IMG/VR virus record: IMGVR_UViG_3300028925_005152 | Span: 1-64,000 of that record | DNA: 64,000 bases | Origin: a virus | Strand: one strand, 5' to 3' | Shown: positions 1 through 64,000 of the stretch, in pieces | Layout: every line of letters starts with the position of its first letter | Numbering within the stretch: the stretch's first letter is position 1 | The notes under the pieces: model-generated | What the model was told of the DNA's origin: nothing | Databases searched by the model: none | Seen by the model: only the letters and a program-made list of their open reading frames with translations | Translations under genes and position numbers: made by a program

Positions 1-21
1 GTGTGATTTATTCTTTATCAT
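1..21 (-). CDS. Gene start cut by the left window edge
   Basis: Only seven codons (Met-Ile-Lys-Asn-Lys-Ser-His) lie inside the window, reading off the left end. The ATG sits in the same 16-base context as the start of the HNH endonuclease gene upstream, and it begins 21 bases after that gene's stop. Function cannot be judged. Confidence 0.3.
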
Positions 22-33
22 ATTATAGTGTTT
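18..33. repeat. Left copy of a 16-bp direct repeat flanking the HNH gene
   Basis: The 16 bases here are identical to those at 825-840. Read on the minus strand they are AAACACTATAATATGA and contain the start codon of the gene that follows. The two copies bracket the HNH endonuclease gene. Confidence 0.85.
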
Positions 34-42
34 CTACTGCTT

Positions 43-828
43 TTAGGTGGAGCTCCAGAGAGCTTCCTGCCAAGATTCAAAGAAAGCTGTTCTATCTGCA
101 TTCTTCTCAACAATCATTTTAGCTCTCTGCTTATCAATCTTCTTAACCTTCTTCTTAGCATAAGAATGTCCATGTGCATATCCTGTTTCTTTCTTATTCT
201 TAGCACGCTTTACTCTCTGTTTCCTATTACGTTCTTCTTTTTTTTCTGGAGTCATCTTAGCCCATTTCTTATCATTCCTTTCCTTGTCTGATGACTTTCT
301 TTCTTCTGGAGTCATCTTAGCACGCCTTGCTCTCGAAGCTTCTCTCCTTTCCTTTAGATATTTTTCTTTTTCTTCTGGAGGCATATTATCATATCTTCCT
401 TTATCATATGATGCCTTTATCTTTGGGTCTTTCCTCGCATTTACTGATCTACCATCTGTATAACTTGGATTGTTCTTATCAGACATTGCTTCACTATGCT
501 CTTTTCTTACAGTTTCATACATTCGTGAAGTCATGATATCATCATATCTCTTACTGTTTCTCATACGATTGAGAGCAAATGCCATCTTATGTTTATAATA
601 CTGACCTTTTGCTATCTTTACCAATATTCGATGTACAAGGAAATGTTCTCTGAGAGTTAGATATGCATAGTTATCTTCACTATCTGAGCCACCGAATGAT
701 TTAGGGATTATGTGATGTTTTTCATATTTTTCAGGGCGTGGTCTATTCTTAGAGCGTTCTATGATCTTTAGATAGATTACTAGATACTTGTTGTCTATGA
801 AAAATTGTTCTTGTTGTTCTTGTGTCAT
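43..828 (-). CDS. HNH endonuclease, probable free-standing homing endonuclease
   Basis: The protein has 261 residues. An HNH nuclease motif lies near the N-terminus: paired histidines at 38-39, followed by IPKSFGGSD, an Asn near 53 and EHFLVH near 61-66. This is the pattern of phage-borne HNH homing enzymes. The C-terminal half is very basic and repeats a short MTPEE-like element three times (near residues 150, 170 and 190), probably a DNA-binding tail. Homing enzymes of this kind cut an empty allele and spread by repair. The gene lies downstream of the polymerase and 2OG-oxygenase genes and is flanked by a 16-bp direct repeat that includes its own start codon, which suggests a recent insertion. 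The family is clear; the target site is unknown. Confidence 0.8.
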   Translation of the reverse strand: MTQEQQEQFFIDNKYLVIYLKIIERSKNRPRPEKYEKHHIIPKSFGGSDSEDNYAYLTLREHFLVHRILVKIAKGQYYKHKMAFALNRMRNSKRYDDIMTSRMYETVRKEHSEAMSDKNNPSYTDGRSVNARKDPKIKASYDKGRYDNMPPEEKEKYLKERREASRARRAKMTPEERKSSDKERNDKKWAKMTPEKKEERNRKQRVKRAKNKKETGYAHGHSYAKKKVKKIDKQRAKMIVEKNADRTAFFESWQEALWSST

Positions 829-840
829 ATTATAGTGTTT
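825..840. repeat. Right copy of a 16-bp direct repeat flanking the HNH gene
   Basis: This copy is identical to 18-33. It covers the start codon of the HNH gene and the bases just before it, including a TATAAT-like string directly next to the ATG. Confidence 0.85.
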
Positions 841-866
841 TCAGCCGCGGTCTCGACTGCTCTCGA

Positions 867-1490
867 TTATTCTTTGATTGATATCCATCCTGTGACAATG
901 AACTTCTCCTCTGTAGGAGAGATAACTCCCCTATGAGTAAATGGAAAGTCAGATGGCCATATCATTGTTAAACCCTTCTCTGCTTTGATTGTTAAGTCTT
1001 GATACAGGAAAGCAGTTCCCCCTTGATCTTGTACTGTGTTTAGATAGGTCATGAAGACAAGGTATCTGTTGGATTGTGGAAACTGTCCAGTGAGTCTTTC
1101 ACTATGCCATATTGGATAACCACCACCAGCAGGATAATGTTGTATCTGGACAGGTTCAATATCAATAAAATCATATGATTCTAATACATCATATTTCTTA
1201 CGATATTCACAAAGGATTTTATACAACCAATTCATGTATTTCGTACAGAGAGGTACATTGTGATTCAATGTACAATCCATAGAATCTTTTATTTCTTTGT
1301 TGACACCAACCTTCCCATCACTATTCCAACTCACACCAGCCTGTCTATTAGGCGCAACCAAACTGTAATCAATGATTTCATCACAAAGCGTAGTATCAGT
1401 CATATACCACCCATTGATAAAATTGTTAGATTCATTCACAGCATGGGTTCTTGGATATCCAAAGTTAAATTTTAGTTTGTCATTCCTCAA
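867..1490 (-). CDS. 2OG-Fe(II) oxygenase (prolyl-4-hydroxylase-like)
   Basis: The protein has 207 residues. The C-terminal half carries a double-stranded beta-helix pattern: HYPAGGGYPIWHSE near 118-131, a strand with FMTYLNTVQDQGGTAFL, and the distal histidine in FTHRGV near 186. The first metal motif reads H129-x-E131 rather than the usual H-x-D. An acidic ligand is therefore kept, but it is a glutamate. Enzymes of this family hydroxylate proteins, nucleotides or small molecules with 2-oxoglutarate, iron and oxygen; the substrate here is unknown. Its ATG overlaps the TGA of the polymerase gene by four bases, so it is probably translated by coupling. It is one of three such oxygenases in the window. 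Confidence 0.75.
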   Translation of the reverse strand: MRNDKLKFNFGYPRTHAVNESNNFINGWYMTDTTLCDEIIDYSLVAPNRQAGVSWNSDGKVGVNKEIKDSMDCTLNHNVPLCTKYMNWLYKILCEYRKKYDVLESYDFIDIEPVQIQHYPAGGGYPIWHSERLTGQFPQSNRYLVFMTYLNTVQDQGGTAFLYQDLTIKAEKGLTMIWPSDFPFTHRGVISPTEEKFIVTGWISIKE

Positions 1491-3985
1491 GTGAAAAAGT
1501 CCTCTAGTGTTCCCTGTGTTCCATAACTCTTATCGACTAGCCAACCTATGGTAGATACGATAACATTAAGCGGGTCAATGAATGACTTCTCGAACTGTGT
1601 GTCGTAGTCAACCATCTTGTGTAAGTCTAGTTCTTTCGGTAGCACTGTGATAAACGAGAATGCACTACACTGATAGAGATTAGGTTGTTTCAGATTGATG
1701 AACTTAATCTTATCTCCCTCTTGTATGTAAGGATACTTCTTGCCGAGTCTTTTCTTCTTAATCAGATGATTGTAGAGTATTGACCCCTTACAGTGTATAG
1801 GAGCTCCTTTGGCAAACATCTGATTTGAATCACTAAACTTATCTAATCCATTCACTGAGCGAGGATATGCAATCTCCTCTGGGGAAAGGTTCATGAACTC
1901 CTCTCGGAATGTTTGTATAAAGGTATTCAGTTCTTTCTCGTCACCATTCATGATGATGGACAATGCTTCTCTGAGTTTTGCACGAACCGGAGCAGGAGTA
2001 GATGACTTTACTACTTCCAGACCCATGACCTTGAGCTTAGCAGTTTTGTATTGAACTCCCTCAGAGTTATGTACATTCAATACATATCTTTTCTTGGCAG
2101 TCCATATTCCTTTGTCTGCAATGACTTCTCGTGCCATCTGCATCTTTTGTTCGTATGAGTTTACATATTTATGCAAGTCCGTATAAGACTTGTCCATGAA
2201 CGGTTCAATTTTATCTCTAGCCACTTTGTCCAAGAAGGCGACAATCTTTTCAGTCTTTTCTCCGTTTGGATAAACCTTATTAACAAGTTTGTCAAAAGTA
2301 ACATATACTGAGTCTGTATCACTCGCAATAACATAATCCTTTTCAGTGGTTTCCAACAGCGTATTAAGGTATTGATTAACAGCACGCTCAATCCAACGAA
2401 TAGATAACTGGCCAGAAGTAGTAATAGCTTCAGCGATTGCAAGGTCATAGTAACGAAAGTAAGCATTCCCGATTGCACCATAAGCACTGTTGAGTGATAT
2501 CTTTTTGGCCATCTGTATGTTCTTATACTTTGATATATCTTTGAGTAGTTTGGAATCTTTAGTGTTTTCATATTCTTGTTGTGCCTGTAACATAAGTTTT
2601 TTGTATTTAACCCGATCATTATACATAGATTGCATAATCTCAGGAAGGAAGCCCTGTTTATCAGTCTTAAACAAAGCACCGTTGGGTGTAAGTGTCACAC
2701 CCTTTAGAATAGAAGTATCTACTTTCTTATCTAACATTTTATCCACAGACATATTCGGAACTTTGTTCTGAGAATAAAGTGTCTCTGGAGAAATATTGTA
2801 TTGCATAATCAGATGAGGATACAATGAGTTAAGGTCAAACGACATTACCCATTTGTGCATACCCACTTGAGGGTCTTTTACATAAGCACCCTCAAACCTT
2901 TCTGCCTTTGAATTGTGTTTCTTTTGTGGAATCACGACATTCTTCTCACGCAGATAATTGTAAATCAGAATGTCCCAATACTTGGTAGAACCCAGCACAT
3001 CCATGTAATTAACCTTTGCATCATATGCCATAGTCAAGCACAGTTCAATCAGTTTCATCTTGTCTTCAAGCTTATCAACGATCTCCACATCCATGATGTT
3101 GTATTCGATAAACGATTGAAAGTCTTTTTGATACCATTCACTGAATGTTTCAAATGGGTTGCCGTCCTTGCGTTCCCCTAGTTCAACAAAGGCAATGTGG
3201 TCTAGTCGATACGACTCTTGTGCAGTATAGGTAAATTTACGATAGAGGTCAAAATAGTCTAGGTGAGAAACACCCTGTATGTCAAACACCTGATGTTTGC
3301 GACCCATCTTAAATACTTCCCTTGAGAATACACTTCTCCAAGGCGATAGGCGTTTGAGTTCGTCCTCACCAAACAGATTGGTAATACGATTGCACAGATA
3401 GGGTATATCAAAGAACTCGGTGTTCCAGCCAGTAATAATGTCTGGTTGTTGTTGTTCCCAGAAAGATAGGAACTCTTTGAGTAGATGGACTTCATCACTA
3501 CATTCAATATAGGTCACATCATCTCGGTCATTCTGGAACTTACCGACACCCCACACAACAAACTTCTTACTCTGGTGGTTCTTTACAGTAATAGATAGGA
3601 GAGGTTCAGCAGCCGCTTCTGGACTAGGGAAACCATTCTCGCACTCTACCTCGATGTCTATAGTGACAATTAATATCTTATCGACATCATACTTAACCCT
3701 GTTGGGATAAGACTCACTGAGATAGTTGTAAGGATACATGGTGCTACCATGAACTAAGTTTGGTTGATTCTTATAGTTTTCAACCCACTCTTTAGCTTCT
3801 TTGATTGTTTGGTGTTTAATTGGAGTTACATATTGACCGTCCAGAGTTTTCCACTCTGTAGGTAAAGTAACAGGCGCATAGAGCGTTGGTGAATATCTTA
3901 CTTTGCGATTGATGCGTTCGCCATTGACGACTTCACGCAATAAAAGAGAGTTGCCCCATTGGACAATGTTTGTATAGAATTTCAT
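1487..3985 (-). CDS. 43: DNA polymerase, family B (T4 gp43-like)
   Basis: The protein has 832 residues, slightly shorter than T4 gp43 (about 900). The 3'-5' exonuclease motifs are visible: Exo I DIE at 110-112, Exo II GWNTEFFDIPYL, and Exo III YNIMD. The polymerase motifs are also present: motif A DLNSLYPHL near residue 382, motif B KISLNSAYG, and motif C SDTDS near 557. It should be the replicative polymerase with proofreading. A near-consensus promoter ends seven bases before the ATG, so the message is probably leaderless; no Shine-Dalgarno sequence precedes it. The 2OG oxygenase gene follows with a four-base overlap. Confidence 0.98.
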   Translation of the reverse strand: MKFYTNIVQWGNSLLLREVVNGERINRKVRYSPTLYAPVTLPTEWKTLDGQYVTPIKHQTIKEAKEWVENYKNQPNLVHGSTMYPYNYLSESYPNRVKYDVDKILIVTIDIEVECENGFPSPEAAAEPLLSITVKNHQSKKFVVWGVGKFQNDRDDVTYIECSDEVHLLKEFLSFWEQQQPDIITGWNTEFFDIPYLCNRITNLFGEDELKRLSPWRSVFSREVFKMGRKHQVFDIQGVSHLDYFDLYRKFTYTAQESYRLDHIAFVELGERKDGNPFETFSEWYQKDFQSFIEYNIMDVEIVDKLEDKMKLIELCLTMAYDAKVNYMDVLGSTKYWDILIYNYLREKNVVIPQKKHNSKAERFEGAYVKDPQVGMHKWVMSFDLNSLYPHLIMQYNISPETLYSQNKVPNMSVDKMLDKKVDTSILKGVTLTPNGALFKTDKQGFLPEIMQSMYNDRVKYKKLMLQAQQEYENTKDSKLLKDISKYKNIQMAKKISLNSAYGAIGNAYFRYYDLAIAEAITTSGQLSIRWIERAVNQYLNTLLETTEKDYVIASDTDSVYVTFDKLVNKVYPNGEKTEKIVAFLDKVARDKIEPFMDKSYTDLHKYVNSYEQKMQMAREVIADKGIWTAKKRYVLNVHNSEGVQYKTAKLKVMGLEVVKSSTPAPVRAKLREALSIIMNGDEKELNTFIQTFREEFMNLSPEEIAYPRSVNGLDKFSDSNQMFAKGAPIHCKGSILYNHLIKKKRLGKKYPYIQEGDKIKFINLKQPNLYQCSAFSFITVLPKELDLHKMVDYDTQFEKSFIDPLNVIVSTIGWLVDKSYGTQGTLEDFFT

Positions 3986-3991
3986 TATGTA

Positions 3992-4020
3992 ATAATAACA
4001 CCATTTAGGGTAAATGTCAA
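3992..4020 (-). promoter_or_regulatory. Sigma70-type promoter for DNA polymerase
   Basis: On the minus strand this reads TTGACA (4015-4020), a 17-bp spacer, and TATTAT (3992-3997). Only the -10 deviates, by one base, from consensus. The ATG at 3985 starts six bases past the -10, so transcription would begin at or beside the start codon. Confidence 0.8.
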
Positions 4021-4033
4021 TAGATTGTGTTTC

Positions 4034-4138
4034 TTAATTTTTAATTCTTTTACTACGGATATAGGCAAGTCGTCTTCTTCTTATCAAGATTAGTTTTTTG
4101 TTTCGTAAGTTTTTCTTTTGTTTTTTTATTATAAACAT
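4034..4138 (-). CDS. Possible 34-residue very basic peptide
   Basis: The ATG directly follows the stop codon of the gene at 4139-4342. The reading frame encodes 34 residues, about half of them Lys or Arg, with a run of four arginines. The position fits a translationally coupled small gene. The composition could equally be AT-rich intergenic sequence that happens to be open. Confidence 0.3.
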   Translation of the reverse strand: MFIIKKQKKNLRNKKLILIRRRRLAYIRSKRIKN

Positions 4139-4342
4139 TTAATCAGGCAATCTCTTTAGGCCTTCTAGTAATAGAACAATTTGTTTTTCTAGTTCTTGTA
4201 TGCGATTTTCTAATGATTTGATTTTGTTAGTGGCTTCGTTTGATACAAAGCGTGGGTATTCATCGTCTGATACTCTCACCATTGAACTGTTTGACATAAA
4301 ACGCTTATAATTAGCTTCAGTACTAGCACCATTACCTCTCAT
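4139..4342 (-). CDS. Small coiled-coil protein, unknown function
   Basis: The protein has 67 residues. The N-terminal part is polar and the C-terminal 30 residues form an amphipathic, leucine/isoleucine-spaced helix (IKSLENRIQELEKQ) typical of a short coiled coil. It belongs to a run of short minus-strand genes that also holds iscU. I do not recognise it. Confidence 0.6.
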   Translation of the reverse strand: MRGNGASTEANYKRFMSNSSMVRVSDDEYPRFVSNEATNKIKSLENRIQELEKQIVLLLEGLKRLPD

Positions 4343-4355
4343 CTATTTTCCTGTA

Positions 4356-4544
4356 TCAAGTCTTATTGTTATTGTTTCTTTTGCGATCATCCGTTGTTGG
4401 AATAGATCCTGTGAGTTGGATTAAGTAGTTATCAACGATAACCATACATTTGTGACATAGATCGGGGTGAGCTGGGTATTCCAGCAGCATCATTGGAATT
4501 CCTAGCCTCCAACCTCTAAAGCTTTTTTTCTTTGGTACTGGCAT
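4356..4544 (-). CDS. Small CxxC protein, unknown function
   Basis: The protein has 62 residues. A CHKC pair occurs near residues 31-34 and the N-terminus is basic (MPVPKKKSFRG). The single CxxC could be a redox site or half of a metal site. It lies between other short genes in the same direction, with gaps of about 10 bases, which supports real coding. Confidence 0.55.
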   Translation of the reverse strand: MPVPKKKSFRGWRLGIPMMLLEYPAHPDLCHKCMVIVDNYLIQLTGSIPTTDDRKRNNNNKT

Positions 4545-4553
4545 AAAAACTCC

Positions 4554-4715
4554 TTACCATTGGTGTAAACAGTTTGCGATAATAGAAATACAGGTTATAA
4601 TGTTAAGTGTTACCCAAAAGGTTCTTATCCATGCAACCTTATCTGCCTCTACATTGTCCTTAAAGGCCTTTTCTCCTAGTGCATTACACCAAAGTCTCCA
4701 CCAAGAGTTCTTCAT
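4554..4715 (-). CDS. Small Trp-rich membrane protein, unknown function
   Basis: The frame encodes 53 residues. Its ATG overlaps the TGA of the upstream gene by four bases (ATGA), a strong sign of coupled translation. The N-terminus holds several tryptophans (MKNSWWRLW), and a hydrophobic stretch near residues 33-49 looks like one membrane span. It fills a gap that would otherwise be about 170 bases of non-coding sequence. Confidence 0.6.
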   Translation of the reverse strand: MKNSWWRLWCNALGEKAFKDNVEADKVAWIRTFWVTLNIITCISIIANCLHQW

Positions 4716-4942
4716 TTCTTTGGTTCTGTGATTGAATGTAGAGTCTTACCTTTCACAGATAGTTTATCTGCGGCATCTTTAACACTCAAATTACCAAATT
4801 CTTTGAAGTCTTCTCCTTCTTCTTTAAGACAAAGAGTAGGTTCTCTGGCGAATATAGCATCCCAGCGATTATCATAGTCTTGTTGTGCGGCTGACACTTT
4901 TCGTGGAACATCCCCCTTTCCACCGCTATCTCTTAATTTCAT
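4712..4942 (-). CDS. Small charged protein, unknown function
   Basis: The protein has 76 residues if it starts at the ATG at 4942 (MKLRDSGGKGD), which has a GGAG Shine-Dalgarno nine bases upstream. The ATG at 4957 has no such site. The protein is polar and charged and contains one cysteine. It overlaps the membrane-peptide gene upstream by 17 bases and the small Trp-rich gene downstream by four. I do not recognise the family. Confidence 0.6.
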   Translation of the reverse strand: MKLRDSGGKGDVPRKVSAAQQDYDNRWDAIFAREPTLCLKEEGEDFKEFGNLSVKDAADKLSVKGKTLHSITEPKK

Positions 4943-5111
4943 CCTTTTTTTCTCCATATTTAATAAAAAAAGTTTTGTTTTCGTACCAAACACATACGAT
5001 TATAATAGGTAATGCACAAAAGACTAACACCAAGAATAAAACTTTTGTCACTAATATGATAAAGGCACAGTATGCCTTAGCTAAAGATTCAAAAAATAAC
5101 AAGAATGTCAT
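4926..5111 (-). CDS. Small single-span membrane protein
   Basis: The protein has 61 residues. A long hydrophobic segment (about residues 15-42) is followed by a short basic, charged tail, consistent with one membrane span. The ATG overlaps the stop codon of the iscU-like gene by four bases, so it is probably translated by coupling. No function can be assigned. Confidence 0.55.
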   Translation of the reverse strand: MTFLLFFESLAKAYCAFIILVTKVLFLVLVFCALPIIIVCVWYENKTFFIKYGEKKDEIKR

Positions 5112-5521
5112 GGGAATCGAGCCCGATACATGTTATCAGCATCGTTTATATGCTTTTTCCTATAATCTAATACTGCGGCCTTGATTGCATCTTCTGCAAG
5201 TACCGAGCAATGAATCTTAACTGGTGGGAGTCCTAGTTCGTCTGCTATTTCTGTGTTCTTAATGGTTTCAGCTTCGTCAATTGTCCTTCCCTTTACCCAC
5301 TCTGTTAGTAATGAGCTTGAAGCTATAGCAGAACCGCACCCATAAGTCTTAAACTTGGCGTCTTCAATGATACCATTAGCACCGACTTTTATCTGTAATC
5401 GCATTACATCACCACAGGCTGGAGCGCCTACCATGCCAGTGCCAATATTATCAGCAGGTTCCCATTTACCAACATTACGAGGATTATCGTAGTGGTCTAG
5501 TACCTTGTTACTGTATGCCAT
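5108..5521 (-). CDS. iscU: IscU/NifU-type iron-sulfur scaffold protein
   Basis: The protein has 137 residues, close to the usual 128. The three cluster-ligand cysteines of the family are present: C36 in PACGD, C62 in YGCGSA and C105 in IHCS. The conserved Asp after the first cysteine is kept, and so is the LPPVK element that binds the HscA chaperone in bacterial IscU. It should hold nascent iron-sulfur clusters built by a host desulfurase and pass them on. An IscA-type carrier gene lies about 1.1 kb downstream in transcription order at 6655-6963... on the same strand, so the phage supplies both scaffold and carrier. IscA/HesB is common in marine phages; the scaffold is rarer in my experience. 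Confidence 0.9.
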   Translation of the reverse strand: MAYSNKVLDHYDNPRNVGKWEPADNIGTGMVGAPACGDVMRLQIKVGANGIIEDAKFKTYGCGSAIASSSLLTEWVKGRTIDEAETIKNTEIADELGLPPVKIHCSVLAEDAIKAAVLDYRKKHINDADNMYRARFP

Positions 5522-5627
5522 TTGGTATTATTCTCTGATTAATTTCTGTTTTTTTATTGTTCATCTGTTTCCCTTAGTTGTCAGCTAACAACCCGCATAT
5601 GGGTATTGTATGAACTGCTAGGGTACA

Positions 5628-5825
5628 TTATAAGTCCTGTTCTAGCTGCGAATGAGTTTTTGTCTGTGTGAAATTATGTGCCACAACTGATGCTTCTTGG
5701 TGTGTTGGATACATTCCTACTGACGCACCATTCCATAATACTTCAAATAAAATATTTTCACCTTTTGTATGACTTCTAACTTCGGCCCTTTGATTATCAC
5801 CAAAGACTTCACTAAGTACTTCCAT
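5628..5825 (-). CDS. Hypothetical protein
   Basis: The protein has 65 residues. A predicted beta-rich centre (ILFEVLWNGASVGMYPT) is followed by a short helix. It overlaps the MazG-like gene by 14 bases, which fits an operon. I do not recognise it. Confidence 0.55.
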   Translation of the reverse strand: MEVLSEVFGDNQRAEVRSHTKGENILFEVLWNGASVGMYPTHQEASVVAHNFTQTKTHSQLEQDL

Positions 5826-6132
5826 CTAAATTCTCCTTTATAAACTCGTTTGGGTTAACGAGCTCTGTCCATTTTGACAACTTCTTGCGTTTCTCTAATA
5901 CATGATTTTCCATTTCATCGTAACTGACCAAATCAAACTCTGCGGCCAGTCCAATCATACAAAACACATCAGCTAATTCACGTTTAAAATTACTAATATA
6001 TTTAGAATTACCAGAAAACTCTTGTCTTCGTAGAAGTTTAGAGCAAGCTTGTATTAACTCACCGCATTCTTCCATTGTAATTACTAGAAGCTCTTGACGA
6101 ACATCTAGTTTATCCATATCTTTAACTTTCAC
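5812..6132 (-). CDS. MazG-like nucleotide pyrophosphohydrolase
   Basis: The protein has 106 residues, the size of a single MazG-type helical domain. The metal-binding pattern is visible: EECGEL near 21-26 and, after a charged linker, ELADV near 52-56. Such enzymes hydrolyse NTPs or dNTPs to the monophosphate and pyrophosphate. Phage versions are thought to clean nucleotide pools or lower alarmone levels. A second MazG-like gene is at 60930-61346; the two differ in length and sequence and are unlikely to be recent duplicates. Confidence 0.75.
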   Translation of the reverse strand: MKVKDMDKLDVRQELLVITMEECGELIQACSKLLRRQEFSGNSKYISNFKRELADVFCMIGLAAEFDLVSYDEMENHVLEKRKKLSKWTELVNPNEFIKENLDGST

Positions 6133-6161
6133 ATTTATACTCTTTTAATTCTAATATAACT

Positions 6162-6190
6162 AGTTTACACTAATGCCTAGTAATTGTCAA
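6162..6190 (-). promoter_or_regulatory. Possible sigma70-type promoter for the MazG-like gene
   Basis: TTGACA (6185-6190) is followed by a 17-bp spacer and TAAACT (6162-6167), with two mismatches in the -10. It lies about 30 bases upstream of the MazG-like gene and has the same geometry as the stronger promoters in the window. Confidence 0.45.
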
Positions 6191-6203
6191 TAGGTAAATG
6201 ACA

Positions 6204-6635
6204 TTATCCTAACAAATAGTATCTGTTCTTCAAGTGTCGGGCAGAAATATCATCTTTAGACTGACCATGATATTCCACAGCGTGGTGTTCATCAACCAAC
6301 ATCTGATTGATAGACTTACGACCACCGGAGGGTTCTAAACCTTGAATATCAACAGCTCTCCACAACTCACCAAGAATACGACCATACTTACCTTTATCGT
6401 CTTTCTTTGTCCTGAGAATGATACCACCATCATGTGACAACATTTCTACTAGAAAATCTTTTGCCATCAGTCCGTATTTCTTTTCCACTAAGTCTCTGGT
6501 TCTTGATTCTGGCGTGTCTATACCATACAATCTTATGCGTTCCTTGCGTAACCAAGTTCCAAAACCTAAATCTATATTTACGTCAACAGTATCACCATCA
6601 ACCACTCTATCTATTTCGACTCTATATTCATACAT
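6204..6635 (-). CDS. Thermonuclease (staphylococcal nuclease family)
   Basis: The protein has 143 residues from the ATG at 6635 (MYEYRVEID). The frame is open upstream, but that extension overlaps the iscA gene and does not resemble the family. SNase hallmarks are present: RVVDGDTVDV, RIRLYGIDTPE, and a KYGRILGEL segment supplying the catalytic-type Arg. Such enzymes cleave DNA or RNA with calcium. No signal peptide is visible, so it probably acts in the cytoplasm, perhaps on host DNA or RNA. Confidence 0.85.
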   Translation of the reverse strand: MYEYRVEIDRVVDGDTVDVNIDLGFGTWLRKERIRLYGIDTPESRTRDLVEKKYGLMAKDFLVEMLSHDGGIILRTKKDDKGKYGRILGELWRAVDIQGLEPSGGRKSINQMLVDEHHAVEYHGQSKDDISARHLKNRYYLLG

Positions 6636-6654
6636 TTTCTTTCTTCCTTTTTTC

Positions 6655-6963
6655 CTAAACCGCGAAGGATTCTCCACAGCCGCAAGAAGCAGTAACATTT
6701 GGATTTTTAACGACCAAAGAAGCTCCAGCAAAACCTAACACATAATCAATAGTACAACCTTCCACCATTTTTTCTGCCAGTTTATCGACTAACAAAATGT
6801 TGTCAACCAATGTGCCGCCTGTATCGTCATTTACTAAATCCCAACAATACTGAAACCCAGAACAACCACCACCTTCAACAGACACACGAGCATAACGACC
6901 AGATAAACCTAATCCAATCATATCTTCTAAATACTCTTTTGCTGTTTCTGATATATTAATCAT
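6655..6963 (-). CDS. iscA: IscA/HesB-type iron-sulfur carrier protein
   Basis: The protein has 102 residues, the normal length for A-type carriers. The three conserved cysteines are C34 in GGGCSGFQY and C94 and C96 in ASCGCGESF. It should accept or deliver iron-sulfur clusters or iron. HesB/IscA-like genes are frequent in marine T4-like phages. Its ATG is preceded by a membrane-protein gene with a four-base overlap (6960-6963). The window also encodes an IscU-type scaffold. Confidence 0.93.
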   Translation of the reverse strand: MINISETAKEYLEDMIGLGLSGRYARVSVEGGGCSGFQYCWDLVNDDTGGTLVDNILLVDKLAEKMVEGCTIDYVLGFAGASLVVKNPNVTASCGCGESFAV

Positions 6964-7847
6964 TCGTAATAACTCATTGATACACCGTTTTGTTCTTTAA
7001 CGACCAAGTTAATTCCATCAGAGCCGCGACTAACTGTTGTTTTTATCTTACCCTCATTACTTTCTTCTAAAGACTTTATCTTACGAGCAGTTCTTTTTTT
7101 CTTTCTCTCGCTCATCTGCCGGAAACTTATATTTGCAGCGATAATCAATAGTACTGCGAGTGGGTCAAAGACAAACACTAGAATGAGAATGACACCACGA
7201 ACAGCAGTATCAATATGGTCAAGTGCTTCATCTCCATACACTAACGCAGAGATATATTTCAACGGCCCAACTTCAACCTCAAAGCTATTTATCTGTAATT
7301 GGTATTCAGACTTCTCGTCAAGCAATATATCTATCTTATTTTGTGTAGTATTAACCTGTGATACGAGTCCAGCCCGTTCTTGTTCTTGTTCTTGTCGCTT
7401 TGCTAGTCCTTTTGATACTGCGCCTAGTTCTAAGTATTTGTCTAGTGCTGTGTCTAATGCGTTAAGTTGAGTTTCTGCTCGTGTAATTGTCTTGCGTTCT
7501 GACTTAATACGATTGTCTATTCTATCAACCTTAACATATAGTTCAGATGTTCCTGTGCCTTGATCTATGTGTGCTTTGGACAGATAACCAAAAATACCCA
7601 TACTAGTGATAAACATGAGTACTACTACCGCCAATGTAAGATAGGATTTCAACAAGAAAGGAACTTTCTTCCAATTTTGGTATAACCAAGAGGCAGTTAT
7701 TAGTTTACCAATCTCTAACATAACACCCATGATCGCTATAGACCATGCTGATGCAGAAAAGATTGCCATAAGACCAACAATAGAGTAAAATGCAGCAACC
7801 GCACTAATACCCAAAGCTGTTAATAATGTAACGATTGCTAATATCAT
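6960..7847 (-). CDS. Conserved phage membrane protein with central coiled coil
   Basis: The protein has 295 residues. Three or four hydrophobic segments occupy about residues 1-95, then a long heptad-rich region (about 105-195) and another hydrophobic segment near 215-240, followed by a basic tail. The topology suggests an inner-membrane protein with a coiled-coil domain. It resembles conserved hypothetical proteins of marine T4-like phages. It overlaps iscA by four bases. An alternative late-type string, CTAAATAG (7852-7859), ends five bases before the ATG. Confidence 0.75.
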   Translation of the reverse strand: MILAIVTLLTALGISAVAAFYSIVGLMAIFSASAWSIAIMGVMLEIGKLITASWLYQNWKKVPFLLKSYLTLAVVVLMFITSMGIFGYLSKAHIDQGTGTSELYVKVDRIDNRIKSERKTITRAETQLNALDTALDKYLELGAVSKGLAKRQEQEQERAGLVSQVNTTQNKIDILLDEKSEYQLQINSFEVEVGPLKYISALVYGDEALDHIDTAVRGVILILVFVFDPLAVLLIIAANISFRQMSERKKKRTARKIKSLEESNEGKIKTTVSRGSDGINLVVKEQNGVSMSYYE

Positions 7848-7875
7848 AATACTATTTAGGTGATTTTACCTTTGA

Positions 7876-8166
7876 CTAAACAAGCTCCTTTGGTTCTTCA
7901 TATAATATTTCATCAAATTCAGTTATGTAAGAGGACGGAAGACCCATATAATAACACACATATGAACCATCAGTTCCCGCACCCATTTCTTCAGCATCAA
8001 GTAAGTACTTGACCGCAGATTTCCGATCATTACCTAATGCTTTGATACACTGTTCAAATATAACAGCCTTTGCAGTTACAATTTCCTCTTTAGCAATTTC
8101 ATATGCTTGGAAAGACTCTTTAGAAAGTTTTTCTGCTTTAACAAAATTCTGTAGTTCACCGATCAT
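7876..8166 (-). CDS. Hypothetical protein
   Basis: The protein has 96 residues from the ATG at 8166, which overlaps the upstream stop as ATGA and is therefore preferred over the in-frame ATG at 8178. It looks largely helical, with an acidic C-terminus. I do not recognise it. It is part of a tightly packed block of four short genes (7876-9024) read from one promoter at 9058-9086. Confidence 0.65.
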   Translation of the reverse strand: MIGELQNFVKAEKLSKESFQAYEIAKEEIVTAKAVIFEQCIKALGNDRKSAVKYLLDAEEMGAGTDGSYVCYYMGLPSSYITEFDEILYEEPKELV

Positions 8167-8468
8167 ACTAACTCCCACCCTGTAGATGTAAATTTATACT
8201 TATTAGTTCCAATTAAAATAAAATCATGCATAGCTGTGCTTCGGCAAGTCTTCTTAGGCCCAATGTAATTAACATCATCACTCGCATACCAAGCAGTATT
8301 AATACTGTTAGTCAATCGAAATGCAACCTCACACTTTTCTGTAGCACTGAGTCTTTTATCGACTCCAATCTTTGCAACAATTTGAGGTTCTACCTCAAAC
8401 GCTGCGTGAATAACTGTAATAGTTTCTTTAAACTTTTCTTCGTATTTTTTTACTAATGCATCAGACAT
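8163..8468 (-). CDS. Hypothetical protein
   Basis: The protein has 101 residues of mixed helix and strand, with no motif I recognise. It overlaps the next gene by four bases and the previous gene by one base, so it is probably translated by coupling in the 7876-9024 operon. Confidence 0.65.
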   Translation of the reverse strand: MSDALVKKYEEKFKETITVIHAAFEVEPQIVAKIGVDKRLSATEKCEVAFRLTNSINTAWYASDDVNYIGPKKTCRSTAMHDFILIGTNKYKFTSTGWELV

Positions 8469-8671
8469 TAAGCAACCTTTTTCTTTTTAATTTTAGTAAA
8501 CTTTCTTCTTGATTTTGAAAATGTTTTCATTGGAGAACTAAAGATTATTTCTTCTTCAGTTCCACTCTTGATATAACCAACTAAATGTCCAGCTGGATTC
8601 AATATGTAAATGTTGTTATGAACAATGTAAGGTTCATTCCATTCTGTAGTTTCTTGAAGATAAATATTCAT
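8468..8671 (-). CDS. Hypothetical protein with basic C-terminus
   Basis: The protein has 67 residues. The first half looks like beta strands (IYILNPAGHLVGYI) and the last 15 residues are strongly basic, a common nucleic-acid-binding tail. It shares single bases with the genes on both sides. Function unknown. Confidence 0.6.
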   Translation of the reverse strand: MNIYLQETTEWNEPYIVHNNIYILNPAGHLVGYIKSGTEEEIIFSSPMKTFSKSRRKFTKIKKKKVA

Positions 8672-9024
8672 TATACAACCTTATATTCTTTATTCCACTT
8701 ACCAATATTGATGTCAGTATAATGCGAACGGTAAAAATAATCAGTCATCATATCATCATGGTTGAAGTAATTTGGCCCTTTCATTGCATCTAACAACTCG
8801 TTTAGAAACTTTCTAGCAACTCCCTTGTAATGGTCATCAATCCAATAGGTATTAACAGCTGTATAATCAGAATTATGTTTGAAGTCAATAGCACCTTCTT
8901 TGAGGTTGACAACCAAAGTACTATGATTGTTAACAGCAATAGACCCCTTCATTTTATACTTTTTAAGTATTAATTTAATAGCAGGAGCAAGTTCTTTTTT
9001 ATCTTTTTGTGAAACGTAAGCCAT
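8671..9024 (-). CDS. Conserved phage protein, unknown function
   Basis: The protein has 117 residues. The opening (MAYVSQKDKKELAPAIKLI) and the following basic helix with SIAVNNHSTLVVNL resemble a family I have seen in large phages and plasmids, always without an assigned role. It is the first gene after the consensus promoter at 9058-9086, with a leader of about 27 bases. Confidence 0.7.
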   Translation of the reverse strand: MAYVSQKDKKELAPAIKLILKKYKMKGSIAVNNHSTLVVNLKEGAIDFKHNSDYTAVNTYWIDDHYKGVARKFLNELLDAMKGPNYFNHDDMMTDYFYRSHYTDINIGKWNKEYKVV

Positions 9025-9057
9025 GTTTTTCTCTCTCTTTTTTTATCTTATGTAGCC

Positions 9058-9086
9058 ATTATACTCCATTTATGAAGCAATGTCAA
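9058..9086 (-). promoter_or_regulatory. Consensus sigma70 promoter
   Basis: Minus strand: TTGACA (9081-9086), exactly 17 bp, then TATAAT (9058-9063), both perfect. It lies within a 51-bp stretch (9037-9087) that recurs with four mismatches at 25125-25175. It should drive the block 9024 to 7876. Confidence 0.9.
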
Positions 9087-9369
9087 GTCTTATTTCACCT
9101 TCTGGCCAAGTTAAATCAAATCTATCATCATTCAATAGTACATCACGAACACGTTCTCGGTCTATGCTATCCCAATAGGGAGTGGACTTTTCTAAAGTTA
9201 ATTCATCAATATAAATGTTAGTAGCTTCAATGATTTGTTCCATAGTTGCATTCATATCGTAAAGTTGGTTTTTACCATAGAAACCATAAACATACTTAAC
9301 AAATTTGTACTGTTCTATAGTAATAGCAATCTTATTAGTGGCTTGGTATAATTCTTCGTTCAATGTCAT
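9070..9369 (-). CDS. Hypothetical protein
   Basis: The protein has 99 residues, mostly helical and acidic, with no recognised motif. Its 3' end overlaps the promoter of the next operon. It has its own consensus promoter at 9405-9433, so it is probably a single-gene early unit. Confidence 0.6.
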   Translation of the reverse strand: MTLNEELYQATNKIAITIEQYKFVKYVYGFYGKNQLYDMNATMEQIIEATNIYIDELTLEKSTPYWDSIDRERVRDVLLNDDRFDLTWPEGEIRLDIAS

Positions 9370-9404
9370 AATATATTCTCTCTCTTTTTTGATTTTGTAT
9401 ACCT

Positions 9405-9433
9405 ATTATAACACAACTAGCTAGCAATGTCAA
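9405..9433 (-). promoter_or_regulatory. Consensus sigma70 promoter
   Basis: Minus strand: TTGACA (9428-9433), 17 bp, TATAAT (9405-9410), both perfect. It follows directly after the terminator at 9445-9470, which gives a clean unit boundary. Confidence 0.9.
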
Positions 9434-9444
9434 GGCACTTAGGC

Positions 9445-9470
9445 AAAAAAAATCCCTGTAGAAACAGGGA
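9445..9470 (-). terminator. Rho-independent terminator of the P-loop kinase transcript
   Basis: A perfect 7-bp stem (TCCCTGT/ACAGGGA, loop of four) is followed on the minus strand by eight T. It lies 29 bases past the stop codon of the kinase-like gene. Confidence 0.85.
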
Positions 9471-9498
9471 CTTAGTAAAAACATTGAAATTAATTTGA

Positions 9499-10164
9499 TT
9501 ATTTTCGTTTTTTCTTGGCAAGTTCATTAGAAATCCATTGTTTTCCTACAGGATTTGACACTTTTGCCATTGCAAGTGACTTAATTTGCTTGTAAACAGG
9601 GGTCATTACATCTTCTTCTGTATCATTATTGTCAACAACTACGAAATTGCGTTTAAAATATTGACTAAATTTACCAATATTAGACTGCACCTCTCTCCAA
9701 GACTTAATGACCATAGACTCTGGTACACTACGAGCTCGTGCTTTGTTTCTTGCAAGTGCAGTATCCAGAGAAGTATTGACATAAATCATATGTACATCGT
9801 AACCAAGTTGTTTTAACTTTGTGGCTTCATCTGAAATCTTTGCAAAGTTTTTCCCTGTTCCATCAATAATTAAACCAAGTCTACCGTTTACATAATTTTT
9901 ACCTTGAATTCCAGTAATTTTTTTTGCTTTGATACGAACATCGTCACGAGCATCGGATTCTTTATCAGGCATTTTTAAAGACAATTGAGCATCTTTCAAA
10001 AATTTCTCAAATGCAGGATCAGAGTTGACAGTCTTCAGACCTAGACCGCCAGTAGTTTGTCTTACAACATAAGACTTACCACTGCCCGGCCCACCGGCAA
10101 GAAAGAATGCTTTTAAAATATTAGGGTCATAGACACCCTCTTGCAATTCGTTAAATGAAATCAT
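9499..10164 (-). CDS. P-loop kinase-like NTPase (zeta-toxin/polynucleotide-kinase-like)
   Basis: The protein has 221 residues. A Walker A motif, FLAGGPGSGKSYVV, lies near residues 21-34. A later segment, LGLIIDGTGKN, and a short Arg-containing helix (ARNKARAR) form the lid pattern of small kinases. The fold resembles zeta-toxin and polynucleotide-kinase-type phosphotransferases; the substrate is unknown. The C-terminus is basic (KKKRK). A strong terminator follows. Confidence 0.7.
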   Translation of the reverse strand: MISFNELQEGVYDPNILKAFFLAGGPGSGKSYVVRQTTGGLGLKTVNSDPAFEKFLKDAQLSLKMPDKESDARDDVRIKAKKITGIQGKNYVNGRLGLIIDGTGKNFAKISDEATKLKQLGYDVHMIYVNTSLDTALARNKARARSVPESMVIKSWREVQSNIGKFSQYFKRNFVVVDNNDTEEDVMTPVYKQIKSLAMAKVSNPVGKQWISNELAKKKRK

Positions 10165-10183
10165 CTTTTTCCTTAAATATAAC

Positions 10184-10342
10184 TTAGGCGTACTGCGTTC
10201 GCCTCTTTGGTGGTTCTGTTGGTTTTAATTTTTCTATAGTACTCAATAAATATTTATCCGTTTCTGAAATTAGTTCAATTCTCCTATCTCTATTTACAAA
10301 GTTTAATTTACGCAATTTTGATTTAGATTTTTTCTGAGCCAT
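10184..10342 (-). CDS. Small basic protein, unknown function
   Basis: The frame encodes 52 residues and has a perfect AGGAGG Shine-Dalgarno about seven bases before the ATG. The protein is strongly basic at both ends (MAQKKSKSKLRK and PPKRRTQYA). It lies between the baseplate hub gene and the kinase gene. The ribosome site makes translation likely; I do not recognise the family. Confidence 0.65.
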   Translation of the reverse strand: MAQKKSKSKLRKLNFVNRDRRIELISETDKYLLSTIEKLKPTEPPKRRTQYA

Positions 10343-10405
10343 TAAGGCCTCCTAATTAGATTTGGTTAAACATAACATATTTTATATGACTATAGACATC
10401 TCCTT

Positions 10406-11803
10406 TTAGTATGTAAGTTCTCTTATTATACCTTCTTTGCCAAGAGGTTCTCCAGATTCCGAGCTTGGAGAATAACCTATTGAAAATGAATCTTTTGCTG
10501 CTGTTAAATAAATTTCGTGTTTTTTAGTTGTTTGGTCAAAACTGTGTCTTAATGTAGTAATTAAATAAATACCAGTAAATTGTGGATCGTTTTTGTTTTT
10601 ATGTGTTTTACCAACTGTTGGAACTACAATGTTTATCATATCCCCTGCAGCAATTGTAGTGTTACCTGTTATTTTTAAACTAACACTCACACCAGCTCTC
10701 AATTCCATAAATTTTGCTTGTCTTTTTAATATTGATTCGTTAATTTTATCTGGTGTATAACGATATGATAAAGTTTCATTTGTGTGTTGTGTGTCATATA
10801 CACCATCTGTATTTACTGGATGCAAATGTATTCTTGAATCAGAAAAATCTCCTATAGTATTTCCTAAAGCATCAATTGAACTTGTTCCAAAAACTGGATT
10901 AGACTGTTCACCCTCAAGTCTAGGAAACTCGTTAAAATTATCAAAATGTTTGTATTCTTTAGACGAGTAAGTCTTATTATATATATTATATTCAATAGTT
11001 TTAGAACCCAACATTCCACCTTGAATGTTAGCTAACATATCATTATTTGAATTTACTTGAAAGTCTATTATTCTTAACATTTCTGTAAGTATTGATGCTT
11101 TTTTGCTTCCTTTCTCTAAGGGGCCTAGATCACTAGCAGAGTATGGGCCATGACTTGTACCTGTCATCATATGTTCTATAGTTTTAAAGTGAATGCCTTT
11201 AGTATTTTCAAAAAACATAAAATGAGGAGAGTTATATTCTTTTGATATAGCTTCAGTTGCAAGAGTAGTTATAAATTTAAAAGGATGAACATTTGGTGAA
11301 ACAACTTTTCTGATACCCTGAGTTGGTTCAACAAACACATTTTTGTTGGTGTTGATGTATCGTTCGTCCTTTAATACATTAACAACAATATTACTAATAT
11401 CGTCTGTGTAACTTTTTGACACTCTGGTACGTTTATCTTTTAGTGCTTCTGGTGTAGTAAAACTAAGATTTATAACTTGAGCATTAGAAGAAGCTTTGAA
11501 CTTAGCAACTACTTTGTAAATACAAAATGTACTGTCAGTAAAGTCAATTTCTTGACCTTCTAAATTTGGTGTTGAAAGTTTCAATGACATAAATTCTTGA
11601 CCAATGATTGGGCCATTAGCCGCGATGTTATGAACATCTAAAATGGTGATAGAACCAGATAGTGAAGTTGAAAATATACTTTCATATATGTCAATAGCTT
11701 GAACTGAGTTTTTTAAATCTAGAACACTACCAGAACTAGTTTTTATTAACAATTCTTTTACTTCATATTTTCCAGCATAATTAGTTGATGTGGTAACCGA
11801 CAT
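10406..11803 (-). CDS. Baseplate hub protein (gp27-like)
   Basis: The protein has 465 residues, somewhat longer than T4 gp27 (391). The opening region with YEVKELLIKT and an IYESIF...SGSITILD segment, and the later GDMINIVVPTVG element, match the hub proteins annotated as gp27-like in cyanomyophages. The hub forms the trimer between tail tube and spike. Its ATG shares one base with the end of the gp53-like gene, and the three baseplate genes gp48-gp53-gp27 run without gaps from the late promoter at 13578-13585. Confidence 0.7.
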   Translation of the reverse strand: MSVTTSTNYAGKYEVKELLIKTSSGSVLDLKNSVQAIDIYESIFSTSLSGSITILDVHNIAANGPIIGQEFMSLKLSTPNLEGQEIDFTDSTFCIYKVVAKFKASSNAQVINLSFTTPEALKDKRTRVSKSYTDDISNIVVNVLKDERYINTNKNVFVEPTQGIRKVVSPNVHPFKFITTLATEAISKEYNSPHFMFFENTKGIHFKTIEHMMTGTSHGPYSASDLGPLEKGSKKASILTEMLRIIDFQVNSNNDMLANIQGGMLGSKTIEYNIYNKTYSSKEYKHFDNFNEFPRLEGEQSNPVFGTSSIDALGNTIGDFSDSRIHLHPVNTDGVYDTQHTNETLSYRYTPDKINESILKRQAKFMELRAGVSVSLKITGNTTIAAGDMINIVVPTVGKTHKNKNDPQFTGIYLITTLRHSFDQTTKKHEIYLTAAKDSFSIGYSPSSESGEPLGKEGIIRELTY

Positions 11804-12351
11804 TAGATGGCTGATTCCTTAATTAAAGCTTCATGTTCTTCTACATATTGTTCTACATATTGTGGGTCTAACAATCTAATCTGTCTAAGTTCATTCTGTG
11901 CAGACTGTTCGTATTCTATATTAGTTATAATGGTTGCATTCGTATAAAAGTCTGAGTCACCAGTATATAATGCAGAGTTTGAATATACATTTATTTTGAC
12001 ACTAGTATCGCCTGATGTCTGTGCCTGTTCATAGTGGTGTGTACCATTAGGGTCATCATACTTATCATTCACATACTGTAAAAATTGACTAGTCGCCATA
12101 GGCCATTGATGATATCTGTCTGTGATGTTGTTCACTGACAATATTACCCAATGCAACTCTGGGTCATCATACATTTTATCTGCAAGAGCTTCTGGAGTTT
12201 CTCCATCTTTTACATCATAGGTATCAAACAACAATGCGTTTGCTTTTGCAGTATCACGAATACCAGTTCGTCTAAGAATGTTTGTTACAACTTTAAAGTC
12301 ACCTTGACCAACTGAATCATATGGAATTTTAGGAAATTTATCAAAATACAT
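11803..12351 (-). CDS. 53: Baseplate wedge protein gp53
   Basis: The protein has 182 residues; T4 gp53 has 196. The N-terminus (MYFDKFPKIPYDS) and the block ALADKMYDDPELHWVILSVN, the conserved 'Y-x-D-P-x-L-x-W-V' element of gp53 proteins, identify it. The protein has the LysM-like wedge role that joins baseplate sectors. It lies between the gp48-like and gp27-like genes. Confidence 0.85.
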   Translation of the reverse strand: MYFDKFPKIPYDSVGQGDFKVVTNILRRTGIRDTAKANALLFDTYDVKDGETPEALADKMYDDPELHWVILSVNNITDRYHQWPMATSQFLQYVNDKYDDPNGTHHYEQAQTSGDTSVKINVYSNSALYTGDSDFYTNATIITNIEYEQSAQNELRQIRLLDPQYVEQYVEEHEALIKESAI

Positions 12352-12352
12352 A

Positions 12353-13552
12353 TTAGAATCCTTGCTCTGCTTTTTCTCTGGTAACTAAATCTAATTCTTT
12401 AAAACTTAAAGTCATTGATGTTTCTACTGGAACTGCATCTGCGTGAGTCTTATATTTATCTCCACCATACTTAACATCCATATTTGTAAGTACACAAGTT
12501 CCTATTTTATTCAAATTCATATTTTCCTCACCAAGATGCATATATTGAATGTCAAATGTTGCAGGAGTTGTTAGTTGCATTGAACCCGCACTTTTTATTT
12601 CTGGTAACATATACATTTTGAATGTCTTAACAATATTTTTTGCCATTTCAGCTTCTGCTGCACTTTTTGGCATCATTTTAAATTCGTATGAAAAATCTCT
12701 TTTAGGAATACCTTTAAATGCAAGTTCCATTCTAGGTGCTTTGATAAATCCTCTTTGCATTTCAAAAGCTGCGTTTGAACCAGCAAAGCCGGGAATTAAA
12801 TCAATTGCTGATGTACCTCCTTTAATTATTCCATCCCCTATAGCACCTGTTTGGTCTTTGAGTGCTTCTTTAGCAGAATCCATACTTGCAGTGCCAGCTA
12901 GAATTGATTGAATTGCTTCTACTCCCATTTTTGTACCTGTGCCCATTTCGGTATCTTGATAATCTGCACCATATTTTACATCAACACTTGGAGGCATGTA
13001 CATACAGATAGATACTGGCATCCTTACAGTTGCTTTTCTTTTTATACTAAGAGAATTATCTTTCACTGATGCCTTTTTGGCAGGTTTGATACCTTTTAAA
13101 TCAGCAAGTCTTGCAGTAGCCCCATTCGGATCTCTACGTTGTCTAATATCAGACTTTGTTCTGCTGAAAAAACCATCGGCTCTTTCGGTTTCAGCCATAG
13201 CTTGAGCAATTACAGGATCATCGGGTAAAACTGTCAATCCAGCTTCAAGTTTTTTGCGTGAATCTTGATAATCAAGAACTTCATCTGCTTGTTCGTTAAC
13301 AAAAAATTGGATATAATGCCCCTGATTACCATTAGCACCAGTAGGGCCTTCCAAATCAAGAGGAAATGTTAAATTTTGAGTACTGTATTTACCCCCGACT
13401 GCATTAGCAAAATCATTACTAGCACCGCCTTTTTTACCACCTCGTATAGTATCTATGGCTGATTTTTTAAGAATACCAACGGCATTTTTAAAGACTCTGC
13501 CTGTTTGAGCTTCTGCAGCCCCGCGAACGGCATTATAGATATTTTTTGCCAT
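12353..13552 (-). CDS. 48: Baseplate tail-tube cap protein gp48
   Basis: The protein has 399 residues; T4 gp48 has 364. The C-terminal region, with KRDFSYEFKMMPKSAAEAE, a PATFDIQYMH segment and the closing SFKELDLVTREKAEQGF, matches the gp48/gp54 family as annotated in cyanomyophages. It should cap the baseplate hub and start tube polymerisation. An AGGAG ribosome site lies nine bases before the ATG, and a TATAAATA late promoter lies at 13578-13585. Confidence 0.8.
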   Translation of the reverse strand: MAKNIYNAVRGAAEAQTGRVFKNAVGILKKSAIDTIRGGKKGGASNDFANAVGGKYSTQNLTFPLDLEGPTGANGNQGHYIQFFVNEQADEVLDYQDSRKKLEAGLTVLPDDPVIAQAMAETERADGFFSRTKSDIRQRRDPNGATARLADLKGIKPAKKASVKDNSLSIKRKATVRMPVSICMYMPPSVDVKYGADYQDTEMGTGTKMGVEAIQSILAGTASMDSAKEALKDQTGAIGDGIIKGGTSAIDLIPGFAGSNAAFEMQRGFIKAPRMELAFKGIPKRDFSYEFKMMPKSAAEAEMAKNIVKTFKMYMLPEIKSAGSMQLTTPATFDIQYMHLGEENMNLNKIGTCVLTNMDVKYGGDKYKTHADAVPVETSMTLSFKELDLVTREKAEQGF

Positions 13553-13553
13553 G

Positions 13554-13561
13554 TATAAATA
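13554..13561 (+). promoter_or_regulatory. Late-type promoter TATAAATA, rightward
   Basis: The exact T4 late -10 sequence lies 35 bases upstream of the gp4 ATG at 13596. It also falls within the leader of the opposing gp48 gene. It should drive the plus-strand tail block. Confidence 0.65.
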
Positions 13562-13577
13562 CTCCTGTGATTATAAC

Positions 13578-13585
13578 TATTTATA
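13578..13585 (-). promoter_or_regulatory. Late-type promoter TATAAATA, leftward
   Basis: The exact late motif on the minus strand, about 26 bases upstream of the gp48 ATG at 13552. It is offset by only 24 bases from the rightward late promoter, so the two polymerases would cross each other. Confidence 0.7.
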
Positions 13586-13595
13586 AGATAAGTTA

Positions 13596-14042
13596 ATGGC
13601 ATACAGTGGTAAATACCATCCAATTAACCCTAAAAAATATAAGGGTGACCCATCTAAAGTAATATATCGTTCACTTTGGGAACGTAAACTTATGGTGTAT
13701 TGTGATAAGACCAAATCTGTATTAGAATGGGGTAGTGAAGAAGTCATTATTCCCTATGTATCGCCATGGGACGGAAAGGTGCATCGTTACTTTCCCGACT
13801 TTTATATGAAAGTTAAACAATCAAGTGGCAAGACCAAAAAGTTTATCATTGAAGTCAAACCAAAGTATCAGTGTAAACCTCCGGTCAAAACACCAAAACG
13901 AAAAACCAAAAGGTGGATGAGTGAAGTTAAGACTTGGGTTATCAATGAGGCAAAGTGGAAATCTGCAAATTTCTTCTGTGAAGCAAATGATATGGAATTT
14001 AAGATTTTAACTGAAGACCACCTTAACATTAAGTATAAATAG
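13596..14042 (+). CDS. 4: Head completion protein gp4 (nuclease-like)
   Basis: The protein has 148 residues; T4 gp4 has 150. The pattern RSLWERKLMVYCD, SVLEWGSEE, HRYFPDFYMKV and FIIEVKPK is that of the family. It has a TnsA/restriction-nuclease-like core, with the acidic residue of PDF and the E-x-K of IEVKP as likely catalytic residues. The protein is needed to finish packaged heads before tail joining. It is the first gene of the plus-strand block. Confidence 0.88.
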   Translation: MAYSGKYHPINPKKYKGDPSKVIYRSLWERKLMVYCDKTKSVLEWGSEEVIIPYVSPWDGKVHRYFPDFYMKVKQSSGKTKKFIIEVKPKYQCKPPVKTPKRKTKRWMSEVKTWVINEAKWKSANFFCEANDMEFKILTEDHLNIKYK

Positions 14043-14046
14043 TATT

Positions 14047-14604
14047 ATGGCTAAAAGTAAATATATTCAAAGTGTTATAGATGCAACGAAAGGACGACCA
14101 AAATCTACTGATTGGTATCGTGAAAAGATCAAAGAGTTTGGAGAGCCAGGCGCCATGGATTTAATACGAGATGGAAAGCGTAACAATAGACCTTTCTATG
14201 GACGATTGAATATGTTCTTCTATGACCCAAAATTCAAAAAGAAGTTACCTTACTACGATACATTTCCTTTGGTGTTACCAATAGAAAAATATCCAGATGG
14301 GTTTCTAGGTATTAACTTACACTATCTGCCTATGAAGTTAAGACTTCAGTTGTTAGATAGATTAGTTGATTATAGTAACAATACTAAGTTTGATGAAAGT
14401 ACAAGACTTGCAGTTGATTATAGTAAACTTAAAAAGATACAAATACTTAAACCAACACTTAAACGATATCTTGCTGGACAAGTTAAGTCACAGTTCCGTA
14501 GGATAGATGCAGATGAGTTTACAGTTGCAACACTGTTACCTGTGCAGAGATTTAAGAAAGCATCAGCCTCAGAGGTTTATGCAGACAGTAGGAAAATGAT
14601 CTAA
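14047..14604 (+). CDS. Conserved T4-like virion assembly protein, possibly gp2 (DNA end protector)
   Basis: The protein has 185 residues. It has a basic N-terminus (STDWYREKIKEF) and a highly patterned core: FFYDPKFKKKLPYYDTFPLV, then DGFLGINLHYLP. This core is conserved next to gp4 in marine T4-like phages. Some relatives are annotated as DNA end protector gp2, which in T4 maps next to gene 4. I cannot confirm that by sequence alone. A TATAAATA string ends five bases before the ATG but is also the coding end of gp4. Confidence 0.5.
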   Translation: MAKSKYIQSVIDATKGRPKSTDWYREKIKEFGEPGAMDLIRDGKRNNRPFYGRLNMFFYDPKFKKKLPYYDTFPLVLPIEKYPDGFLGINLHYLPMKLRLQLLDRLVDYSNNTKFDESTRLAVDYSKLKKIQILKPTLKRYLAGQVKSQFRRIDADEFTVATLLPVQRFKKASASEVYADSRKMI

Positions 14605-15326
14605 TGGCAGTCAACTTTAAAGGACTTCGAGATGCAGTAGCATTTGGTGCATTAAATGAATTTCTTGCAACTTTCAATAGTGGTGATGGTTATTCAAGAC
14701 CAAACCGCTATGAAGTTGTGATGAAACCACCCTCTGGTACTTTGGGAAGTAATCAAGTAAGTTTATTTTCTCAACTTATGGGAGAAAAACACACAAACGA
14801 CAGTAAAGCTGTTTCTTTAAGATGTGAAGCAATAGCATTTCCCGGCCGTAACATGGACACCACACCAGATTCAAATCTGTATGGCCCTGAAAGAGAACTT
14901 GTAACTGGTTATAGTTTCCCAGACATTACTGCTACATTTCAATGTTCTTCTGATATGAGAGAAAAGTTATACTTTGAAACATGGCAAGGACTTACATTTA
15001 ACCAACAAGACTTTTCTCTGGGTTACTATGATGATTATACTGGTGAACTTGATATCGTTGCTTTAGACGAACAAGACAACAGAAGATATGGTGTCAGACT
15101 AAGAGAGTGTTTTCCTAAAGCTATTACTGAACAACCACTTTCATATGCAAATGGTGCTAGTTATCAAACTGTATCAATTACTTTTGCTTATCGTTTTTGG
15201 GAAAATATGGAAGATGAAGCAAATCCAGTACACAAACCTCTATTAAACAGAGTAGCAGAAAATGCTGTAAGTACTGTATCAAGGTCTATTACTGCAAACT
15301 TACCAGCAGTACTACGCCGACTATAA
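14604..15326 (+). CDS. 54: Tail-tube-fold protein, baseplate tube initiator (gp54-like)
   Basis: The protein has 240 residues. It shows a tail-tube-fold pattern: NRYEVVMKPPSG, LRCEAIAFPGRNMDT, YSFPDITATFQCS and ITFAYRFWENM, as in gp19/gp54-type proteins. In marine T4-like phages this gene between gp4 and gp26 is usually annotated gp54, the protein that nucleates the tube on gp48. The start overlaps the previous stop as TAATG. A second tube paralogue function cannot be excluded. Confidence 0.6.
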   Translation: MAVNFKGLRDAVAFGALNEFLATFNSGDGYSRPNRYEVVMKPPSGTLGSNQVSLFSQLMGEKHTNDSKAVSLRCEAIAFPGRNMDTTPDSNLYGPERELVTGYSFPDITATFQCSSDMREKLYFETWQGLTFNQQDFSLGYYDDYTGELDIVALDEQDNRRYGVRLRECFPKAITEQPLSYANGASYQTVSITFAYRFWENMEDEANPVHKPLLNRVAENAVSTVSRSITANLPAVLRRL

Positions 15327-15351
15327 AATTAAAATTTAAGGATGAAAAATT

Positions 15352-16059
15352 ATGGCATTACCAAAACTCAATACCCCAACCTATGAATTGGAATTACCCT
15401 CAACAGGTGAGATTTTAAAATACAGACCATTTTTAGTAAAAGAACAAAAACTATTACTGATAGCTCAAGAATCTGGTGAAGAAAAACAAATTGCAAACGC
15501 AATGGGAGAATTAGTTAACTCATGTACCTTTGGTAAAGTTAATGCAAAGTCTGCTCCCATGTTTGATATTGAATATTTATTTTTAAGAATTAGAGGAAAA
15601 TCTGTTGGAGAAAAGGTCAAATTAAATTTGATATGTCCAGACGATGGTAAAACAACAGTTCCATATGAACTAAATCTAGAAGATGTTGAATGTCAAGTAC
15701 AAGATGACCATTCAAATGAAATTCAAATTAACGAAGACATTAAGATAGTTTTTAGATACCCACTCCTAAATGATTTGCAAAATGTAAAAGCAAGTGCTGG
15801 AGATTCTGAAAAAACATTTCATTTTTTAGAATGTTGTATTGATTCAATTCACAGCGGTGATGATGTTTTTCAAAGAATAGACATAAAAGATAAGGAAATT
15901 TCAGATTTTATTGAACAATTTACAAACGAACAGTTTGAAAAGATAACACAGTTTTTTAACACTATGCCCAAATTGCGTCATGTAGTTAAAGTGACTAATC
16001 CAAAAACAAAGAAAAAGAATGAGATTCTTTTGGAGGGTTTGGAAAGTTTTTTAGGGTAG
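15352..16059 (+). CDS. 26: Baseplate hub/tail assembly protein (gp26-like), frameshift donor
   Basis: The protein has 235 residues in the zero frame; T4 gp26 is similar in size (208). LPSTGEILKYRPFLVKEQKLLL and a central C-rich turn (NLICPDDGKTT) fit the gp26 proteins of T4-like phages. The last codons before the stop contain a T TTTTTA-type slippery run followed by a hairpin, and the -1 frame stays open for another 62 codons with a gp51-like sequence. This is the arrangement of tail-assembly chaperone pairs, which lie just ahead of the tape measure gene, as here. Confidence 0.75.
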   Translation: MALPKLNTPTYELELPSTGEILKYRPFLVKEQKLLLIAQESGEEKQIANAMGELVNSCTFGKVNAKSAPMFDIEYLFLRIRGKSVGEKVKLNLICPDDGKTTVPYELNLEDVECQVQDDHSNEIQINEDIKIVFRYPLLNDLQNVKASAGDSEKTFHFLECCIDSIHSGDDVFQRIDIKDKEISDFIEQFTNEQFEKITQFFNTMPKLRHVVKVTNPKTKKKNEILLEGLESFLG

Positions 16060-16080
16060 GGCTATCCCACGATAGCCTAC
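16047..16080 (+). promoter_or_regulatory. Predicted -1 ribosomal frameshift site
   Basis: The slippery heptamer T-TTT-TTA occupies 16047-16053 in the correct phase of the gp26-like frame, two codons before its stop. A hairpin (16056-16066 with 16071-16080, ten pairs and one bulged G, loop of four) begins two bases later and contains the zero-frame stop. A -1 slip enters the frame of the gp51-like segment. Confidence 0.65.
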
Positions 16081-16241
16081 ATAATTACTATAAAACTAAC
16101 TTTGCACTGATGCAACACCATAAATATAGTTTAACAGAATTAGATAATATGATGCCGTGGGAAAGAGAAATATACCTTAATTTGTTGATGCAACATATTG
16201 AGGAAGAAAACAAGAGAATGAAACAAGAGCAGAGAGGATAA
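16053..16241 (+). CDS. gp51-like segment, probably made only as a -1 frameshift extension
   Basis: This frame is open from the slippery site to the TAA at 16239-16241 and encodes 62 residues, so the fused protein would have about 296. The segment LTELDNMMPWEREIYLNLL followed by a charged helix resembles the short gp51 (hub assembly catalyst) or chaperone-tail proteins near tape measure genes. An internal ATG at 16110 would give 43 residues, but no Shine-Dalgarno precedes it. That favours frameshift expression. Confidence 0.6.
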   Translation, partial: RVGLSHDSLHNYYKTNFALMQHHKYSLTELDNMMPWEREIYLNLLMQHIEEENKRMKQEQRG

Positions 16242-16246
16242 GTGTG

Positions 16247-16567
16247 ATGACTAAAGAAGTAAAAAGTCACCATCCAGCAGATACAAATGGGGATGGTAAA
16301 GTTTCAGATGAAGAACATGCAATGTTCCTAGAGTTCAAGAGAAAAGAACTTGAGGATAATGATGCAATGAGAGATGCTCAAAGGCAAATGACATGGTTTG
16401 CTTTATTTGGATTGTTACTATATCCATTCGCAGTAGTACTTGCATCATTGATAGGATTAGATGAAGCACAAAAAACACTAGGTAGTATGGCTCCAACATA
16501 TTTTGTTGCTGTTGCTGGTATAGTTGCTGCGTTCTTTGGAACACAAGCATACGCTAAAAAGAAATAA
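16247..16567 (+). CDS. Small membrane protein with an EF-hand-like loop
   Basis: The protein has 106 residues from the ATG at 16247 (GAGG ribosome site nine bases upstream). Near residue 14 it has a canonical EF-hand loop, DTNGDGKVSDEE, with all the usual oxygen ligands. Two hydrophobic spans follow (about 50-72 and 82-102). The gene sits between the tail chaperone pair and the tape measure. A calcium-binding membrane protein here could act in tail or lysis function; this is only inference. Confidence 0.7.
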   Translation: MTKEVKSHHPADTNGDGKVSDEEHAMFLEFKRKELEDNDAMRDAQRQMTWFALFGLLLYPFAVVLASLIGLDEAQKTLGSMAPTYFVAVAGIVAAFFGTQAYAKKK

Positions 16568-16578
16568 GGTAAATCTCA

Positions 16579-18231
16579 ATGGCAGAAAAAAACATTCAAG
16601 ATTTAATTAATGTAATGACGAAGGAGAATAAAATTTCTGATGCTAAGCAAGCACTTGATTTCCAACTGCTAGTTGAAGAATTAAATGAATTGGAAAAACA
16701 AAGTGCTGAATTTAAACCAGTGTTTACTAAGGCCGCAAAGCTTGAAAAAGATGCACTAGACATTAAAATACAGGAATCAAAAATAAATCTGGAAAAACTT
16801 AATATCGCAAAAACAGCAAAAAGTGATGCTGTTACAGCTATAAATGACCAAAAACAAGTGCTTGAAGCCATGAAGGAAAGCATTGAAGCTCAAGGTGGTA
16901 TTGCTGAAGATAACAAAAAATATCAAGAGGCATCAAAAGATTTGCAGATACAAGAAATTGATGCTAGATTAAATTCAGGTGGACTTGCGAAAGGCAAAGA
17001 AGAAGAACTGAAAAAAGAACGTGACCAACTCAACAAAAATAACCTAACTTTACTTGAGAAAATATCAAGCGGTATTATGGGTTTGAAAGAGAACGCAAAA
17101 GAAAAACTTAAAGGTGCTGGTAAGGGTTTTATGGCATTAGTTAAAGGAACACTTTTTGCTGGAGCTTTGATTGCTTTTGGACTTTTCGTACAAAGCCCTA
17201 TGTTTAAAACTATTATTGATAATTTAGATAAAATATTAATTGGATTGGGTGTTGTGGTAGGTCTGTTTGCAATATTTAAAATTATAAAGTTTATAGTAGC
17301 TATTACAACAGCGCTTAAGGCCATAAAAGCGTTCTATATTGCTCAACAGATTGCTCTGACAAAGAAATACTTACCTGCTTTGAGTGGGATGGTATCAAGC
17401 ATGTTGGCTACTGGAAAAACCATGGCGCGTACAGCAGCACAATTTCTTATGATGAAGATTAAAGCTTTAGTAGCTTTTCTACCTGCTGTGACTGCGATGG
17501 CTGCATCCTTTGGAGCCATGATAATTCCACTTTTACCGATTATAGCAATTGCAGCTGGAATTGCTGTAGTTATCTTGGCTCTTAAATCTGCATTTACTGA
17601 TTTTCAAAAGACTCTGGAAGAAACTGGTAGTGTTGGTGAAGCACTTAAAGTCGGTATAGCTAAATTTATGGGATTTATTCTAGGATTTATACCTGATTTG
17701 GTTCTCAAACTAGTCGGTTTTGTTGCTGGTTTATTTGGATTTGATGACTTTAAAGCAAAAGTTGGAAAACTTGATCCTATTCAATTTATAGCTGATGGTA
17801 TAAAAAGTCTGTTTGATGCGATAGGAAACTTCTTCTCTGATATATTTAACTTTGACTACAAAAGTTTTCTGAAGGGAATTCCCGGCGTTGGAAGCTTAAT
17901 GAGTGTCTTTGGAATGGGCGATGATTCTAAAGATCAACCACTTGAAGGAAGGGCAGAAGGTGGCTCAGTTGGAACAGGACAACCATATGTAGTTGGTGAA
18001 AGAGGTCAAGAGTTATTTGTTCCTAACCAGCCAGGCCAGATAGTTAACGCACAAAGAACCGCAGAAATGATGAAAGGTGGTAGTGGTGGTAATGGTGGTG
18101 GTAGTACATCAATTGTTGTGGCTCCAAACAATGTCACTTCATCTACCAATACAACTAACAATTCATCTACTGTGTCTTATATTGGTAATCCAGACCCAAT
18201 CTTCCAAAGAGCATCATCTTACGCTATATAA
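16579..18231 (+). CDS. Tail tape-measure-like protein (gp29 position)
   Basis: The protein has 550 residues. The first 200 are long charged coiled-coil segments, then several hydrophobic helices (about 190-345), then a Gly-rich C-terminus. The element GGSVGTGQPYVVGERGQELF followed by VPNQPGQIV is the signature end of many tape measure proteins. The position directly after the chaperone pair supports this. It is short for a tape measure. A strong hairpin follows the gene. Confidence 0.75.
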   Translation: MAEKNIQDLINVMTKENKISDAKQALDFQLLVEELNELEKQSAEFKPVFTKAAKLEKDALDIKIQESKINLEKLNIAKTAKSDAVTAINDQKQVLEAMKESIEAQGGIAEDNKKYQEASKDLQIQEIDARLNSGGLAKGKEEELKKERDQLNKNNLTLLEKISSGIMGLKENAKEKLKGAGKGFMALVKGTLFAGALIAFGLFVQSPMFKTIIDNLDKILIGLGVVVGLFAIFKIIKFIVAITTALKAIKAFYIAQQIALTKKYLPALSGMVSSMLATGKTMARTAAQFLMMKIKALVAFLPAVTAMAASFGAMIIPLLPIIAIAAGIAVVILALKSAFTDFQKTLEETGSVGEALKVGIAKFMGFILGFIPDLVLKLVGFVAGLFGFDDFKAKVGKLDPIQFIADGIKSLFDAIGNFFSDIFNFDYKSFLKGIPGVGSLMSVFGMGDDSKDQPLEGRAEGGSVGTGQPYVVGERGQELFVPNQPGQIVNAQRTAEMMKGGSGGNGGGSTSIVVAPNNVTSSTNTTNNSSTVSYIGNPDPIFQRASSYAI

Positions 18232-18261
18232 AAAAAAGAGGTAGGATTTCTCCTACCTCTT
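18231..18261 (-). terminator. Rho-independent terminator between convergent genes
   Basis: A perfect 11-bp stem (18236-18246 with 18251-18261, loop TTTC) is followed on the minus strand by at least seven T. It should end the gp32 transcript and may also slow plus-strand transcription leaving the tape measure gene. Confidence 0.9.
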
Positions 18262-18280
18262 AATCTACTACACTTTACCT

Positions 18281-19168
18281 TTATCCAGCAAGTTTTTTAA
18301 AGTAATCCATAGTATCATCATCTGAGGAATCTACTGCACTCGGTGGAGTATTATCCACTGGCTTAGTACTTACCACAGAATCAGCTACAGGTTCGTCTGA
18401 CATCTTCTCAGCTACATTACCAACAGTAACAGAACCAGAAAGAACAGCATCAAGACGAGTCTTTAGTTCTTCATAAGACTTGAAGTTGGTTGGAGCAGTA
18501 TGTTCTGCAAGAGCATATTGTTGTCCCCATATACCTTCAATCTGAGCATCATTATCAAATAGTGCAGATGGTTTCTCAAACTCAGATGAGTCATAGTTCC
18601 AGAACCCAGCAACCTTACGAATCTTCAGTTTAAAGTTAGCACCTTCCCAAAAATCAAATGGGTTTACTGGTGTTTCATCTTCAAACTCTGGTTGCATTGA
18701 AGCCATAATCTTATCAAAGATTTTCTTACCGTAACGGAACAAGAAGACTTTACCTTCATTCTCTGGGTGTTTGCTGTCAGAAACAACATATATGTTAGAG
18801 AAGTATTGCAACTTTCTTTTCTGTTTACGGGCGATTTCTTTGTCAGATTCAATACCTGTATTCCAATACTGAGAGTTCATTTCAGAAACAGGGTCTTTCT
18901 GTCCAACAGTGGTTAAAGAGTTTTCAATATACCATTGACCTGTAGGGCCTTGAAATGCGTGATTCCAAACCTTTGCCCAAGGCATATCTTCACCTTCAAC
19001 TGCTGGTAAGAAACGAATTACTGCATAACCATTACCAGACTTATCTAGTTCAGGTTTCCACAGTCTGTCATCCTTGTAGGACTTCTTTTCTTGAGGTGCG
19101 TTTTGCTTTTGTACTTCGCCAAGTAACTTATCTAGAGAATTACTTCTCTTTAGTGCGTCTAGTGACAT
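18281..19168 (-). CDS. 32: Single-stranded DNA-binding protein gp32
   Basis: The protein has 295 residues; T4 gp32 has 301. The N-terminal helix with SLDKLLGEVQK, the core WKPELDKSGNGYAVIRFLP and the element VFLFRYGKKIFDKI match gp32 of T4-like phages. The C-terminal tail is acidic, as expected for partner binding. There is no cysteine in the protein, so the zinc site of T4 gp32 is absent. It coats single-stranded DNA in replication and recombination. An AGGAG ribosome site precedes the ATG and a strong terminator follows. Confidence 0.93.
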   Translation of the reverse strand: MSLDALKRSNSLDKLLGEVQKQNAPQEKKSYKDDRLWKPELDKSGNGYAVIRFLPAVEGEDMPWAKVWNHAFQGPTGQWYIENSLTTVGQKDPVSEMNSQYWNTGIESDKEIARKQKRKLQYFSNIYVVSDSKHPENEGKVFLFRYGKKIFDKIMASMQPEFEDETPVNPFDFWEGANFKLKIRKVAGFWNYDSSEFEKPSALFDNDAQIEGIWGQQYALAEHTAPTNFKSYEELKTRLDAVLSGSVTVGNVAEKMSDEPVADSVVSTKPVDNTPPSAVDSSDDDTMDYFKKLAG

Positions 19169-19183
19169 TTAAGTCTCCTTATG

Positions 19184-19963
19184 TTAACGTATGTTTTTGT
19201 ATAAATCATCGTATGTTAAATCTGTTCCTACTTTATAAAATTTTACATTAGGAAAATCCCTTTGCACCATTCTAAATTGGTAGTCCCAGTTAATCGTGTT
19301 AAATCCACGACTTCCTTCAGGTAGATAATTCTTACTACCCTTGTATATGTTATTTAGTGGCTTTGAATAATGACTTCCATCAAAACCTAACATATACACT
19401 TCCTCTGCACCACTCTTGCAAGCAAGATATAGTGCAGTATTCCCAGCAGACCATCCTCTAGGATAGCCTATCTCATTTACTTGGTCTTTTTTATCAACCC
19501 AAGTAATGTATAATCCAATATCCTTTTCCATCTTCTGTCTTAAATCCTGTTCAACTAAATTTGAATTTTGTGACATTGCTTGAAGAATATTGCTTTCAAC
19601 TAGTTCTCTTGTTTTACCTTGAATTACGCAATCTGTTTTAAAGTGTTTTTCAGTTTCAAAGATTTCACCATCAGTATCAGCCCAACCCATTTTCATTAGA
19701 TTTGCATCAAAGTCTGGTAGAATACTCCAATCAGTAAACCAAGATTTATTTTTAAGAGCATACCCTGAGTGGTATATCTCTTGTTGCATATTATAGTCTA
19801 CTGCAACCAGATTGTCAACAGTAAAATGACGATAAATTGCATTACACCCCCAACTAGTAAATCCATCACCTGTAATTGGTTCTCTGGGGCGAGACTCTCC
19901 GTTTCCGTAAACTAGATGTCTATTCACCGTTGTTCCCATTATATCAATGGGTTCTACGTTCAT
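19184..19963 (-). CDS. Conserved phage protein, possibly Rossmann-type/DUF115-like
   Basis: The protein has 259 residues from the ATG at 19963, which has a GGAG site; the frame is open further upstream but overlaps the neighbouring gene. The opening contains VYGNGESRPREPI, and a second patterned block is YPRGWSAGNTALYLACKSG followed by EEVYMLGFD. This resembles the nucleotide-binding half of DUF115/MAF-type glycosyltransferases. Homologues occur in marine T4-like phages without a known role. Confidence 0.55.
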   Translation of the reverse strand: MNVEPIDIMGTTVNRHLVYGNGESRPREPITGDGFTSWGCNAIYRHFTVDNLVAVDYNMQQEIYHSGYALKNKSWFTDWSILPDFDANLMKMGWADTDGEIFETEKHFKTDCVIQGKTRELVESNILQAMSQNSNLVEQDLRQKMEKDIGLYITWVDKKDQVNEIGYPRGWSAGNTALYLACKSGAEEVYMLGFDGSHYSKPLNNIYKGSKNYLPEGSRGFNTINWDYQFRMVQRDFPNVKFYKVGTDLTYDDLYKNIR

Positions 19964-20192
19964 TTCGTTTTTCTCCACCAAAGGCTTTGCGAGTAGGACG
20001 ATAACCCTTTGGCCATTCTGGAATACGACTTGCAAGTTTTTTGCATCGTTCTGTTAGCTGTACATTTTCCCTTTGCAGTTCAGCACATTCATATTCTAAT
20101 TGTTTTATTCTATCTTTTGTCTTTGTGTCAGGTTTTTTGATTTGCATACCTTCTAAGACCCCAAAAGCATTTTTAACTTCACCAATGTCCAT
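19944..20192 (-). CDS. Small coiled-coil protein, unknown function
   Basis: The protein has 82 residues from the ATG at 20192, eight bases after a GGAG site; an ATG at 20198 is too close to it. A charged heptad region (KDRIKQLEYECAELQREN) fills the middle and the C-terminus is very basic. It follows gp33 and overlaps the next gene by 20 bases. Confidence 0.6.
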   Translation of the reverse strand: MDIGEVKNAFGVLEGMQIKKPDTKTKDRIKQLEYECAELQRENVQLTERCKKLASRIPEWPKGYRPTRKAFGGEKRNERRTH

Positions 20193-20203
20193 TACCATAT
20201 CTC

Positions 20204-20428
20204 CTATATCGGTAGTTGTGCTGATTTTTCGACCAAGAAATTTAAATCTCTTGCATTTGCCTCAATTTTCTCTTTGAGGCCCTTAGTGATTAGTCTACCC
20301 ACAGTTTCGGGTTCTATCTCGTTTTTCTGACAATACCAAACTACGGCATCCATATGAGTTATCCTTTTTTCTAAGGCAACCTTTTCAATTTCTAGTGAAA
20401 ATGATTTAGGTGTTTGCATTTGTAGCAT
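20204..20428 (-). CDS. 33: Late transcription co-activator gp33
   Basis: The protein has 74 residues, shorter than T4 gp33 (112). The sequence HMDAVVWYCQKNEIEPE with the following ISKxLKEK-type helix (ITKGLKEKIEANA) and a closing LNFL element is the core of gp33 proteins, which bridge RNA polymerase and the sliding clamp at late promoters. Its presence fits the TATAAATA late promoters in this window. It has its own early-type promoter at 20452-20480 and an AGGA ribosome site. Confidence 0.8.
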   Translation of the reverse strand: MLQMQTPKSFSLEIEKVALEKRITHMDAVVWYCQKNEIEPETVGRLITKGLKEKIEANARDLNFLVEKSAQLPI

Positions 20429-20451
20429 AAGCTATCCTTTTATTACTATTA

Positions 20452-20480
20452 ATAATAACACAAAAGTCCCTCTGTGTCAA
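20452..20480 (-). promoter_or_regulatory. Sigma70-type promoter for gp33
   Basis: Minus strand: TTGACA (20475-20480), 17 bp, TATTAT (20452-20457). There is one mismatch, and the leader to gp33 is about 18 bases. It means the late co-activator is itself read from an early-type promoter. Confidence 0.75.
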
Positions 20481-20689
20481 TGGGTTTTCTCTTTATGCTT
20501 TTCGCATTTTGCATATGATGGACAACAATACCAACATGAACTTTTTGCTATCCAAAATAAAACTTGTAAATATACTATAATCCAATATTCTTCAAGTCCA
20601 TTTTTATTTTCTATAATCTCTCCGTATGTGCTTAGCATAATCATCATAAGAAAGAAGCTGGTAAAGGGAATTAATAATAAAGAAATCAT
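20477..20689 (-). CDS. Small Cys-rich membrane protein
   Basis: The protein has 70 residues. Two hydrophobic stretches (about 1-22 and 33-50) are followed by a Cys-rich, basic tail, CWYCCPSYAKCEKH, that could bind metal. A GGAG ribosome site lies six bases before the ATG. Its 3' end overlaps the gp33 promoter. No homologue recognised. Confidence 0.55.
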   Translation of the reverse strand: MISLLLIPFTSFFLMMIMLSTYGEIIENKNGLEEYWIIVYLQVLFWIAKSSCWYCCPSYAKCEKHKEKTH

Positions 20690-20724
20690 TTATTCTCCGT
20701 AATATATTATAGTTATTGATAGTC

Positions 20725-21411
20725 TTAGACCGCAACTTTATCAATGACTTTTTTGTTTTGTGATTCCCATTCAGCAATAGTTTCAACCAAACGAGGTAGA
20801 TATTCTTTTTTATCTTTTACAAACTCTTGGACTTCGCCATCTTGTGTAACAACAAGAATACAAATCTGGTTGATTTCAATTCCTGTGCGTTCTTCAAACA
20901 TCTCTGCATACGCAGCCGTTTGGATATAATAAGATTCATTATATTCATCTTTGCGTGGATTAGTAGATGTCTTAAAATCAATAATAGACAATACACCATC
21001 AAACTCGGCAATACAATCAACTCTACCAGCAACTCTGTATTTGTCACTGTAAAGTCCTGCCTCTTGAGATAGAATATAGTCTACACGATTTAATACATTA
21101 TCACGCAGTTGTGTAAAAAGTGCGTGAGGTAAAAAGTTCTTGGTATGCTTTTGCATATCCTCGTTATTCAAATAATCTTCACACATATGGTGAACCGCAG
21201 TACCACGAGCTGCAGCCGTGCGTGAAATGTAGTTTGCTACATCATCACCAACACGCTTGCGCCATGCGTTCAGACCTTGTTTATTGCGTACTGAGAGGAC
21301 AGTAGTAATTGATGGGTACTTATTACCCTCTGGTGTTTCATATAAACGAATACCATCTTTGTTAGTTGCATTTATTTCAGCCAGATATACTGGTTTATGT
21401 GTATGTTTCAT
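20725..21411 (-). CDS. PD-(D/E)XK exonuclease (RecB/Cas4-like)
   Basis: The protein has 228 residues. RGTAVHHMCEDYL near 90-102, GRVDCIAEFDGVLSIIDFKT (the D-(x)n-D-x-K core), and the following Q-x-x-x-Y element (YYIQTAAYAEMF) are the pattern of RecB-family PD-(D/E)XK nucleases. Such single-domain nucleases in phages may recombine or degrade DNA. A consensus promoter lies 24 bases before the likely transcript start. Confidence 0.85.
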   Translation of the reverse strand: MKHTHKPVYLAEINATNKDGIRLYETPEGNKYPSITTVLSVRNKQGLNAWRKRVGDDVANYISRTAAARGTAVHHMCEDYLNNEDMQKHTKNFLPHALFTQLRDNVLNRVDYILSQEAGLYSDKYRVAGRVDCIAEFDGVLSIIDFKTSTNPRKDEYNESYYIQTAAYAEMFEERTGIEINQICILVVTQDGEVQEFVKDKKEYLPRLVETIAEWESQNKKVIDKVAV

Positions 21412-21441
21412 TTAGATTTCCTACCATAATATTAAGTTATT

Positions 21442-21470
21442 ATTATAACACAACTGTATGCTATTGTCAA
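21442..21470 (-). promoter_or_regulatory. Consensus sigma70 promoter for the PD-(D/E)XK nuclease
   Basis: Minus strand: TTGACA (21465-21470), 17 bp, TATAAT (21442-21447), both perfect. Confidence 0.9.
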
Positions 21471-21481
21471 GTAACAACACC

Positions 21482-22042
21482 TCATTTTAGATTATATAAA
21501 TCATTTAGTACATGTTGTATAGGGTCAATTTCATTCAACATTTCCAGAGCAGCTGATGTTGTTTCTTCTACTCTGCGAGTCCAACCCCGACCAAAAGTTT
21601 CAAAGGTATTTAACCTTTCATAATACTTTTGTCTTCTGGATTGATATTCTGTAATCGTTTCTTTCAGACCAACACGTTCTACATAAGAATTGACTATGCG
21701 TATAGTATTAGGCCCGATTGCACCATCAGAGGTTGCACCCACAAGTGTTTGTAGATACTTCGCAGCCCGACTAGTTCCAGCATTAACACCAAAATCAAAC
21801 ACACACAAATCAAGACCATTTGGTAAGTTATCACCTTTGACCCTTCCCCAATAATTCTTTCGATAGATAGGAGCAACATCTTCAACCGTTAGGTCTTTCA
21901 TTTCTTTTTTACCACCCCAAGCATCATATACTCTTTTAGTAACACCAAGATTAGTTTGCCCGCCGGGATCCTTTGGGTGATTTACATATCCACCTTCGTG
22001 GTGCAGAATCATGTCCAGACATTGTTGATAGTTTTTAATCAT
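21482..22042 (-). CDS. Endolysin, glycosyl hydrolase 108 family (N-acetylmuramidase)
   Basis: The protein has 186 residues. The N-terminal motif HHEGGYVNHPKDPGGQTNLG is typical of GH108, with E16 the expected catalytic acid. A C-terminal peptidoglycan-binding-like part follows (DFGVNAGTSRAAKYLQ, then DGAIGPNT). It should cleave host murein at lysis. No signal peptide is visible, so a holin is expected. Its ATG overlaps the phoH stop by four bases. Confidence 0.9.
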   Translation of the reverse strand: MIKNYQQCLDMILHHEGGYVNHPKDPGGQTNLGVTKRVYDAWGGKKEMKDLTVEDVAPIYRKNYWGRVKGDNLPNGLDLCVFDFGVNAGTSRAAKYLQTLVGATSDGAIGPNTIRIVNSYVERVGLKETITEYQSRRQKYYERLNTFETFGRGWTRRVEETTSAALEMLNEIDPIQHVLNDLYNLK

Positions 22043-22743
22043 ACTATTCCTAGCCCTAGTTTTGTTTTTTGGATAAGGTAGTTACGCACAAATCCTGAAC
22101 GAACAATATCTCCGATATTAAATTCTGTACAATTGAACTCATTCATATTTTGCAATATTTGTAAAAAGTCCATTAGTCCATTTTTCTCATTGTTTTTAGT
22201 TAAGTCAGATTGTGCAAAATCTCCACAGAAGAAAATCTTAGAATTTTGACCTACCCTAGTAATGATGGTATCGAGTTCATGAAAGTTTAGATTCTGACAT
22301 TCATCAACAATGATAATACTATTGTCGAAAGTCAAACCTCTAAGAAAGGATGTTGATAGGAAGAAAAAACTTCCTTGTGCTTTCAAACGATCATACAGCA
22401 TACTAAATGCTTGTTCGTTTGGTTGTTCAAACATGAATTGCATCATGTTAGAGTATGGTACTTGATAAAGTGCAGCCTTGTCTTCCTCATCGCCCGGCAA
22501 GAATCCAATCTCTCTTGTAGGTATAAGTGATCGTACTACAATAACTCTATCGTATGGAGTTTCAGGATTCAATACTTGTTGCAATGCGAGGTATAGAGAA
22601 ACGAAAGTCTTTCCTGTACCAGCACAACCGAATAGAAATTGATTCTTATCGTCTTTCCAAGAGTCAAATACTGATTGTTGACTGTCTGTAACAGGAGTAA
22701 TTTTAGTTAGTTGACTGAATGTGATATCTTTTTTATTTGCCAT
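22039..22743 (-). CDS. phoH: PhoH-like P-loop ATPase
   Basis: The protein has 234 residues from the ATG at 22743, which has an AAGGA ribosome site. Walker A is GCAGTGKT at 39-46, Walker B is IIIVDECQN, and the switch FCGDFAQSDL follows, all typical of the PhoH core. PhoH is very common in marine phages; its role is not settled, though RNA-related functions have been proposed. It is followed by the endolysin with a four-base overlap. A large inverted repeat lies 21 bases upstream of the ATG. Confidence 0.93.
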   Translation of the reverse strand: MANKKDITFSQLTKITPVTDSQQSVFDSWKDDKNQFLFGCAGTGKTFVSLYLALQQVLNPETPYDRVIVVRSLIPTREIGFLPGDEEDKAALYQVPYSNMMQFMFEQPNEQAFSMLYDRLKAQGSFFFLSTSFLRGLTFDNSIIIVDECQNLNFHELDTIITRVGQNSKIFFCGDFAQSDLTKNNEKNGLMDFLQILQNMNEFNCTEFNIGDIVRSGFVRNYLIQKTKLGLGIV

Positions 22744-22763
22744 TACCAATCCTTTAAGAGAGT

Positions 22764-22804
22764 GCAACACACTGTGTCAATGCGTAGAAGACACAGTGTG
22801 TTGC
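22764..22804. repeat. Perfect 15-bp inverted repeat upstream of phoH
   Basis: GCAACACACTGTGTC (22764-22778) is the exact reverse complement of 22790-22804; the loop is 11 bases. There is no T-tract on either side, so it is not a standard terminator. It lies in the leader of phoH. Confidence 0.85.
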
Positions 22805-22862
22805 TTAGGTGTATGAAAACTGAAAACATAAGCTTATATTGAATCCATACAATACTATTTAG

Positions 22863-23228
22863 TTATTTTACTAACTGACCTTGACGATATTCTCGTGCAA
22901 TTGCAGTTAAATCGTGAGATTTTCCTATACTTTTTATCTTATGTTTATTAAGAACACCCATTGTATTAATTTCTTTGTGTGCTCTATTTGAACCAAATTT
23001 GTCTGCTAATGGAGAGTTTGGGTGTGCCTCTGCAATCCTAGACATATTTTCTTTAAATCCGTCATCTGTTCTATAACTTCTACCTTCAACACCACTAATA
23101 AGAGCAGGAGCAGTTACAACTGATTTAAATGCAGGGTGTTCTTCCAGAAAAGTTTCTAGTTCATCCCAAGAACACATAGTATCCATTTCTTCATTAGTTT
23201 CAGTGTTCATTATTGTATATGTTGGCAT
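22863..23228 (-). CDS. Conserved phage protein (FmdB-like opening, no zinc cysteines)
   Basis: The protein has 121 residues. The opening MPTYTIMNTETNEEMDT followed by an acidic helix (ELETFLEEHPAF) resembles the phage family whose members often start with an FmdB-type zinc ribbon. Here only one cysteine is present, so metal binding is unlikely. Function unknown. It shares one base with the following gene. Confidence 0.65.
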   Translation of the reverse strand: MPTYTIMNTETNEEMDTMCSWDELETFLEEHPAFKSVVTAPALISGVEGRSYRTDDGFKENMSRIAEAHPNSPLADKFGSNRAHKEINTMGVLNKHKIKSIGKSHDLTAIAREYRQGQLVK

Positions 23229-23452
23229 TATTTTTTTTCTTCCTTAATTAATCGGAGTTCTTCACTTAACATCTTAATTCTTTCAAGTGCTGCATAGTAA
23301 GATTTTGTTAGAGCTCTCATGTCCATTTCCATAATACTTAAAGAAGAATCATTGTAATATTTAGAATGATTTTCTTTTTCCTTTTTATCTTTAGCATCTT
23401 CTTCAGCACTTGTTCCTAAGATTTGCCTTCTGAGTAGTCGATCATATATCAT
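23228..23452 (-). CDS. Small charged helical protein
   Basis: The protein has 74 residues from the ATG at 23452, which overlaps the upstream TGA as ATGA. The C-terminal half (RIKMLSEELRLIKEEKK) is an amphipathic coiled-coil helix. Function unknown. Confidence 0.6.
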   Translation of the reverse strand: MIYDRLLRRQILGTSAEEDAKDKKEKENHSKYYNDSSLSIMEMDMRALTKSYYAALERIKMLSEELRLIKEEKK

Positions 23453-23991
23453 GTTGTCGTCCTGTACCATTCTGGTTTCTCCCTACCCTTCCAAGTTGCA
23501 AACCCACTTTTCTCTGTTATATAGTACTTTCTATAAGCAAGGATTGGATTACCCACCACCTTGCATGTTTCAGGCATACATTGAGGCATTGGTGTTCCTT
23601 TCTTAAAAGGAATATTCAATGGTGGGTCTTTAAGCAACATTGATGGTTTGGTTGAACCATGAACTTTACCATAACGATTTGTATACTCTGCAAGTGTTGC
23701 CCTGTAGAGTTTGTACATTTGCAAATAGTTTTCGACAGACTCGCGAACCCATATTGCAGATGGGTGGTTAATGTGAGAAGCTTTGTATAATACATCTTCT
23801 CGTTCATCAGACAATCGCCATCTTTTAATGTTTCTATTATTCTTAGTTTTGCCTAGATACAACTCTCCGTCAAGCACTCTGTGTGCAGTTGACATCAGTT
23901 GTGCGTATTCTATAGGCATTTTGACTACATGTTTATCTATGTGATACTCTGCACATATTACAGGGTCTTTGTGTAAGTAAAATATATTCAT
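23449..23991 (-). CDS. Conserved large-phage protein, unknown function
   Basis: The protein has 180 residues. The opening MNIFYLHKDPVICAEYHIDK, then HVVKMPIEYAQLMSTAHR, is a pattern I have seen in many large phages. The histidines and cysteine spaced through it suggest a metal or enzyme site, but I know of no assigned activity. A perfect promoter ends seven bases before the ATG, so the message is probably leaderless. Confidence 0.7.
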   Translation of the reverse strand: MNIFYLHKDPVICAEYHIDKHVVKMPIEYAQLMSTAHRVLDGELYLGKTKNNRNIKRWRLSDEREDVLYKASHINHPSAIWVRESVENYLQMYKLYRATLAEYTNRYGKVHGSTKPSMLLKDPPLNIPFKKGTPMPQCMPETCKVVGNPILAYRKYYITEKSGFATWKGREKPEWYRTTT

Positions 23992-23998
23992 AGGTGTA

Positions 23999-24027
23999 AT
24001 TATAACAAATTATTGTTGTTTTGTCAA
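23999..24027 (-). promoter_or_regulatory. Consensus sigma70 promoter, leaderless transcript
   Basis: Minus strand: TTGACA (24022-24027), 17 bp, TATAAT (23999-24004), both perfect, followed by TACACCT and the ATG at 23991. Confidence 0.88.
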
Positions 24028-24043
24028 GAGAAAATCTTTTATT

Positions 24044-24583
24044 TCACCTTTCCCAACGATAAAATATGTGATCTCCAATCTCTATAGTTTTTGTTTTAGT
24101 CTTGGCCCAAGAAGGACTGACATAATCTGCGTGGTAATGTGTAGCACCATCAGTTATATCTAACAAGACTACATTAGAAATTAATGCTATAGTTGCAAGC
24201 TCTGTAATATCTTTATATTGTTTTATACTTCTTTTATTAATAGTGTCAGACTTACCATCACAATACCAACTAAACTGGCAACGATTACGAACAGGTATCA
24301 ATTCGCCAGTGCCTTTCCAACTAGGTCTGTGTTCGCCTTGTTTAACAACTTCACATACTGTATTAGGAAATCGTGAATCTTTTACTCTATTCAAAGTAAC
24401 AGCAATAACAGCATACCAACCGCCAGTGCTTTGATTTCGTGCCTCATGATATACATTGTCAGCAAGACAAGTTATTTCTTCTTGTGGTATATCAAAGTTT
24501 ATTGTTTCATTATTTGTAAACATCTGTTCTGGAGCAGCAACAGAAAGACTTATCAAAACTACAAATTCAGTCAAGTTAATCAT
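24044..24583 (-). CDS. Cell-wall hydrolase, SleB family
   Basis: The protein has 179 residues from the ATG at 24583, which overlaps the upstream stop as ATGA. A hydrophobic N-terminus (residues 1-17) looks like a signal or anchor sequence. The SleB/hydrolase_2 pattern is complete: CLADNVYHEARNQ with E47 the likely catalytic acid, then AVIAVTLNRV, CQFSWYCDG and GATHYHADYVSPSW. It should cut the glycan strands of peptidoglycan. The window therefore has two lytic enzymes, this exported-looking one and the GH108 endolysin. Confidence 0.85.
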   Translation of the reverse strand: MINLTEFVVLISLSVAAPEQMFTNNETINFDIPQEEITCLADNVYHEARNQSTGGWYAVIAVTLNRVKDSRFPNTVCEVVKQGEHRPSWKGTGELIPVRNRCQFSWYCDGKSDTINKRSIKQYKDITELATIALISNVVLLDITDGATHYHADYVSPSWAKTKTKTIEIGDHIFYRWER

Positions 24584-25032
24584 ATTATATTTTTTTCCCA
24601 ACATTCATCAGCAAACTGATACTCTAAACTATAGGCTTCCTTTTCCCAAGGCCAATCCCAATATCCACAATCTTTACTGATTAGGTTGTTTTTCCATTTG
24701 GGTTGGTCTAAACCATTCCAATCAGATATTTCCTTACGAGCATATTGTTTCACATGAATCATTTCGTGACAAATGGCAACAACCATATCCTTTATATTAA
24801 GTTTCTTATCTATCTCAATATAAAACTCACGATTATTATCACCAATCATACAATAGCCTGTTGCGTCATCTTGTATATTTGTTAGTTCAACATTAACTTG
24901 TAGTGTTCTGTGGCGGGGTAATAATTTCTTAATCATATACTTAATAACTGAATTACAGAGTTTTCTTTGATGTTTACTTCCACCAGAGATGTCAATAATA
25001 TTCATTTTAAGAGATATTTCAATAATTGTCAT
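24580..25032 (-). CDS. Zinc metallopeptidase-like protein (HExxH)
   Basis: The protein has 150 residues. CHEMIHVKQYARKE near 88-101 holds the HExxH zinc motif (H89, E90, H93), and a downstream Glu lies in WEKEAYSLE. The fold may be SprT-like. No signal peptide is seen. It shares four bases with the SleB-type gene, which suggests a joint unit. Its transcript would begin at the consensus promoter 25146-25174 and carry a hairpin leader. Confidence 0.65.
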   Translation of the reverse strand: MTIIEISLKMNIIDISGGSKHQRKLCNSVIKYMIKKLLPRHRTLQVNVELTNIQDDATGYCMIGDNNREFYIEIDKKLNIKDMVVAICHEMIHVKQYARKEISDWNGLDQPKWKNNLISKDCGYWDWPWEKEAYSLEYQFADECWEKNII

Positions 25033-25065
25033 TTTAAATTTCTCATCTAATTATTGAAATAAAGT

Positions 25066-25112
25066 GACCCAGTTGGCGTTTGAGATGAGAGAGAGAGAGT
25101 GCCAACTGAGTC
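25066..25112 (-). other. Leader hairpin upstream of the metallopeptidase gene
   Basis: GACCCAGTTGGC (25066-25077) pairs with GCCAACTGAGTC (25101-25112), 11 of 12 pairs, enclosing a purine-rich loop of 23 bases with a GA repeat. It lies between the promoter and the ATG. No T-tract follows, so it is a leader structure rather than a plain terminator. Confidence 0.6.
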
Positions 25113-25145
25113 ATGACTTTTAATCTTTTTTTATCTTGTGTAACT

Positions 25146-25174
25146 ATTATACTCCATTTATGAATCAATGTCAA
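25146..25174 (-). promoter_or_regulatory. Consensus sigma70 promoter
   Basis: Minus strand: TTGACA (25169-25174), 17 bp, TATAAT (25146-25151), both perfect. The surrounding 51 bp repeats the promoter region at 9037-9087. It drives the metallopeptidase and SleB genes. Confidence 0.9.
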
Positions 25175-25193
25175 GACATTTTAAGTATTATTT

Positions 25194-26354
25194 TTAAGAC
25201 CTTAAATATCGAATCATTATTTCTGCAAGAGCTTTAAACCACCTTTCATCGTTACCTCTGGTGGTTTCTGCTGCAACTCCGATTCTAACTCCAGAGGTTT
25301 CAATAAAACCGCGAGTATCGTTAGGAACACCATTTTTATTTACAGTAATAGATTTTTGTTCTAGTAAATCTGCAAATTCACGACCACTATACTTTTCTTT
25401 ATTCAAGTTAATAGTAAACATATGAGATTGTGTTCCACCAGATACTATTTCTACATCAGCATCTATGAATGTCTGTGCCATTATATTTGCATTAGCTATT
25501 ACACGTTTAGTATATAACTGAAAGTCTGGTTGTAATGCTTCGTAGAAACATTGTGCTTTAGCGGCAATGATGTGCATCAGAGGCCCACCTTGAGTGCCGG
25601 GAAATACTGCACTGTTAATTTTATTACTGTATTCTTTATCGTTCCACAAAATCATACCACCGCGAGGGCCTCGTAAAGTTTTGTGTGTGGTGGTGGTTGC
25701 AACATCTGCATAAGGAAATGGATTAGGATATGATTTACCAGCAATGAGTCCAGAGTAGTGACTGATATCTGCAAGTAAGATTGCACCTACCGAGTCTGCC
25801 ATTTTTCTGAATCGTTTCCAATCAATCACTCGACTATATGCACTTGCTCCTGCAATAATCATTTTAGGATTATTATCTAATACTAGTTTTTCTGCTTCAT
25901 CATAATCAATAATTCCATCAGCATCAACGCCATAACTCTTAGTGACGAACCACTTACCACTTATGTTAACCTTCGCACCATGTGATAAGTGACCACCACT
26001 AGACAAGTCCATACTAACAATTAAATCGCCGGGCGTTAAGAATGTTTTGAATACCGCAAGATTTGCATTTGCACCACTGTGAGGCTGAACATTTGCAAAG
26101 TTACAACCAAATAATTTAGTTGCGTATTCAATGGCAAGGTCTTCTACCTTATCAACTTCATCGCAACCATTGTAGTATCTTTTGCCGGGCAAACCTTCTG
26201 CATACTTATTGGTTAAGATACTACCACACAATTCCATTACTTCTGGACTAGTGAAGTTCTCACTTGCGATTAGTTCTACCGTATTAAATTGACGAGCAGC
26301 CTCAGCAGTTACTATTTGTTCAATGCGGGGGTCAATAAACTTCTGCACATTCAC
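25194..26354 (-). CDS. glyA: Serine hydroxymethyltransferase
   Basis: The protein has 386 residues; the bacterial enzyme has about 417, so the phage form is slightly short. ELIASENFTSPEVM near 27-40, GLPGKRYYNGC, the histidine of HSGANAN, DISHYSG near 196-202, and TTTTHKTLRGPRGG with the PLP lysine at 225 identify it. It converts serine and tetrahydrofolate to glycine and methylene-tetrahydrofolate, feeding thymidylate synthesis and glycine. SAR11 bacteria are glycine-dependent, so the gene would be useful there; that is inference. Confidence 0.95.
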   Translation of the reverse strand: MNVQKFIDPRIEQIVTAEAARQFNTVELIASENFTSPEVMELCGSILTNKYAEGLPGKRYYNGCDEVDKVEDLAIEYATKLFGCNFANVQPHSGANANLAVFKTFLTPGDLIVSMDLSSGGHLSHGAKVNISGKWFVTKSYGVDADGIIDYDEAEKLVLDNNPKMIIAGASAYSRVIDWKRFRKMADSVGAILLADISHYSGLIAGKSYPNPFPYADVATTTTHKTLRGPRGGMILWNDKEYSNKINSAVFPGTQGGPLMHIIAAKAQCFYEALQPDFQLYTKRVIANANIMAQTFIDADVEIVSGGTQSHMFTINLNKEKYSGREFADLLEQKSITVNKNGVPNDTRGFIETSGVRIGVAAETTRGNDERWFKALAEIMIRYLRS

Positions 26355-26368
26355 ACCTTTAGTTTATT

Positions 26369-26878
26369 TTAATCAACGAGTCCACTAGCAGAACGAGAAC
26401 CTTGTGGATATACATCTGGTTCTGGAATCATAAAGTTTTCGTCCCAACCAAATGCTTCTTGGATTACCTTTGCAGATAGACCTTTATAAGCTTGATGTAG
26501 TTTTTTGTCTTTTGCAATAACTAAAAGTTTTGCTTCACTTTCGTGTAACGACTCTAGTAACTGAAAGAACATGTTTTCTTTCTGATGTTGTTTTGTTAGA
26601 GGGTCAGCGCCTTTGATGAAATGCCAAAGTTTCTTTGCTTCCATTGAAAGTACTGTATGATCTGTACCTTCGGGTGCATCATTAGGTGTGTATGGTGTTG
26701 CACCTTCTGGGAAGACCCATTCTTTTGTAGGGTCAAATGAAGCTTTCAGCAACATTCTTAATGCGTCAGTGTTGTGTTTTTGTAACAGTTGTACTTTCTG
26801 TGCTTTAGTTTTTGCTTTTCCTACTTTTTCAAGTATCTCTGAAAAGAGGGGTGTATATGTTTCTTCTGGCTTAGCCAT
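26369..26878 (-). CDS. DUF6433-type conserved phage protein
   Basis: The protein has 169 residues from the ATG at 26878 (MAKPEETYTPLFSEIL). LLKASFDPTKEWVFPEGATP and the acidic helix with KQHQKENMFFQLLESLH match a family found throughout marine T4-like phages. The C-terminus is EAFGWDENF then PEPDVYPQG. No function is known. It lies between glyA and RNase H. Confidence 0.75.
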   Translation of the reverse strand: MAKPEETYTPLFSEILEKVGKAKTKAQKVQLLQKHNTDALRMLLKASFDPTKEWVFPEGATPYTPNDAPEGTDHTVLSMEAKKLWHFIKGADPLTKQHQKENMFFQLLESLHESEAKLLVIAKDKKLHQAYKGLSAKVIQEAFGWDENFMIPEPDVYPQGSRSASGLVD

Positions 26879-26879
26879 G

Positions 26880-27719
26880 TTAAAATTCTCCAATTGTTTC
26901 AGTAAGATTTTTCAATCTTGATTGTATAAAATAATTTAATAGTTTACTACGGTCACCACAGGGAGCATTGTTAAAGACTTCATTAATTTCAGTCTCCAAC
27001 TCAGATGGAATCTTATCAAGACTGATAAGAGTTTCATTCCTTTGGTAATTTCTTTTAACTTCATCAGGTAAATCATCAATATTTATATTCAACCAATTTT
27101 CAATCTTCTTTTTTGTTAAAGGTTTTTGTCTTAATCCATCGACAAAGGTGTTATCAGGTGATAGAACATTAGGTACTCCATCACTAGTGTCGCCTTTAAG
27201 TATATGCTCTTTTATATAGGTGTTTGGATTATACCCATTTACATACTTTTTAAGAATAGGTGAATATTGTTTTATATCAGGATACTTCTGTAACTGAATA
27301 AAGTCTTTATCGCCAGAGACAATCATAATTGGTTCTTGTTTGTTTTTTACAAGAGTAGCAATAATATCATCAGCCTCTGCACCATAAACTTCTAGGTACT
27401 TGTATGGTAGATTGTCTTTGAACTCTGCTTTAATTTTATTCAGAACCTCAAAGATTGAATCCCAATCCAAGTCAGATTTCTCTCTACCCTTTCTACGACT
27501 TGCTTTGTAGTTCGGGAAGAAATCACGGCGCCAGTAATGTTTGGAATCATATGCAAGTACAACCTCGCCATATTCCTCAGTAAACTGACTACGATACATA
27601 CGAACCGAGTTAAGAATCATGTGTCTTACCATATTCTCATCTGGTTCTTTTGATTTAGTCATATTCAAATGCATCATTAGACTAGCTACTGTGATTTGAT
27701 TCATATCAATAATAATCAT
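26880..27719 (-). CDS. rnh: RNase H / 5'-3' flap nuclease (T4 rnh)
   Basis: The protein has 279 residues; T4 RNase H has 305. The acidic metal-site clusters of the FEN family are visible: an N-terminal MIIIDMNQ, VVLAYDSK, YGAEADDIIAT and IVSGDKDFIQL. A helix-hairpin-helix-like segment (GDTSDGVPN) follows. It removes RNA primers from lagging-strand fragments. The preceding 2OG gene overlaps it by four bases. Confidence 0.9.
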   Translation of the reverse strand: MIIIDMNQITVASLMMHLNMTKSKEPDENMVRHMILNSVRMYRSQFTEEYGEVVLAYDSKHYWRRDFFPNYKASRRKGREKSDLDWDSIFEVLNKIKAEFKDNLPYKYLEVYGAEADDIIATLVKNKQEPIMIVSGDKDFIQLQKYPDIKQYSPILKKYVNGYNPNTYIKEHILKGDTSDGVPNVLSPDNTFVDGLRQKPLTKKKIENWLNINIDDLPDEVKRNYQRNETLISLDKIPSELETEINEVFNNAPCGDRSKLLNYFIQSRLKNLTETIGEF

Positions 27720-28384
27720 ATTTTATAATGAGCATTGAAGCTCATACTCCTTCTTTCACCATCAGAATAAAATGGATAAACAGAATGTTTTAACCAAGAT
27801 GGGAATATTAACATCATTCCGACTTCTGGAACAAATTTAAGATTGTCACTCCTAAAGTCAGACTTTTCGCCATACATAAATTCAATAAGGCCTGTTGATG
27901 GATAGTGGTCTTTAAATTCTTTTGCATTTTCCTCACCCATACCTTCTGGTATTTTGAGATAAATAACACCAGAGAAATTACCACTGTGTGTATGCCATGG
28001 ATTGTATTCGTGTTTGTATTGACTTACAATCCAACTCTGTGCAAGATGGATATTGTCAATGGTTGGTTTTATGCCTTTCGACATCTTAGTCCAACCATAT
28101 GCACGATTAGAATCTTCCATGTGTTCTAGGTAGGTCAGGCACCCTTTTTTTAGTGTGTCTGATAGGAACTTAGATTCTTTTTTGTCGTATACAGGAATCT
28201 TTACTTCCTTTGATACCTTACCAACAAGGTTATCAGAGAAATCAAATTTCTTGGAAAGACTCTCATCTCCCAATACGGCATCACCAGCATTATTAACCAA
28301 AGTAATAAATTCTTCTGGCACTTCAAATTGTAAAATTGTAGGACTAAAATTTTGCCATACAATAGGTTCAGCTGTTAGGTTCAT
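27716..28384 (-). CDS. 2OG-Fe(II) oxygenase (2OG-FeII_Oxy_5-type)
   Basis: The protein has 222 residues from the ATG at 28384. The metal region is NPWHTHSGNFSGVIYLKIP near residue 128, and the distal part is GMMLIFPSWLKHSVYPF followed by RRSMSFN, with a conserved histidine and arginine pair. This is the pattern of phage 2OG-FeII_Oxy_5 proteins, whose substrate is unknown. It is the second of three 2OG oxygenases in the window. Confidence 0.8.
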   Translation of the reverse strand: MNLTAEPIVWQNFSPTILQFEVPEEFITLVNNAGDAVLGDESLSKKFDFSDNLVGKVSKEVKIPVYDKKESKFLSDTLKKGCLTYLEHMEDSNRAYGWTKMSKGIKPTIDNIHLAQSWIVSQYKHEYNPWHTHSGNFSGVIYLKIPEGMGEENAKEFKDHYPSTGLIEFMYGEKSDFRSDNLKFVPEVGMMLIFPSWLKHSVYPFYSDGERRSMSFNAHYKI

Positions 28385-28775
28385 CTTCACTTTCTTCTAT
28401 AATTTCTAATATGTCTGTTAAAATATCTACATCAATTTCAGCGAAAGGAACCTTTACGCCTTCTGTATCAACAATCATTGATTTTGCAATCAATAAACTC
28501 ACAGGGTGGTTATAACCAAAATGCCTGTAGAGTATAGATTTTAATACTTCATTCATATACCCAACTTCACCTATGAATTCTTCAGATGAAATGTCAACAC
28601 CATTTTCTGAAAGATTATGAATCATAGGAATCATAAGTCCTTCAGTGACTTCACCTATGAATTGCATATCATCTGCTAGTCTTGAACTTTTCTCGGTCAA
28701 TGGTTTAACATCAGGGTGAGTCCACGGCCCTTTGATTATATTGTTGTCTAACCCTTTGGTACTATCGTCACCCAT
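28368..28775 (-). CDS. Conserved phage protein, unknown function
   Basis: The protein has 135 residues, mostly helical with an acidic C-terminus (EIIEESEDEPNS). I recognise no domain. It overlaps both neighbours, by 17 and 28 bases, in a tight operon with RNase H. Confidence 0.65.
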   Translation of the reverse strand: MGDDSTKGLDNNIIKGPWTHPDVKPLTEKSSRLADDMQFIGEVTEGLMIPMIHNLSENGVDISSEEFIGEVGYMNEVLKSILYRHFGYNHPVSLLIAKSMIVDTEGVKVPFAEIDVDILTDILEIIEESEDEPNS

Positions 28776-29173
28776 TTGATACGCCCCTGTTGGTATTCAC
28801 CATAAAACATATCTATCCAATATCCATTTTTGAGGTAACTATTTAAATTACGAATATAACCTTCGTGATTAGCAACCTTTGCAATAGAACCAGATACACT
28901 TCTTCGTACATTACTTTTTTCTTCAGCTAACAATCCTTTCTGGGTCTTAATCCACTCCTTTATTTTGTTAGGATGAAGATAATAGTCTTCTGGTAAATTT
29001 AATAGTGATTTGTGTATAGATGAATTCTTGGCGGGTGCTTTTGCTGCTCTTGCCAAAGCAAGTCGTTCAATAGCTGCCGCTCTTTGTTCTGGAGTCATAG
29101 GTTTACGAGGTTTGCGTTTTTTAGGTTCAACCCAACCATCATTAACCGTAGTAGTTATTTTTTTCTTAGTCAT
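28748..29173 (-). CDS. Conserved phage protein with basic Lys/Ala-rich N-terminus
   Basis: The protein has 141 residues. The first 50 are rich in Lys, Arg and Ala (PKKRKPRKPMTPEQRAAAIE), a likely DNA-binding tail. The rest has a compact WIKTQK...SYLKNGYWIDMFYGE pattern found in marine T4-like phages. It starts about 26 bases after the promoter at 29205-29233. Confidence 0.65.
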   Translation of the reverse strand: MTKKKITTTVNDGWVEPKKRKPRKPMTPEQRAAAIERLALARAAKAPAKNSSIHKSLLNLPEDYYLHPNKIKEWIKTQKGLLAEEKSNVRRSVSGSIAKVANHEGYIRNLNSYLKNGYWIDMFYGEYQQGRIKWVTIVPKG

Positions 29174-29204
29174 ATTTCATCTCTCATCTTTAACTTGTAT
29201 AGCC

Positions 29205-29233
29205 ATTATAACACAATCTTATCAAGAAGTCAA
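29205..29233 (-). promoter_or_regulatory. Sigma70-type promoter
   Basis: Minus strand: TTGACT (29228-29233), 17 bp, TATAAT (29205-29210). One mismatch. It should drive the operon from 29173 to RNase H and beyond. Confidence 0.8.
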
Positions 29234-29237
29234 TACC

Positions 29238-29429
29238 TTAATTAACTTCATCTAAAGAAACTATCTCTTTTACACCATCTTTATTAATTCTCATTTTAAT
29301 AAAGTGTTGTTCTTCAAGAACTTTCAATAAACTTTCAGTGACAGGTGCAATCGCAGCCTTTCTGCCCCAGATGAATGTACAAATACCAAAACATAAAGTA
29401 ATTATAAATGCAACATTTGAATCAATCAT
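29238..29429 (-). CDS. Small membrane protein
   Basis: The protein has 63 residues with one hydrophobic span (about 6-28) and a cytoplasmic charged tail. Short proteins of this form occur in many T4-like phages. Its ATG shares one base with the stop of the gene upstream (TAATG). Confidence 0.6.
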   Translation of the reverse strand: MIDSNVAFIITLCFGICTFIWGRKAAIAPVTESLLKVLEEQHFIKMRINKDGVKEIVSLDEVN

Positions 29430-29599
29430 TACATATTCCTTTTAGTTTGTTTAATGATTTCATCAATCGTGCTATCGAAATCTTTAAATTGTTTTTGTGC
29501 AGCAGATTTAATGGTATCCCAAGTTTCATACTTTTCACTGTTTAAGTGATCGTTAATAAATTCTTCGATATCCATTACTTGATTTTTGATTTTACTCAT
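29429..29599 (-). CDS. Small acidic protein, unknown function
   Basis: The frame encodes 56 residues (MSKIKNQVMDIEEF...), largely helical with balanced charge. Its TAA is joined to the next ATG as TAATG, so the two genes are coupled. A weak promoter lies 31 bases upstream. The gene occupies what would otherwise be an unexplained gap. Confidence 0.65.
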   Translation of the reverse strand: MSKIKNQVMDIEEFINDHLNSEKYETWDTIKSAAQKQFKDFDSTIDEIIKQTKRNM

Positions 29600-29629
29600 C
29601 TTTAAAACCTTTTTTTATCTTACTTATCT

Positions 29630-29658
29630 ATAGTATCATAAAATTTAGGATTTGTCAA
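29630..29658 (-). promoter_or_regulatory. Possible sigma70-type promoter
   Basis: Minus strand: TTGACA (29653-29658), 17 bp, TACTAT (29630-29635), two mismatches in the -10. The following leader (AAGATAAAAAAAGG-like) resembles that of the stronger promoters. Confidence 0.5.
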
Positions 29659-30238
29659 GGGTCTTTTCTTTAATTGTTAAATTATTTAGGAAGAACTCCA
29701 TGTAAAGGTCTTCATTAAGTATCTGATAACCATTACTAGTGCCATAAGTTTTGATGTGAGTGTATATTCTTTTATGTGAGTATTTATTCCACATATCTAC
29801 CCACCACTCGATAGGTTTTAGTGTACAGTGTGCATTTTCTCCATTTGGTAAAATTGCAATAGCTGGTTGGGTGCTGATTGCAAGAAAAACAAATTTATCT
29901 GCTCTTTTAGAAATCATATCAAATGTTTCTGGAATTTGTTCTTCTGGAATGTGTTCCATTACATCAGTAGAGAATACTCCATCAAATGGGCCGTCAGGTA
30001 GTAGTTCAAACTCTGGTACTGCTGGGTCATACAAAGAGGGCATGACACCCATTTCTTCGTGATGTTTCCATTCAGAATATTGTTTACCCTTACCACAACC
30101 AAAATCTAGTAAAGTTTCTGGATTTATGTCACGAATCAAGTCCATGATATGATGTAATTGTGGTTTTAAGTTATTGCCGGGATAATGAGTATTCCGGTCT
30201 GCGTGATAAGATTTATATTGTTCGATCCACTCGTTCAT
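29645..30238 (-). CDS. SAM-dependent methyltransferase
   Basis: The protein has 197 residues. The class I motif I is LLDFGCGKGKQY, a motif II-like acidic turn follows (PSLYDPAVPEF), and a later FDGVFSTDVMEHIPEE matches motif IV. This is the minimal methyltransferase pattern; the substrate is unknown. It overlaps the GIY-YIG gene upstream by 26 bases. Confidence 0.75.
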   Translation of the reverse strand: MNEWIEQYKSYHADRNTHYPGNNLKPQLHHIMDLIRDINPETLLDFGCGKGKQYSEWKHHEEMGVMPSLYDPAVPEFELLPDGPFDGVFSTDVMEHIPEEQIPETFDMISKRADKFVFLAISTQPAIAILPNGENAHCTLKPIEWWVDMWNKYSHKRIYTHIKTYGTSNGYQILNEDLYMEFFLNNLTIKEKTLDKS

Positions 30239-30695
30239 TATTATGTATCCTCAAATGTTCTTTTAACATCTTTGAACTTCCTATTCTAACATTGATAATG
30301 CCATTATAGTATTCGTCAGACTCTAAAACCCTTCGATCAAATTGTTCTTTTGCTTCTAAGTAACTTAGTATTCCTCTACTCGAACAAAAGTATAAAATTT
30401 CTCTAGTGAATTTATCTTCACCGAAAGACAAAACATCAGCGTTTAAGTGGTCAGAAGAACCCCAATAGTCCTTCCAATCACTTTCTTTTGTTGAACGCCT
30501 TTTTCTTGTCTTACCTTTAAGTGGTGGTCTGGTAACTTTAAACCTCGCGAGCTTCTTACCAATATACTTTCTATTATTAGCAAGGTTGGTTATAAGATAG
30601 ACAAATCCTTCACAACCTTCTGGAAGTTCTTGAATTATCTTACCATCATGTGTCCACTTTGTCGGAATTGGTAACAACCCCATCGCGTTTTTCAT
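30213..30695 (-). CDS. GIY-YIG endonuclease-like protein (SegE-like)
   Basis: The protein has 160 residues. The motif GFVYLITNLANNRKYIGKK near 30-49 is a variant GIY-YIG (VYLI...YIG), followed by a basic loop (RFKVTRPPLKGKTRKRR) and WKDYWGSSDHL. It resembles SegE-like phage homing endonucleases, common next to nucleotide-metabolism genes. Function as a homing enzyme is likely. Confidence 0.72.
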   Translation of the reverse strand: MKNAMGLLPIPTKWTHDGKIIQELPEGCEGFVYLITNLANNRKYIGKKLARFKVTRPPLKGKTRKRRSTKESDWKDYWGSSDHLNADVLSFGEDKFTREILYFCSSRGILSYLEAKEQFDRRVLESDEYYNGIINVRIGSSKMLKEHLRIHNNERVDRTI

Positions 30696-30781
30696 TATCT
30701 TTTTCCCAAAAATACAATCTCAGAATAAAATGTTCTGTATTATTTATGGGTTTTAATTTAACGCTTTTTCTACCACATCAG

Positions 30782-30952
30782 TTACCAGATGTAGTCATCA
30801 TCATCCTCTAGTTCGTCTATCAAATCTTGGTTTAATTCCTTTCCACAGAATGGACAGAACTCTAATTTATATACAGTAGTGTCCATGTCATGTTTGAAAT
30901 GGAATTCAGCTTCGCATGAGTCACATACAATGACCCTTACTACCCGCATCAT
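30782..30952 (-). CDS. Small zinc-ribbon protein after ribonucleotide reductase
   Basis: The frame encodes 56 residues with two CxxC knuckles, CDSC near 10-13 and CPFC near 33-36, then an acidic tail (DELEDDDDYIW). Its ATG shares one base with the stop of the reductase gene (TAATG). A four-cysteine zinc ribbon coupled to a reductase gene could be a redox or DNA-binding accessory. It was found in a gap between larger genes. Confidence 0.7.
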   Translation of the reverse strand: MMRVVRVIVCDSCEAEFHFKHDMDTTVYKLEFCPFCGKELNQDLIDELEDDDDYIW

Positions 30953-32871
30953 TATTGAATTTCACAAAAACCAGCAACACAAGCTAATTCTTGAGCGCCA
31001 ATTGTCATATCCTTTGATTCATATTCAGATAATTTAGACCAATCTACATTCTTAGGCATTTGTTTCAATAAAATGTCATACCCCTCTTTATCGGTATCTT
31101 GATAAGGCGCTTGTTGATATGAATGTTCACTAAATGGTAAGAATGATACTCCAGACATGTAATCAAAATATTTGTAAACCCATGCGCCAACTTCCATCCA
31201 TTCTTCTTCTTTAACGGAAATTGTAACGGAAGGCTTGTGCTCACACCAATGTTTTTGGTATATTAACCACAATTCTAATTGTTCAATTGCGTTCATATCT
31301 TGTCTGAATACTGCGCCTCTATCTACTTTATGAGGAAAAGAGAACACAGCAGTATTGCTTGGATTTATTACATCATCTTCAACAGGGAAACCTTCGTCTG
31401 TCATCATCAAAGTAAGTGGATCCTTTTTATCACCGCGAACTGTGCGTATGTAGTAAGGATTGTGACGAGCATGAATACCAGATGCAGAATTAACTAGCTG
31501 TGATACTGTACCACTTGGTTTGACACAAGTAATTGCTACAGATTGTGGAATGTCTAATTTCTTAGACCAAATTTTATTAGTGTCTATTGCGACATTTTTA
31601 AGTTTTTCAAGTAATACATCAAGACCTTTTGACTTACCATTTGTTAACTTACAATCCATAATACCTGTTAGAGATACACCAAGTAGTCTTTCTTCTGAAC
31701 AATTTTTCTTCCATGCGGCACTAACATACTTGAAGTTAGTCAAAGTTGATTGGAATGTACCAAGAATGGCAGCCAGTCTTACTTTCTCTATTAAAGTTTC
31801 TTCAGTATCATTCGATCTGATAACTGCTTCACTTAAATTGCAAAATTCTCTATCTCGCAATATTATCTCGCTGCAAGGATTTACGCCAAAGTGGTGCCCT
31901 TCGGTGGTTCTACGACCACTAGCTTCGGCTATTCTGTTAGCACTTTCACGATTAAAGATACCACGTTCTCCAGATTTAGATTCATAGAGTGCGTTCCACT
32001 CACTCATAAAGATACCCATTTCTGGTTTCTCTGTATAACAAGCAGAGTTATTAGCTAAGGCGCGTTGAGGATTTTCTGTCCACCATTGTCCAGATTTAGC
32101 ATGACGCATACGATCATCTGAAAGATTTGAAAGACTAATGAGAGCAGACCTACGAACACCGCCAACTACCACTACTTCAGCAATTTTACAAACAATGTCA
32201 TGACATTCTAGTGAGGACAACTTACGTCCAGCAGAACTACCAAGTACATTGACTACAAAATTAAATAATGACTCTAGTGGTGCAGGGCCCGAAGCACGAC
32301 CACCAAAAGTTTTAAGTGGAGCACCAGCAGGACGGATTTTAGATAAATCCCATCGTGGAATCTGACCAATATACAACATACCCATCAGTTCTTTAAATGC
32401 TTTTGCCCAACCCATTTTACTATCTGCAACAGTAATAACAGTATCAGATGCATGGAACTCCTCTGCTACTTTTGGAAGTTCAGATGTAAATTGTCTTTCA
32501 ACAGAAAAACCAACTCCAGTTCCATTCATAAGAACATAAAGGATTTCATCAAACGCTTGAATACGATTTACTGCAACGTATGAGCAATTGTATCCAGCGA
32601 TGTTCTCCCTCTTGAGCGCCTCTCCTGCGGTCATTAAGCAACGCATAGAGGGCATAACTTTTTGTCCTAGTACGGCAAGTTCAAGTTCATCTCTATCTTT
32701 TTTTGTAATTTCAAATCCTGTCATTTCCTGTACATGAACATCAAAGAAATCAAAGTATCTTGAAACAGTTTCATTCCAAGTTTCTCTGCGACCTTTTTCT
32801 GGTAGCCATCGAGAGTATCTTGATAGGTGAATGAATTCTTGGTATGAGGTTGGTAAAAAATTATCGGGCAT
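30952..32871 (-). CDS. nrdJ: Class II (adenosylcobalamin-dependent) ribonucleoside triphosphate reductase
   Basis: The protein has 639 residues, the size of the monomeric Lactobacillus-type enzyme. An AGYNCSYVAV segment carries a conserved cysteine, NPCSEIILRDREFCNLSE gives the active-site cysteine and glutamate, and the C-terminal redox pair is C631 and C636 in ACVAGFCEIQ. It makes deoxynucleotides from NTPs using B12, so it depends on host or environmental cobalamin. It is followed by a zinc-ribbon gene with a one-base overlap. Confidence 0.93.
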   Translation of the reverse strand: MPDNFLPTSYQEFIHLSRYSRWLPEKGRRETWNETVSRYFDFFDVHVQEMTGFEITKKDRDELELAVLGQKVMPSMRCLMTAGEALKRENIAGYNCSYVAVNRIQAFDEILYVLMNGTGVGFSVERQFTSELPKVAEEFHASDTVITVADSKMGWAKAFKELMGMLYIGQIPRWDLSKIRPAGAPLKTFGGRASGPAPLESLFNFVVNVLGSSAGRKLSSLECHDIVCKIAEVVVVGGVRRSALISLSNLSDDRMRHAKSGQWWTENPQRALANNSACYTEKPEMGIFMSEWNALYESKSGERGIFNRESANRIAEASGRRTTEGHHFGVNPCSEIILRDREFCNLSEAVIRSNDTEETLIEKVRLAAILGTFQSTLTNFKYVSAAWKKNCSEERLLGVSLTGIMDCKLTNGKSKGLDVLLEKLKNVAIDTNKIWSKKLDIPQSVAITCVKPSGTVSQLVNSASGIHARHNPYYIRTVRGDKKDPLTLMMTDEGFPVEDDVINPSNTAVFSFPHKVDRGAVFRQDMNAIEQLELWLIYQKHWCEHKPSVTISVKEEEWMEVGAWVYKYFDYMSGVSFLPFSEHSYQQAPYQDTDKEGYDILLKQMPKNVDWSKLSEYESKDMTIGAQELACVAGFCEIQ

Positions 32872-33859
32872 TTCGTCTTCTCCATTGTGTGAATTTTATC
32901 TTGGCCATGTTGCCTTGATAAGAATTATTGTTTATTATTGTCTGTACTTCTTCTTTAGTAAGTCCAGATAGTATCATATCGTTTATATCTTTTTCTTTCA
33001 AATCATCAGGCCATAACACTACATTATAACCCATGTATATTGTCTTCTCTATTTGTTTCAATATCTCGACATTGCGTCTTTCGTTATCAAAAATAATAGT
33101 TGTATTCTCTACAGGTAATCTACTAAAATCAGCACCACCGACAGCAACACAATTGTCCAAAAACATAGAGTCAATGGGCCCTTCGGTTACTTGTATTGGT
33201 TTTGTAGAGTCTAGTCTATTAAGACCGTAGATTTTATCTTTGTCTGGGTCAAGAGTGATGGTAATATACTTTGGTATTTCATTACCAAATGCCCTCCCTT
33301 GAAACGCAAACATTTTACTATTCTCATCAAAGAATGGAATTACCAATCTAGGGTGATCCCCATTCAAAGAAGCGAATTTGTTAGGTACAACAGTATTGAC
33401 CCAAGTATAAAACTTTGGAGCAAAGAACAACTCAAAATGAACTGTAGAAGGGATTTGTCGATTCATCACAAATTTCTTAACAGGATGGTCATGACTTAAT
33501 GACGATATCTTTTTAAGTGATTTGAGTGGTGAAGGCCCCTTCATGAATTTAGGTTGAGTGAATTTTCCAATGTCTGGAAGTTCTGGTTCATTCTTTTTGT
33601 ATCTCTCCATTATATAGTCATTGTAAATTTTAGGGTCAATGTGTTTCAGTAAATTACTGAACGATGCTCCTACGCCACAGTTATGACACTTATATATAAG
33701 ATTCAATTCTTTACGGAAAATAAAACCACGAGCTTTGGTAGAAGACTTTTGAGAATCTCCACAGTAAGGACAACGAAAATTGTACAGGCAGTCTCCTGTC
33801 TTTTTAAATCGCTGCAATTGCGATGACGCAATCATTAGATATTTTTTTTCTATATACAT
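32861..33859 (-). CDS. 61: DNA primase gp61
   Basis: The protein has 332 residues from the ATG at 33859; T4 gp61 has 342. An N-terminal zinc ribbon is visible (RCPYCGDSQ and KCHNCG), then a Toprim-type segment, QVTEGPIDSMFLDN, and a later TIIFDNERRN element. It makes lagging-strand primers together with helicase gp41 (57540-58955). A perfect promoter ends six bases before the ATG, which indicates a leaderless message. Confidence 0.92.
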   Translation of the reverse strand: MYIEKKYLMIASSQLQRFKKTGDCLYNFRCPYCGDSQKSSTKARGFIFRKELNLIYKCHNCGVGASFSNLLKHIDPKIYNDYIMERYKKNEPELPDIGKFTQPKFMKGPSPLKSLKKISSLSHDHPVKKFVMNRQIPSTVHFELFFAPKFYTWVNTVVPNKFASLNGDHPRLVIPFFDENSKMFAFQGRAFGNEIPKYITITLDPDKDKIYGLNRLDSTKPIQVTEGPIDSMFLDNCVAVGGADFSRLPVENTTIIFDNERRNVEILKQIEKTIYMGYNVVLWPDDLKEKDINDMILSGLTKEEVQTIINNNSYQGNMAKIKFTQWRRRNAR

Positions 33860-33865
33860 GGTGTA

Positions 33866-33894
33866 ATTATAACTCAATTAGAGGTAGATGTCAA
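33866..33894 (-). promoter_or_regulatory. Consensus sigma70 promoter for primase, leaderless transcript
   Basis: Minus strand: TTGACA (33889-33894), 17 bp, TATAAT (33866-33871), both perfect, then TACACC and the ATG. Confidence 0.9.
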
Positions 33895-34304
33895 CCCCAA
33901 ATAGGCATTTTTTGAATAATAAATCCGAGTACTATAGAACCACCGATAATTATCCAACGCCACTTTTCAAGAATACCAACTCGGTTGTTTAGGTCGTCCC
34001 TAAGCATCTGTTGATTGATAGCATCTTGTTTACTATGTTCTGACATTATATCAGTAAGTTCTTTATAGTTTGTAGTAATACGAGAGTGTAGTTCTCTAAT
34101 GTCTGTTGTAAATTCTAAATTGGCACGATTAGCAACTTCTTCTTGATTAGCTATCCTTTCTTCATGCACAGCCAACATACGATTGACCGATGAAGACACA
34201 TCAGTAATCCTTTCAATAGCGGTATCAAGACGATTAAATATTAATTTTATATCAGCAACTTCTTTTTTAAGAATTGCCACCTCTGTTGTGATTTCATTAC
34301 TCAT
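33891..34304 (-). CDS. Coiled-coil protein with C-terminal membrane anchor
   Basis: The protein has 137 residues. Most of it is a coiled coil (EVAILKKEVADIKLIFNRLD onward), and residues about 113-132 (WIIIGGSIVLGFIIQ) form one C-terminal span. XhlA-like and some holin-associated phage proteins have this layout. Function unknown. It has a promoter at 34330-34358. Confidence 0.65.
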   Translation of the reverse strand: MSNEITTEVAILKKEVADIKLIFNRLDTAIERITDVSSSVNRMLAVHEERIANQEEVANRANLEFTTDIRELHSRITTNYKELTDIMSEHSKQDAINQQMLRDDLNNRVGILEKWRWIIIGGSIVLGFIIQKMPIWG

Positions 34305-34329
34305 CTTTTTTACCTTTAAAGTGTTATTT

Positions 34330-34358
34330 AGTATACTATGTATCTACGATATTGTCAA
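34330..34358 (-). promoter_or_regulatory. Sigma70-type promoter
   Basis: Minus strand: TTGACA (34353-34358), 17 bp, TATACT (34330-34335), one mismatch. It overlaps the 3' end of the cyclase gene and starts the coiled-coil membrane protein gene. Confidence 0.75.
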
Positions 34359-36186
34359 TAGGTGAATAAATTTTAATAAGTTCCTCTTTACCCTTAACTT
34401 TAATCTCACCAATATTTTTACTTGGCATAGTATCAGGTAGTTGTTCCATAGTATAACTAGAATAGATTGTTGGATAATCTTTATAATCTCCTCTAGCGGC
34501 AGTTGCTTCTAATCGTGCAGCAAGGTTGACAGAATCACCAATGACTGAATAGTCAAATCTGGTGGTACTACCCATATTGCCTACAATACATGTTCCTGTA
34601 TTAACACCACTACCAATATTAATCTCTGGTAATCCTTTCTCTTTCCACGCAGTCTTTAGGTTCTCAGTTTCTATTGCACACTCCACAGATGTACGAACCG
34701 CTAACTCTGCATGGTTCTCACAATCTAATGGTGCGTTCCAGAAAGCCATGATGCAATCGCCCATGTATTTATCAACCGTACCACCATTATTCAATACTAT
34801 CTTGGTCATGCGGTCTAGGTAATCATTGATACACTCAACTAATCCTTCTGGGTCATCATTGTTCTTATAGTGTTCTGATATAGGAGTGAATCCAACAATG
34901 TCCATAAAGAGAAAACTCATCTCTCTGCGTTCACCACCAAGTTTCAGTGCGTCTGGATTCTTCTGTAAAATAGCAACCTGTCGTGGATCAAGGTAATGTT
35001 CAAATTGTTTCTTAATCTGTTGGCGTAATCTAAATTCTTCCATAAACCGCAGAAATGCAGAAACAGACCAAACTACAAACATTGTCAATACAGGATATGA
35101 CCAATCAATTAGGTAGCTGTATTCAGTAAATAAGTATGAACTGCCGTAATAAGTCCCTGCAAGAAATATTGGTAATAGTGTTGCACCAACATACCAACTT
35201 AGTGTTAACACCACTACTGTTAGTATCAATGATAACACTAAAGACACTGAAAGCTCTGCTAAATCAGTCCAGAAGGGTCTTGTGATGTTCCTTCCTGCAA
35301 TCATAGTTGTTACAGAGGCAGCAATCAAATCGTGACTTGGAATTACACCCACTGGGGTTGCAACTGGATTATCTATTCCAGATGCCGTAGGTGAAAGAAT
35401 AACAATCTTTCCTACAAATGAATCATCGTCTGTTAATTTGTTTAGTGCATAGGTTTTTGTTTTCCATTTGAAATCAATCCAAATAGCACCATTGGCATCA
35501 GTCAGTATCTTTTTGTATTTTGGTATGCGTAATGCTTCCACACCACCCTCACCAGTTTTCATCTGATAACTAATATCTCCAGCAGCTGTTCTTAGTATCT
35601 CCATAGACAGAGATGGATACAGTTGTCCATCTATTTGAATCACCAAAGGCATCCTACGAACCACACCATCATTCTCTGGAGCAATAAGCATCATACCAAC
35701 ACCTATTGCAGATTTTGAAAATGGTTCTATGGGGCCGACTGCACCACTATAATTGTATATCCATTGTTGCCAAGGCATACCTATCGCGGCAACACCTCTG
35801 GGTACAGGATTTCCTTTAGTTTGATTTGCTGGGATTTGTCCTATGATGGTTGGAGTTTTTCTCAACATCTCATCAAATTGTGCATCACCACCTAATCTAT
35901 CTTTGTCTGCAAACAATATGGGTAATACAACAATTGAAGCACCCTTGCGATATAGACTTTCAATGTCCTTTGCAAGTTTATCTCTTGGCCAAGGCCACTG
36001 ACCATATTCTCTTACCGAAGCATTATCTATTTCTACTGTCACGACATCAGGAGCGATTGTTTCTTGTTGTGTTCTTTGATGTTGGTCTAGTGCTTTCAAC
36101 CTTACCATCTCAAAGAACCAAAGGTCTGAAAAACGAATAACACAAAAGAATAAAATAACAGAAATAGCTATAATCCACTTTTTCAT
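34336..36186 (-). CDS. CHASE2-domain class III adenylate cyclase
   Basis: The protein has 616 residues. An N-terminal span (1-20) is followed by an extracytoplasmic CHASE2-type sensor (about 25-300, with WPWPRDKLA and a late GVIPSHDLIAASV element), then three membrane spans (about 310-380), then a cytoplasmic catalytic domain. All catalytic class III positions are kept: metal-binding D429 (FMDIVGFT) and D477 (YMGD), adenine-selecting K473 and D545, and transition-state N554 and R558 (VNLAARLE). It is therefore predicted to make cAMP in the infected cell. It is the last gene of the curli operon. Phage-encoded cyclases with sensor domains are unusual. Confidence 0.9.
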   Translation of the reverse strand: MKKWIIAISVILFFCVIRFSDLWFFEMVRLKALDQHQRTQQETIAPDVVTVEIDNASVREYGQWPWPRDKLAKDIESLYRKGASIVVLPILFADKDRLGGDAQFDEMLRKTPTIIGQIPANQTKGNPVPRGVAAIGMPWQQWIYNYSGAVGPIEPFSKSAIGVGMMLIAPENDGVVRRMPLVIQIDGQLYPSLSMEILRTAAGDISYQMKTGEGGVEALRIPKYKKILTDANGAIWIDFKWKTKTYALNKLTDDDSFVGKIVILSPTASGIDNPVATPVGVIPSHDLIAASVTTMIAGRNITRPFWTDLAELSVSLVLSLILTVVVLTLSWYVGATLLPIFLAGTYYGSSYLFTEYSYLIDWSYPVLTMFVVWSVSAFLRFMEEFRLRQQIKKQFEHYLDPRQVAILQKNPDALKLGGERREMSFLFMDIVGFTPISEHYKNNDDPEGLVECINDYLDRMTKIVLNNGGTVDKYMGDCIMAFWNAPLDCENHAELAVRTSVECAIETENLKTAWKEKGLPEINIGSGVNTGTCIVGNMGSTTRFDYSVIGDSVNLAARLEATAARGDYKDYPTIYSSYTMEQLPDTMPSKNIGEIKVKGKEELIKIYSPIDNIVDT

Positions 36187-36187
36187 T

Positions 36188-36976
36188 TTAATTTCCTTGT
36201 GTCAAGGATACACCACAACCGCCAGATGATTGACAGTTCTGTGTTAGAGAGTATGATTGATTTGTACCACCTTGTTGAACCAAATTCAAATTAGTAGGAT
36301 AACTGCCGGTTAAATCTACAGTAGCAGTATGTGTTCCACTGTCTTTTTGAACAACAGATTGTGAACCACCATCAGTCCTTACAGTCATATATAAGGTTTT
36401 GTTACCATTTCCGTTTTGTTTAACAAACATATTATTATTTTCTCCACCGTATGTGTATAGTCGAATAGAATGGTCTGCATTACCTGATCCTGTTTGTTGT
36501 CCTATCTTGATATTATTTCCACCAGAATGTAGGTCTAGGTTAGTTGTGTGACCACCATACTCTGATGTAGTTCCAGAACAAGTTGTATCAGAGCTACTAG
36601 TAAAGGTTGCGCCCTGACAGACATGAACATTATTATTATTGCTTTTTATATGAAATCCAACTCTGTTTGAATCAGAACCATTGGTGTTGTTCTGTTCAAT
36701 TTTTATATTGTTATTTACTCCGTCCAAGTCACCACCCCAAGCTCGACCAGAACCCCAGTAGGAAATCCAACTGACTGTGTTATTGTTTCCTTCTTGGTCA
36801 ATATCAAGTGTGTTGTCGTCATGGGCCATTGTTAAATTGACAGCGTTGTTCTGGCCATCTTGACTGACATTTATTGTTGTATCATCACTGGTAGTAATTT
36901 GTTCTATGAATACACTGTTTCCAGCATAAACAATACTACTCAGACTGATAGATAGTAATAGTGTTATCAGTTTCAT
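36188..36976 (-). CDS. Secreted curlin-repeat protein (CsgA/CsgB-like)
   Basis: The protein has 262 residues from the ATG at 36976. A signal peptide ends near VYAGN. At least five repeats of the curlin pattern are visible, such as INVSQDGQNN, LDIDQEGNNN, MFVKQNGNGN and LNLVQQGGTNQ, with Gln, Gly and Asn at fixed spacing. Four cysteines lie in the mid and C-terminal parts, which is unusual for curlin. It should be exported and may form amyloid. An AAGGA ribosome site for the cyclase lies over its stop codon. Confidence 0.85.
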   Translation of the reverse strand: MKLITLLLSISLSSIVYAGNSVFIEQITTSDDTTINVSQDGQNNAVNLTMAHDDNTLDIDQEGNNNTVSWISYWGSGRAWGGDLDGVNNNIKIEQNNTNGSDSNRVGFHIKSNNNNVHVCQGATFTSSSDTTCSGTTSEYGGHTTNLDLHSGGNNIKIGQQTGSGNADHSIRLYTYGGENNNMFVKQNGNGNKTLYMTVRTDGGSQSVVQKDSGTHTATVDLTGSYPTNLNLVQQGGTNQSYSLTQNCQSSGGCGVSLTQGN

Positions 36977-38009
36977 CATCGGATGTTATCTCTGGTACAG
37001 GTATTCCCTGTTGTGTTAAATTAATTCTATATCCCCAATCTGCATTTAATCTTAAATGAATATTACCATTTCCCACTTGACGAATTATCTCAAGTCGCGA
37101 ACCATCACGAATCGTATTAACTTGAGTTGATTTATTGAAACCGCTTGTCCTACCATCTACCAGTTCTCTCTGAGCGGTTAGTGCAATTAATTGGTCTAGC
37201 ACATTCATTAATAAATCAACATCTAAAGGATTAATGTCTAGTTCAGTAAATTCTAATTTATCTTCGTCTAATTGGTTTTTGTCTAACTCTCTAAATTCTA
37301 AAAAATCTATGTCTAATAAGTTTATTGTAATTTTAGAACTTTTAATTATTTTTAAAAGTTTTTCTTTGGGTGGTTTAATAATTAACAAATTATTAATTTG
37401 GTCTAAAGTTAAATCAAGTATAACTGGCTTTGAGGGATTAGATTCTCCATTTATAACTAATGTAGATTCAAATGCTTGGGTTAGAAAAACCTGTCCTGCA
37501 TCACTTTCTACTGATATCTTACCCACTGTTCCATCTGCATTGGGAAGTAGAATAATGAGAGACTTTCCAACCTCATCAACAGTCATACTAAAAGCAGTTC
37601 CAAGAACACCTATTCGTGCAGTTGGAGTGCGAATATCAACATTCTGAGAATTTAGTTTTGCAATATTACCACTTGCATATCTAACTGTTCCCAGTGCAAC
37701 ATTCATTACAAGTTTAGACCCTGTTTTAGAATTTGGGTCATACACAAAATCATCTATTACTAATGAGCTATGTGGACTTATTGCCACATTTGTATCATCA
37801 ATAAATTTTATTCCAACATTACCATTTCCTGTACGGACATTATCTTTGTATTCAATGGCAGAGTTTTCTTCTAAAACAAGTTTATTCTCTGCCCTTTCTA
37901 CCGAAGCATTGCCTTTTTGTTTTACTACATTACCAATAGTTTCCGATAAAACAATATTGTTAACCGAAATCAATAGTGTAAAACTAATCGTCCATAGTAA
38001 CCGTAACAT
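36936..38009 (-). CDS. FecR-domain protein with curlin-like C-terminus
   Basis: The protein has 357 residues from the ATG at 38009 (AGGA ribosome site); a signal peptide covers about residues 1-20. A FecR-type beta domain follows (about 25-150): VRTGNGNVGIKF, then an RTPTARIGVLGTAF element. The middle is rich in leucine and acidic residues (ELDKNQLDEDKLE). The C-terminus has a curlin-like strand (RQVGNGNIHLRL). FecR domains are sensors or structural elements in the periplasm and are often found next to CHASE2 cyclases. It overlaps both curlin genes. Confidence 0.8.
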   Translation of the reverse strand: MLRLLWTISFTLLISVNNIVLSETIGNVVKQKGNASVERAENKLVLEENSAIEYKDNVRTGNGNVGIKFIDDTNVAISPHSSLVIDDFVYDPNSKTGSKLVMNVALGTVRYASGNIAKLNSQNVDIRTPTARIGVLGTAFSMTVDEVGKSLIILLPNADGTVGKISVESDAGQVFLTQAFESTLVINGESNPSKPVILDLTLDQINNLLIIKPPKEKLLKIIKSSKITINLLDIDFLEFRELDKNQLDEDKLEFTELDINPLDVDLLMNVLDQLIALTAQRELVDGRTSGFNKSTQVNTIRDGSRLEIIRQVGNGNIHLRLNADWGYRINLTQQGIPVPEITSDDETDNTITIYQSE

Positions 38010-38667
38010 TGTGTCCTGCCCCAACAGTTGTCATCTGAACAGTACCATCATAAGCACCATCCTGTGTAATACTGAACTGACCAGATGCTCCTGTATGATG
38101 CAAGGTTGTATCTTGATCTGCTGCTCCAGTGTGTGTAGAAGTGACCGTATTAGAGTTACCTATTAACGTAATACTTGTTACTTTCTTATCACTACCCGCT
38201 AGTGATGCGGTACTGTTTTCATTGATGGTGACGGTATTGCTATCACCTTGAGCAACCAAATCAATATCTGCATCATCAGTTGAAGCCGAACTACCTACAT
38301 TAACAGTAGTTGTGTTTGAACTACCTGTAAGCGTTTGAATAATACTGTTGTCAGCAGACGCTGAGTTTGCACCAACCGATACAGTAGATGCATTACTATT
38401 ACCAGCTTGTCTAAGAGTAAACTGTTGAGTTGCACCAACTACTGATGCTGCAATTGTGTTACTATTACCAATCTGGTCAATGTCTAGTGTTTGGTTATCA
38501 CCTGTTAAAGTGACCACCGTTCCAGAAACACCAAACTTGTTGGTTTGTCCGTCTTGATTAATATTTGCAGTAAGGCTTGCACCTGACTGTGTAATGTATA
38601 CATCGCTCGCATAACCCACACTCATCATAACAAAGTAAGCGAGAATTGTAAGTATGCTATTTTTCAT
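37984..38667 (-). CDS. Secreted curlin-repeat protein (CsgA/CsgB-like)
   Basis: The protein has 227 residues. A signal peptide ends near GYASD. Repeats with the curlin pattern follow: NINQDGQTN, LDIDQIGNSN, FTLRQAGNSN and ITLIGNSN, rich in Ser, Thr, Asn and Ala. It should be exported through the CsgG channel encoded upstream. It differs from the second curlin gene in lacking cysteine. A GGAG ribosome site precedes the ATG. Confidence 0.87.
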   Translation of the reverse strand: MKNSILTILAYFVMMSVGYASDVYITQSGASLTANINQDGQTNKFGVSGTVVTLTGDNQTLDIDQIGNSNTIAASVVGATQQFTLRQAGNSNASTVSVGANSASADNSIIQTLTGSSNTTTVNVGSSASTDDADIDLVAQGDSNTVTINENSTASLAGSDKKVTSITLIGNSNTVTSTHTGAADQDTTLHHTGASGQFSITQDGAYDGTVQMTTVGAGHNVTVTMDD

Positions 38668-38677
38668 TTTATCTCTC

Positions 38678-39454
38678 CTATTTGAGTTTCCATAATGCGT
38701 TTTCTATTCCTCTTTCAATCAATTGGTTTACTGCGTGTTCTATTGCTTTACGAACCGCATAAGTTGTCGATTCATTCTCAGTAGTTCCAGCTTCAATTTC
38801 GATTAATTCAGTACCCATATCTAAAAACTTAAATACATTCATACCAACTTTAGTACTTAATATAGTCTTTTGTGAACTTACCGCAAGTAACACCTCACCA
38901 GTTTGTACAGATATTAATCGTAATGAAACCGATACCATATCTCTACGATATTGGTCACGAATACCTATACCTAAATATCTCGAACCAACACCACCTGTTT
39001 CTATATTGGTATCGTAACCAATGATACCACCACTTATAAGAACACCAGCAAACAATAAAGGTCTAACTTTTTCTGACTTATCTCCGTCATAAGTTGCTCT
39101 TGTGTTTCTTATGATTTGTCGTTCCTTTAAAAGATAGTCTAAATCCATCCTTTCAACAACAGTAAACCATTCACCATTACCCGCAGTTTTAAGTGCTTGT
39201 ACTAATAATGTTCCTGATCCCTGTGTGACTGCTGTGCTTAATGAGGCAAGGTTGTCACTGGGCTTTCTTTGACCTGTTTGGTCATTAAACTGGTAAACAG
39301 CAATCTCAACCTTCCTTTCGGGGGGTCGATAATTTTTTAACTTGTTCGTCATTGGTGTAGATGTGGCTGTTTCCATCACTTCGTATGTTGTACAACCACC
39401 TAAACTAAAAAGTAAAATCACCAATAGGAACTGTAATAACTGTTTCACTTCCAT
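38678..39454 (-). CDS. csgG: Curli secretion channel lipoprotein CsgG
   Basis: The protein has 258 residues from the ATG at 39454. A lipobox (LFSLGGC, Cys21) indicates an outer-membrane lipoprotein. The family signature is strong: KVEIAVYQFNDQTGQ, VVERMDLDYLLKERQIIR, a GYDTNIETGGVGSRYLGIG segment, and AIEHAVNQLIERGIENALW at the end. E. coli CsgG forms a nonameric channel for curlin. It overlaps csgF by 50 bases. Confidence 0.95.
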   Translation of the reverse strand: MEVKQLLQFLLVILLFSLGGCTTYEVMETATSTPMTNKLKNYRPPERKVEIAVYQFNDQTGQRKPSDNLASLSTAVTQGSGTLLVQALKTAGNGEWFTVVERMDLDYLLKERQIIRNTRATYDGDKSEKVRPLLFAGVLISGGIIGYDTNIETGGVGSRYLGIGIRDQYRRDMVSVSLRLISVQTGEVLLAVSSQKTILSTKVGMNVFKFLDMGTELIEIEAGTTENESTTYAVRKAIEHAVNQLIERGIENALWKLK

Positions 39455-39851
39455 TTGCATCCAATATTGTTAATGCTACATTGTCTGTATCTTTAATATA
39501 GCTGATTGTAGTACCCTCAAATGTGACTGTTCCATTCTGATTGGAATTTTCTCCAAACATACTATCCACAAGTTGTTTCGACAGTTGAGCGTAAATTCTT
39601 GATTCTACATTCTTTATAAACTTTGACTGATTTGTATTTGCAAGATTTCTCTCAAGTTCTCTAGCAGCTGCTGCTTTCTTTTCTTTGTTTGCTTTCACAC
39701 GAGAATATTCTTGATTCTCGATAGTAAGAACATGGGAACTATATCCCACTCCACTGAAGGCAGGAGAAACCCACTGGTGAGTCAGGTCAGTAGAATTAGC
39801 GTTCATACTAAAAAATACTATTAATATAGTTATTAGACTATGAATTTTCAT
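39405..39851 (-). CDS. csgF: Curli assembly protein CsgF
   Basis: The protein has 148 residues; E. coli CsgF has 138. A signal peptide precedes DLTHQWVSPAFSG, which corresponds to the mature N-terminus that plugs the CsgG pore. The C-terminal half (FIKNVESRIYAQLSKQLVDS, then IPIGDFTF-type ending VPIGDFTF) matches the CsgF fold. CsgF couples CsgG to the extracellular nucleation of curli. No CsgE or CsgC gene is visible nearby. Confidence 0.85.
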   Translation of the reverse strand: MKIHSLITILIVFFSMNANSTDLTHQWVSPAFSGVGYSSHVLTIENQEYSRVKANKEKKAAAARELERNLANTNQSKFIKNVESRIYAQLSKQLVDSMFGENSNQNGTVTFEGTTISYIKDTDNVALTILDANGSETVITVPIGDFTF

Positions 39852-40162
39852 TAGCCCTTCTTCCCCCTCTTTCCTTCTTTGTGTAATTGTTCGGTTTCAA
39901 GTTTTTCTTTAATTTCGTCTTGTAGTTTGTCTTTTTCTCTGTATTCCAAAACAACATTTACCTTTTGTTGCAATCGTATCATATCATTATCTAACATACG
40001 ATTTTGGTCTATACATTTTATGAGAGCCATGTGCATTGCATCTAACTCTGGTTGAATGTTATTACTAATAAATGCCCATATGTAATATATGAAATATCCC
40101 ATACCGACAGCCATAACAACTGGAAACCCAAATTCAGCAATTAGTGTTCCTATGTCTTGCAT
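39851..40162 (-). CDS. Small holin-like membrane protein, paralogue A
   Basis: The protein has 103 residues. One N-terminal span (about 7-30) begins with LIAEFGFPVVMAVGMGYFI and is followed by a charged coiled-coil tail. The span is clearly related to that of the next gene (40162-40455), so the two are tandem paralogues that diverged in their tails. Holin-like BhlA/UviB proteins have this layout. It is the second gene of the curli operon. Confidence 0.65.
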   Translation of the reverse strand: MQDIGTLIAEFGFPVVMAVGMGYFIYYIWAFISNNIQPELDAMHMALIKCIDQNRMLDNDMIRLQQKVNVVLEYREKDKLQDEIKEKLETEQLHKEGKRGKKG

Positions 40163-40455
40163 TAATCTCGCCTCACATCAAGCTTACCATCTTCTTTGAA
40201 GTTTTCAGCACGAGCAATACGATTAATGTCGGGAGTCACTCCTAAAGCAGAACTAACTAATAAATCAATTTTTATCAACTCATTACATCCCACTCTCGCA
40301 CGATCTTCGAGCATTTTACAAAACATAGTCAGAGTTTTTATTTGGTCAATTATACCTTCAAGTATTTGTTTTAATACCATGAATATAAAAAATCCCATTA
40401 ATATTGCTACCGCAATTGGAACTCCGACTTCAGCAATTAGAGTAAATACATCCAT
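40162..40455 (-). CDS. Small holin-like membrane protein, paralogue B
   Basis: The protein has 97 residues. LIAEVGVPIAVAILMGFFIF at its start mirrors the neighbouring gene. A second part with two cysteines (CKMLEDRARVGC) follows. It is the first gene of the operon, read from the late promoter at 40479-40486, with a GAGG ribosome site. Confidence 0.65.
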   Translation of the reverse strand: MDVFTLIAEVGVPIAVAILMGFFIFMVLKQILEGIIDQIKTLTMFCKMLEDRARVGCNELIKIDLLVSSALGVTPDINRIARAENFKEDGKLDVRRD

Positions 40456-40478
40456 AGCTTACAGCCTCTTTTTAACTA

Positions 40479-40486
40479 TTTATAAG
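40479..40486 (-). promoter_or_regulatory. Late-type promoter of the curli/cyclase operon
   Basis: TATAAATA on the minus strand, 24 bases upstream of the first gene's ATG and just after the terminator of the preceding unit. It is the only promoter I see for the eight genes 40455 to 34336. Confidence 0.65.
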
Positions 40487-40530
40487 ATTCGGAAAGGATA
40501 CTTGGTATATATGGGATAAAATGGTGCCGA

Positions 40531-40563
40531 TAAAAAAGTCTCCATTAAAAATAACAGAGACTT
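40531..40563 (-). terminator. Rho-independent terminator after the DUF1353 gene
   Basis: A 7-bp stem (AAGTCTC 40536-40542 with GAGACTT 40557-40563) is followed on the minus strand by six T. It separates the lysis genes from the curli operon. Confidence 0.75.
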
Positions 40564-40587
40564 TATTTCGTATTTAAGTTGTGGTAA

Positions 40588-41193
40588 TTACTTAACTTTA
40601 GCGTTTACTTTGCGGTGTTTGTTCCATGCAGCGAACCCACCTAATCTTAATGCCCAATATGCGAGATAGTTCATGACTTTAAATCCATTGATTTCTATAT
40701 TTATATCTCTAAACATCTTATCAGATTCTTTTTGTGTAAGCTTACCATAAGTACCTTTTGCATTTTTCTTCAGTGTTTCATATTTATACGCATAGTCATG
40801 GACTAGTCCACCCATCAACAGAACTCCTGTTGGGGATAACCATGTGTGTAAAAACTTAGGAATAGATGCACCATCAAACTGAAACCCTTTAGGGATTATG
40901 TATTGAACTCCATTAAGCTTAAATACAAACTTCTTTGCGATTATCCAATTACGACTTCCGGTCATCCACATCCAGATTGCACCCCAAAATCCTTTATCCT
41001 TTGTTGCAATAGGAATAGGTATCATGTGTGGCATTTCTGAATATTCAAACACATGGGAATCTTTACAAAGACATTCCTTGTCATCAAACAAATTAATAAT
41101 CCAACCAATAATAATTATAATACCAACAACTGTAAACTGCCACCATGTGACTAGTTGTTGTAGAATAAAGTCTGTTATTTCAATCTGTGTCAT
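40588..41193 (-). CDS. DUF1353 protein with N-terminal membrane anchor
   Basis: The protein has 201 residues. One span lies at about residues 15-35. The DUF1353 core follows: YIIPKGFQFDGASIPKFL and LVHDYAYKYE. DUF1353 is found in many tailed phages, often near lysis genes, and its role is unknown. It overlaps the o-spanin gene by four bases. Confidence 0.8.
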   Translation of the reverse strand: MTQIEITDFILQQLVTWWQFTVVGIIIIIGWIINLFDDKECLCKDSHVFEYSEMPHMIPIPIATKDKGFWGAIWMWMTGSRNWIIAKKFVFKLNGVQYIIPKGFQFDGASIPKFLHTWLSPTGVLLMGGLVHDYAYKYETLKKNAKGTYGKLTQKESDKMFRDINIEINGFKVMNYLAYWALRLGGFAAWNKHRKVNAKVK

Positions 41194-41579
41194 TTGTCCG
41201 TTTCCCCTATTGCTGTTGGTGCTACAGCACCCTCATAGTAAACAATAATTTGTTTTTGTTGTTCTATGTAACGTCTTAATTCTGAGAAATTTAAACTCAA
41301 ATTCTCATAGTCTTTTACAGATAAAGCAATGTATGCATCAGCACCATTCTTTTTCTCAAAATCTGATATAAACTTATCATAGTTTAATTTTGAAACTACA
41401 TAAATTTTTACATCATTAAGCTGTACTTTCTTTGGGTGTGTTGCTATTGGAACAGTTGTTTTAACAGTATTAGTTACTGTTATTACTTTCGATTCCGGCA
41501 GATACTTGCTCATCATGCTGCACCCCGACAGTATTGTCAGTGAGAGCAGTAAGATCAACCCATAACTTATTTGTCGCAT
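41190..41579 (-). CDS. o-spanin (Rz1-like) outer-membrane lipoprotein
   Basis: The protein has 129 residues from the ATG at 41579. A signal peptide with lipobox LTILSGC ends at the cysteine. The mature protein has a Val/Thr-rich linker and a C-terminal helical part. Its 5' end lies in another frame inside the Rz-like gene upstream, the classical Rz/Rz1 overlap. It is longer than lambda Rz1 (60). Confidence 0.72.
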   Translation of the reverse strand: MRQISYGLILLLSLTILSGCSMMSKYLPESKVITVTNTVKTTVPIATHPKKVQLNDVKIYVVSKLNYDKFISDFEKKNGADAYIALSVKDYENLSLNFSELRRYIEQQKQIIVYYEGAVAPTAIGETDK

Positions 41580-41907
41580 TTTGCATCCTCTTTTCAATCA
41601 GCCCCGGCTTCTTATTTGCTAAGTGGGTTAGATTGTGTTTCTGTAATGTAGATCGGAGTTCATCTCCGTATTTTTCTGCTTGTTGCAAACTAGCTTGTAG
41701 TTTAGAATTTAGTTTTGCATTTTGAACTGCACTTTCTTCAAGTGTCTTAACACTTGCTTCACTAATCTGCACAGCAACTTCTAGTTTTGCATTGTTTTCA
41801 CGCAATGTCGCTATCGTTGCTTGAGTTGTATCATAGTAATACTTAGCACTCAAACCAGCAGCACTAATGATTCCCACTAAAATAATTATTGCATATAATT
41901 TAAACAT
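41470..41907 (-). CDS. i-spanin (Rz-like) inner-membrane protein
   Basis: The protein has 145 residues. An N-terminal span (about 4-22) is followed by a long periplasmic coiled coil (ATLRENNAKLEVAVQISEAS and on). This is the Rz layout. With the overlapping lipoprotein gene it should bridge and fuse inner and outer membranes at the last step of lysis of a Gram-negative host. Confidence 0.75.
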   Translation of the reverse strand: MFKLYAIIILVGIISAAGLSAKYYYDTTQATIATLRENNAKLEVAVQISEASVKTLEESAVQNAKLNSKLQASLQQAEKYGDELRSTLQKHNLTHLANKKPGLIEKRMQNATNKLWVDLTALTDNTVGVQHDEQVSAGIESNNSN

Positions 41908-41909
41908 AT

Positions 41910-42071
41910 TTATTCAGATTTCCAAATTGACCATGCGCCATAAGCAATCGCTCCGTATGCAGCAAGTGAAGCAAAAGGGCCTGCTATGAGTATAACTACA
42001 CCGACTACAATCAACGCAGCTCCATTCCAAGTAGTTCTTTCTTCTACTCTATCCTTTACCCAATCAATCAT
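41910..42071 (-). CDS. Small membrane protein, holin candidate
   Basis: The frame encodes 53 residues with a strong AAGGAG ribosome site. After a charged start (MIDWVKDRVEERTTW) two hydrophobic stretches fill residues 18-45. Its place directly upstream of the spanin genes makes it a holin candidate; no family match is claimed. Confidence 0.6.
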   Translation of the reverse strand: MIDWVKDRVEERTTWNGAALIVVGVVILIAGPFASLAAYGAIAYGAWSIWKSE

Positions 42072-42072
42072 A

Positions 42073-42828
42073 CTATTCTCCTTTTTCTTTTGTAATCTTT
42101 TTCATTTTTTCTATGTATGCACGATAAACAGCAGCCTCTGCGCCTTTACCCATTTCTTTTGCTCTTTGTTCCATTGCAATTGCAGCTTGTATCTTATGTG
42201 CATGGGTTTTACCAGAACCCTTTATCTTAGTTACACTACTCTTTGCATCTTTAACAGTTGCAAACTTCAATCCCTGTATTGTTCCTTTTGGATTTTCATC
42301 TGTGTATAAGTCAGAATGTTTATCACTTCCTGCTGGTTGTCCTTTTTTTCTAGGTATTCTAGGTACTTCTTTAATCTGTTCAAAACTCAACTTTGGCCCA
42401 GATGTCTGGAAGTTCTTTTTTCTCATTACTGTCTTTGCAACGAGTTCCAGTTTCCCACCCTTTAGATTTAATGCAAAAGGCATGTTGATATTAGTTTTCA
42501 TATCATTGATTACTGCTTGAGCATCAGGCCCTAATTTTACAATACTTTTACCATACTTTTTGTAAGACTGTTTGAACAATCTTGTTAGTTCTGCTGAAGT
42601 GATTTGTTTAACATTCCTTGAATCATTAACTCTATCCAAAAAATGTCTGGTGAACTCTACATCAATACCTAGAGATGCAAATATTTTATCTGCATATCTT
42701 TCAATTTGGTCTAGGTCTGATTTTTTGACTTGTTTTTCATCAGCTGCATTTAGGTCACCAACAGGATGCATCTTATCTAATGCAGGCCCAAAAGAATTTT
42801 CATCTAGGTGAGTTAAAAAGGTTTTCAT
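42073..42828 (-). CDS. Conserved marine T4-like phage protein, probable virion-associated
   Basis: The protein has 251 residues. An N-terminal segment (IERYADKIFASLGIDVEFTR, then HFLDRVNDSRN) and a C-terminal helix rich in Ala, Lys and Glu (GSGKTHAHKIQAAIAMEQRA) are typical of this family. It is the first of a series of conserved genes (42073-57491) with similar charged, low-complexity composition. Role unknown. Confidence 0.65.
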   Translation of the reverse strand: MKTFLTHLDENSFGPALDKMHPVGDLNAADEKQVKKSDLDQIERYADKIFASLGIDVEFTRHFLDRVNDSRNVKQITSAELTRLFKQSYKKYGKSIVKLGPDAQAVINDMKTNINMPFALNLKGGKLELVAKTVMRKKNFQTSGPKLSFEQIKEVPRIPRKKGQPAGSDKHSDLYTDENPKGTIQGLKFATVKDAKSSVTKIKGSGKTHAHKIQAAIAMEQRAKEMGKGAEAAVYRAYIEKMKKITKEKGE

Positions 42829-42835
42829 AGGAAAA

Positions 42836-43348
42836 CTATCTCATTTTTACCATTTTCATTACCGCAGAAGCTGCCGCCATGAATTGTTTTTTATTACCAT
42901 TAATCATTTTGGTAAGTTTTGCTTTATTGTCAGCATTAACTTTATTCATAACTTGAACAAGTGCAGATGCAGTAAACAAATCTACCTTCAATGAACCATC
43001 TTTTAACTTGATACTTTTATTCTGTTTTCTTTTAACAATATCTTTCAGAACATCTAGATTATCTTCTACAAGAAATGATTCACGATTAAACTCACCGATT
43101 GATTCTTGAACTTTTTCAACAAACTTAGATTTTTTAGCATTTTCTCTTTTCATTCTTTTTGCTTCTAATCTTGCTTTATGTTCTTTGTATGCTTTAGTTC
43201 TGGCATCGAGCAGAGAGTGTTTTTTCTTTTTTCTCATTCCTGTAGGATTCATGTCTACACCACTACCTTGACCGGCAAAGTTCGTAGGAACATCTTCATC
43301 TATATCTTGACCAGTGTAAGCACTGACCTCTTTCCATTTAGCTGTCAT
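42836..43348 (-). CDS. Conserved marine T4-like phage protein
   Basis: The protein has 170 residues. A basic central region (MRKKKKHSLLDARTKAYKEH) follows a short acidic start, and the C-terminus ends MAAASAVMKMVKMR. I know the pattern from marine T4-like genomes without a role. It overlaps the gene upstream by 11 bases. Confidence 0.65.
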   Translation of the reverse strand: MTAKWKEVSAYTGQDIDEDVPTNFAGQGSGVDMNPTGMRKKKKHSLLDARTKAYKEHKARLEAKRMKRENAKKSKFVEKVQESIGEFNRESFLVEDNLDVLKDIVKRKQNKSIKLKDGSLKVDLFTASALVQVMNKVNADNKAKLTKMINGNKKQFMAAASAVMKMVKMR

Positions 43349-43955
43349 CTTTTAAATCCTCTAAACTTACATATATTTTTTCTTGACTTTTAATGTGAAC
43401 AACAGGGAAAATTTCAACACCCAAAATTGTATCTACAGGAGCTTCGTCCTCAAAGGCAACAACCTTATCACCTTTTTTAGCAGATAGTTCTTCTTCCTCT
43501 GTATTTAGTATATCGTTACTTAGTACATAATTTCCTTTGGGTAAAACCTCACCAAAACCAATTACATCTTCACTAATACTATTATCTAGTGTAACACCTT
43601 CTTCTTTGAGAAACTTCATAAACTCTTTCTCAAACACATGTGGGTCATCTACTGATTCTTTGAATGTATCTTTCAGTAGGAATAATGCAGCAGCATAAGT
43701 ACCAACCTTTGTTCTGAGGCCCGGCACTTTATTAAAAATCTTTTTTATATTAAAAACTAATTTATGCAGAATTGTATATGCATTTTTTTGTTCTGTTGTT
43801 GCAAGGTCGACCAGAGGTTGTGTAGATTTGGGTTTCTTAACACGATTACCATCGGCATCAATGATTCCTAGCTTAAACGCATCCGTTTTTGAAAACGGAG
43901 TTGTAAGTAATTTTAGAAATCTATAGGTTACAAATAAATCTATCGCCCTACCCAT
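43338..43955 (-). CDS. Conserved marine T4-like phage protein
   Basis: The protein has 205 residues. The opening MGRAIDLFVTYRFLKLLTTP and a later acidic linker precede a small beta-rich C-terminus (KGDKVVAFEDEAPVDTILGV). Conserved in relatives; no function assigned. One base is shared with the next gene. Confidence 0.65.
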   Translation of the reverse strand: MGRAIDLFVTYRFLKLLTTPFSKTDAFKLGIIDADGNRVKKPKSTQPLVDLATTEQKNAYTILHKLVFNIKKIFNKVPGLRTKVGTYAAALFLLKDTFKESVDDPHVFEKEFMKFLKEEGVTLDNSISEDVIGFGEVLPKGNYVLSNDILNTEEEELSAKKGDKVVAFEDEAPVDTILGVEIFPVVHIKSQEKIYVSLEDLKDDS

Positions 43956-44317
43956 TACAGTTCCTTCAATGTTTCATAGACATTCTTGTCTATTTTTATA
44001 TGGTCTAACTCATCTTCCCTAAGAATATTTAGGAATAATAAAAATGCTTTCATCGCAGGCCAGTATTCATCTTGTATCTTAAATAACAAGAGTGTAGCAC
44101 AGGCATCTGAACCAAAAACATTATGCAAGACAATAATATGATTCAACAACAACCTTTCTTTAAGTATTCCTGTATCATTATATTTTCTCAAAAGTCGTTT
44201 AATATATTTAAACCTTTTGAGATCATCTTCAAATTCTTTTTCCCCTTCGCAATGTGGATTATCATAATGCCTTATGGCATACATATAAACATTGTCTGAG
44301 GTTATCGTTTCATACAT
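43955..44317 (-). CDS. Conserved marine T4-like phage protein, helical
   Basis: The protein has 120 residues. It is helical with the pattern LLLNHIIVLHNVFGSDACA, found in cyanomyophage relatives. No catalytic motif is evident. It shares its end bases with both neighbours. Confidence 0.65.
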   Translation of the reverse strand: MYETITSDNVYMYAIRHYDNPHCEGEKEFEDDLKRFKYIKRLLRKYNDTGILKERLLLNHIIVLHNVFGSDACATLLLFKIQDEYWPAMKAFLLFLNILREDELDHIKIDKNVYETLKEL

Positions 44318-44769
44318 CAGCCTAGGCTGGCGTAAACTTTACACGATTGATTTCTTGGCATCATTTCATATTCAATCTTCAAACTTAGTCCACCTTCTAC
44401 AATATGGGAAATTCCATCGTCATTAATAAATTCATCGTATGGGGTATTTTCGTCTTTACCAAATCTACCACCAAATCGTGATAGTGGAAGATCGAACTTA
44501 CCACCTTGTCCTTCCATAGCCGGAACTGCACCAAAATCTAAACCTATTTTGTTCATAGAACCTTTAAGTCTGTGAATGGCGTGTTCTGGTGAAAGATATT
44601 CCATGTTACCAATTTGACCAACTATTGCGTTAATTCTTTTGCGAACAGCAGGATTTGCTAAATCAGCAGGATTAGATTCAACACTACCACCTAAGTTACT
44701 TGGATTTTCTCCAACAGGCCCAGTGGGGAAACCAGTGTCCTCTGTTACAAATTTTTTAAAAGATTTCAT
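44317..44769 (-). CDS. Conserved marine T4-like phage protein
   Basis: The protein has 150 residues. It begins MKSFKKFVTEDTGFPTG, has an Asn/Pro/Gly-rich region and a later FGGRFGKDE turn. Conserved in relatives near virion genes; no role known. Confidence 0.65.
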   Translation of the reverse strand: MKSFKKFVTEDTGFPTGPVGENPSNLGGSVESNPADLANPAVRKRINAIVGQIGNMEYLSPEHAIHRLKGSMNKIGLDFGAVPAMEGQGGKFDLPLSRFGGRFGKDENTPYDEFINDDGISHIVEGGLSLKIEYEMMPRNQSCKVYASLG

Positions 44770-44798
44770 TCTTGTATCCTTTTCCTATCACCCTTAGT

Positions 44799-44831
44799 AA
44801 AAAAGGGGAGAGAGATATGTTCCCTCTCCCC
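44799..44831 (-). terminator. Rho-independent terminator
   Basis: An 8-bp stem (GGGGAGAG 44805-44812 with CTCTCCCC 44824-44831) is followed on the minus strand by six T. It ends the transcript of the paralogue at 44876-45352. A late-like CTAAATAG (44836-44843) lies just before it and would read through it. Confidence 0.8.
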
Positions 44832-44875
44832 AGTACTATTTAGTAAGTTAATACTAAGACTTATCCATCTAAAGA

Positions 44876-45352
44876 TTAGTCTTGAGCAACTTCAGCAACA
44901 CCTGTATCTGCGGCAGCAGCATGAGATGCCAATAAGAACCATGAGGTTCCCATCCAAATACACGTTACTGTATCACCAACAGTTGCAAAGTCGATATCTA
45001 CGAAACCAGTAGCATCAGTTGGAGTCATTTCAGAAGTACCACCGTCTGTATCGTGAACGATGATTTTGATTTGACCCACTACTGTTCCATCAGCAAGAGT
45101 AGTAGCAACAGAACCAGTAGTCTGTAACGTAGTAATAGCAGTAGTTGCGTTAGCAATTGTTACAGAGTTATCAGCCATATCTTGAACTGAATTTGAAAAT
45201 CCAATAAAAGTAGGTAGGTTGTTTACAAAGTTTGTTACAGAAATTTTCTTGTTAATTGGTGTTCCTGTAGGATCATCAACAACATGAAGTAAATCTGCTC
45301 CGGCGATTCCTGTGGAAAGGTCGGTTAGTGCCGTAATTTTCTTATCAGCCAT
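44876..45352 (-). CDS. Tail-fibre-like structural protein, paralogue 1
   Basis: The protein has 158 residues. The opening MADKKITALTDLSTG and the block DLLHVVDDPTGTPINKK are shared with three more genes at 45711-47396, which form a tandem family. The C-terminal part is strand-rich. Such openings occur in short tail or head decoration proteins of marine phages. Confidence 0.7.
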   Translation of the reverse strand: MADKKITALTDLSTGIAGADLLHVVDDPTGTPINKKISVTNFVNNLPTFIGFSNSVQDMADNSVTIANATTAITTLQTTGSVATTLADGTVVGQIKIIVHDTDGGTSEMTPTDATGFVDIDFATVGDTVTCIWMGTSWFLLASHAAAADTGVAEVAQD

Positions 45353-45376
45353 TTTAATAGTCTCCTTTGACTAGCG

Positions 45377-45649
45377 TTATATTAACCCCATTACTACGTT
45401 GTTTTGGGGAATGTTACTGTCGGCATTATTTCCGACATCACCTGAGTCATCTGAACTAGGTTCGTTTGGCTCGTCATCATTAAATTCTTCTAGGAAATTC
45501 AAGCATTGTTGTTTTGCACCATTCAGTGCGTTCATCAATGCAATCGTATCCGTCTTTTGCTTTTCTAATTCTTGAAGTTGCTGATTTACTTTTTGTATGT
45601 CAGCGTCAAGAACAGATAATCTATTTTCAATTTTAGACTTTTCTAGCAT
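45377..45649 (-). CDS. Coiled-coil protein, possible virion-associated
   Basis: The protein has 90 residues from the ATG at 45649 (MLEKSKIENRLS); the open frame further upstream would cross the late promoter and terminator. An N-terminal coiled coil (about 1-45) is followed by an acidic, Asn/Ser-rich tail. A late-type promoter ends 11 bases before the ATG. Confidence 0.6.
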   Translation of the reverse strand: MLEKSKIENRLSVLDADIQKVNQQLQELEKQKTDTIALMNALNGAKQQCLNFLEEFNDDEPNEPSSDDSGDVGNNADSNIPQNNVVMGLI

Positions 45650-45660
45650 AATGTATTCTC

Positions 45661-45668
45661 TATTTATA
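45661..45668 (-). promoter_or_regulatory. Late-type promoter TATAAATA
   Basis: The exact motif on the minus strand, 12 bases before the ATG at 45649. The leader would be very short. Confidence 0.55.
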
Positions 45669-45671
45669 ACG

Positions 45672-45700
45672 AAAAATGATGACCACCCGAAAGTGGTCAT
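45672..45700 (-). terminator. Rho-independent terminator
   Basis: An 8-bp stem (ATGACCAC 45679-45686 with GTGGTCAT 45693-45700) is followed on the minus strand by a T-rich tail (CATTTTTC). It ends the transcript of the paralogues upstream. Confidence 0.8.
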
Positions 45701-45710
45701 TATTCAACTA

Positions 45711-46262
45711 CTATTGGTCAGCAAAATCTGGAACAGTAGCACTTCCAACAAATCCAGACAAATGATATACTGTTGTAGAAACACCAGTAAGTGTGACTTC
45801 AAATCTATCTGGTAATCTAATACCTAAAATTGAATTTGAGTCATTGTCTGAAAAAGCAACTGCATTAGTGTTACCATCGGTGTCAAAATGTGTTAGACTA
45901 CCTTTAAAGAATACACTATTATCAGTTGCAACAGTAGAAATGATAATATCATGTCCATCTGCAGCAGTATGTTGATACTGAAATTTAAAAACCATACCAG
46001 GCTTTGGTGCTGGTAGTTTAAAAGTTTTATCAGCAGATGAAATATCTGCAAATGTCAAAGTTCTATGAGCATGATCTGCTTCATTCAAGTTTTGGTTAGC
46101 GTTTGTTAACACAACAACACTATTATTAGCATTGTAGTAATCACCAAGTGATTCCTTTTTGTTTAGTGGTGTTCCGCTTGGATTATCAATAAGGTGCAAC
46201 AAGTCTTCTCTAGCAGCTGCAGTCCCCAAAGATGTTAAGGCGGTTAATTTTAAGTCGGCCAT
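45711..46262 (-). CDS. Tail-fibre-like structural protein, paralogue 2
   Basis: The protein has 183 residues. It starts [20 protein letters not shown] and continues [17 protein letters not shown], then a beta-rich domain ending [15 protein letters not shown]. It is 60-odd percent alike by eye to paralogues 3 and 4 in its C-terminal domain. Confidence 0.72.
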
Positions 46263-46287
46263 CAGGCTTCTCCTTTATTTATTTGAG

Positions 46288-46824
46288 TTATGCAATGGTT
46301 GGTGCTGTTATTGATGAAACAAAACCAGACAAGTGCCATTCAGTAGTTGATACTCCAGTACATATAATATCTATATTCTGTGGTTTGATAATAGTAAGCA
46401 AATCATCAGCTGAATTATCAGATGGAACAACTGATAAAGCGTTACCATCAGTGTCAGCAAACAAAAGACTACCACTAAAGAACTCGGAAGCTCCTACTGG
46501 TGCTATTGAAGTGTCTGAAGCATCAGCAGCTGCACCACCATAAGTAAATCTGAAAACTAGACCAGCTTTTGGTACTGGTAATGTGTAAGCAGAATTTCCT
46601 GTTTGATCTGGTATAATTAACATTCTATGAGAATGTAGTGCTTCAGTTATTGTTATTGCTCCGGCAGCAAGTGTTACTGGTGCGGCTAGTGAATTTACCA
46701 TGTCACCAACAGTAACTTTTTTGTTGATTGGTGTTCCTGTAGGATCATCAATTATGTGTAAAACATCTTCTCTGGCAGTTCCGGCTGCTAATGATGTCAT
46801 AGCGGTTATTTTTAAATCAGCCAT
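46288..46824 (-). CDS. Tail-fibre-like structural protein, paralogue 3
   Basis: The protein has 178 residues and the same plan: MADLKITAMTSLAAGTARED, DDPTGTPINKKVT, a beta domain, and the end WHLSGFVSSITAPTIA. GGAG ribosome sites with nearly identical flanks (AAGGAGAAGCC) precede this and the neighbouring copies. Confidence 0.72.
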   Translation of the reverse strand: MADLKITAMTSLAAGTAREDVLHIIDDPTGTPINKKVTVGDMVNSLAAPVTLAAGAITITEALHSHRMLIIPDQTGNSAYTLPVPKAGLVFRFTYGGAAADASDTSIAPVGASEFFSGSLLFADTDGNALSVVPSDNSADDLLTIIKPQNIDIICTGVSTTEWHLSGFVSSITAPTIA

Positions 46825-46853
46825 TAGGCTTCTCCTTTATTTAATTCGATTTA

Positions 46854-47396
46854 TTAGTCAGCGATTGTTGGTACTGTGGCAGAACATACAAAACCAGACA
46901 GTTGCCATGTAGTTGCAGAGATTCCAGTACAAAGAATACTAAAGTTTTGTGGTGTAACTAGAGTAATCAATTCATTTGAATCGTTATCTGAAAATACAGA
47001 GGCACTTGTGTTCCCATCAATATCAAGATGGTATAGACCACCCAGAAAGAAAAGTGAATTATCAGTTCCAGCAGATATTGCAGTATTTTGTACATCAGCA
47101 GCAATACCACCATAGGTAAAGTTAAAAGTCATTCCAATTTTTGGTGTAGGTAATGTCAAAATTGAACTACCAGTTTGGTTTGGTACAATTAACATTCTAT
47201 TAGCATGAGTTGCTTCTGTTAATGCTTGAGTTCCAGCAGCAAGTTTTACTGGTGCAGCCATTGCGTTGTACATTTCAGCAATAGTTACCTTCTTATTGAT
47301 AGGTGTTCCAGATGGATCATCTATTACATGGAGCAAATCTTCTCTTGCAGCAGCTGCTGCGATTGAAGTTAATCCAGTTATTTTTAAATCGGCCAT
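46854..47396 (-). CDS. Tail-fibre-like structural protein, paralogue 4
   Basis: The protein has 180 residues: MADLKITGLTSIAAAAARED, DDPSGTPINKKVT, and the end WQLSGFVCSATVPTIAD. It is the upstream copy in transcription order, so the array probably grew by duplication from here or from copy 3. It lies next to a 153-base gap with two hairpins. Confidence 0.72.
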   Translation of the reverse strand: MADLKITGLTSIAAAAAREDLLHVIDDPSGTPINKKVTIAEMYNAMAAPVKLAAGTQALTEATHANRMLIVPNQTGSSILTLPTPKIGMTFNFTYGGIAADVQNTAISAGTDNSLFFLGGLYHLDIDGNTSASVFSDNDSNELITLVTPQNFSILCTGISATTWQLSGFVCSATVPTIAD

Positions 47397-47509
47397 TAGG
47401 CTTCTCCTTTATTTAAACCCCTTTATTGGGGAATACTACTGTGAGAAATCAGACGAATCCTATCTCACATCACAAGTAGTCTAGTTAAAGACCCATCGTA
47501 ATTCTTAAT

Positions 47510-47531
47510 GAGGGGTAAATCAATACCCCTC
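47510..47531 (-). terminator. Possible terminator hairpin
   Basis: A perfect 8-bp stem (GAGGGGTA with TACCCCTC, loop of six) lies 19 bases past the stop of the gene at 47550-48860. The following bases are AT-rich but not a T run, so termination may be weak. Confidence 0.5.
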
Positions 47532-47549
47532 GTGTTATTCTATTTGTCG

Positions 47550-48860
47550 TTAAGCGGCAGCAACATCAATACCATTTAAGATATTTGCAGAACCACTTGA
47601 AGTACCAGATTCTAAGAATGTAGCAGCATCACTCAATGCAGTTTCAACAACATATGGATCTGTAAATGTTGTTTTACCCTCTATGTTTCTAGTAGCGTTA
47701 TCGCCAGTACCAAGAGAAGCAGCATTGCCAGTTTCTTGTACAAGTTTAAAGTCTGTACCTTGACCACCACCTATTCCGTCTAAGTCTGTGGTTCCAACTT
47801 CTAGTTGGAGCGCAACACTATCGTCTTCACCAGTTCTTGTAATAGTTTTAACATCAGAACGAGTATCATACAATGGCCCACCAACTGTAAAGTCAAGTGA
47901 ATCAGAGATGATTTCTTCACCACCATTTGTGGAGGCAAGAAGAACAACATTGTCTGCAATTGTAACTGCTTCACTAACTGTAAAGGTTGTTTGGTTAGTA
48001 ACAGTAGCAATCGTCAGAGTATTATCAGTTGAAATACCTGTTTCTCCATCTGCATCAGTAATTGAAGCAGCAGGAGATCCACCAGCACCATTAACTGTGA
48101 CAACCATACCAGCAACAAGTGTTGCACCAGAAAGAGCATCTATAACAAAAGCGGTTGATGCGGTTATCGCACCAGCAACAGTAACAGATGTACAAGCACT
48201 TCCGTCTGCAATTAAACTACCACCAGAAGAACCAGCAGATGCGGTTCCAGATTCTAATCTAAGACCAATTGCAGATGCACCATCTTCTTCTGTCATGTTT
48301 GCGGTGCCGTCAAAGTTAATTCCTGTAATAACACCTGTATCACCAACACCTTCTCCGTTGAAGGCAAGGAAACCAGCTGCTGCGTTTGTTGCAGCTAAAC
48401 CTCTAAACACAAGTTGGTTACTACCAGTACCAGAGAAGTACTGACAAGCCATTGTGCTATCTTCTACCATGTCAGTTTTACCAAGTCTTGATAATAGAAT
48501 GTATGCTTTGTTTGTTATTGTTTGGTTTGCAGTTCGTGTAGCTGATGTAATATCTACAGCTTCATCAAATGTTACTGTTATGTCAAATGTTCCAACATTT
48601 CCAACTGTTTGATCTGTCCAATCAATACCGATAATTGAAGCAGAACCCATAAATGCGGCAATGTTTTTGACACAAACCAGAACTTCTGGTGTTGCAGCAG
48701 TATTATCGTTTCCAGATGCGGCTAAGCCTGGAGTTAATCCCCAACCACCAGCTACTGCGATTGCGTGTTCTCTTGCTCCAGATGAACCGCCAGCATTACT
48801 ATCGACTGGCAGAAACTTTGGTTTGTCTTCAGCGGCCGTTGTTGTTCCCCATAGACTCAT
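47550..48860 (-). CDS. Low-complexity structural protein (virion)
   Basis: The protein has 436 residues, rich in Ala, Gly, Thr and Ser. The opening MSLWGTTTAAEDKPKFLPVD with a later LVCVKNI element is a family I know from marine T4-like phages, annotated as structural. The rest is repeat-like beta sequence. It is probably a tail or head decoration fibre and has its own late promoter. Confidence 0.7.
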   Translation of the reverse strand: MSLWGTTTAAEDKPKFLPVDSNAGGSSGAREHAIAVAGGWGLTPGLAASGNDNTAATPEVLVCVKNIAAFMGSASIIGIDWTDQTVGNVGTFDITVTFDEAVDITSATRTANQTITNKAYILLSRLGKTDMVEDSTMACQYFSGTGSNQLVFRGLAATNAAAGFLAFNGEGVGDTGVITGINFDGTANMTEEDGASAIGLRLESGTASAGSSGGSLIADGSACTSVTVAGAITASTAFVIDALSGATLVAGMVVTVNGAGGSPAASITDADGETGISTDNTLTIATVTNQTTFTVSEAVTIADNVVLLASTNGGEEIISDSLDFTVGGPLYDTRSDVKTITRTGEDDSVALQLEVGTTDLDGIGGGQGTDFKLVQETGNAASLGTGDNATRNIEGKTTFTDPYVVETALSDAATFLESGTSSGSANILNGIDVAAA

Positions 48861-48896
48861 TTTATTTCTCCTTATTCAATAAGAATATATTTCTTA

Positions 48897-48904
48897 CTAT
48901 TTAT
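48897..48904 (-). promoter_or_regulatory. Late-type promoter TATAAATA
   Basis: The exact motif on the minus strand, 37 bases before the structural gene ATG at 48860, which has an AAGGAG ribosome site. It overlaps the gap beside the nucleotidase gene's stop. Confidence 0.65.
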
Positions 48905-48906
48905 AA

Positions 48907-49419
48907 TTATTTGAAACCCAATCGTTTCAATTCGTTAATTGTTTTAGAAACATTAGTGTGATGTATTGCTATTCCACCCTTTGCTTCCCATTCTCTGATA
49001 TTTTTAATATAGTCATCAATAAGAATATTTGGTTTGCCAGCAGTCATAGCATATGCCTGTTTCTGTGAACGATTAACCAAATGTATTTTACCTCTAGGAA
49101 ACTTAGTGTTTTTAGAGATCCACTTCATTTTGCCAGGCTTAGAGTTTGAGTCCCTACCAGAGGCAGCTGAAAGAATATGTGCATCATATTTAATAATGAT
49201 TTGATACATTCTTTTAGCGCCAGACATCCAATCTAAATCAGCCCAAAAATCTTTTGTATTGGAAATTTCTTTCCACTTTTCTTCTTTGTTGCTCTTTACA
49301 AATCCACCAGTAACTTCATCGGCTCTTTTCATAAAGTTGCATAAAACTTGATCCATGTCGCAGTAAATCGGAGGCAATTCATCTTTACTTACTTCCGTTA
49401 ATTGCTTTAAACTTTTCAT
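48907..49419 (-). CDS. HAD-family 5'(3')-deoxyribonucleotidase-like
   Basis: The protein has 170 residues. The HAD motif I is IYCDMDQVL (D-x-D) near 18-26. A second patterned block, ILSAASGRDSNSKPGKMKWI, and the motif III-like lysine/aspartate ILIDDYIKN follow. It should dephosphorylate deoxyribonucleotides. It is read from a promoter at 49448-49476, unlike its late-type neighbours. Confidence 0.8.
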   Translation of the reverse strand: MKSLKQLTEVSKDELPPIYCDMDQVLCNFMKRADEVTGGFVKSNKEEKWKEISNTKDFWADLDWMSGAKRMYQIIIKYDAHILSAASGRDSNSKPGKMKWISKNTKFPRGKIHLVNRSQKQAYAMTAGKPNILIDDYIKNIREWEAKGGIAIHHTNVSKTINELKRLGFK

Positions 49420-49447
49420 TAATTAAAATTCCTCATTTCTTACCGCT

Positions 49448-49476
49448 ATTATACCATTAATCAGAAATAAAGTCAA
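49448..49476 (-). promoter_or_regulatory. Sigma70-type promoter for the nucleotidase gene
   Basis: Minus strand: TTGACT (49471-49476), 17 bp, TATAAT (49448-49453), one mismatch in the -35. Confidence 0.8.
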
Positions 49477-49479
49477 TAT

Positions 49480-50535
49480 TTAATTTTTCTTTTCTTTCAT
49501 ATCAGGTTCTATGTCAACTTTAGTCATAGGTTTGCCTGTCATAGTTTTAGTTTCTTTCTTAGCATCTTTTTCTTCTTTCTTAGCATCTTCTAATTTCTTA
49601 AATGGGTTGTGTCCTTCATCAACACCCCACATCTTAGACATGATTTCACGCATAGATGAATTTTTCTTCTGCATTGCACCAACTGTTTCATTCCACAATT
49701 CCTCAGACTGGCCCGGAGTTGTGTCTAGTGTGTGTTTTGTGCGTTCTGGTGTACCAGCTTCAAAAGATTCTTTCTTCTCGTTGTCACCTTCCCAACCAGC
49801 ATCAATAGCATCGTAGAATTTCTTCTTATCGTCACCCTTTAATTCTGATGGAGATTTAACACCAAACTTTTTCATAGTAGCATTAAAGAACTTTTGATAT
49901 TCTTCTTTTCCACCAGATGCTTCCTGAACTTCTTCTTTCTTAGGAGCAACATGGTCGTATCCCATCTTCTTCATTCTTAGATGGTCAGCCATAGTGTCTG
50001 CTTTAAACCCTTTACCAGTTTTTGGGTCATACATCATGTGAGGTTTGAACTCATCTGCTTCTTCTTTGATGCCAGTGTCGTATAACTTCTTGCCGTCACT
50101 ATCTTTAAGAGTAGTTGCGTCATGTGGATTAAATTTATCATTACCTTCATTCTGTTTTCTTATAACAGCTGTAACTTTAGGGTCTTTAGACAATCCTTTT
50201 TTAATTTTTTCAATTGCACTCATAGCACCTGTCATATTACCACCAGCATATCTTTTATCTGATGCAATACCGATTGCCATCTTAATTTCTTTTGGCGAGA
50301 ATGCTTCATCAAGTTCAACTTCTTCCATAAGGTAAGCATCAACTCCAGCTGTACTTTTAAGTCTTTTCATCTGTGCAAACTTTTTTGCAGCATCATATGA
50401 AGTTTTTGCTTTAATGACCTCTTTACCTTTTGTAGCATGAACTACTGTGTATGTTCTTTCCTCATCAAGTTTACCACCAACTGCGGCCTTAATTGCTTCC
50501 TCAAGACTACCTGTTTTTGTATCAAAATATGCCAT
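49480..50535 (-). CDS. Conserved virion-type protein with ELDE motif
   Basis: The protein has 351 residues, rich in Lys and Glu. A segment reading MEEVELDEAFSPKEI near residue 71 matches ELDE-type elements in the next gene. The C-terminal third is highly charged and probably flexible. The family is typical of marine T4-like phages; no enzyme motif seen. Confidence 0.65.
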   Translation of the reverse strand: MAYFDTKTGSLEEAIKAAVGGKLDEERTYTVVHATKGKEVIKAKTSYDAAKKFAQMKRLKSTAGVDAYLMEEVELDEAFSPKEIKMAIGIASDKRYAGGNMTGAMSAIEKIKKGLSKDPKVTAVIRKQNEGNDKFNPHDATTLKDSDGKKLYDTGIKEEADEFKPHMMYDPKTGKGFKADTMADHLRMKKMGYDHVAPKKEEVQEASGGKEEYQKFFNATMKKFGVKSPSELKGDDKKKFYDAIDAGWEGDNEKKESFEAGTPERTKHTLDTTPGQSEELWNETVGAMQKKNSSMREIMSKMWGVDEGHNPFKKLEDAKKEEKDAKKETKTMTGKPMTKVDIEPDMKEKKN

Positions 50536-50537
50536 CT

Positions 50538-52448
50538 TTATTTCCCCTTTATAGCATTGAGTAAGCCTTTATATGACTTAGCGATTGTTGTTTGAAACTT
50601 CATTTTATCTTGAGGTTTCATTTTACTGTGTACATCTAATATTTTCTGTGCGATTGCAGCTGGAACTTTTTGTTTTCCACTTGCAAATTCTACATCTTTC
50701 TTTCCATTCATATCAACAGACTTTTTAAGTTGCAGAATAATATTCTTTGAAGCTAGTGCTACATCTTTTGATGATGCATCGTCATCAACATCAGCAGGAT
50801 CAATGAGTTCATTGATTGGTACTTCAATACCTTGAGTTCCTAAAATTCTTGAAATACCACTTGCATAAGATTTCATAGTATCAAATTCAGTTCCTTCTTC
50901 TAAATCTACTTCTTCTTTATACATGTTAAGTTCATATCTTTTATTATCAAGATTAGCAACTTGAACTTGGATTGCTTTCTTGCCATCTGTTCCAACTAAA
51001 CGATAAGAGTTTGTCTTACCAGAAGATGGTTTTTTAGGGCCAGATGCAACTTCCCTATCAATTTCTTTAGGGTCAACAGTGATACCAAACTTTTTCTTTG
51101 CAAAAGTATATGAGTGTTGCATTGCATCAGAGAATGATTTGTGATATAGTTCGTAACCAGTAGAAGACTTAGCTTCGTCAAGTTCAGCAGACTCTTTAAA
51201 AGATTGACCCATCAACTTATCAGCTGCTTTTTGACTTAAAGGTTTCTTCAGTGCGACTACCTTCAAAGTGTTCTTATTTTTAACTGACATAGGTGGACGT
51301 TCAGCAGAATTTTTAGACTGTTTTACTTGTTCTTCACTAGACGCCATTGAAACAACTTCGTTGCGGTTAGCGGTGTCAACAAGAACATGCGAAATCTTAA
51401 CTGCTTCATCAAGTTCAACTTCTTCATTAACAAATTTCTTGAGATGAGATGGAATATCATCACTAATGGGGTCTTTACCACGCTTCTTACGATATACTAA
51501 TTCTGCAGCAATCGCATCACCTTCATCACTAATATGGTCAAACTCAAAATCTGTTAGTCCTCTACCTTTTTCATTAGTTTTAGATTTCAACATTTTTTGA
51601 ATTTGTGTTGATCTTTTCCTTAAAGCATTATCTGTTGCTCTTGTAATCTTACGAATATCTTTTTTAGTTCCATTAAATACTTCATCAAGTTCAACTTCTT
51701 CACTCATTAATGAATCGTGATTCTTAATTGCATATTCCTCAGCATCTTTTCTGTCTTTAAATAGTTTTACTTCATTACCTTTTGTATCAAACACACAGAA
51801 CATATCTGGGTTCTTTTTACTCTTAGCAACATGATCTCTTGGATTCATAGTATCAGGTTCAACTTCTTCTTTCTTAAATGGTTTTTTATCATGACCCATC
51901 AACTTATCATGGTTTTTAAGAGAATATTCTCTAGCATCATCTTCATCTTTAAATAGTTTTACTTCTTCGCCATTTGTATCAAACACAGCGAACATGTCTT
52001 TATTCTTTTTACTCTTGCCAACGTGTCGACTTGTAGGCACTAACTCATCAAGTTTAACAGATTCTACTTTCGCATCAAGGTAGTCTGCCATACCGTCTAG
52101 TTTATCAACTGCGACTGCGACTTTGTTTGTCCACCATGAGGGAAGCGAATCTTCTGGACTCAACTTAGAAAGTTCACCAGACATCTTTGTAAGAGCTGAC
52201 ATAGCAACCTTAACATTAGTTATTGCAGAAGCAACATCTGTATGACCGCTTTCCTCAATCTCAGTTTCTTCGTCTTTATTTTTAGATTTATTTTTCTTAG
52301 AGATTGCAATTGCAGCCTGTTGTTCAGGAGATACTGCTTCGTTGACACCTTCTTGTAAAGGAGCCCACGATGTTGTTTGTGGTTTTAACTTACTGGAATC
52401 AAACGATCTCGCTTGTTCCAATAACTCTGACATTCTAACTGTGCTCAT
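50538..52448 (-). CDS. Large charged virion-type protein with internal repeats
   Basis: The protein has 636 residues. Two near-identical units (about residues 142-183 and 211-252) each contain VAKSKKNPDMF-like and VFDTKGNEVKLFKD-like runs. Four or more E-(V/A)-(E/D)-L-(D/E)-E elements punctuate the chain. I know this composition from large conserved virion or internal head proteins of marine T4-like phages; role unknown. Four bases separate it from the gene upstream. Confidence 0.65.
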   Translation of the reverse strand: MSTVRMSELLEQARSFDSSKLKPQTTSWAPLQEGVNEAVSPEQQAAIAISKKNKSKNKDEETEIEESGHTDVASAITNVKVAMSALTKMSGELSKLSPEDSLPSWWTNKVAVAVDKLDGMADYLDAKVESVKLDELVPTSRHVGKSKKNKDMFAVFDTNGEEVKLFKDEDDAREYSLKNHDKLMGHDKKPFKKEEVEPDTMNPRDHVAKSKKNPDMFCVFDTKGNEVKLFKDRKDAEEYAIKNHDSLMSEEVELDEVFNGTKKDIRKITRATDNALRKRSTQIQKMLKSKTNEKGRGLTDFEFDHISDEGDAIAAELVYRKKRGKDPISDDIPSHLKKFVNEEVELDEAVKISHVLVDTANRNEVVSMASSEEQVKQSKNSAERPPMSVKNKNTLKVVALKKPLSQKAADKLMGQSFKESAELDEAKSSTGYELYHKSFSDAMQHSYTFAKKKFGITVDPKEIDREVASGPKKPSSGKTNSYRLVGTDGKKAIQVQVANLDNKRYELNMYKEEVDLEEGTEFDTMKSYASGISRILGTQGIEVPINELIDPADVDDDASSKDVALASKNIILQLKKSVDMNGKKDVEFASGKQKVPAAIAQKILDVHSKMKPQDKMKFQTTIAKSYKGLLNAIKGK

Positions 52449-52452
52449 ATTC

Positions 52453-55062
52453 CTATCCCTTCATTAAATCGGTTACAGATTTGCCAGACCAAAACTTGCA
52501 AGACCAATATCCTGCTGTAGTTTTATCTTTTTTCTGATCGCAATTGTGTCTAGCTCTGAATGCTTTTCTTCTTTCTGGGTCATCTCGTTTGATTTCCATA
52601 TTTGGATCACCAAATTCTACCTTGACCACATTTCCTTTATCATTTTTAACATAGACTTTGTATTTCTTAACATCACCTTTTGTGGGATTATTAAGTTCTT
52701 TACCACTATTCTTGTCGGTTTCTGTTATTTCACCCCAACTATTTAGGGATTCTGATTGGTTGACTTTAAAACTTGCGGCTAGTTCTTTCGGTAATTTCTT
52801 CTGAACAACTAATTTGTTAATATATGCAACTAAAGCTCTTGCATCTATCTTTGTTTTAAACTGTTTAACCGCAGTTGCAGCAGCATTACTGTGAGTTTTT
52901 TGTGGATTATCCCTTACTAACTCTGCATATCTTTTAACAACTGCGTCATATTCTTGTGGATGAGAGATTTTGTAAATTGCATCAAATACCATCTTACCTA
53001 AAGTTTTTTCTGATATTTCTGTTTCCTCTGGAACACAGTTTGGTACTTGTTTGCCACCTTTTGTTTTCATACCAACTTGTTTAAAACCATCCCAACAAGG
53101 ATTTTCTTCGGTGACACAATCATCACAGCATATTTCTACTGATTCTCCACGAACTTGTTTTGCAAGGTCAGCATCTGCTTTGCCCCATGTACCCGCAGAC
53201 TTAGTAGCAAAAGAGTTAACTCTTGCAAATGCCCATTGTTGTGGAGTTGTGCCGGGCCGATGTCCTGTCTTCCATGCAGCCATTCCTCTATCGTATACTT
53301 TCTTCAGAATGCTGTATGACATACCAGTTTTTTTAGCTTTCTTTGTAAGAGCTTCTATTGCTTCTGTGGTCAGTTCTTCACCAGCAGCAAAAGGGCCTCC
53401 AGTACCAAGTACTTCGTGTCCTTTTTTATTTTTCTTAGGAATCATACCATAGTCGGTTGCTTCATTCTTTGATAAAAATGCAGCGATTGCCATTTCTTTG
53501 CGTTTTTCTTTAGACTTACCTTTAAACTGTGGAGAATCAGACTTCTCGAAATCATCAATGTAATCACCCATGTCTGCGTCTTTACCAAGAACTTCATTTA
53601 TTTTAGAAGTATCGGTTGCCATAAATGGGCCTCTTCTAATAGTTTTAAATGGAAGTTTAACTTCATTACCAAAGATTTCTTTTGGATGAATAATATTAAA
53701 TGTAACTATTTCAGTAGAGTTGTTAATTTTTACCAACTCCATGTCTATTTCTTTATATACTTTACCTTTAAATTTAAGACCATGTGCAGTTACAAGTTTC
53801 TGAACCTTACCACGAGAATTGACTGCTTGTTTTGCTCTTACTTCATCTATAGAGGCCTCACCATACATTTTCTTAAAGTCTTTAGTGTGAGTAGATAGTT
53901 TAGTTTTAGCTGATGCATCGCCGGGCGCTGGCCCTGCTTTCTTTTTGTTGAAGTGTGCGGCACGTTTGTCTTTAGTAGACTTTGCCATATCACTATAATA
54001 CTTTGCGGGTTGAGTACCTTTCTTATCTTTAATCTCTTTGTCTTGTTTTACTTCTCTTAATCTTGGTTCTCTACGATTCTTTGATGGGTCTTCCATTTTC
54101 AAATTAGAGGGGTCATTGTTTAGAGGATTATTGTCTTTATGTCCTACATCTTTACCCTCTACTGCTTTGTCACCCATAATTCTACGAGCTTTGTTTCTTG
54201 AAGAGCGTCTTGCAATCTGTTCTGGTGTTCCTTGATAATTTGCGTATTCTTTTTTATAGTCTCGTTCTACTATATCGTGTAACCAAGTCTTATGCACTTT
54301 ACCATCTTCTGATACAAATGTTAAATAGTTTGTACCTTTGTTAATAACTTTACCTTCGTGACCATGAGATTCTACAATATCACCCACATTCCAAAGTTTG
54401 CCGGTAAGATACAAATCTCTGAGTGTTTCAAAGTCTGTCATCTCACCCATATCTCGTTCTTCACGAATGCCCATATTCTTACGAACATCGTTATAGAGTT
54501 TTAGTGAATCTTTAAAGGTAGACGGAACACCAGTTTTGAATGAATCGAAATCACCAGAAGATGCTGCAGCTCGCATCTTAGACGCAGACATACCCGAAAC
54601 ACCTTCTGCGTCTGGGTCGCGTTCACCAGCAGACACAACTTTGATATCATCAAAACTATAAAAACCATGTTTAGAATCTACACCATTATATTTATTGAGG
54701 AGAGTATTAAACTCTGTGACTCTATCAGAACCAACAACCATTACAATAGAACGATGTCTTTTTTTGTGTAACTCTACTGCGGCTTCAAGAGCAGTTCTTG
54801 ATTTGCTTACTGTGATATTGCCTTTATATTTTGGAAACATTTTCCTCATATATGCAATTTTTAGTGCATGAGGTAATGGGTCTTTCTTAGCGTTTTGCGA
54901 ATGTGATGGATACACATACATCGCAGAACCAGCGTTATTAGATTGTTGTTTTGCAAGTGCATCTATGAGTTTTTCGTGGCCCGTAGTCGGTGGATTGAAT
55001 CTACCAAAGGTAAATACAGCTATATCCCCACGAACCTCTACAATATCTCTAAAATTTTTCAT
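52453..55062 (-). CDS. Mosaic protein: nucleotidyltransferase, HNH-like and other segments
   Basis: The protein has 869 residues. Residues 10-180 form an NMNAT-like nucleotidyltransferase domain: FTFGRFNPPTTGH at 18-29 carries the T/HxGH motif, and GMSASKMR the ISSTxxR-like motif. A segment near 290-330 reads VGHKDNNPLNNDPSNL, an HNH-like element. A third block, DRGMAAWKTGHRPGTTPQQW near residue 605, is a family I know from many phages, and a C-terminal block contains a FRARHNC element. Such mosaics occur in marine T4-like phages; whether the enzyme acts in the virion is unknown. Confidence 0.75.
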   Translation of the reverse strand: MKNFRDIVEVRGDIAVFTFGRFNPPTTGHEKLIDALAKQQSNNAGSAMYVYPSHSQNAKKDPLPHALKIAYMRKMFPKYKGNITVSKSRTALEAAVELHKKRHRSIVMVVGSDRVTEFNTLLNKYNGVDSKHGFYSFDDIKVVSAGERDPDAEGVSGMSASKMRAAASSGDFDSFKTGVPSTFKDSLKLYNDVRKNMGIREERDMGEMTDFETLRDLYLTGKLWNVGDIVESHGHEGKVINKGTNYLTFVSEDGKVHKTWLHDIVERDYKKEYANYQGTPEQIARRSSRNKARRIMGDKAVEGKDVGHKDNNPLNNDPSNLKMEDPSKNRREPRLREVKQDKEIKDKKGTQPAKYYSDMAKSTKDKRAAHFNKKKAGPAPGDASAKTKLSTHTKDFKKMYGEASIDEVRAKQAVNSRGKVQKLVTAHGLKFKGKVYKEIDMELVKINNSTEIVTFNIIHPKEIFGNEVKLPFKTIRRGPFMATDTSKINEVLGKDADMGDYIDDFEKSDSPQFKGKSKEKRKEMAIAAFLSKNEATDYGMIPKKNKKGHEVLGTGGPFAAGEELTTEAIEALTKKAKKTGMSYSILKKVYDRGMAAWKTGHRPGTTPQQWAFARVNSFATKSAGTWGKADADLAKQVRGESVEICCDDCVTEENPCWDGFKQVGMKTKGGKQVPNCVPEETEISEKTLGKMVFDAIYKISHPQEYDAVVKRYAELVRDNPQKTHSNAAATAVKQFKTKIDARALVAYINKLVVQKKLPKELAASFKVNQSESLNSWGEITETDKNSGKELNNPTKGDVKKYKVYVKNDKGNVVKVEFGDPNMEIKRDDPERRKAFRARHNCDQKKDKTTAGYWSCKFWSGKSVTDLMKG

Positions 55063-56300
55063 TTATCCCAGCTCTTAATTGCAGTAAAGTTGTTAAACGA
55101 GAACTCCATTCTGTCCACTAGTTTAACAGCACCACCACTGACTCTATCAATAGCAACATAACCCTCTGGGTTAGTTACTTTAAATCCATTTGCGGTCTTA
55201 ATAAAGGTATTTGTTAATCCCTTTACACTATTTAGTTTATTTACAATCTGTGATTTTGCATCAACCAAATAGTTCTGAAATGTAATGATTTGTATCAAAT
55301 TATTAGTATGTTTTCCTACTTCTCGTACATATTCTTTCTGTATTTTAGTATATTTATCTTTACCAGCAACACTCTTTGCTTTATCAATCTGTTTCTGGAT
55401 TGACATCTCAACCCACTTTTCATATCCTTTTGCGTGTGCTTTGGGATTAGTAATCTTCTCTCCCGCACGAACCTTGCTGTTATTGTATGTCTTGAGTGAT
55501 GCACCAGCGATTGCACCTGTCATACTTTCCTGTAGATTAAGAAACTTCTTTAGTTGTGTTGCGTTAATTCTTTTGAAAGTAGAACCAGTAGAAGACAATG
55601 CAGCAGTTACCGCAGCTGTTTCTTTTGAGTTCATTGTAGCACTACCTGATACATCTTTATAAGTTGCATCGTCCATCCAAACTGAAGACAGGTTTTTCAG
55701 TCCTCTAATGTCTGCACCAAATGATGCTTTCATATCTTGTAATGCTTTACCTGTGTATGTGGTATGCCAAACGATACCAACTTTTGCGTTGTTAATACTC
55801 TTACCAAGATCAGAATCAACAGGTGCAGCATAAACAATAGTATTAGGTTGGAAAGTATAGTAATTAACACCATCAATGGTATCTGTGTTCACATCATTGG
55901 TGAACATAAGGTCACCCTGCAATACATTTTTAATACCAAGCTTTGAAAACTCTGCTAATGCAACTTTAAATTTTTCGTTAAGTGTCCCTGATAGGTCATC
56001 GTCTATTTCTTTATTTGATTTGTATAGTTTAGGGTTGACATTAAATACTGATTTCTTCGCAACAAAAAACTTACCATCTTCTGGGTCGATACCAGCGAAT
56101 ATCGCAGGCGCACCATCCCACTTGACAGTCATGTTAATTGAAGACCGAGCATTACCAGCAAGCATATCTCTTAGTGAAAGTAGGAAGTTGATTGCAGCTC
56201 TACCACCATCAACTCCATAGTTAAGGATTTCATCTTCCAGATGCTCTAGGTGTAAGTTCTTACCACCCTTGTCTTCTGTTAATTGTGTGAATGATATCAT
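55059..56300 (-). CDS. DUF6267-type protein with a ligase-like K-x-D-G motif
   Basis: The protein has 413 residues. NLHLEHLEDEILNYGVDGG and the block TVKWDGAPAIFAG identify the DUF6267 family. K60-W-D-G63 is the motif I pattern of nucleotidyl-transferring ligases, and FFVAKKSVF and NVLQGDLMF could be later ligase motifs. I infer an AMP-transferring enzyme; no member is known to me to be characterised. It overlaps the mosaic gene by four bases. Confidence 0.75.
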   Translation of the reverse strand: MISFTQLTEDKGGKNLHLEHLEDEILNYGVDGGRAAINFLLSLRDMLAGNARSSINMTVKWDGAPAIFAGIDPEDGKFFVAKKSVFNVNPKLYKSNKEIDDDLSGTLNEKFKVALAEFSKLGIKNVLQGDLMFTNDVNTDTIDGVNYYTFQPNTIVYAAPVDSDLGKSINNAKVGIVWHTTYTGKALQDMKASFGADIRGLKNLSSVWMDDATYKDVSGSATMNSKETAAVTAALSSTGSTFKRINATQLKKFLNLQESMTGAIAGASLKTYNNSKVRAGEKITNPKAHAKGYEKWVEMSIQKQIDKAKSVAGKDKYTKIQKEYVREVGKHTNNLIQIITFQNYLVDAKSQIVNKLNSVKGLTNTFIKTANGFKVTNPEGYVAIDRVSGGAVKLVDRMEFSFNNFTAIKSWDK

Positions 56301-57491
56301 TTAAAATCCACCAAATTTATATCCATCACCAGATGCAGTAATTTTTACACCAAGTAAATCTAAAGCAACATCTAAACCTTTAATTAAAAATGCTTTTATT
56401 TTATTCCACACTTTATTAAGAAATCTTGAAATCCAACTTTTAACTACTTTTACAGCTTTAGAAAAAACACTTTCTTGTAAAATTTCTTTATCTGTTTCCC
56501 TAATACTTTCTGTTATAATATTATCAAGTATTTCATTTTCTTCTTTGTAAATACCTTTTAAAGCAGTCCAAGCACGACCACCAGTGCCAGAAGTTTTGAA
56601 CGATATGTTAAATTTAGTTTTACTTGTATAACTATTAACCAATTTTTCATCTATAGCGATAAAATCGCTTGAACCATCATCATCAAATTTCATCATGTGA
56701 GTTGCTGTAGATTCTTTATCTGCAAACTTAGCTTTTCCAGACATAGCTTCTCTCACAACTTCTTTCTTAATTTCATTAGTTTGAAAAATTTCATTAAGAG
56801 CATTTGTCATAGCTGATTGTTTAGTCAAAGAATCTTTAACCAAGTTTTTTAATTTTGTATCAACTTTTATTTTGCCAGTAGAAATTTTACCAATCTGACC
56901 ACCAGCTGGTAACTTAAAAGAAACATATTGTTTTTCTATATCTTTATTTAATTTATTCCATGCTGTATCAAATGATTTTGATTTAATACTATCTGGTGCA
57001 TTATCATAAGCAAATCCTAATGTGGCAAGAGTTTCAGATTGACCACCAGACATTAATTGAGAACCACCATATTTTTTAAGACTAATATTTTTTCCTGTCA
57101 GTTTCATATCTGTTTTAGGTGTTTTTGTTGGCGATGATGCAGATTTGCCCGTCATCTTTATAAAGTAATTATCCCACTCTTTAGTCAAAGTTCCTTTTCC
57201 CTGACCATAGTGTGTCATAATGTTAGATGGATTACCAAAAGAATTTTCTACTATCTTTTGACCAATTGGAAGGACTTCTTGATGTTTGGGTTTAAATTCA
57301 CTTATTTCAGCAGCAGATATGGCATCTTCTTCTGACAAACCACTTTTCATATTATATGCCACGCAAATTACTTTTTCCCAATCTGCTGCTGGCATTTTAG
57401 CTTCAGATAAAAAAGACTGAACTTTATCTACAGGTGCAGTAAAGTTTTCCTGAATAGGTCTAAGTTGACGAACAGACTTTCGTAACGACAT
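56301..57491 (-). CDS. Conserved marine T4-like phage protein with amphipathic C-terminus
   Basis: The protein has 396 residues. The first half is polar, with a patterned block KMPAADWEKVICVAYNMKSG near residue 32. The C-terminal 60 residues (VVKSWISRFLNKVWNKIKAF) form amphipathic helices that could associate with a membrane. It is read from the late promoter at 57527-57534 and precedes the DUF6267 gene without a gap. Confidence 0.6.
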   Translation of the reverse strand: MSLRKSVRQLRPIQENFTAPVDKVQSFLSEAKMPAADWEKVICVAYNMKSGLSEEDAISAAEISEFKPKHQEVLPIGQKIVENSFGNPSNIMTHYGQGKGTLTKEWDNYFIKMTGKSASSPTKTPKTDMKLTGKNISLKKYGGSQLMSGGQSETLATLGFAYDNAPDSIKSKSFDTAWNKLNKDIEKQYVSFKLPAGGQIGKISTGKIKVDTKLKNLVKDSLTKQSAMTNALNEIFQTNEIKKEVVREAMSGKAKFADKESTATHMMKFDDDGSSDFIAIDEKLVNSYTSKTKFNISFKTSGTGGRAWTALKGIYKEENEILDNIITESIRETDKEILQESVFSKAVKVVKSWISRFLNKVWNKIKAFLIKGLDVALDLLGVKITASGDGYKFGGF

Positions 57492-57526
57492 ACTTCAATG
57501 ACTCCATCTACATATAGTTTATATAC

Positions 57527-57534
57527 TATTTATA
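57527..57534 (-). promoter_or_regulatory. Late-type promoter TATAAATA
   Basis: The exact motif on the minus strand, 36 bases before the ATG at 57491. It lies in the 48-base gap after the helicase gene. Confidence 0.65.
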
Positions 57535-57539
57535 AGAGA

Positions 57540-58955
57540 TTAAACCTTGAAATCGTTGTATGCAGCCATGCGTTTATCGGCTGTAGATTTTGATCCAAAG
57601 CTTGTATTGTCAAATACTGGTTTATCTTGACCACTATCTACCAAGTCCTCTTGTTCTCTATTATCTACATCATACAATCTCATTTTACTTCTGTCAATAC
57701 CTAAAACGAATCTTTTGTTCATAGTAGGGTCATTGTATCGGTTTTTGAGTTGTTTTACTACAATTTGGTTTAATCCATCAAGTTCTTCATTAGATATGAG
57801 AGCAAACATAAAATCTGCTGTCGCGGGTAAACCAAACGATTCAGATGTGTCCTCAAGTCCAATGTCGGTTGAAGTGAATCCACCTCTCGTTGTCTGTGTT
57901 GCTGACATGATCGGTACATTAGTTTCAACGGCAAGTCCTCTAAGTTCTTCTGCAATACTCTTGATATAAGTGTAAGAGTTGACATTAGCTGCACCTTTCA
58001 ATCTACTTGATGCACATATATTTAGATAGTCAATAAAAATCATATCTGGTTTGAAAGACCTTTTGATTGATAGTTCTTTGAGCAAACCACGAAAGTGTGC
58101 AGAGTGAGCAGATGCAGTTGGATACTCTTTGATAATTAACTTACCATTAGTCTTTTTCTGAATTTTCTTAATCTTGTTTTCAAACATAGACTTTGGTAGA
58201 TCGTGCAAGTCTTCCATAGAAACATTCAGTAGGTTTGCATCAATGCGTTCTGCGATGCGTTCCTCAGCCATTTCTAAAGTTATGTAGAGTACATTCTTAC
58301 CTTGAGATAAACAGTTTGCAGCCATGTGACACATAAACAGAGATTTACCAACACCTGTACCAGCCAGTGCAATATTCAAAGTCTTCTGTGGTAATCCACC
58401 CTTTGTAATCTTGTTGAAAAACTCTAGGTCAAATGGTATGCGTTCTTCTATTTTATGATAGAAGTCAAATCTTGCGATGCTGTCGTCAAAGTAATCATGA
58501 CCAACAGCATTATCAAAAGATACGGCAAGGGCATCTGTGAGCAGACTTGGTATAGAGTCTGCGCCACGATTCTTATCTTTTCCATCAATAATTGATATAC
58601 CTTCAACAATTGCATTGTAAATCGCCTTATCTTTACAGAACTTTTCAGTAGTATCAACCAACCACTCCATATCAACATCTGTTGCATCAAGTGTTTTGAG
58701 AATCTCTACAATCTTTTGGTGTTCGTTTTCGGTTAAATCTTTACGAGTTTCAATCTCAATCTCTAAAGAAATCTTTGTTGGCATCTTTCGATACTTATCA
58801 ACAAAACTTGTAATTTCTTCAAAGACGACTCGTTCTTCTTTGACAGCAAAATAATCTGGTTTAATGAATGGTAATACCTTTCGGCAATATTCTTCATTAT
58901 GGACTAAATTACTTAACGCTGTCCGTTCTATCGTTTGGTTCGTCAATTGATCCAT
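57540..58955 (-). CDS. 41: Replicative DNA helicase gp41 (DnaB-like)
   Basis: The protein has 471 residues; T4 gp41 has 475. The N-terminal helical domain is followed by a RecA-type core: Walker A ALAGTGVGKSLFM, Walker B DMIFIDYLNI, and later motifs with SATQTTRGG. It unwinds the fork with primase gp61. It overlaps the gene upstream by 46 bases. Confidence 0.93.
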   Translation of the reverse strand: MDQLTNQTIERTALSNLVHNEEYCRKVLPFIKPDYFAVKEERVVFEEITSFVDKYRKMPTKISLEIEIETRKDLTENEHQKIVEILKTLDATDVDMEWLVDTTEKFCKDKAIYNAIVEGISIIDGKDKNRGADSIPSLLTDALAVSFDNAVGHDYFDDSIARFDFYHKIEERIPFDLEFFNKITKGGLPQKTLNIALAGTGVGKSLFMCHMAANCLSQGKNVLYITLEMAEERIAERIDANLLNVSMEDLHDLPKSMFENKIKKIQKKTNGKLIIKEYPTASAHSAHFRGLLKELSIKRSFKPDMIFIDYLNICASSRLKGAANVNSYTYIKSIAEELRGLAVETNVPIMSATQTTRGGFTSTDIGLEDTSESFGLPATADFMFALISNEELDGLNQIVVKQLKNRYNDPTMNKRFVLGIDRSKMRLYDVDNREQEDLVDSGQDKPVFDNTSFGSKSTADKRMAAYNDFKV

Positions 58956-59328
58956 CCTCTGCTTGAGTTATAATAATATGGTATAGAATATCTCCAATAA
59001 GTTTAAAGAAATCTTCTCCAAACTTTTCTTTGTCGTATCCATTGTTCTCTATTATATCATATTTAAACTCTAAACGCAATGCCTCTCCATCAACTATTTT
59101 AGATTCATCTGGAATAGTGACTTGGCCATACTTATAGACGACACCAGAATAATCTGTTTCATCTGTAAGACCAATGCAAGTAACATCTGGTTCTTCTTTG
59201 GTGTTAAGAAAAAGAAATTTCTTTGTGATGGGGTCTTGTAGAATTTGTTCTACTGTTGGTAAACTAGTAGGTGCATCAGCAGTTTTACTTCTAATTGGTT
59301 GACCGAATTGGTCTAATAACTCAGACAT
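58909..59328 (-). CDS. Conserved phage protein, unknown function
   Basis: The protein has 139 residues, acidic, with a beta-rich middle (DYSGVVYKYGQVTIP) and a C-terminal helix. It is conserved between gp41 and 2OG/UvsX genes in marine T4-like phages. It overlaps both neighbours, by 46 and eight bases. Confidence 0.65.
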   Translation of the reverse strand: MSELLDQFGQPIRSKTADAPTSLPTVEQILQDPITKKFLFLNTKEEPDVTCIGLTDETDYSGVVYKYGQVTIPDESKIVDGEALRLEFKYDIIENNGYDKEKFGEDFFKLIGDILYHIIITQAEDGSIDEPNDRTDSVK

Positions 59329-59869
59329 ATTTTAAATAACTCCCTAATATATATTTTGGTTTATTGACTGGTTTTTCTCCAGCATGTAGCCAAGGCCACA
59401 ACGGTGGAAACATTAATAGTGTTCCCTTCTTGCACTCTGATGTTATATCCATTTGTGGAAACATAGTTGAACCACTATCGTTGTTATCTAGATATAAAAA
59501 GAAGCTAAGAAATCTTTTGCAAGTATTTGAATCTTTGGAATCAACATGAGGCCCGAATTGGTCAACATCATCTGGTAAATACCGTTTTATTCTAAATGAT
59601 TCAACTGAGTATTTATTGGGCCACATTACTGGCTCAATCTTGCAATCCTTTTTGTATGTCGCGACATTTTGCTTAAAAATATCTACAAGGTACATAATGT
59701 CTTTGTTCCAGACTTGTGTGTCTGGACGCATCATTTCAAGGTGTGTTAAAGACATTAAGCCCTGAGATAGTTTCTCTTGATGTTCTGGGTGGGATTCAAA
59801 CTTTTCAATCAAACCATCACAGAAATCATCGGTCACTACATTGTCATACTTTCTAATATAGTTATCCAT
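59321..59869 (-). CDS. 2OG-Fe(II) oxygenase (prolyl-4-hydroxylase-like)
   Basis: The protein has 182 residues. The metal motif is H108-x-D110 in FGPHVDSKDS, with a distal histidine in LHAGEKP near 162. The usual 2OG-binding Arg seems to be Lys (K172). A strand FFLYLDNNDSGSTMFP follows. The third oxygenase of the window, and the only one with a canonical HxD. It sits in an operon with UvsX. Confidence 0.82.
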   Translation of the reverse strand: MDNYIRKYDNVVTDDFCDGLIEKFESHPEHQEKLSQGLMSLTHLEMMRPDTQVWNKDIMYLVDIFKQNVATYKKDCKIEPVMWPNKYSVESFRIKRYLPDDVDQFGPHVDSKDSNTCKRFLSFFLYLDNNDSGSTMFPQMDITSECKKGTLLMFPPLWPWLHAGEKPVNKPKYILGSYLKYV

Positions 59870-60927
59870 TAACTTTCAGATTCTTCCTCTACTTCATCTT
59901 CAAGAAGCACATCTGTTTGACCATACTTAAACTCTTTACTAGCTGCAGCGTCAAGTTGTTGCATCACATCTTCTGTAAAGTATTTTTTTGGATTGTTATT
60001 AATCGTTTTGGCAAACTGTGTAGTACCATCAGGAAGTTCTATGCGAGTTGATATTTGTTTAAATATATCATACTTGATAGCTAGTTCCAATAGTCCGTAG
60101 TATCTATCAAGTCCTTTTTCATATGACAGACGAACATCAACCATTTTGTTCTCAATGGTCAATCGTGACTTATGGTTCTTACAATGAACAATATTACCAA
60201 CAACTTCTGTACCGTCCTTATCTTTCTTCTTAGATAGGAATATAATAGATGAAGCTGCGTATTTCAGTCCAGAACCACCACCCATTTCTTTCGTGGCGAA
60301 TAATCCCATTGAATCATAAGTGTGGTTAGTAACAACCATAGGTACTTTTGCACGACCAAGTTTCAAAGTCAATACTCTAAATGCAGCTTTAAGAACTTGA
60401 GCCCTTGTCATATCTCGTGTTTCTTTACCATCAGAAGTATCTTCTACTTCTTTGGTAGTAGATAACATACCCAATGAATCAAGTGCCATCATAATTGGAC
60501 GCCTATCAGATTCTTTCTTTGCGAGATATGAATCTAATATTTTAAGTGCTTGTGTTCTAAATTCTTGTACTGTTGTGACAGGAATGATAACCATTCTTTT
60601 AGGGTCAATTCCACGATCAACTACCATTGATTTTGTAATCGCACTTTCTGATTCAAAGTACAAAACACCCGCCTCAGGATTTTCATCGAGAAACGCTTTG
60701 ACCATACCCATTACAAAGAAAGTCTTACCTGTGGCACTTTCACCAGCAATCGCTGTTATCTTATTAGCTGGTAATCCACCATTGATACTACCGGATAATA
60801 ACGCATTGAAAATGTAACTTCCAGTGTCAATAAACGAATCACAATCTCCTGCTTCTACACCATCAGAAACTAGTGATGCGTATTCATTACCTGTTTGTTT
60901 AATAATATCCTTTAAAAAATCACTCAT
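59869..60927 (-). CDS. uvsX: Recombinase UvsX
   Basis: The protein has 352 residues; T4 UvsX has 391. Walker A is AGESATGKT at 61-69, with further RecA elements VLYFESESA and [11 protein letters not shown]. The C-terminus is acidic. It performs strand exchange in recombination-dependent replication. Adjacent genes overlap it or touch it. Confidence 0.93.
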
Positions 60928-60929
60928 AT

Positions 60930-61346
60930 TTAAATGTCTCCTTCTTTTCTACTTGCAGATCGTAAAGCATCAAATCCTTCGGGGTAGCGATCAGATAACT
61001 TTTCGATGTTAATGTCTAGTATTTCTTCAAACGAGGTGTCAAGTGCCATACAGGCCTGAGCCATATACCAGCAAATATCTCCTAGTTCTTTCTTGAGATG
61101 CAACTTGGTGTAATCATCATATTCAGCACCTTGAAAGACTACCTTCTTGATAATATCATTCAGCTCTCCTACTTCACCAGAAAGTCCTATTCCGGCAGTA
61201 AGTAGTCGTGATACCTTTGCACCTTGTTCTTCCATTATACCAATTGTGTCAATTAGACTTTTAGTCGATTGAGTAGATTCACTACTCACCGCATCAACAA
61301 AACTAACATATTCTTCAAACTTACTAACTGTAAGGTCATCATCCAT
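60930..61346 (-). CDS. MazG-like nucleotide pyrophosphohydrolase
   Basis: The protein has 138 residues. [15 protein letters not shown] near 53-67 and [16 protein letters not shown] near 84-99 form the E-x-x-E...E-x-x-D metal pattern of the MazG fold. It likely cleaves (d)NTPs to monophosphates. It is the second such gene in the window and lies between UvsX and the CmoA-like gene. Confidence 0.82.
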
Positions 61347-61355
61347 TATATTCTC

Positions 61356-62078
61356 CTATTTAATTGCAATTGCACCAACGAACATATGATTTCTCCAGAA
61401 GGGTTGAACCTCTTGAAATCCTGCCATTAGTAACATTTCTTGTATCTCTGCCCATGTATTTGGTTTCATCATTGAACGCAAAGTAACTTCTTTATTCATA
61501 ATATCATCTGTAGTAAATGATTTTCTTTTGTGGTCATAATAATTAAATGTCAACATATCTTGATGTCTTGCTGATTCGCAGATTGTCTTTTCTGCAAAAA
61601 TATATGCACCACCATCATTAAGACCTTCCCAAATGGAGTCAATAACATTCTGTCTATCCTTCTTGGGCATAAACTGTAAAGTAAAGATAGATGTTACTAG
61701 TGATGCGTTTTTAATTATTGTGTTGCGAATGTCCTGCTGATGAAAGTATACCTTTGTTTTACTACTTTCACCCACACCTAACAATTGTCTGACAGTCTTA
61801 TTTATTTCTGCGTGACGCAGTTTAAGTTCTTCTTGAAACCCATCAGCAATCTCAATACCATACCATTTTGCATTAGTACAATGGTCAAAATTAGCTTCAA
61901 CCAATCTCTGTGTCATTTTGCCAGTAGAACACCCAATATCATAAACATTAGTATCGTTCTCAACAAAATGTCGTGATAGTGACACCACATCATCAAGCAA
62001 GTAACTGTAACCACGAATTGATTTGTCAATATGTTCATCGAAACCTTCTTCTCTGTGTGCAAATGTAAAATCAACCAT
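61356..62078 (-). CDS. Carboxy-SAM synthase homologue (CmoA-like)
   Basis: The protein has 240 residues from the ATG at 62078; E. coli CmoA has 247. Matches to CmoA run along the length as I recall that sequence: an early FDEHIDKSIRGYS, motif I VYDIGCSTG, DIRNTIIKNASLV, FTLQFMPKKDRQ, and a late MAGFQEVQPFWRNHMF. CmoA converts SAM and prephenate to carboxy-S-adenosylmethionine. The Arg that binds the carboxylate in E. coli CmoA (R199 by my recollection) does not align plainly; a nearby Arg (in TLRSMM) may substitute. The gene overlaps the DNA C5 transferase gene by eight bases, which suggests a shared pathway. Confidence 0.8.
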   Translation of the reverse strand: MVDFTFAHREEGFDEHIDKSIRGYSYLLDDVVSLSRHFVENDTNVYDIGCSTGKMTQRLVEANFDHCTNAKWYGIEIADGFQEELKLRHAEINKTVRQLLGVGESSKTKVYFHQQDIRNTIIKNASLVTSIFTLQFMPKKDRQNVIDSIWEGLNDGGAYIFAEKTICESARHQDMLTFNYYDHKRKSFTTDDIMNKEVTLRSMMKPNTWAEIQEMLLMAGFQEVQPFWRNHMFVGAIAIK

Positions 62079-63267
62079 TATATTTCTCCAATACTTTCTC
62101 ATAAACAGATGTTGCAATTTTTTCCATCATAATCGGGGGAACCATTCTTCCTATCCTCTCAGATTTCTGATTCCACTTACCTGTAAGCTTGAAATCATCT
62201 GGTAGTGATTGTATTCTTTTTAGTTCACCTAGTGTCAGCTTGCGTGGTTCAATCCAATGAAATGCACCAGCAGTTGTATCAGCACTACCCATTGCAGTTA
62301 AAGTTGGTGCTGGCGCATATTGCGACACACGTTTTAGATTGAAGTGGTGTCCTTTAGGGTGATAATCACCGCCAGTAAGAACCTTTTCGGGGTCAATTGG
62401 CATAATACTTCCTGTTTGTTTCCAGTATGCAGTATTAGTAAACTTCTCGGTTAGATATTTTACTTCTTCTTTATCATATTCTAAATCAATCATTACATCT
62501 TTTACTGGAATAGTCTCACGACTTGGTTCTGGAAATATGCTTGATAGGGTCATAAAGTTCAATCCTACAGCTTCAGCAACATCCTCACGAACCGCAATAA
62601 AGATAACCCTTGTTCTGGTTTGTGATACTCCATAATACCTACTATCTAGAACTTGGGCACAGACATCATACCCAATACTCTCAAAGGTTTTTAGAATCTT
62701 GTTATACATCTGACGAGCTTCACCGATAGTCAATCCTTTTACATTCTCTGCAATAATTACTTTAGGTTTGATTTCTTCTGCAATACGCAGAAACTCAAAA
62801 AACAAGTCTTCGATGTTTTCTACAGTCTTACCATCAGAATAATTCTTAGTCTGATTCCACCCATCACTATGTTTTCCACTGACCTTTTCAAGAGTGACAT
62901 TTCCAAAAAGGTCGACTCGTTCTTCTTCGAGTGAATTGTGTGATAACTTACCCGCCACAGAGAATGCAGAACATGGTGGACTTCCATCTAGGATATCAAT
63001 CTCACCTACACCGACACCTGCCGCATCTAAAAAGTCTTGGCCAGTGAGTGCTTTAATGTCTCCAGATAAAATTGGTGTGTCTGGATAGTTTTCTTTGTAA
63101 GTATTTACAGCTTCTTCAACGAACTCATTGACGCAAAGAACTTTACCACCCGCAAGACGGTAGCCTGTGGAACTGCCACCACCTCCTGCAAAGGTGGAGA
63201 TGACTTTAAATTTTTCTTGTGCAGACGCATCATATACGTCTTTTAAATTATATGGTTTATATTTCAT
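62071..63267 (-). CDS. DNA cytosine-C5 transferase, probable carboxymethyltransferase
   Basis: The protein has 398 residues. C5-transferase motifs are in order: I (TFAGGGGSSTGYRLAGG near 25-41), IV (GSPPCSAFS with catalytic C99), VI (IIAENVKGL), and VIII-type residues with QTRTRVIFIA. In motif X the family's near-invariant Asn (GNxVP) is replaced by Arg: RIGRMVPP with R374 (bases 62146-62148). As I recall, changing that Asn to Lys in a bacterial enzyme allows use of carboxy-SAM. With a CmoA-like gene overlapping it, I infer a DNA 5-carboxymethylcytosine-forming enzyme. The recognition sequence is unknown. Its ATG joins the upstream stop as TAATG. Confidence 0.8.
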   Translation of the reverse strand: MKYKPYNLKDVYDASAQEKFKVISTFAGGGGSSTGYRLAGGKVLCVNEFVEEAVNTYKENYPDTPILSGDIKALTGQDFLDAAGVGVGEIDILDGSPPCSAFSVAGKLSHNSLEEERVDLFGNVTLEKVSGKHSDGWNQTKNYSDGKTVENIEDLFFEFLRIAEEIKPKVIIAENVKGLTIGEARQMYNKILKTFESIGYDVCAQVLDSRYYGVSQTRTRVIFIAVREDVAEAVGLNFMTLSSIFPEPSRETIPVKDVMIDLEYDKEEVKYLTEKFTNTAYWKQTGSIMPIDPEKVLTGGDYHPKGHHFNLKRVSQYAPAPTLTAMGSADTTAGAFHWIEPRKLTLGELKRIQSLPDDFKLTGKWNQKSERIGRMVPPIMMEKIATSVYEKVLEKYNG

Positions 63268-64000
63268 TATTTCATAAATCCTTCTAGTGTTGATGTATTA
63301 TTTAGCATGCTCCAATCACGACAAATATCCATCACCCTTGTCCTATTTTTAAAATTGATTTCTTTATTATCAATTAATTTATCGAACAAGTCTATTATAC
63401 CAGAATCTATCTGTAAGTTCAAGTGTTTTTTCACATTTCCTATCAATTTAAATTCATCAAACGCATTTCTTACATGGTGCTTTTGAAGGGGCTTATTCAG
63501 TTCGTCCCAACTCTTACTATAAAAGAATTGTTTAACTGAATCGTCAAGGTATGGTGTAATAAATATTTTTCTATGGGCATCAGATACTTTTTTGTGCCAG
63601 ATATAATTTGCACACTTATCAGGCTTAAAGTAATTATCCCTAAACTCATCAAATAATTCTTGTGTGTGTTTGTAATTAATTTGAGCCTTTTTACTAATTC
63701 CATAGTATCCATCTGCGGCCCAACCTGAAATAACATATTTCTGTGATATTTGAGGATAAACATACAAAAAGGCGTAAGTACATTCTACACTTGTTTTAGA
63801 TTTGCAACCAAGTTCGATTAGTCTGTGAAAGTCTTTAACTAGATTATTAGTTGGAATTATAATTTCAGTAAATTTCCAATCAAATTGTTTTGCAATTTCT
63901 TTGGCCTTTTCAAAATCGTAAGAGGTGTGAGTATCCAAACGAAAACTATATGCATGATTTTTTTTACCTAAGTTAGCAGCTGCAAAGGCTACTGATATAG
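63267..64000 (-). CDS. Asparagine-synthetase-like (PP-loop amidotransferase) protein, cut by the right edge
   Basis: At least 243 residues lie within the window and the frame runs open to the edge, so the gene starts outside. The first visible residues (SISVAFAAANLGKKNHAYSF) follow on from a PP-loop (SGGxDS) pattern. VISGWAADGYYGI and ITPYLDDSVKQFF match asparagine synthase-type ATP pyrophosphatases, which activate a carboxylate with AMP and amidate it. No glutaminase domain is visible. The start codon of the C5 transferase gene overlaps its stop (TAATG), so the three genes form one unit. Confidence 0.72.
   Translation of the reverse strand, partial: ISVAFAAANLGKKNHAYSFRLDTHTSYDFEKAKEIAKQFDWKFTEIIIPTNNLVKDFHRLIELGCKSKTSVECTYAFLYVYPQISQKYVISGWAADGYYGISKKAQINYKHTQELFDEFRDNYFKPDKCANYIWHKKVSDAHRKIFITPYLDDSVKQFFYSKSWDELNKPLQKHHVRNAFDEFKLIGNVKKHLNLQIDSGIIDLFDKLIDNKEINFKNRTRVMDICRDWSMLNNTSTLEGFMK

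Follow-up and report, generated by a model that had tools for sequence, protein, structure and literature searches.

A probable -1 frameshift site joining gp26-like and gp51-like reading frames in a T4-like marine virus

The gp26/gp51 locus and its neighbours

The window analysed here is a stretch of 64,000 nucleotides, positions 1 to 64,000 of the IMG/VR virus record IMGVR_UViG_3300028925_005152. On its plus strand, a gp26-like gene (15352..16059) encodes a zero-frame product of 235 aa that profile matches to PF12322 (E 4.4e-66) and phrog_150 (E 5.5e-71) place in the gp26 family. The 3' end of this gene reads ...GAA AGT TTT TTA GGG TAG, in which a slippery heptamer, T_TTT_TTA (16047..16053, plus strand), sits in the phase required for a tandem -1 slip, one codon (GGG) ahead of the zero-frame TAG stop (16057..16059, plus strand). 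The -1 frame is open from AGG at 16053 to the TAA at 16239-16241, and this gp51 segment of 62 codons plus stop (16053..16241, plus strand), translated as RVGLSHDSLHNYYKTNFALMQHHKYSLTELDNMMPWEREIYLNLLMQHIEEENKRMKQEQRG, matches phrog_634, 'baseplate hub assembly catalyst' (E 2.7e-31), as well as the C-terminal part of phrog_150 (E 2.9e-8). A shift at the heptamer would join 234 residues to these 62 in a fusion of 296 residues, with the predicted junction peptide ...SFL-RVGLSHDSLHNYYK. A sequence-only reading of the window had pointed to this in-phase heptamer near the gp26 stop, to the 62-codon open frame with its gp51-like content and to a fusion of about 296 residues, all of which agree with the window sequence and the phrog_634 match.

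The locus lies between a gp19-like tail tube protein gene directly upstream (14604..15326, plus strand; phrog_45 E 4.5e-36) and a probable tape measure protein gene (16579..18231, plus strand; 550 aa), which was identified by local similarity to tape measure PHROGs, weak even at its best (E 2.6e-6), and by a position like that in HTVC008M and Cr30. The gp51 stop and the latter gene are 337 bases apart, and between them lies a single small ORF (16244-16567; 107 aa) that has two hydrophobic segments and an EF-hand-like loop, DTNGDGKVSDEEH (PF13202 E 0.0056, below the cut-off); in several relatives, too, a small ORF occupies this position. That a 107-aa ORF parts gp26/gp51 from the tape measure gene, itself weakly identified, is evidence against reading the locus as one for tail assembly chaperones. 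Elsewhere in the window, minus-strand ORFs at 25194-26354, 22039-22770 and 9499-10164 resemble by eye a serine hydroxymethyltransferase, PhoH and a P-loop kinase, respectively, and are possible auxiliary metabolic genes.

An AlphaFold2 model of the window gp26 (pLDDT 88) suggests a chaperone-like fold. Its top structural match is the HK97 tail assembly chaperone gp13 (2ob9), at a Z of 7.8 over 82 residues that falls just below 8, in the range where the tool warns of chance; the second, 3fgx, which is described as a phage tail chaperone (PMC9603447), has a Z of 7.5, also below 8, and the third-ranked match falls to 4.4. The gp26 family is longer (235 aa) than the lambda-type chaperones, and its resemblance to HK97 gp13 is limited to the N-terminal part, roughly residues 1-90. 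With Foldseek alone, the HK97 chaperone came sixth, without significance, and a profile search of solved structures with gp26 found no meaningful relative. The likeness of the model to the HK97 chaperone fold is suggestive, not proof.

Conservation of the heptamer and of the -1 frame

TTTTTTA occurs 51 times in the AT-rich 64-kb record, which led us to reject the heptamer by itself as evidence; a further in-phase T_TTT_TTA lies inside the window gp26 at 15822. It is conservation, rather than occurrence alone, that sets the frameshift site beyond chance. We compared 113 loci with a complete gp26 end, drawn from IMG/VR contigs, isolates, distant relatives and viral contigs among bacterial assemblies; searches of viral contigs with the distant gp26s of Cr30, V09 and RHph_I9 yielded only five loci. 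An in-phase T_TTT_TTN near the gp26 stop, together with an open -1 frame, was found in 111 of the 113, across IMG/VR contigs, cyanophages, SAR11 and methylotroph phages, KVP40-like phages and phages of Caulobacter, Rhizobium and Sinorhizobium, and exactly one codon separates heptamer and stop in 105 of these 111. The earlier suggestion that the heptamer be sought in related phages was thus answered in favour of the site. The two loci without it are those of the Ackermannviridae phage SH19 and Vibrio phage D509. In Pelagibacter phage Mosig (L083, 1803-2534) the zero frame extends 8 codons beyond the heptamer, giving a greater overlap of gp26 and the shifted product than in other relatives.

Codon usage at the site was compared in 103 distinct sequences, a set selected for having the site and the full -1 region, and therefore the unbiased conservation figure is the 111/113 given above. 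The Phe codon at the slip site is TTT in all 103 sequences, against 875 of 1090 elsewhere in gp26 (20 per cent TTC), an excess with p about 1.5e-10 when computed as if the sequences were independent, which related sequences are not. No other in-phase heptamer position in gp26 is common to more than 11/103 sequences, and the copy at 15822 is present in 2/103. The abundance of TTTTTTA in the record would suit a heptamer that AT-rich codon usage produced by chance where gp26 ends in a conserved Phe-Leu/Phe, with the -1 frame a decayed gene, but the confinement of conservation to one codon, the invariable TTT and the purifying selection on the -1 frame described below contradict this idea already, and it is almost certainly wrong.

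The annotation of gp51 as a CDS of its own in the GenBank records of P-SSM2, S-PM2, HTVC008M and Mosig would fit a separate short protein begun at its own ATG (16110 in the window), the overlap with gp26 being mere gene packing, as would the position of the first ATG 20 or 21 codons past the slip site in 74 of the 103 sequences. The annotated starts vary between records, however, and some records leave the frame unannotated. As the sequence-only reading had it, no Shine-Dalgarno sequence was found ahead of the window ATG at 16110. A start so preceded occurs within the first 30 codons of the -1 segment in only three of the 103 relatives, V09 and its relative L098 among them, and is lacking in the other 100; the start of gp26 itself has such a sequence in 88/103. 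In S-H34 there is no Met at all at the place of the internal ATG (FAFKQYH).

The codons ahead of that ATG bear on the same alternative. In the stretch from the heptamer to the first ATG, pN/pS is 0.36 in the -1 frame (0.27 among close relatives) against 1.4 and 1.5 in the other two frames (1.4-1.9 overall), and stops interrupt the -1 frame in 0 of 97 sequences versus 95/97 and 94/97 for the others. Judged by these substitution and stop-codon patterns, purifying selection acts on the stretch as read in the -1 frame and in neither of the other two. A start at 16110, which the earlier reading had named as an outcome that would overturn it, is at odds with codons that are conserved as -1 frame protein before any ATG is reached, and a separate gp51 would leave the invariant heptamer unexplained. 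We consider such a protein very unlikely and favour entry into the gp51 frame from gp26.

The downstream hairpin

Just past the heptamer, at 16056..16080 (plus strand), folding predicts a hairpin whose perfect 7-bp core (16060-16066/16071-16077) closes a 4-nt loop. Drawn with one 1-nt bulge, it becomes the 10-bp hairpin that had been noticed from the letters, at -12.3 kcal/mol (z -2.3), and it starts 2-6 nt past the heptamer according to how the bulge is drawn. Two of the stem pairs join third positions of -1 frame codons, Gly3-Ser3 and Leu3-Asp/Glu3, and because they are third-codon positions the encoded protein puts little constraint on whether they pair. Both pairs covary (z 5.2 and 8.0, respectively) and are the best two among 66 wobble-wobble pairs, one of them showing all four Watson-Crick types; examples are GGA CTA TCT CAC GAT AGT, GGA CTC TCT CAC GAG AGT and GGA CTT TCT CAC GAA AGT. 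On the gp26 tree, we counted five compensatory double changes for Gly3-Ser3 and seven for Leu3-Asp/Glu3, the top two of 55 wobble pairs, albeit by the small margin that separates them from the next pair, with four.

The complete stem is found in 23 of the 47 sequences with TTTTTTA, in 1/8 with TTTTTTG and in 0/42 with TTTTTTC or TTTTTTT. A universal downstream hairpin was accordingly rejected, the stem being clade-limited and almost confined to TTTTTTA sequences. P-SSM2 and S-PM2 have longer, different stems nearby, and the sequence downstream of the site tends to fold a little more strongly than gp26 controls do (mean z -1.33 vs -0.22). The chances seem to us even that, in one marine T4-like clade, the shift is tuned by a short hairpin coupled to TTTTTTA, whose pairing is preserved at synonymous positions of the gp51 frame, and that TTTTTTC clades rely on other structures or on no structure, so that different signals maintain one chaperone ratio.

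Homopolymer runs can cause slippage of RNA polymerase, and a fusion made in this way on the T6 run would call for no ribosomal slip, although a run of six is short for it. Three features speak against polymerase slippage, namely that the run keeps the codon phase which tandem slippage on a heptamer requires, that the seventh base of the heptamer is variable (A 52, C 40, T 10, G 9; n = 111) and that the downstream stem covaries. We regard it as extremely unlikely. A -1 slip by the ribosome remains our preferred explanation. The central claim of the sequence-only reading, a programmed -1 frameshift joining gp26 and gp51, accordingly stands as to site, phase, conservation, open frame and the lack of an own start, the fused product itself being predicted.

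Short and long tail assembly chaperones in T4-like phages

With high probability, then, the window holds the tail assembly chaperone locus of a T4-like marine myovirus, in which a short TAC-N and a long gp26-gp51 protein would arise by a hairpin-helped -1 ribosomal slip on T_TTT_TTA. Most ribosomes would terminate at the gp26 TAG and yield the 235-aa short chaperone, while a minority, helped by the hairpin just downstream, would slip by -1 and read 62 further codons, yielding the 296-aa fusion (TAC-NC) with the gp51 segment as its TAC-C. By analogy with lambda gpG/gpGT, a few long copies would recruit tube subunits and many short copies would coat the tape measure protein; the tube would form around that protein and the chaperones would then leave. 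We infer both this role in assembly and a low slip efficiency: one gene very probably gives two tail-assembly helper proteins through the slip of a small share of ribosomes.

The T-even phages appear to hold the same pair in another form. The gp51 of T2 and of 44RR is a single ORF of 248-249 aa (249 aa in T2) whose first ~200 residues match PF12322 (E 4.3e-55 in T2, 3e-48 in 44RR), so that a full gp26-like domain is joined in frame to a C-terminal segment matching the -1 segment of the window. Whereas the window has T_TTT_TTA, the end of gp26 lacks a slippery site in T2 (GAG TTC TTT) and CC31 (GAA TTC TTC), where gene 25 follows gp26; T2 has lost the slip site. The T-evens therefore carry homologous short and long forms as two genes, 26 and 51, with the long form of T2 encoded by a gene of its own where that of the window would come from the predicted frameshift. 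In Campylobacter phage CJLB-13 (L103, 2437-3177), gp26-like and gp51-like parts share one reading frame, with no shift. Four Ackermannviridae loci (L094, 3703-3744; L128, 2215-2256; L129, 2266-2307; L130, 2263-2304) are without T_TTT_TTN and keep GA[AG] ATT TTC AT[TC] TAA, which might perhaps serve a weaker one-tRNA slip; their -1 frame is open and includes a conserved MPWHLD segment, and the records either leave the downstream ORF unannotated or call it hypothetical.

The slip site of lambda is G_GGA_AAG, in contrast to the T_TTT_TTA of the window. Gene 26 and gene 51 are said, in the abstract of a 2022 study, to be the chaperone genes of T4-like phages. As in lambda gpG/gpGT and the conserved tail frameshifts covered by the survey of Xu, Hendrix and Duda 2004, a short and a long chaperone would come from one gene by a -1 slip just ahead of the tape measure gene, and gp26 is most likely the short form (TAC-N) and gp26-gp51 the long form (TAC-NC) of this lambda G/GT arrangement. 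The chaperone locus of Vandenendeviridae and Andersonviridae (phage Adele, PMC12846349) likewise has a conserved -1 poly-T frameshift at the end of TAC-N that annotations overlooked, although its motif is GTTTTT and these are other phage families than that of the window.

The hint in the sequence-only reading that a gp26/gp51 frameshift might be new does not hold. According to citations in PMC10885494 and PMC12846349, the T4-like chaperone genes had already been identified by Vladimirov, Gautam and Davidson (Virology 2022, doi 10.1016/j.virol.2021.11.003); the former paper (PRFect) refers to them for T4-like phages in which a short and a fused long chaperone gene take the place of frameshifting, and the latter for -1 poly-T signals in the TAC-N genes of T4-like phages. 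On these accounts, their phages share chaperone genes and poly-T signals with the window, whose genome differs in being that of an unannotated marine virus. The window is a further probable case of the published T4-like frameshift, and the covarying stem, which may be absent from that description, is a small addition.

In the list of Leiman et al. 2010 (PMC3004832), gp26 and gp51 appear as chaperones of hub assembly, and the function of the essential gp51 is given as unknown; in T4, gp51 is required, yet forms no part of the finished particle (PMC3004832). The gp51 of cyanophages has only about one-fifth the length of that of other T4-like phages (PMC3037559), and would be so short because the part that it lacks is gp26, to which a frameshift would join it. 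In the T4-like records that we inspected, gp26 is labelled a 'baseplate hub subunit', and gp51 is either omitted or entered by itself as a 'baseplate hub assembly catalyst'; the two ORFs are not joined in any of the annotated GenBank regions. Collectively, the comparisons presented here would correct a common annotation error, in that they make gp26 and gp51, as far as sequences can tell, two forms of one tail assembly chaperone.
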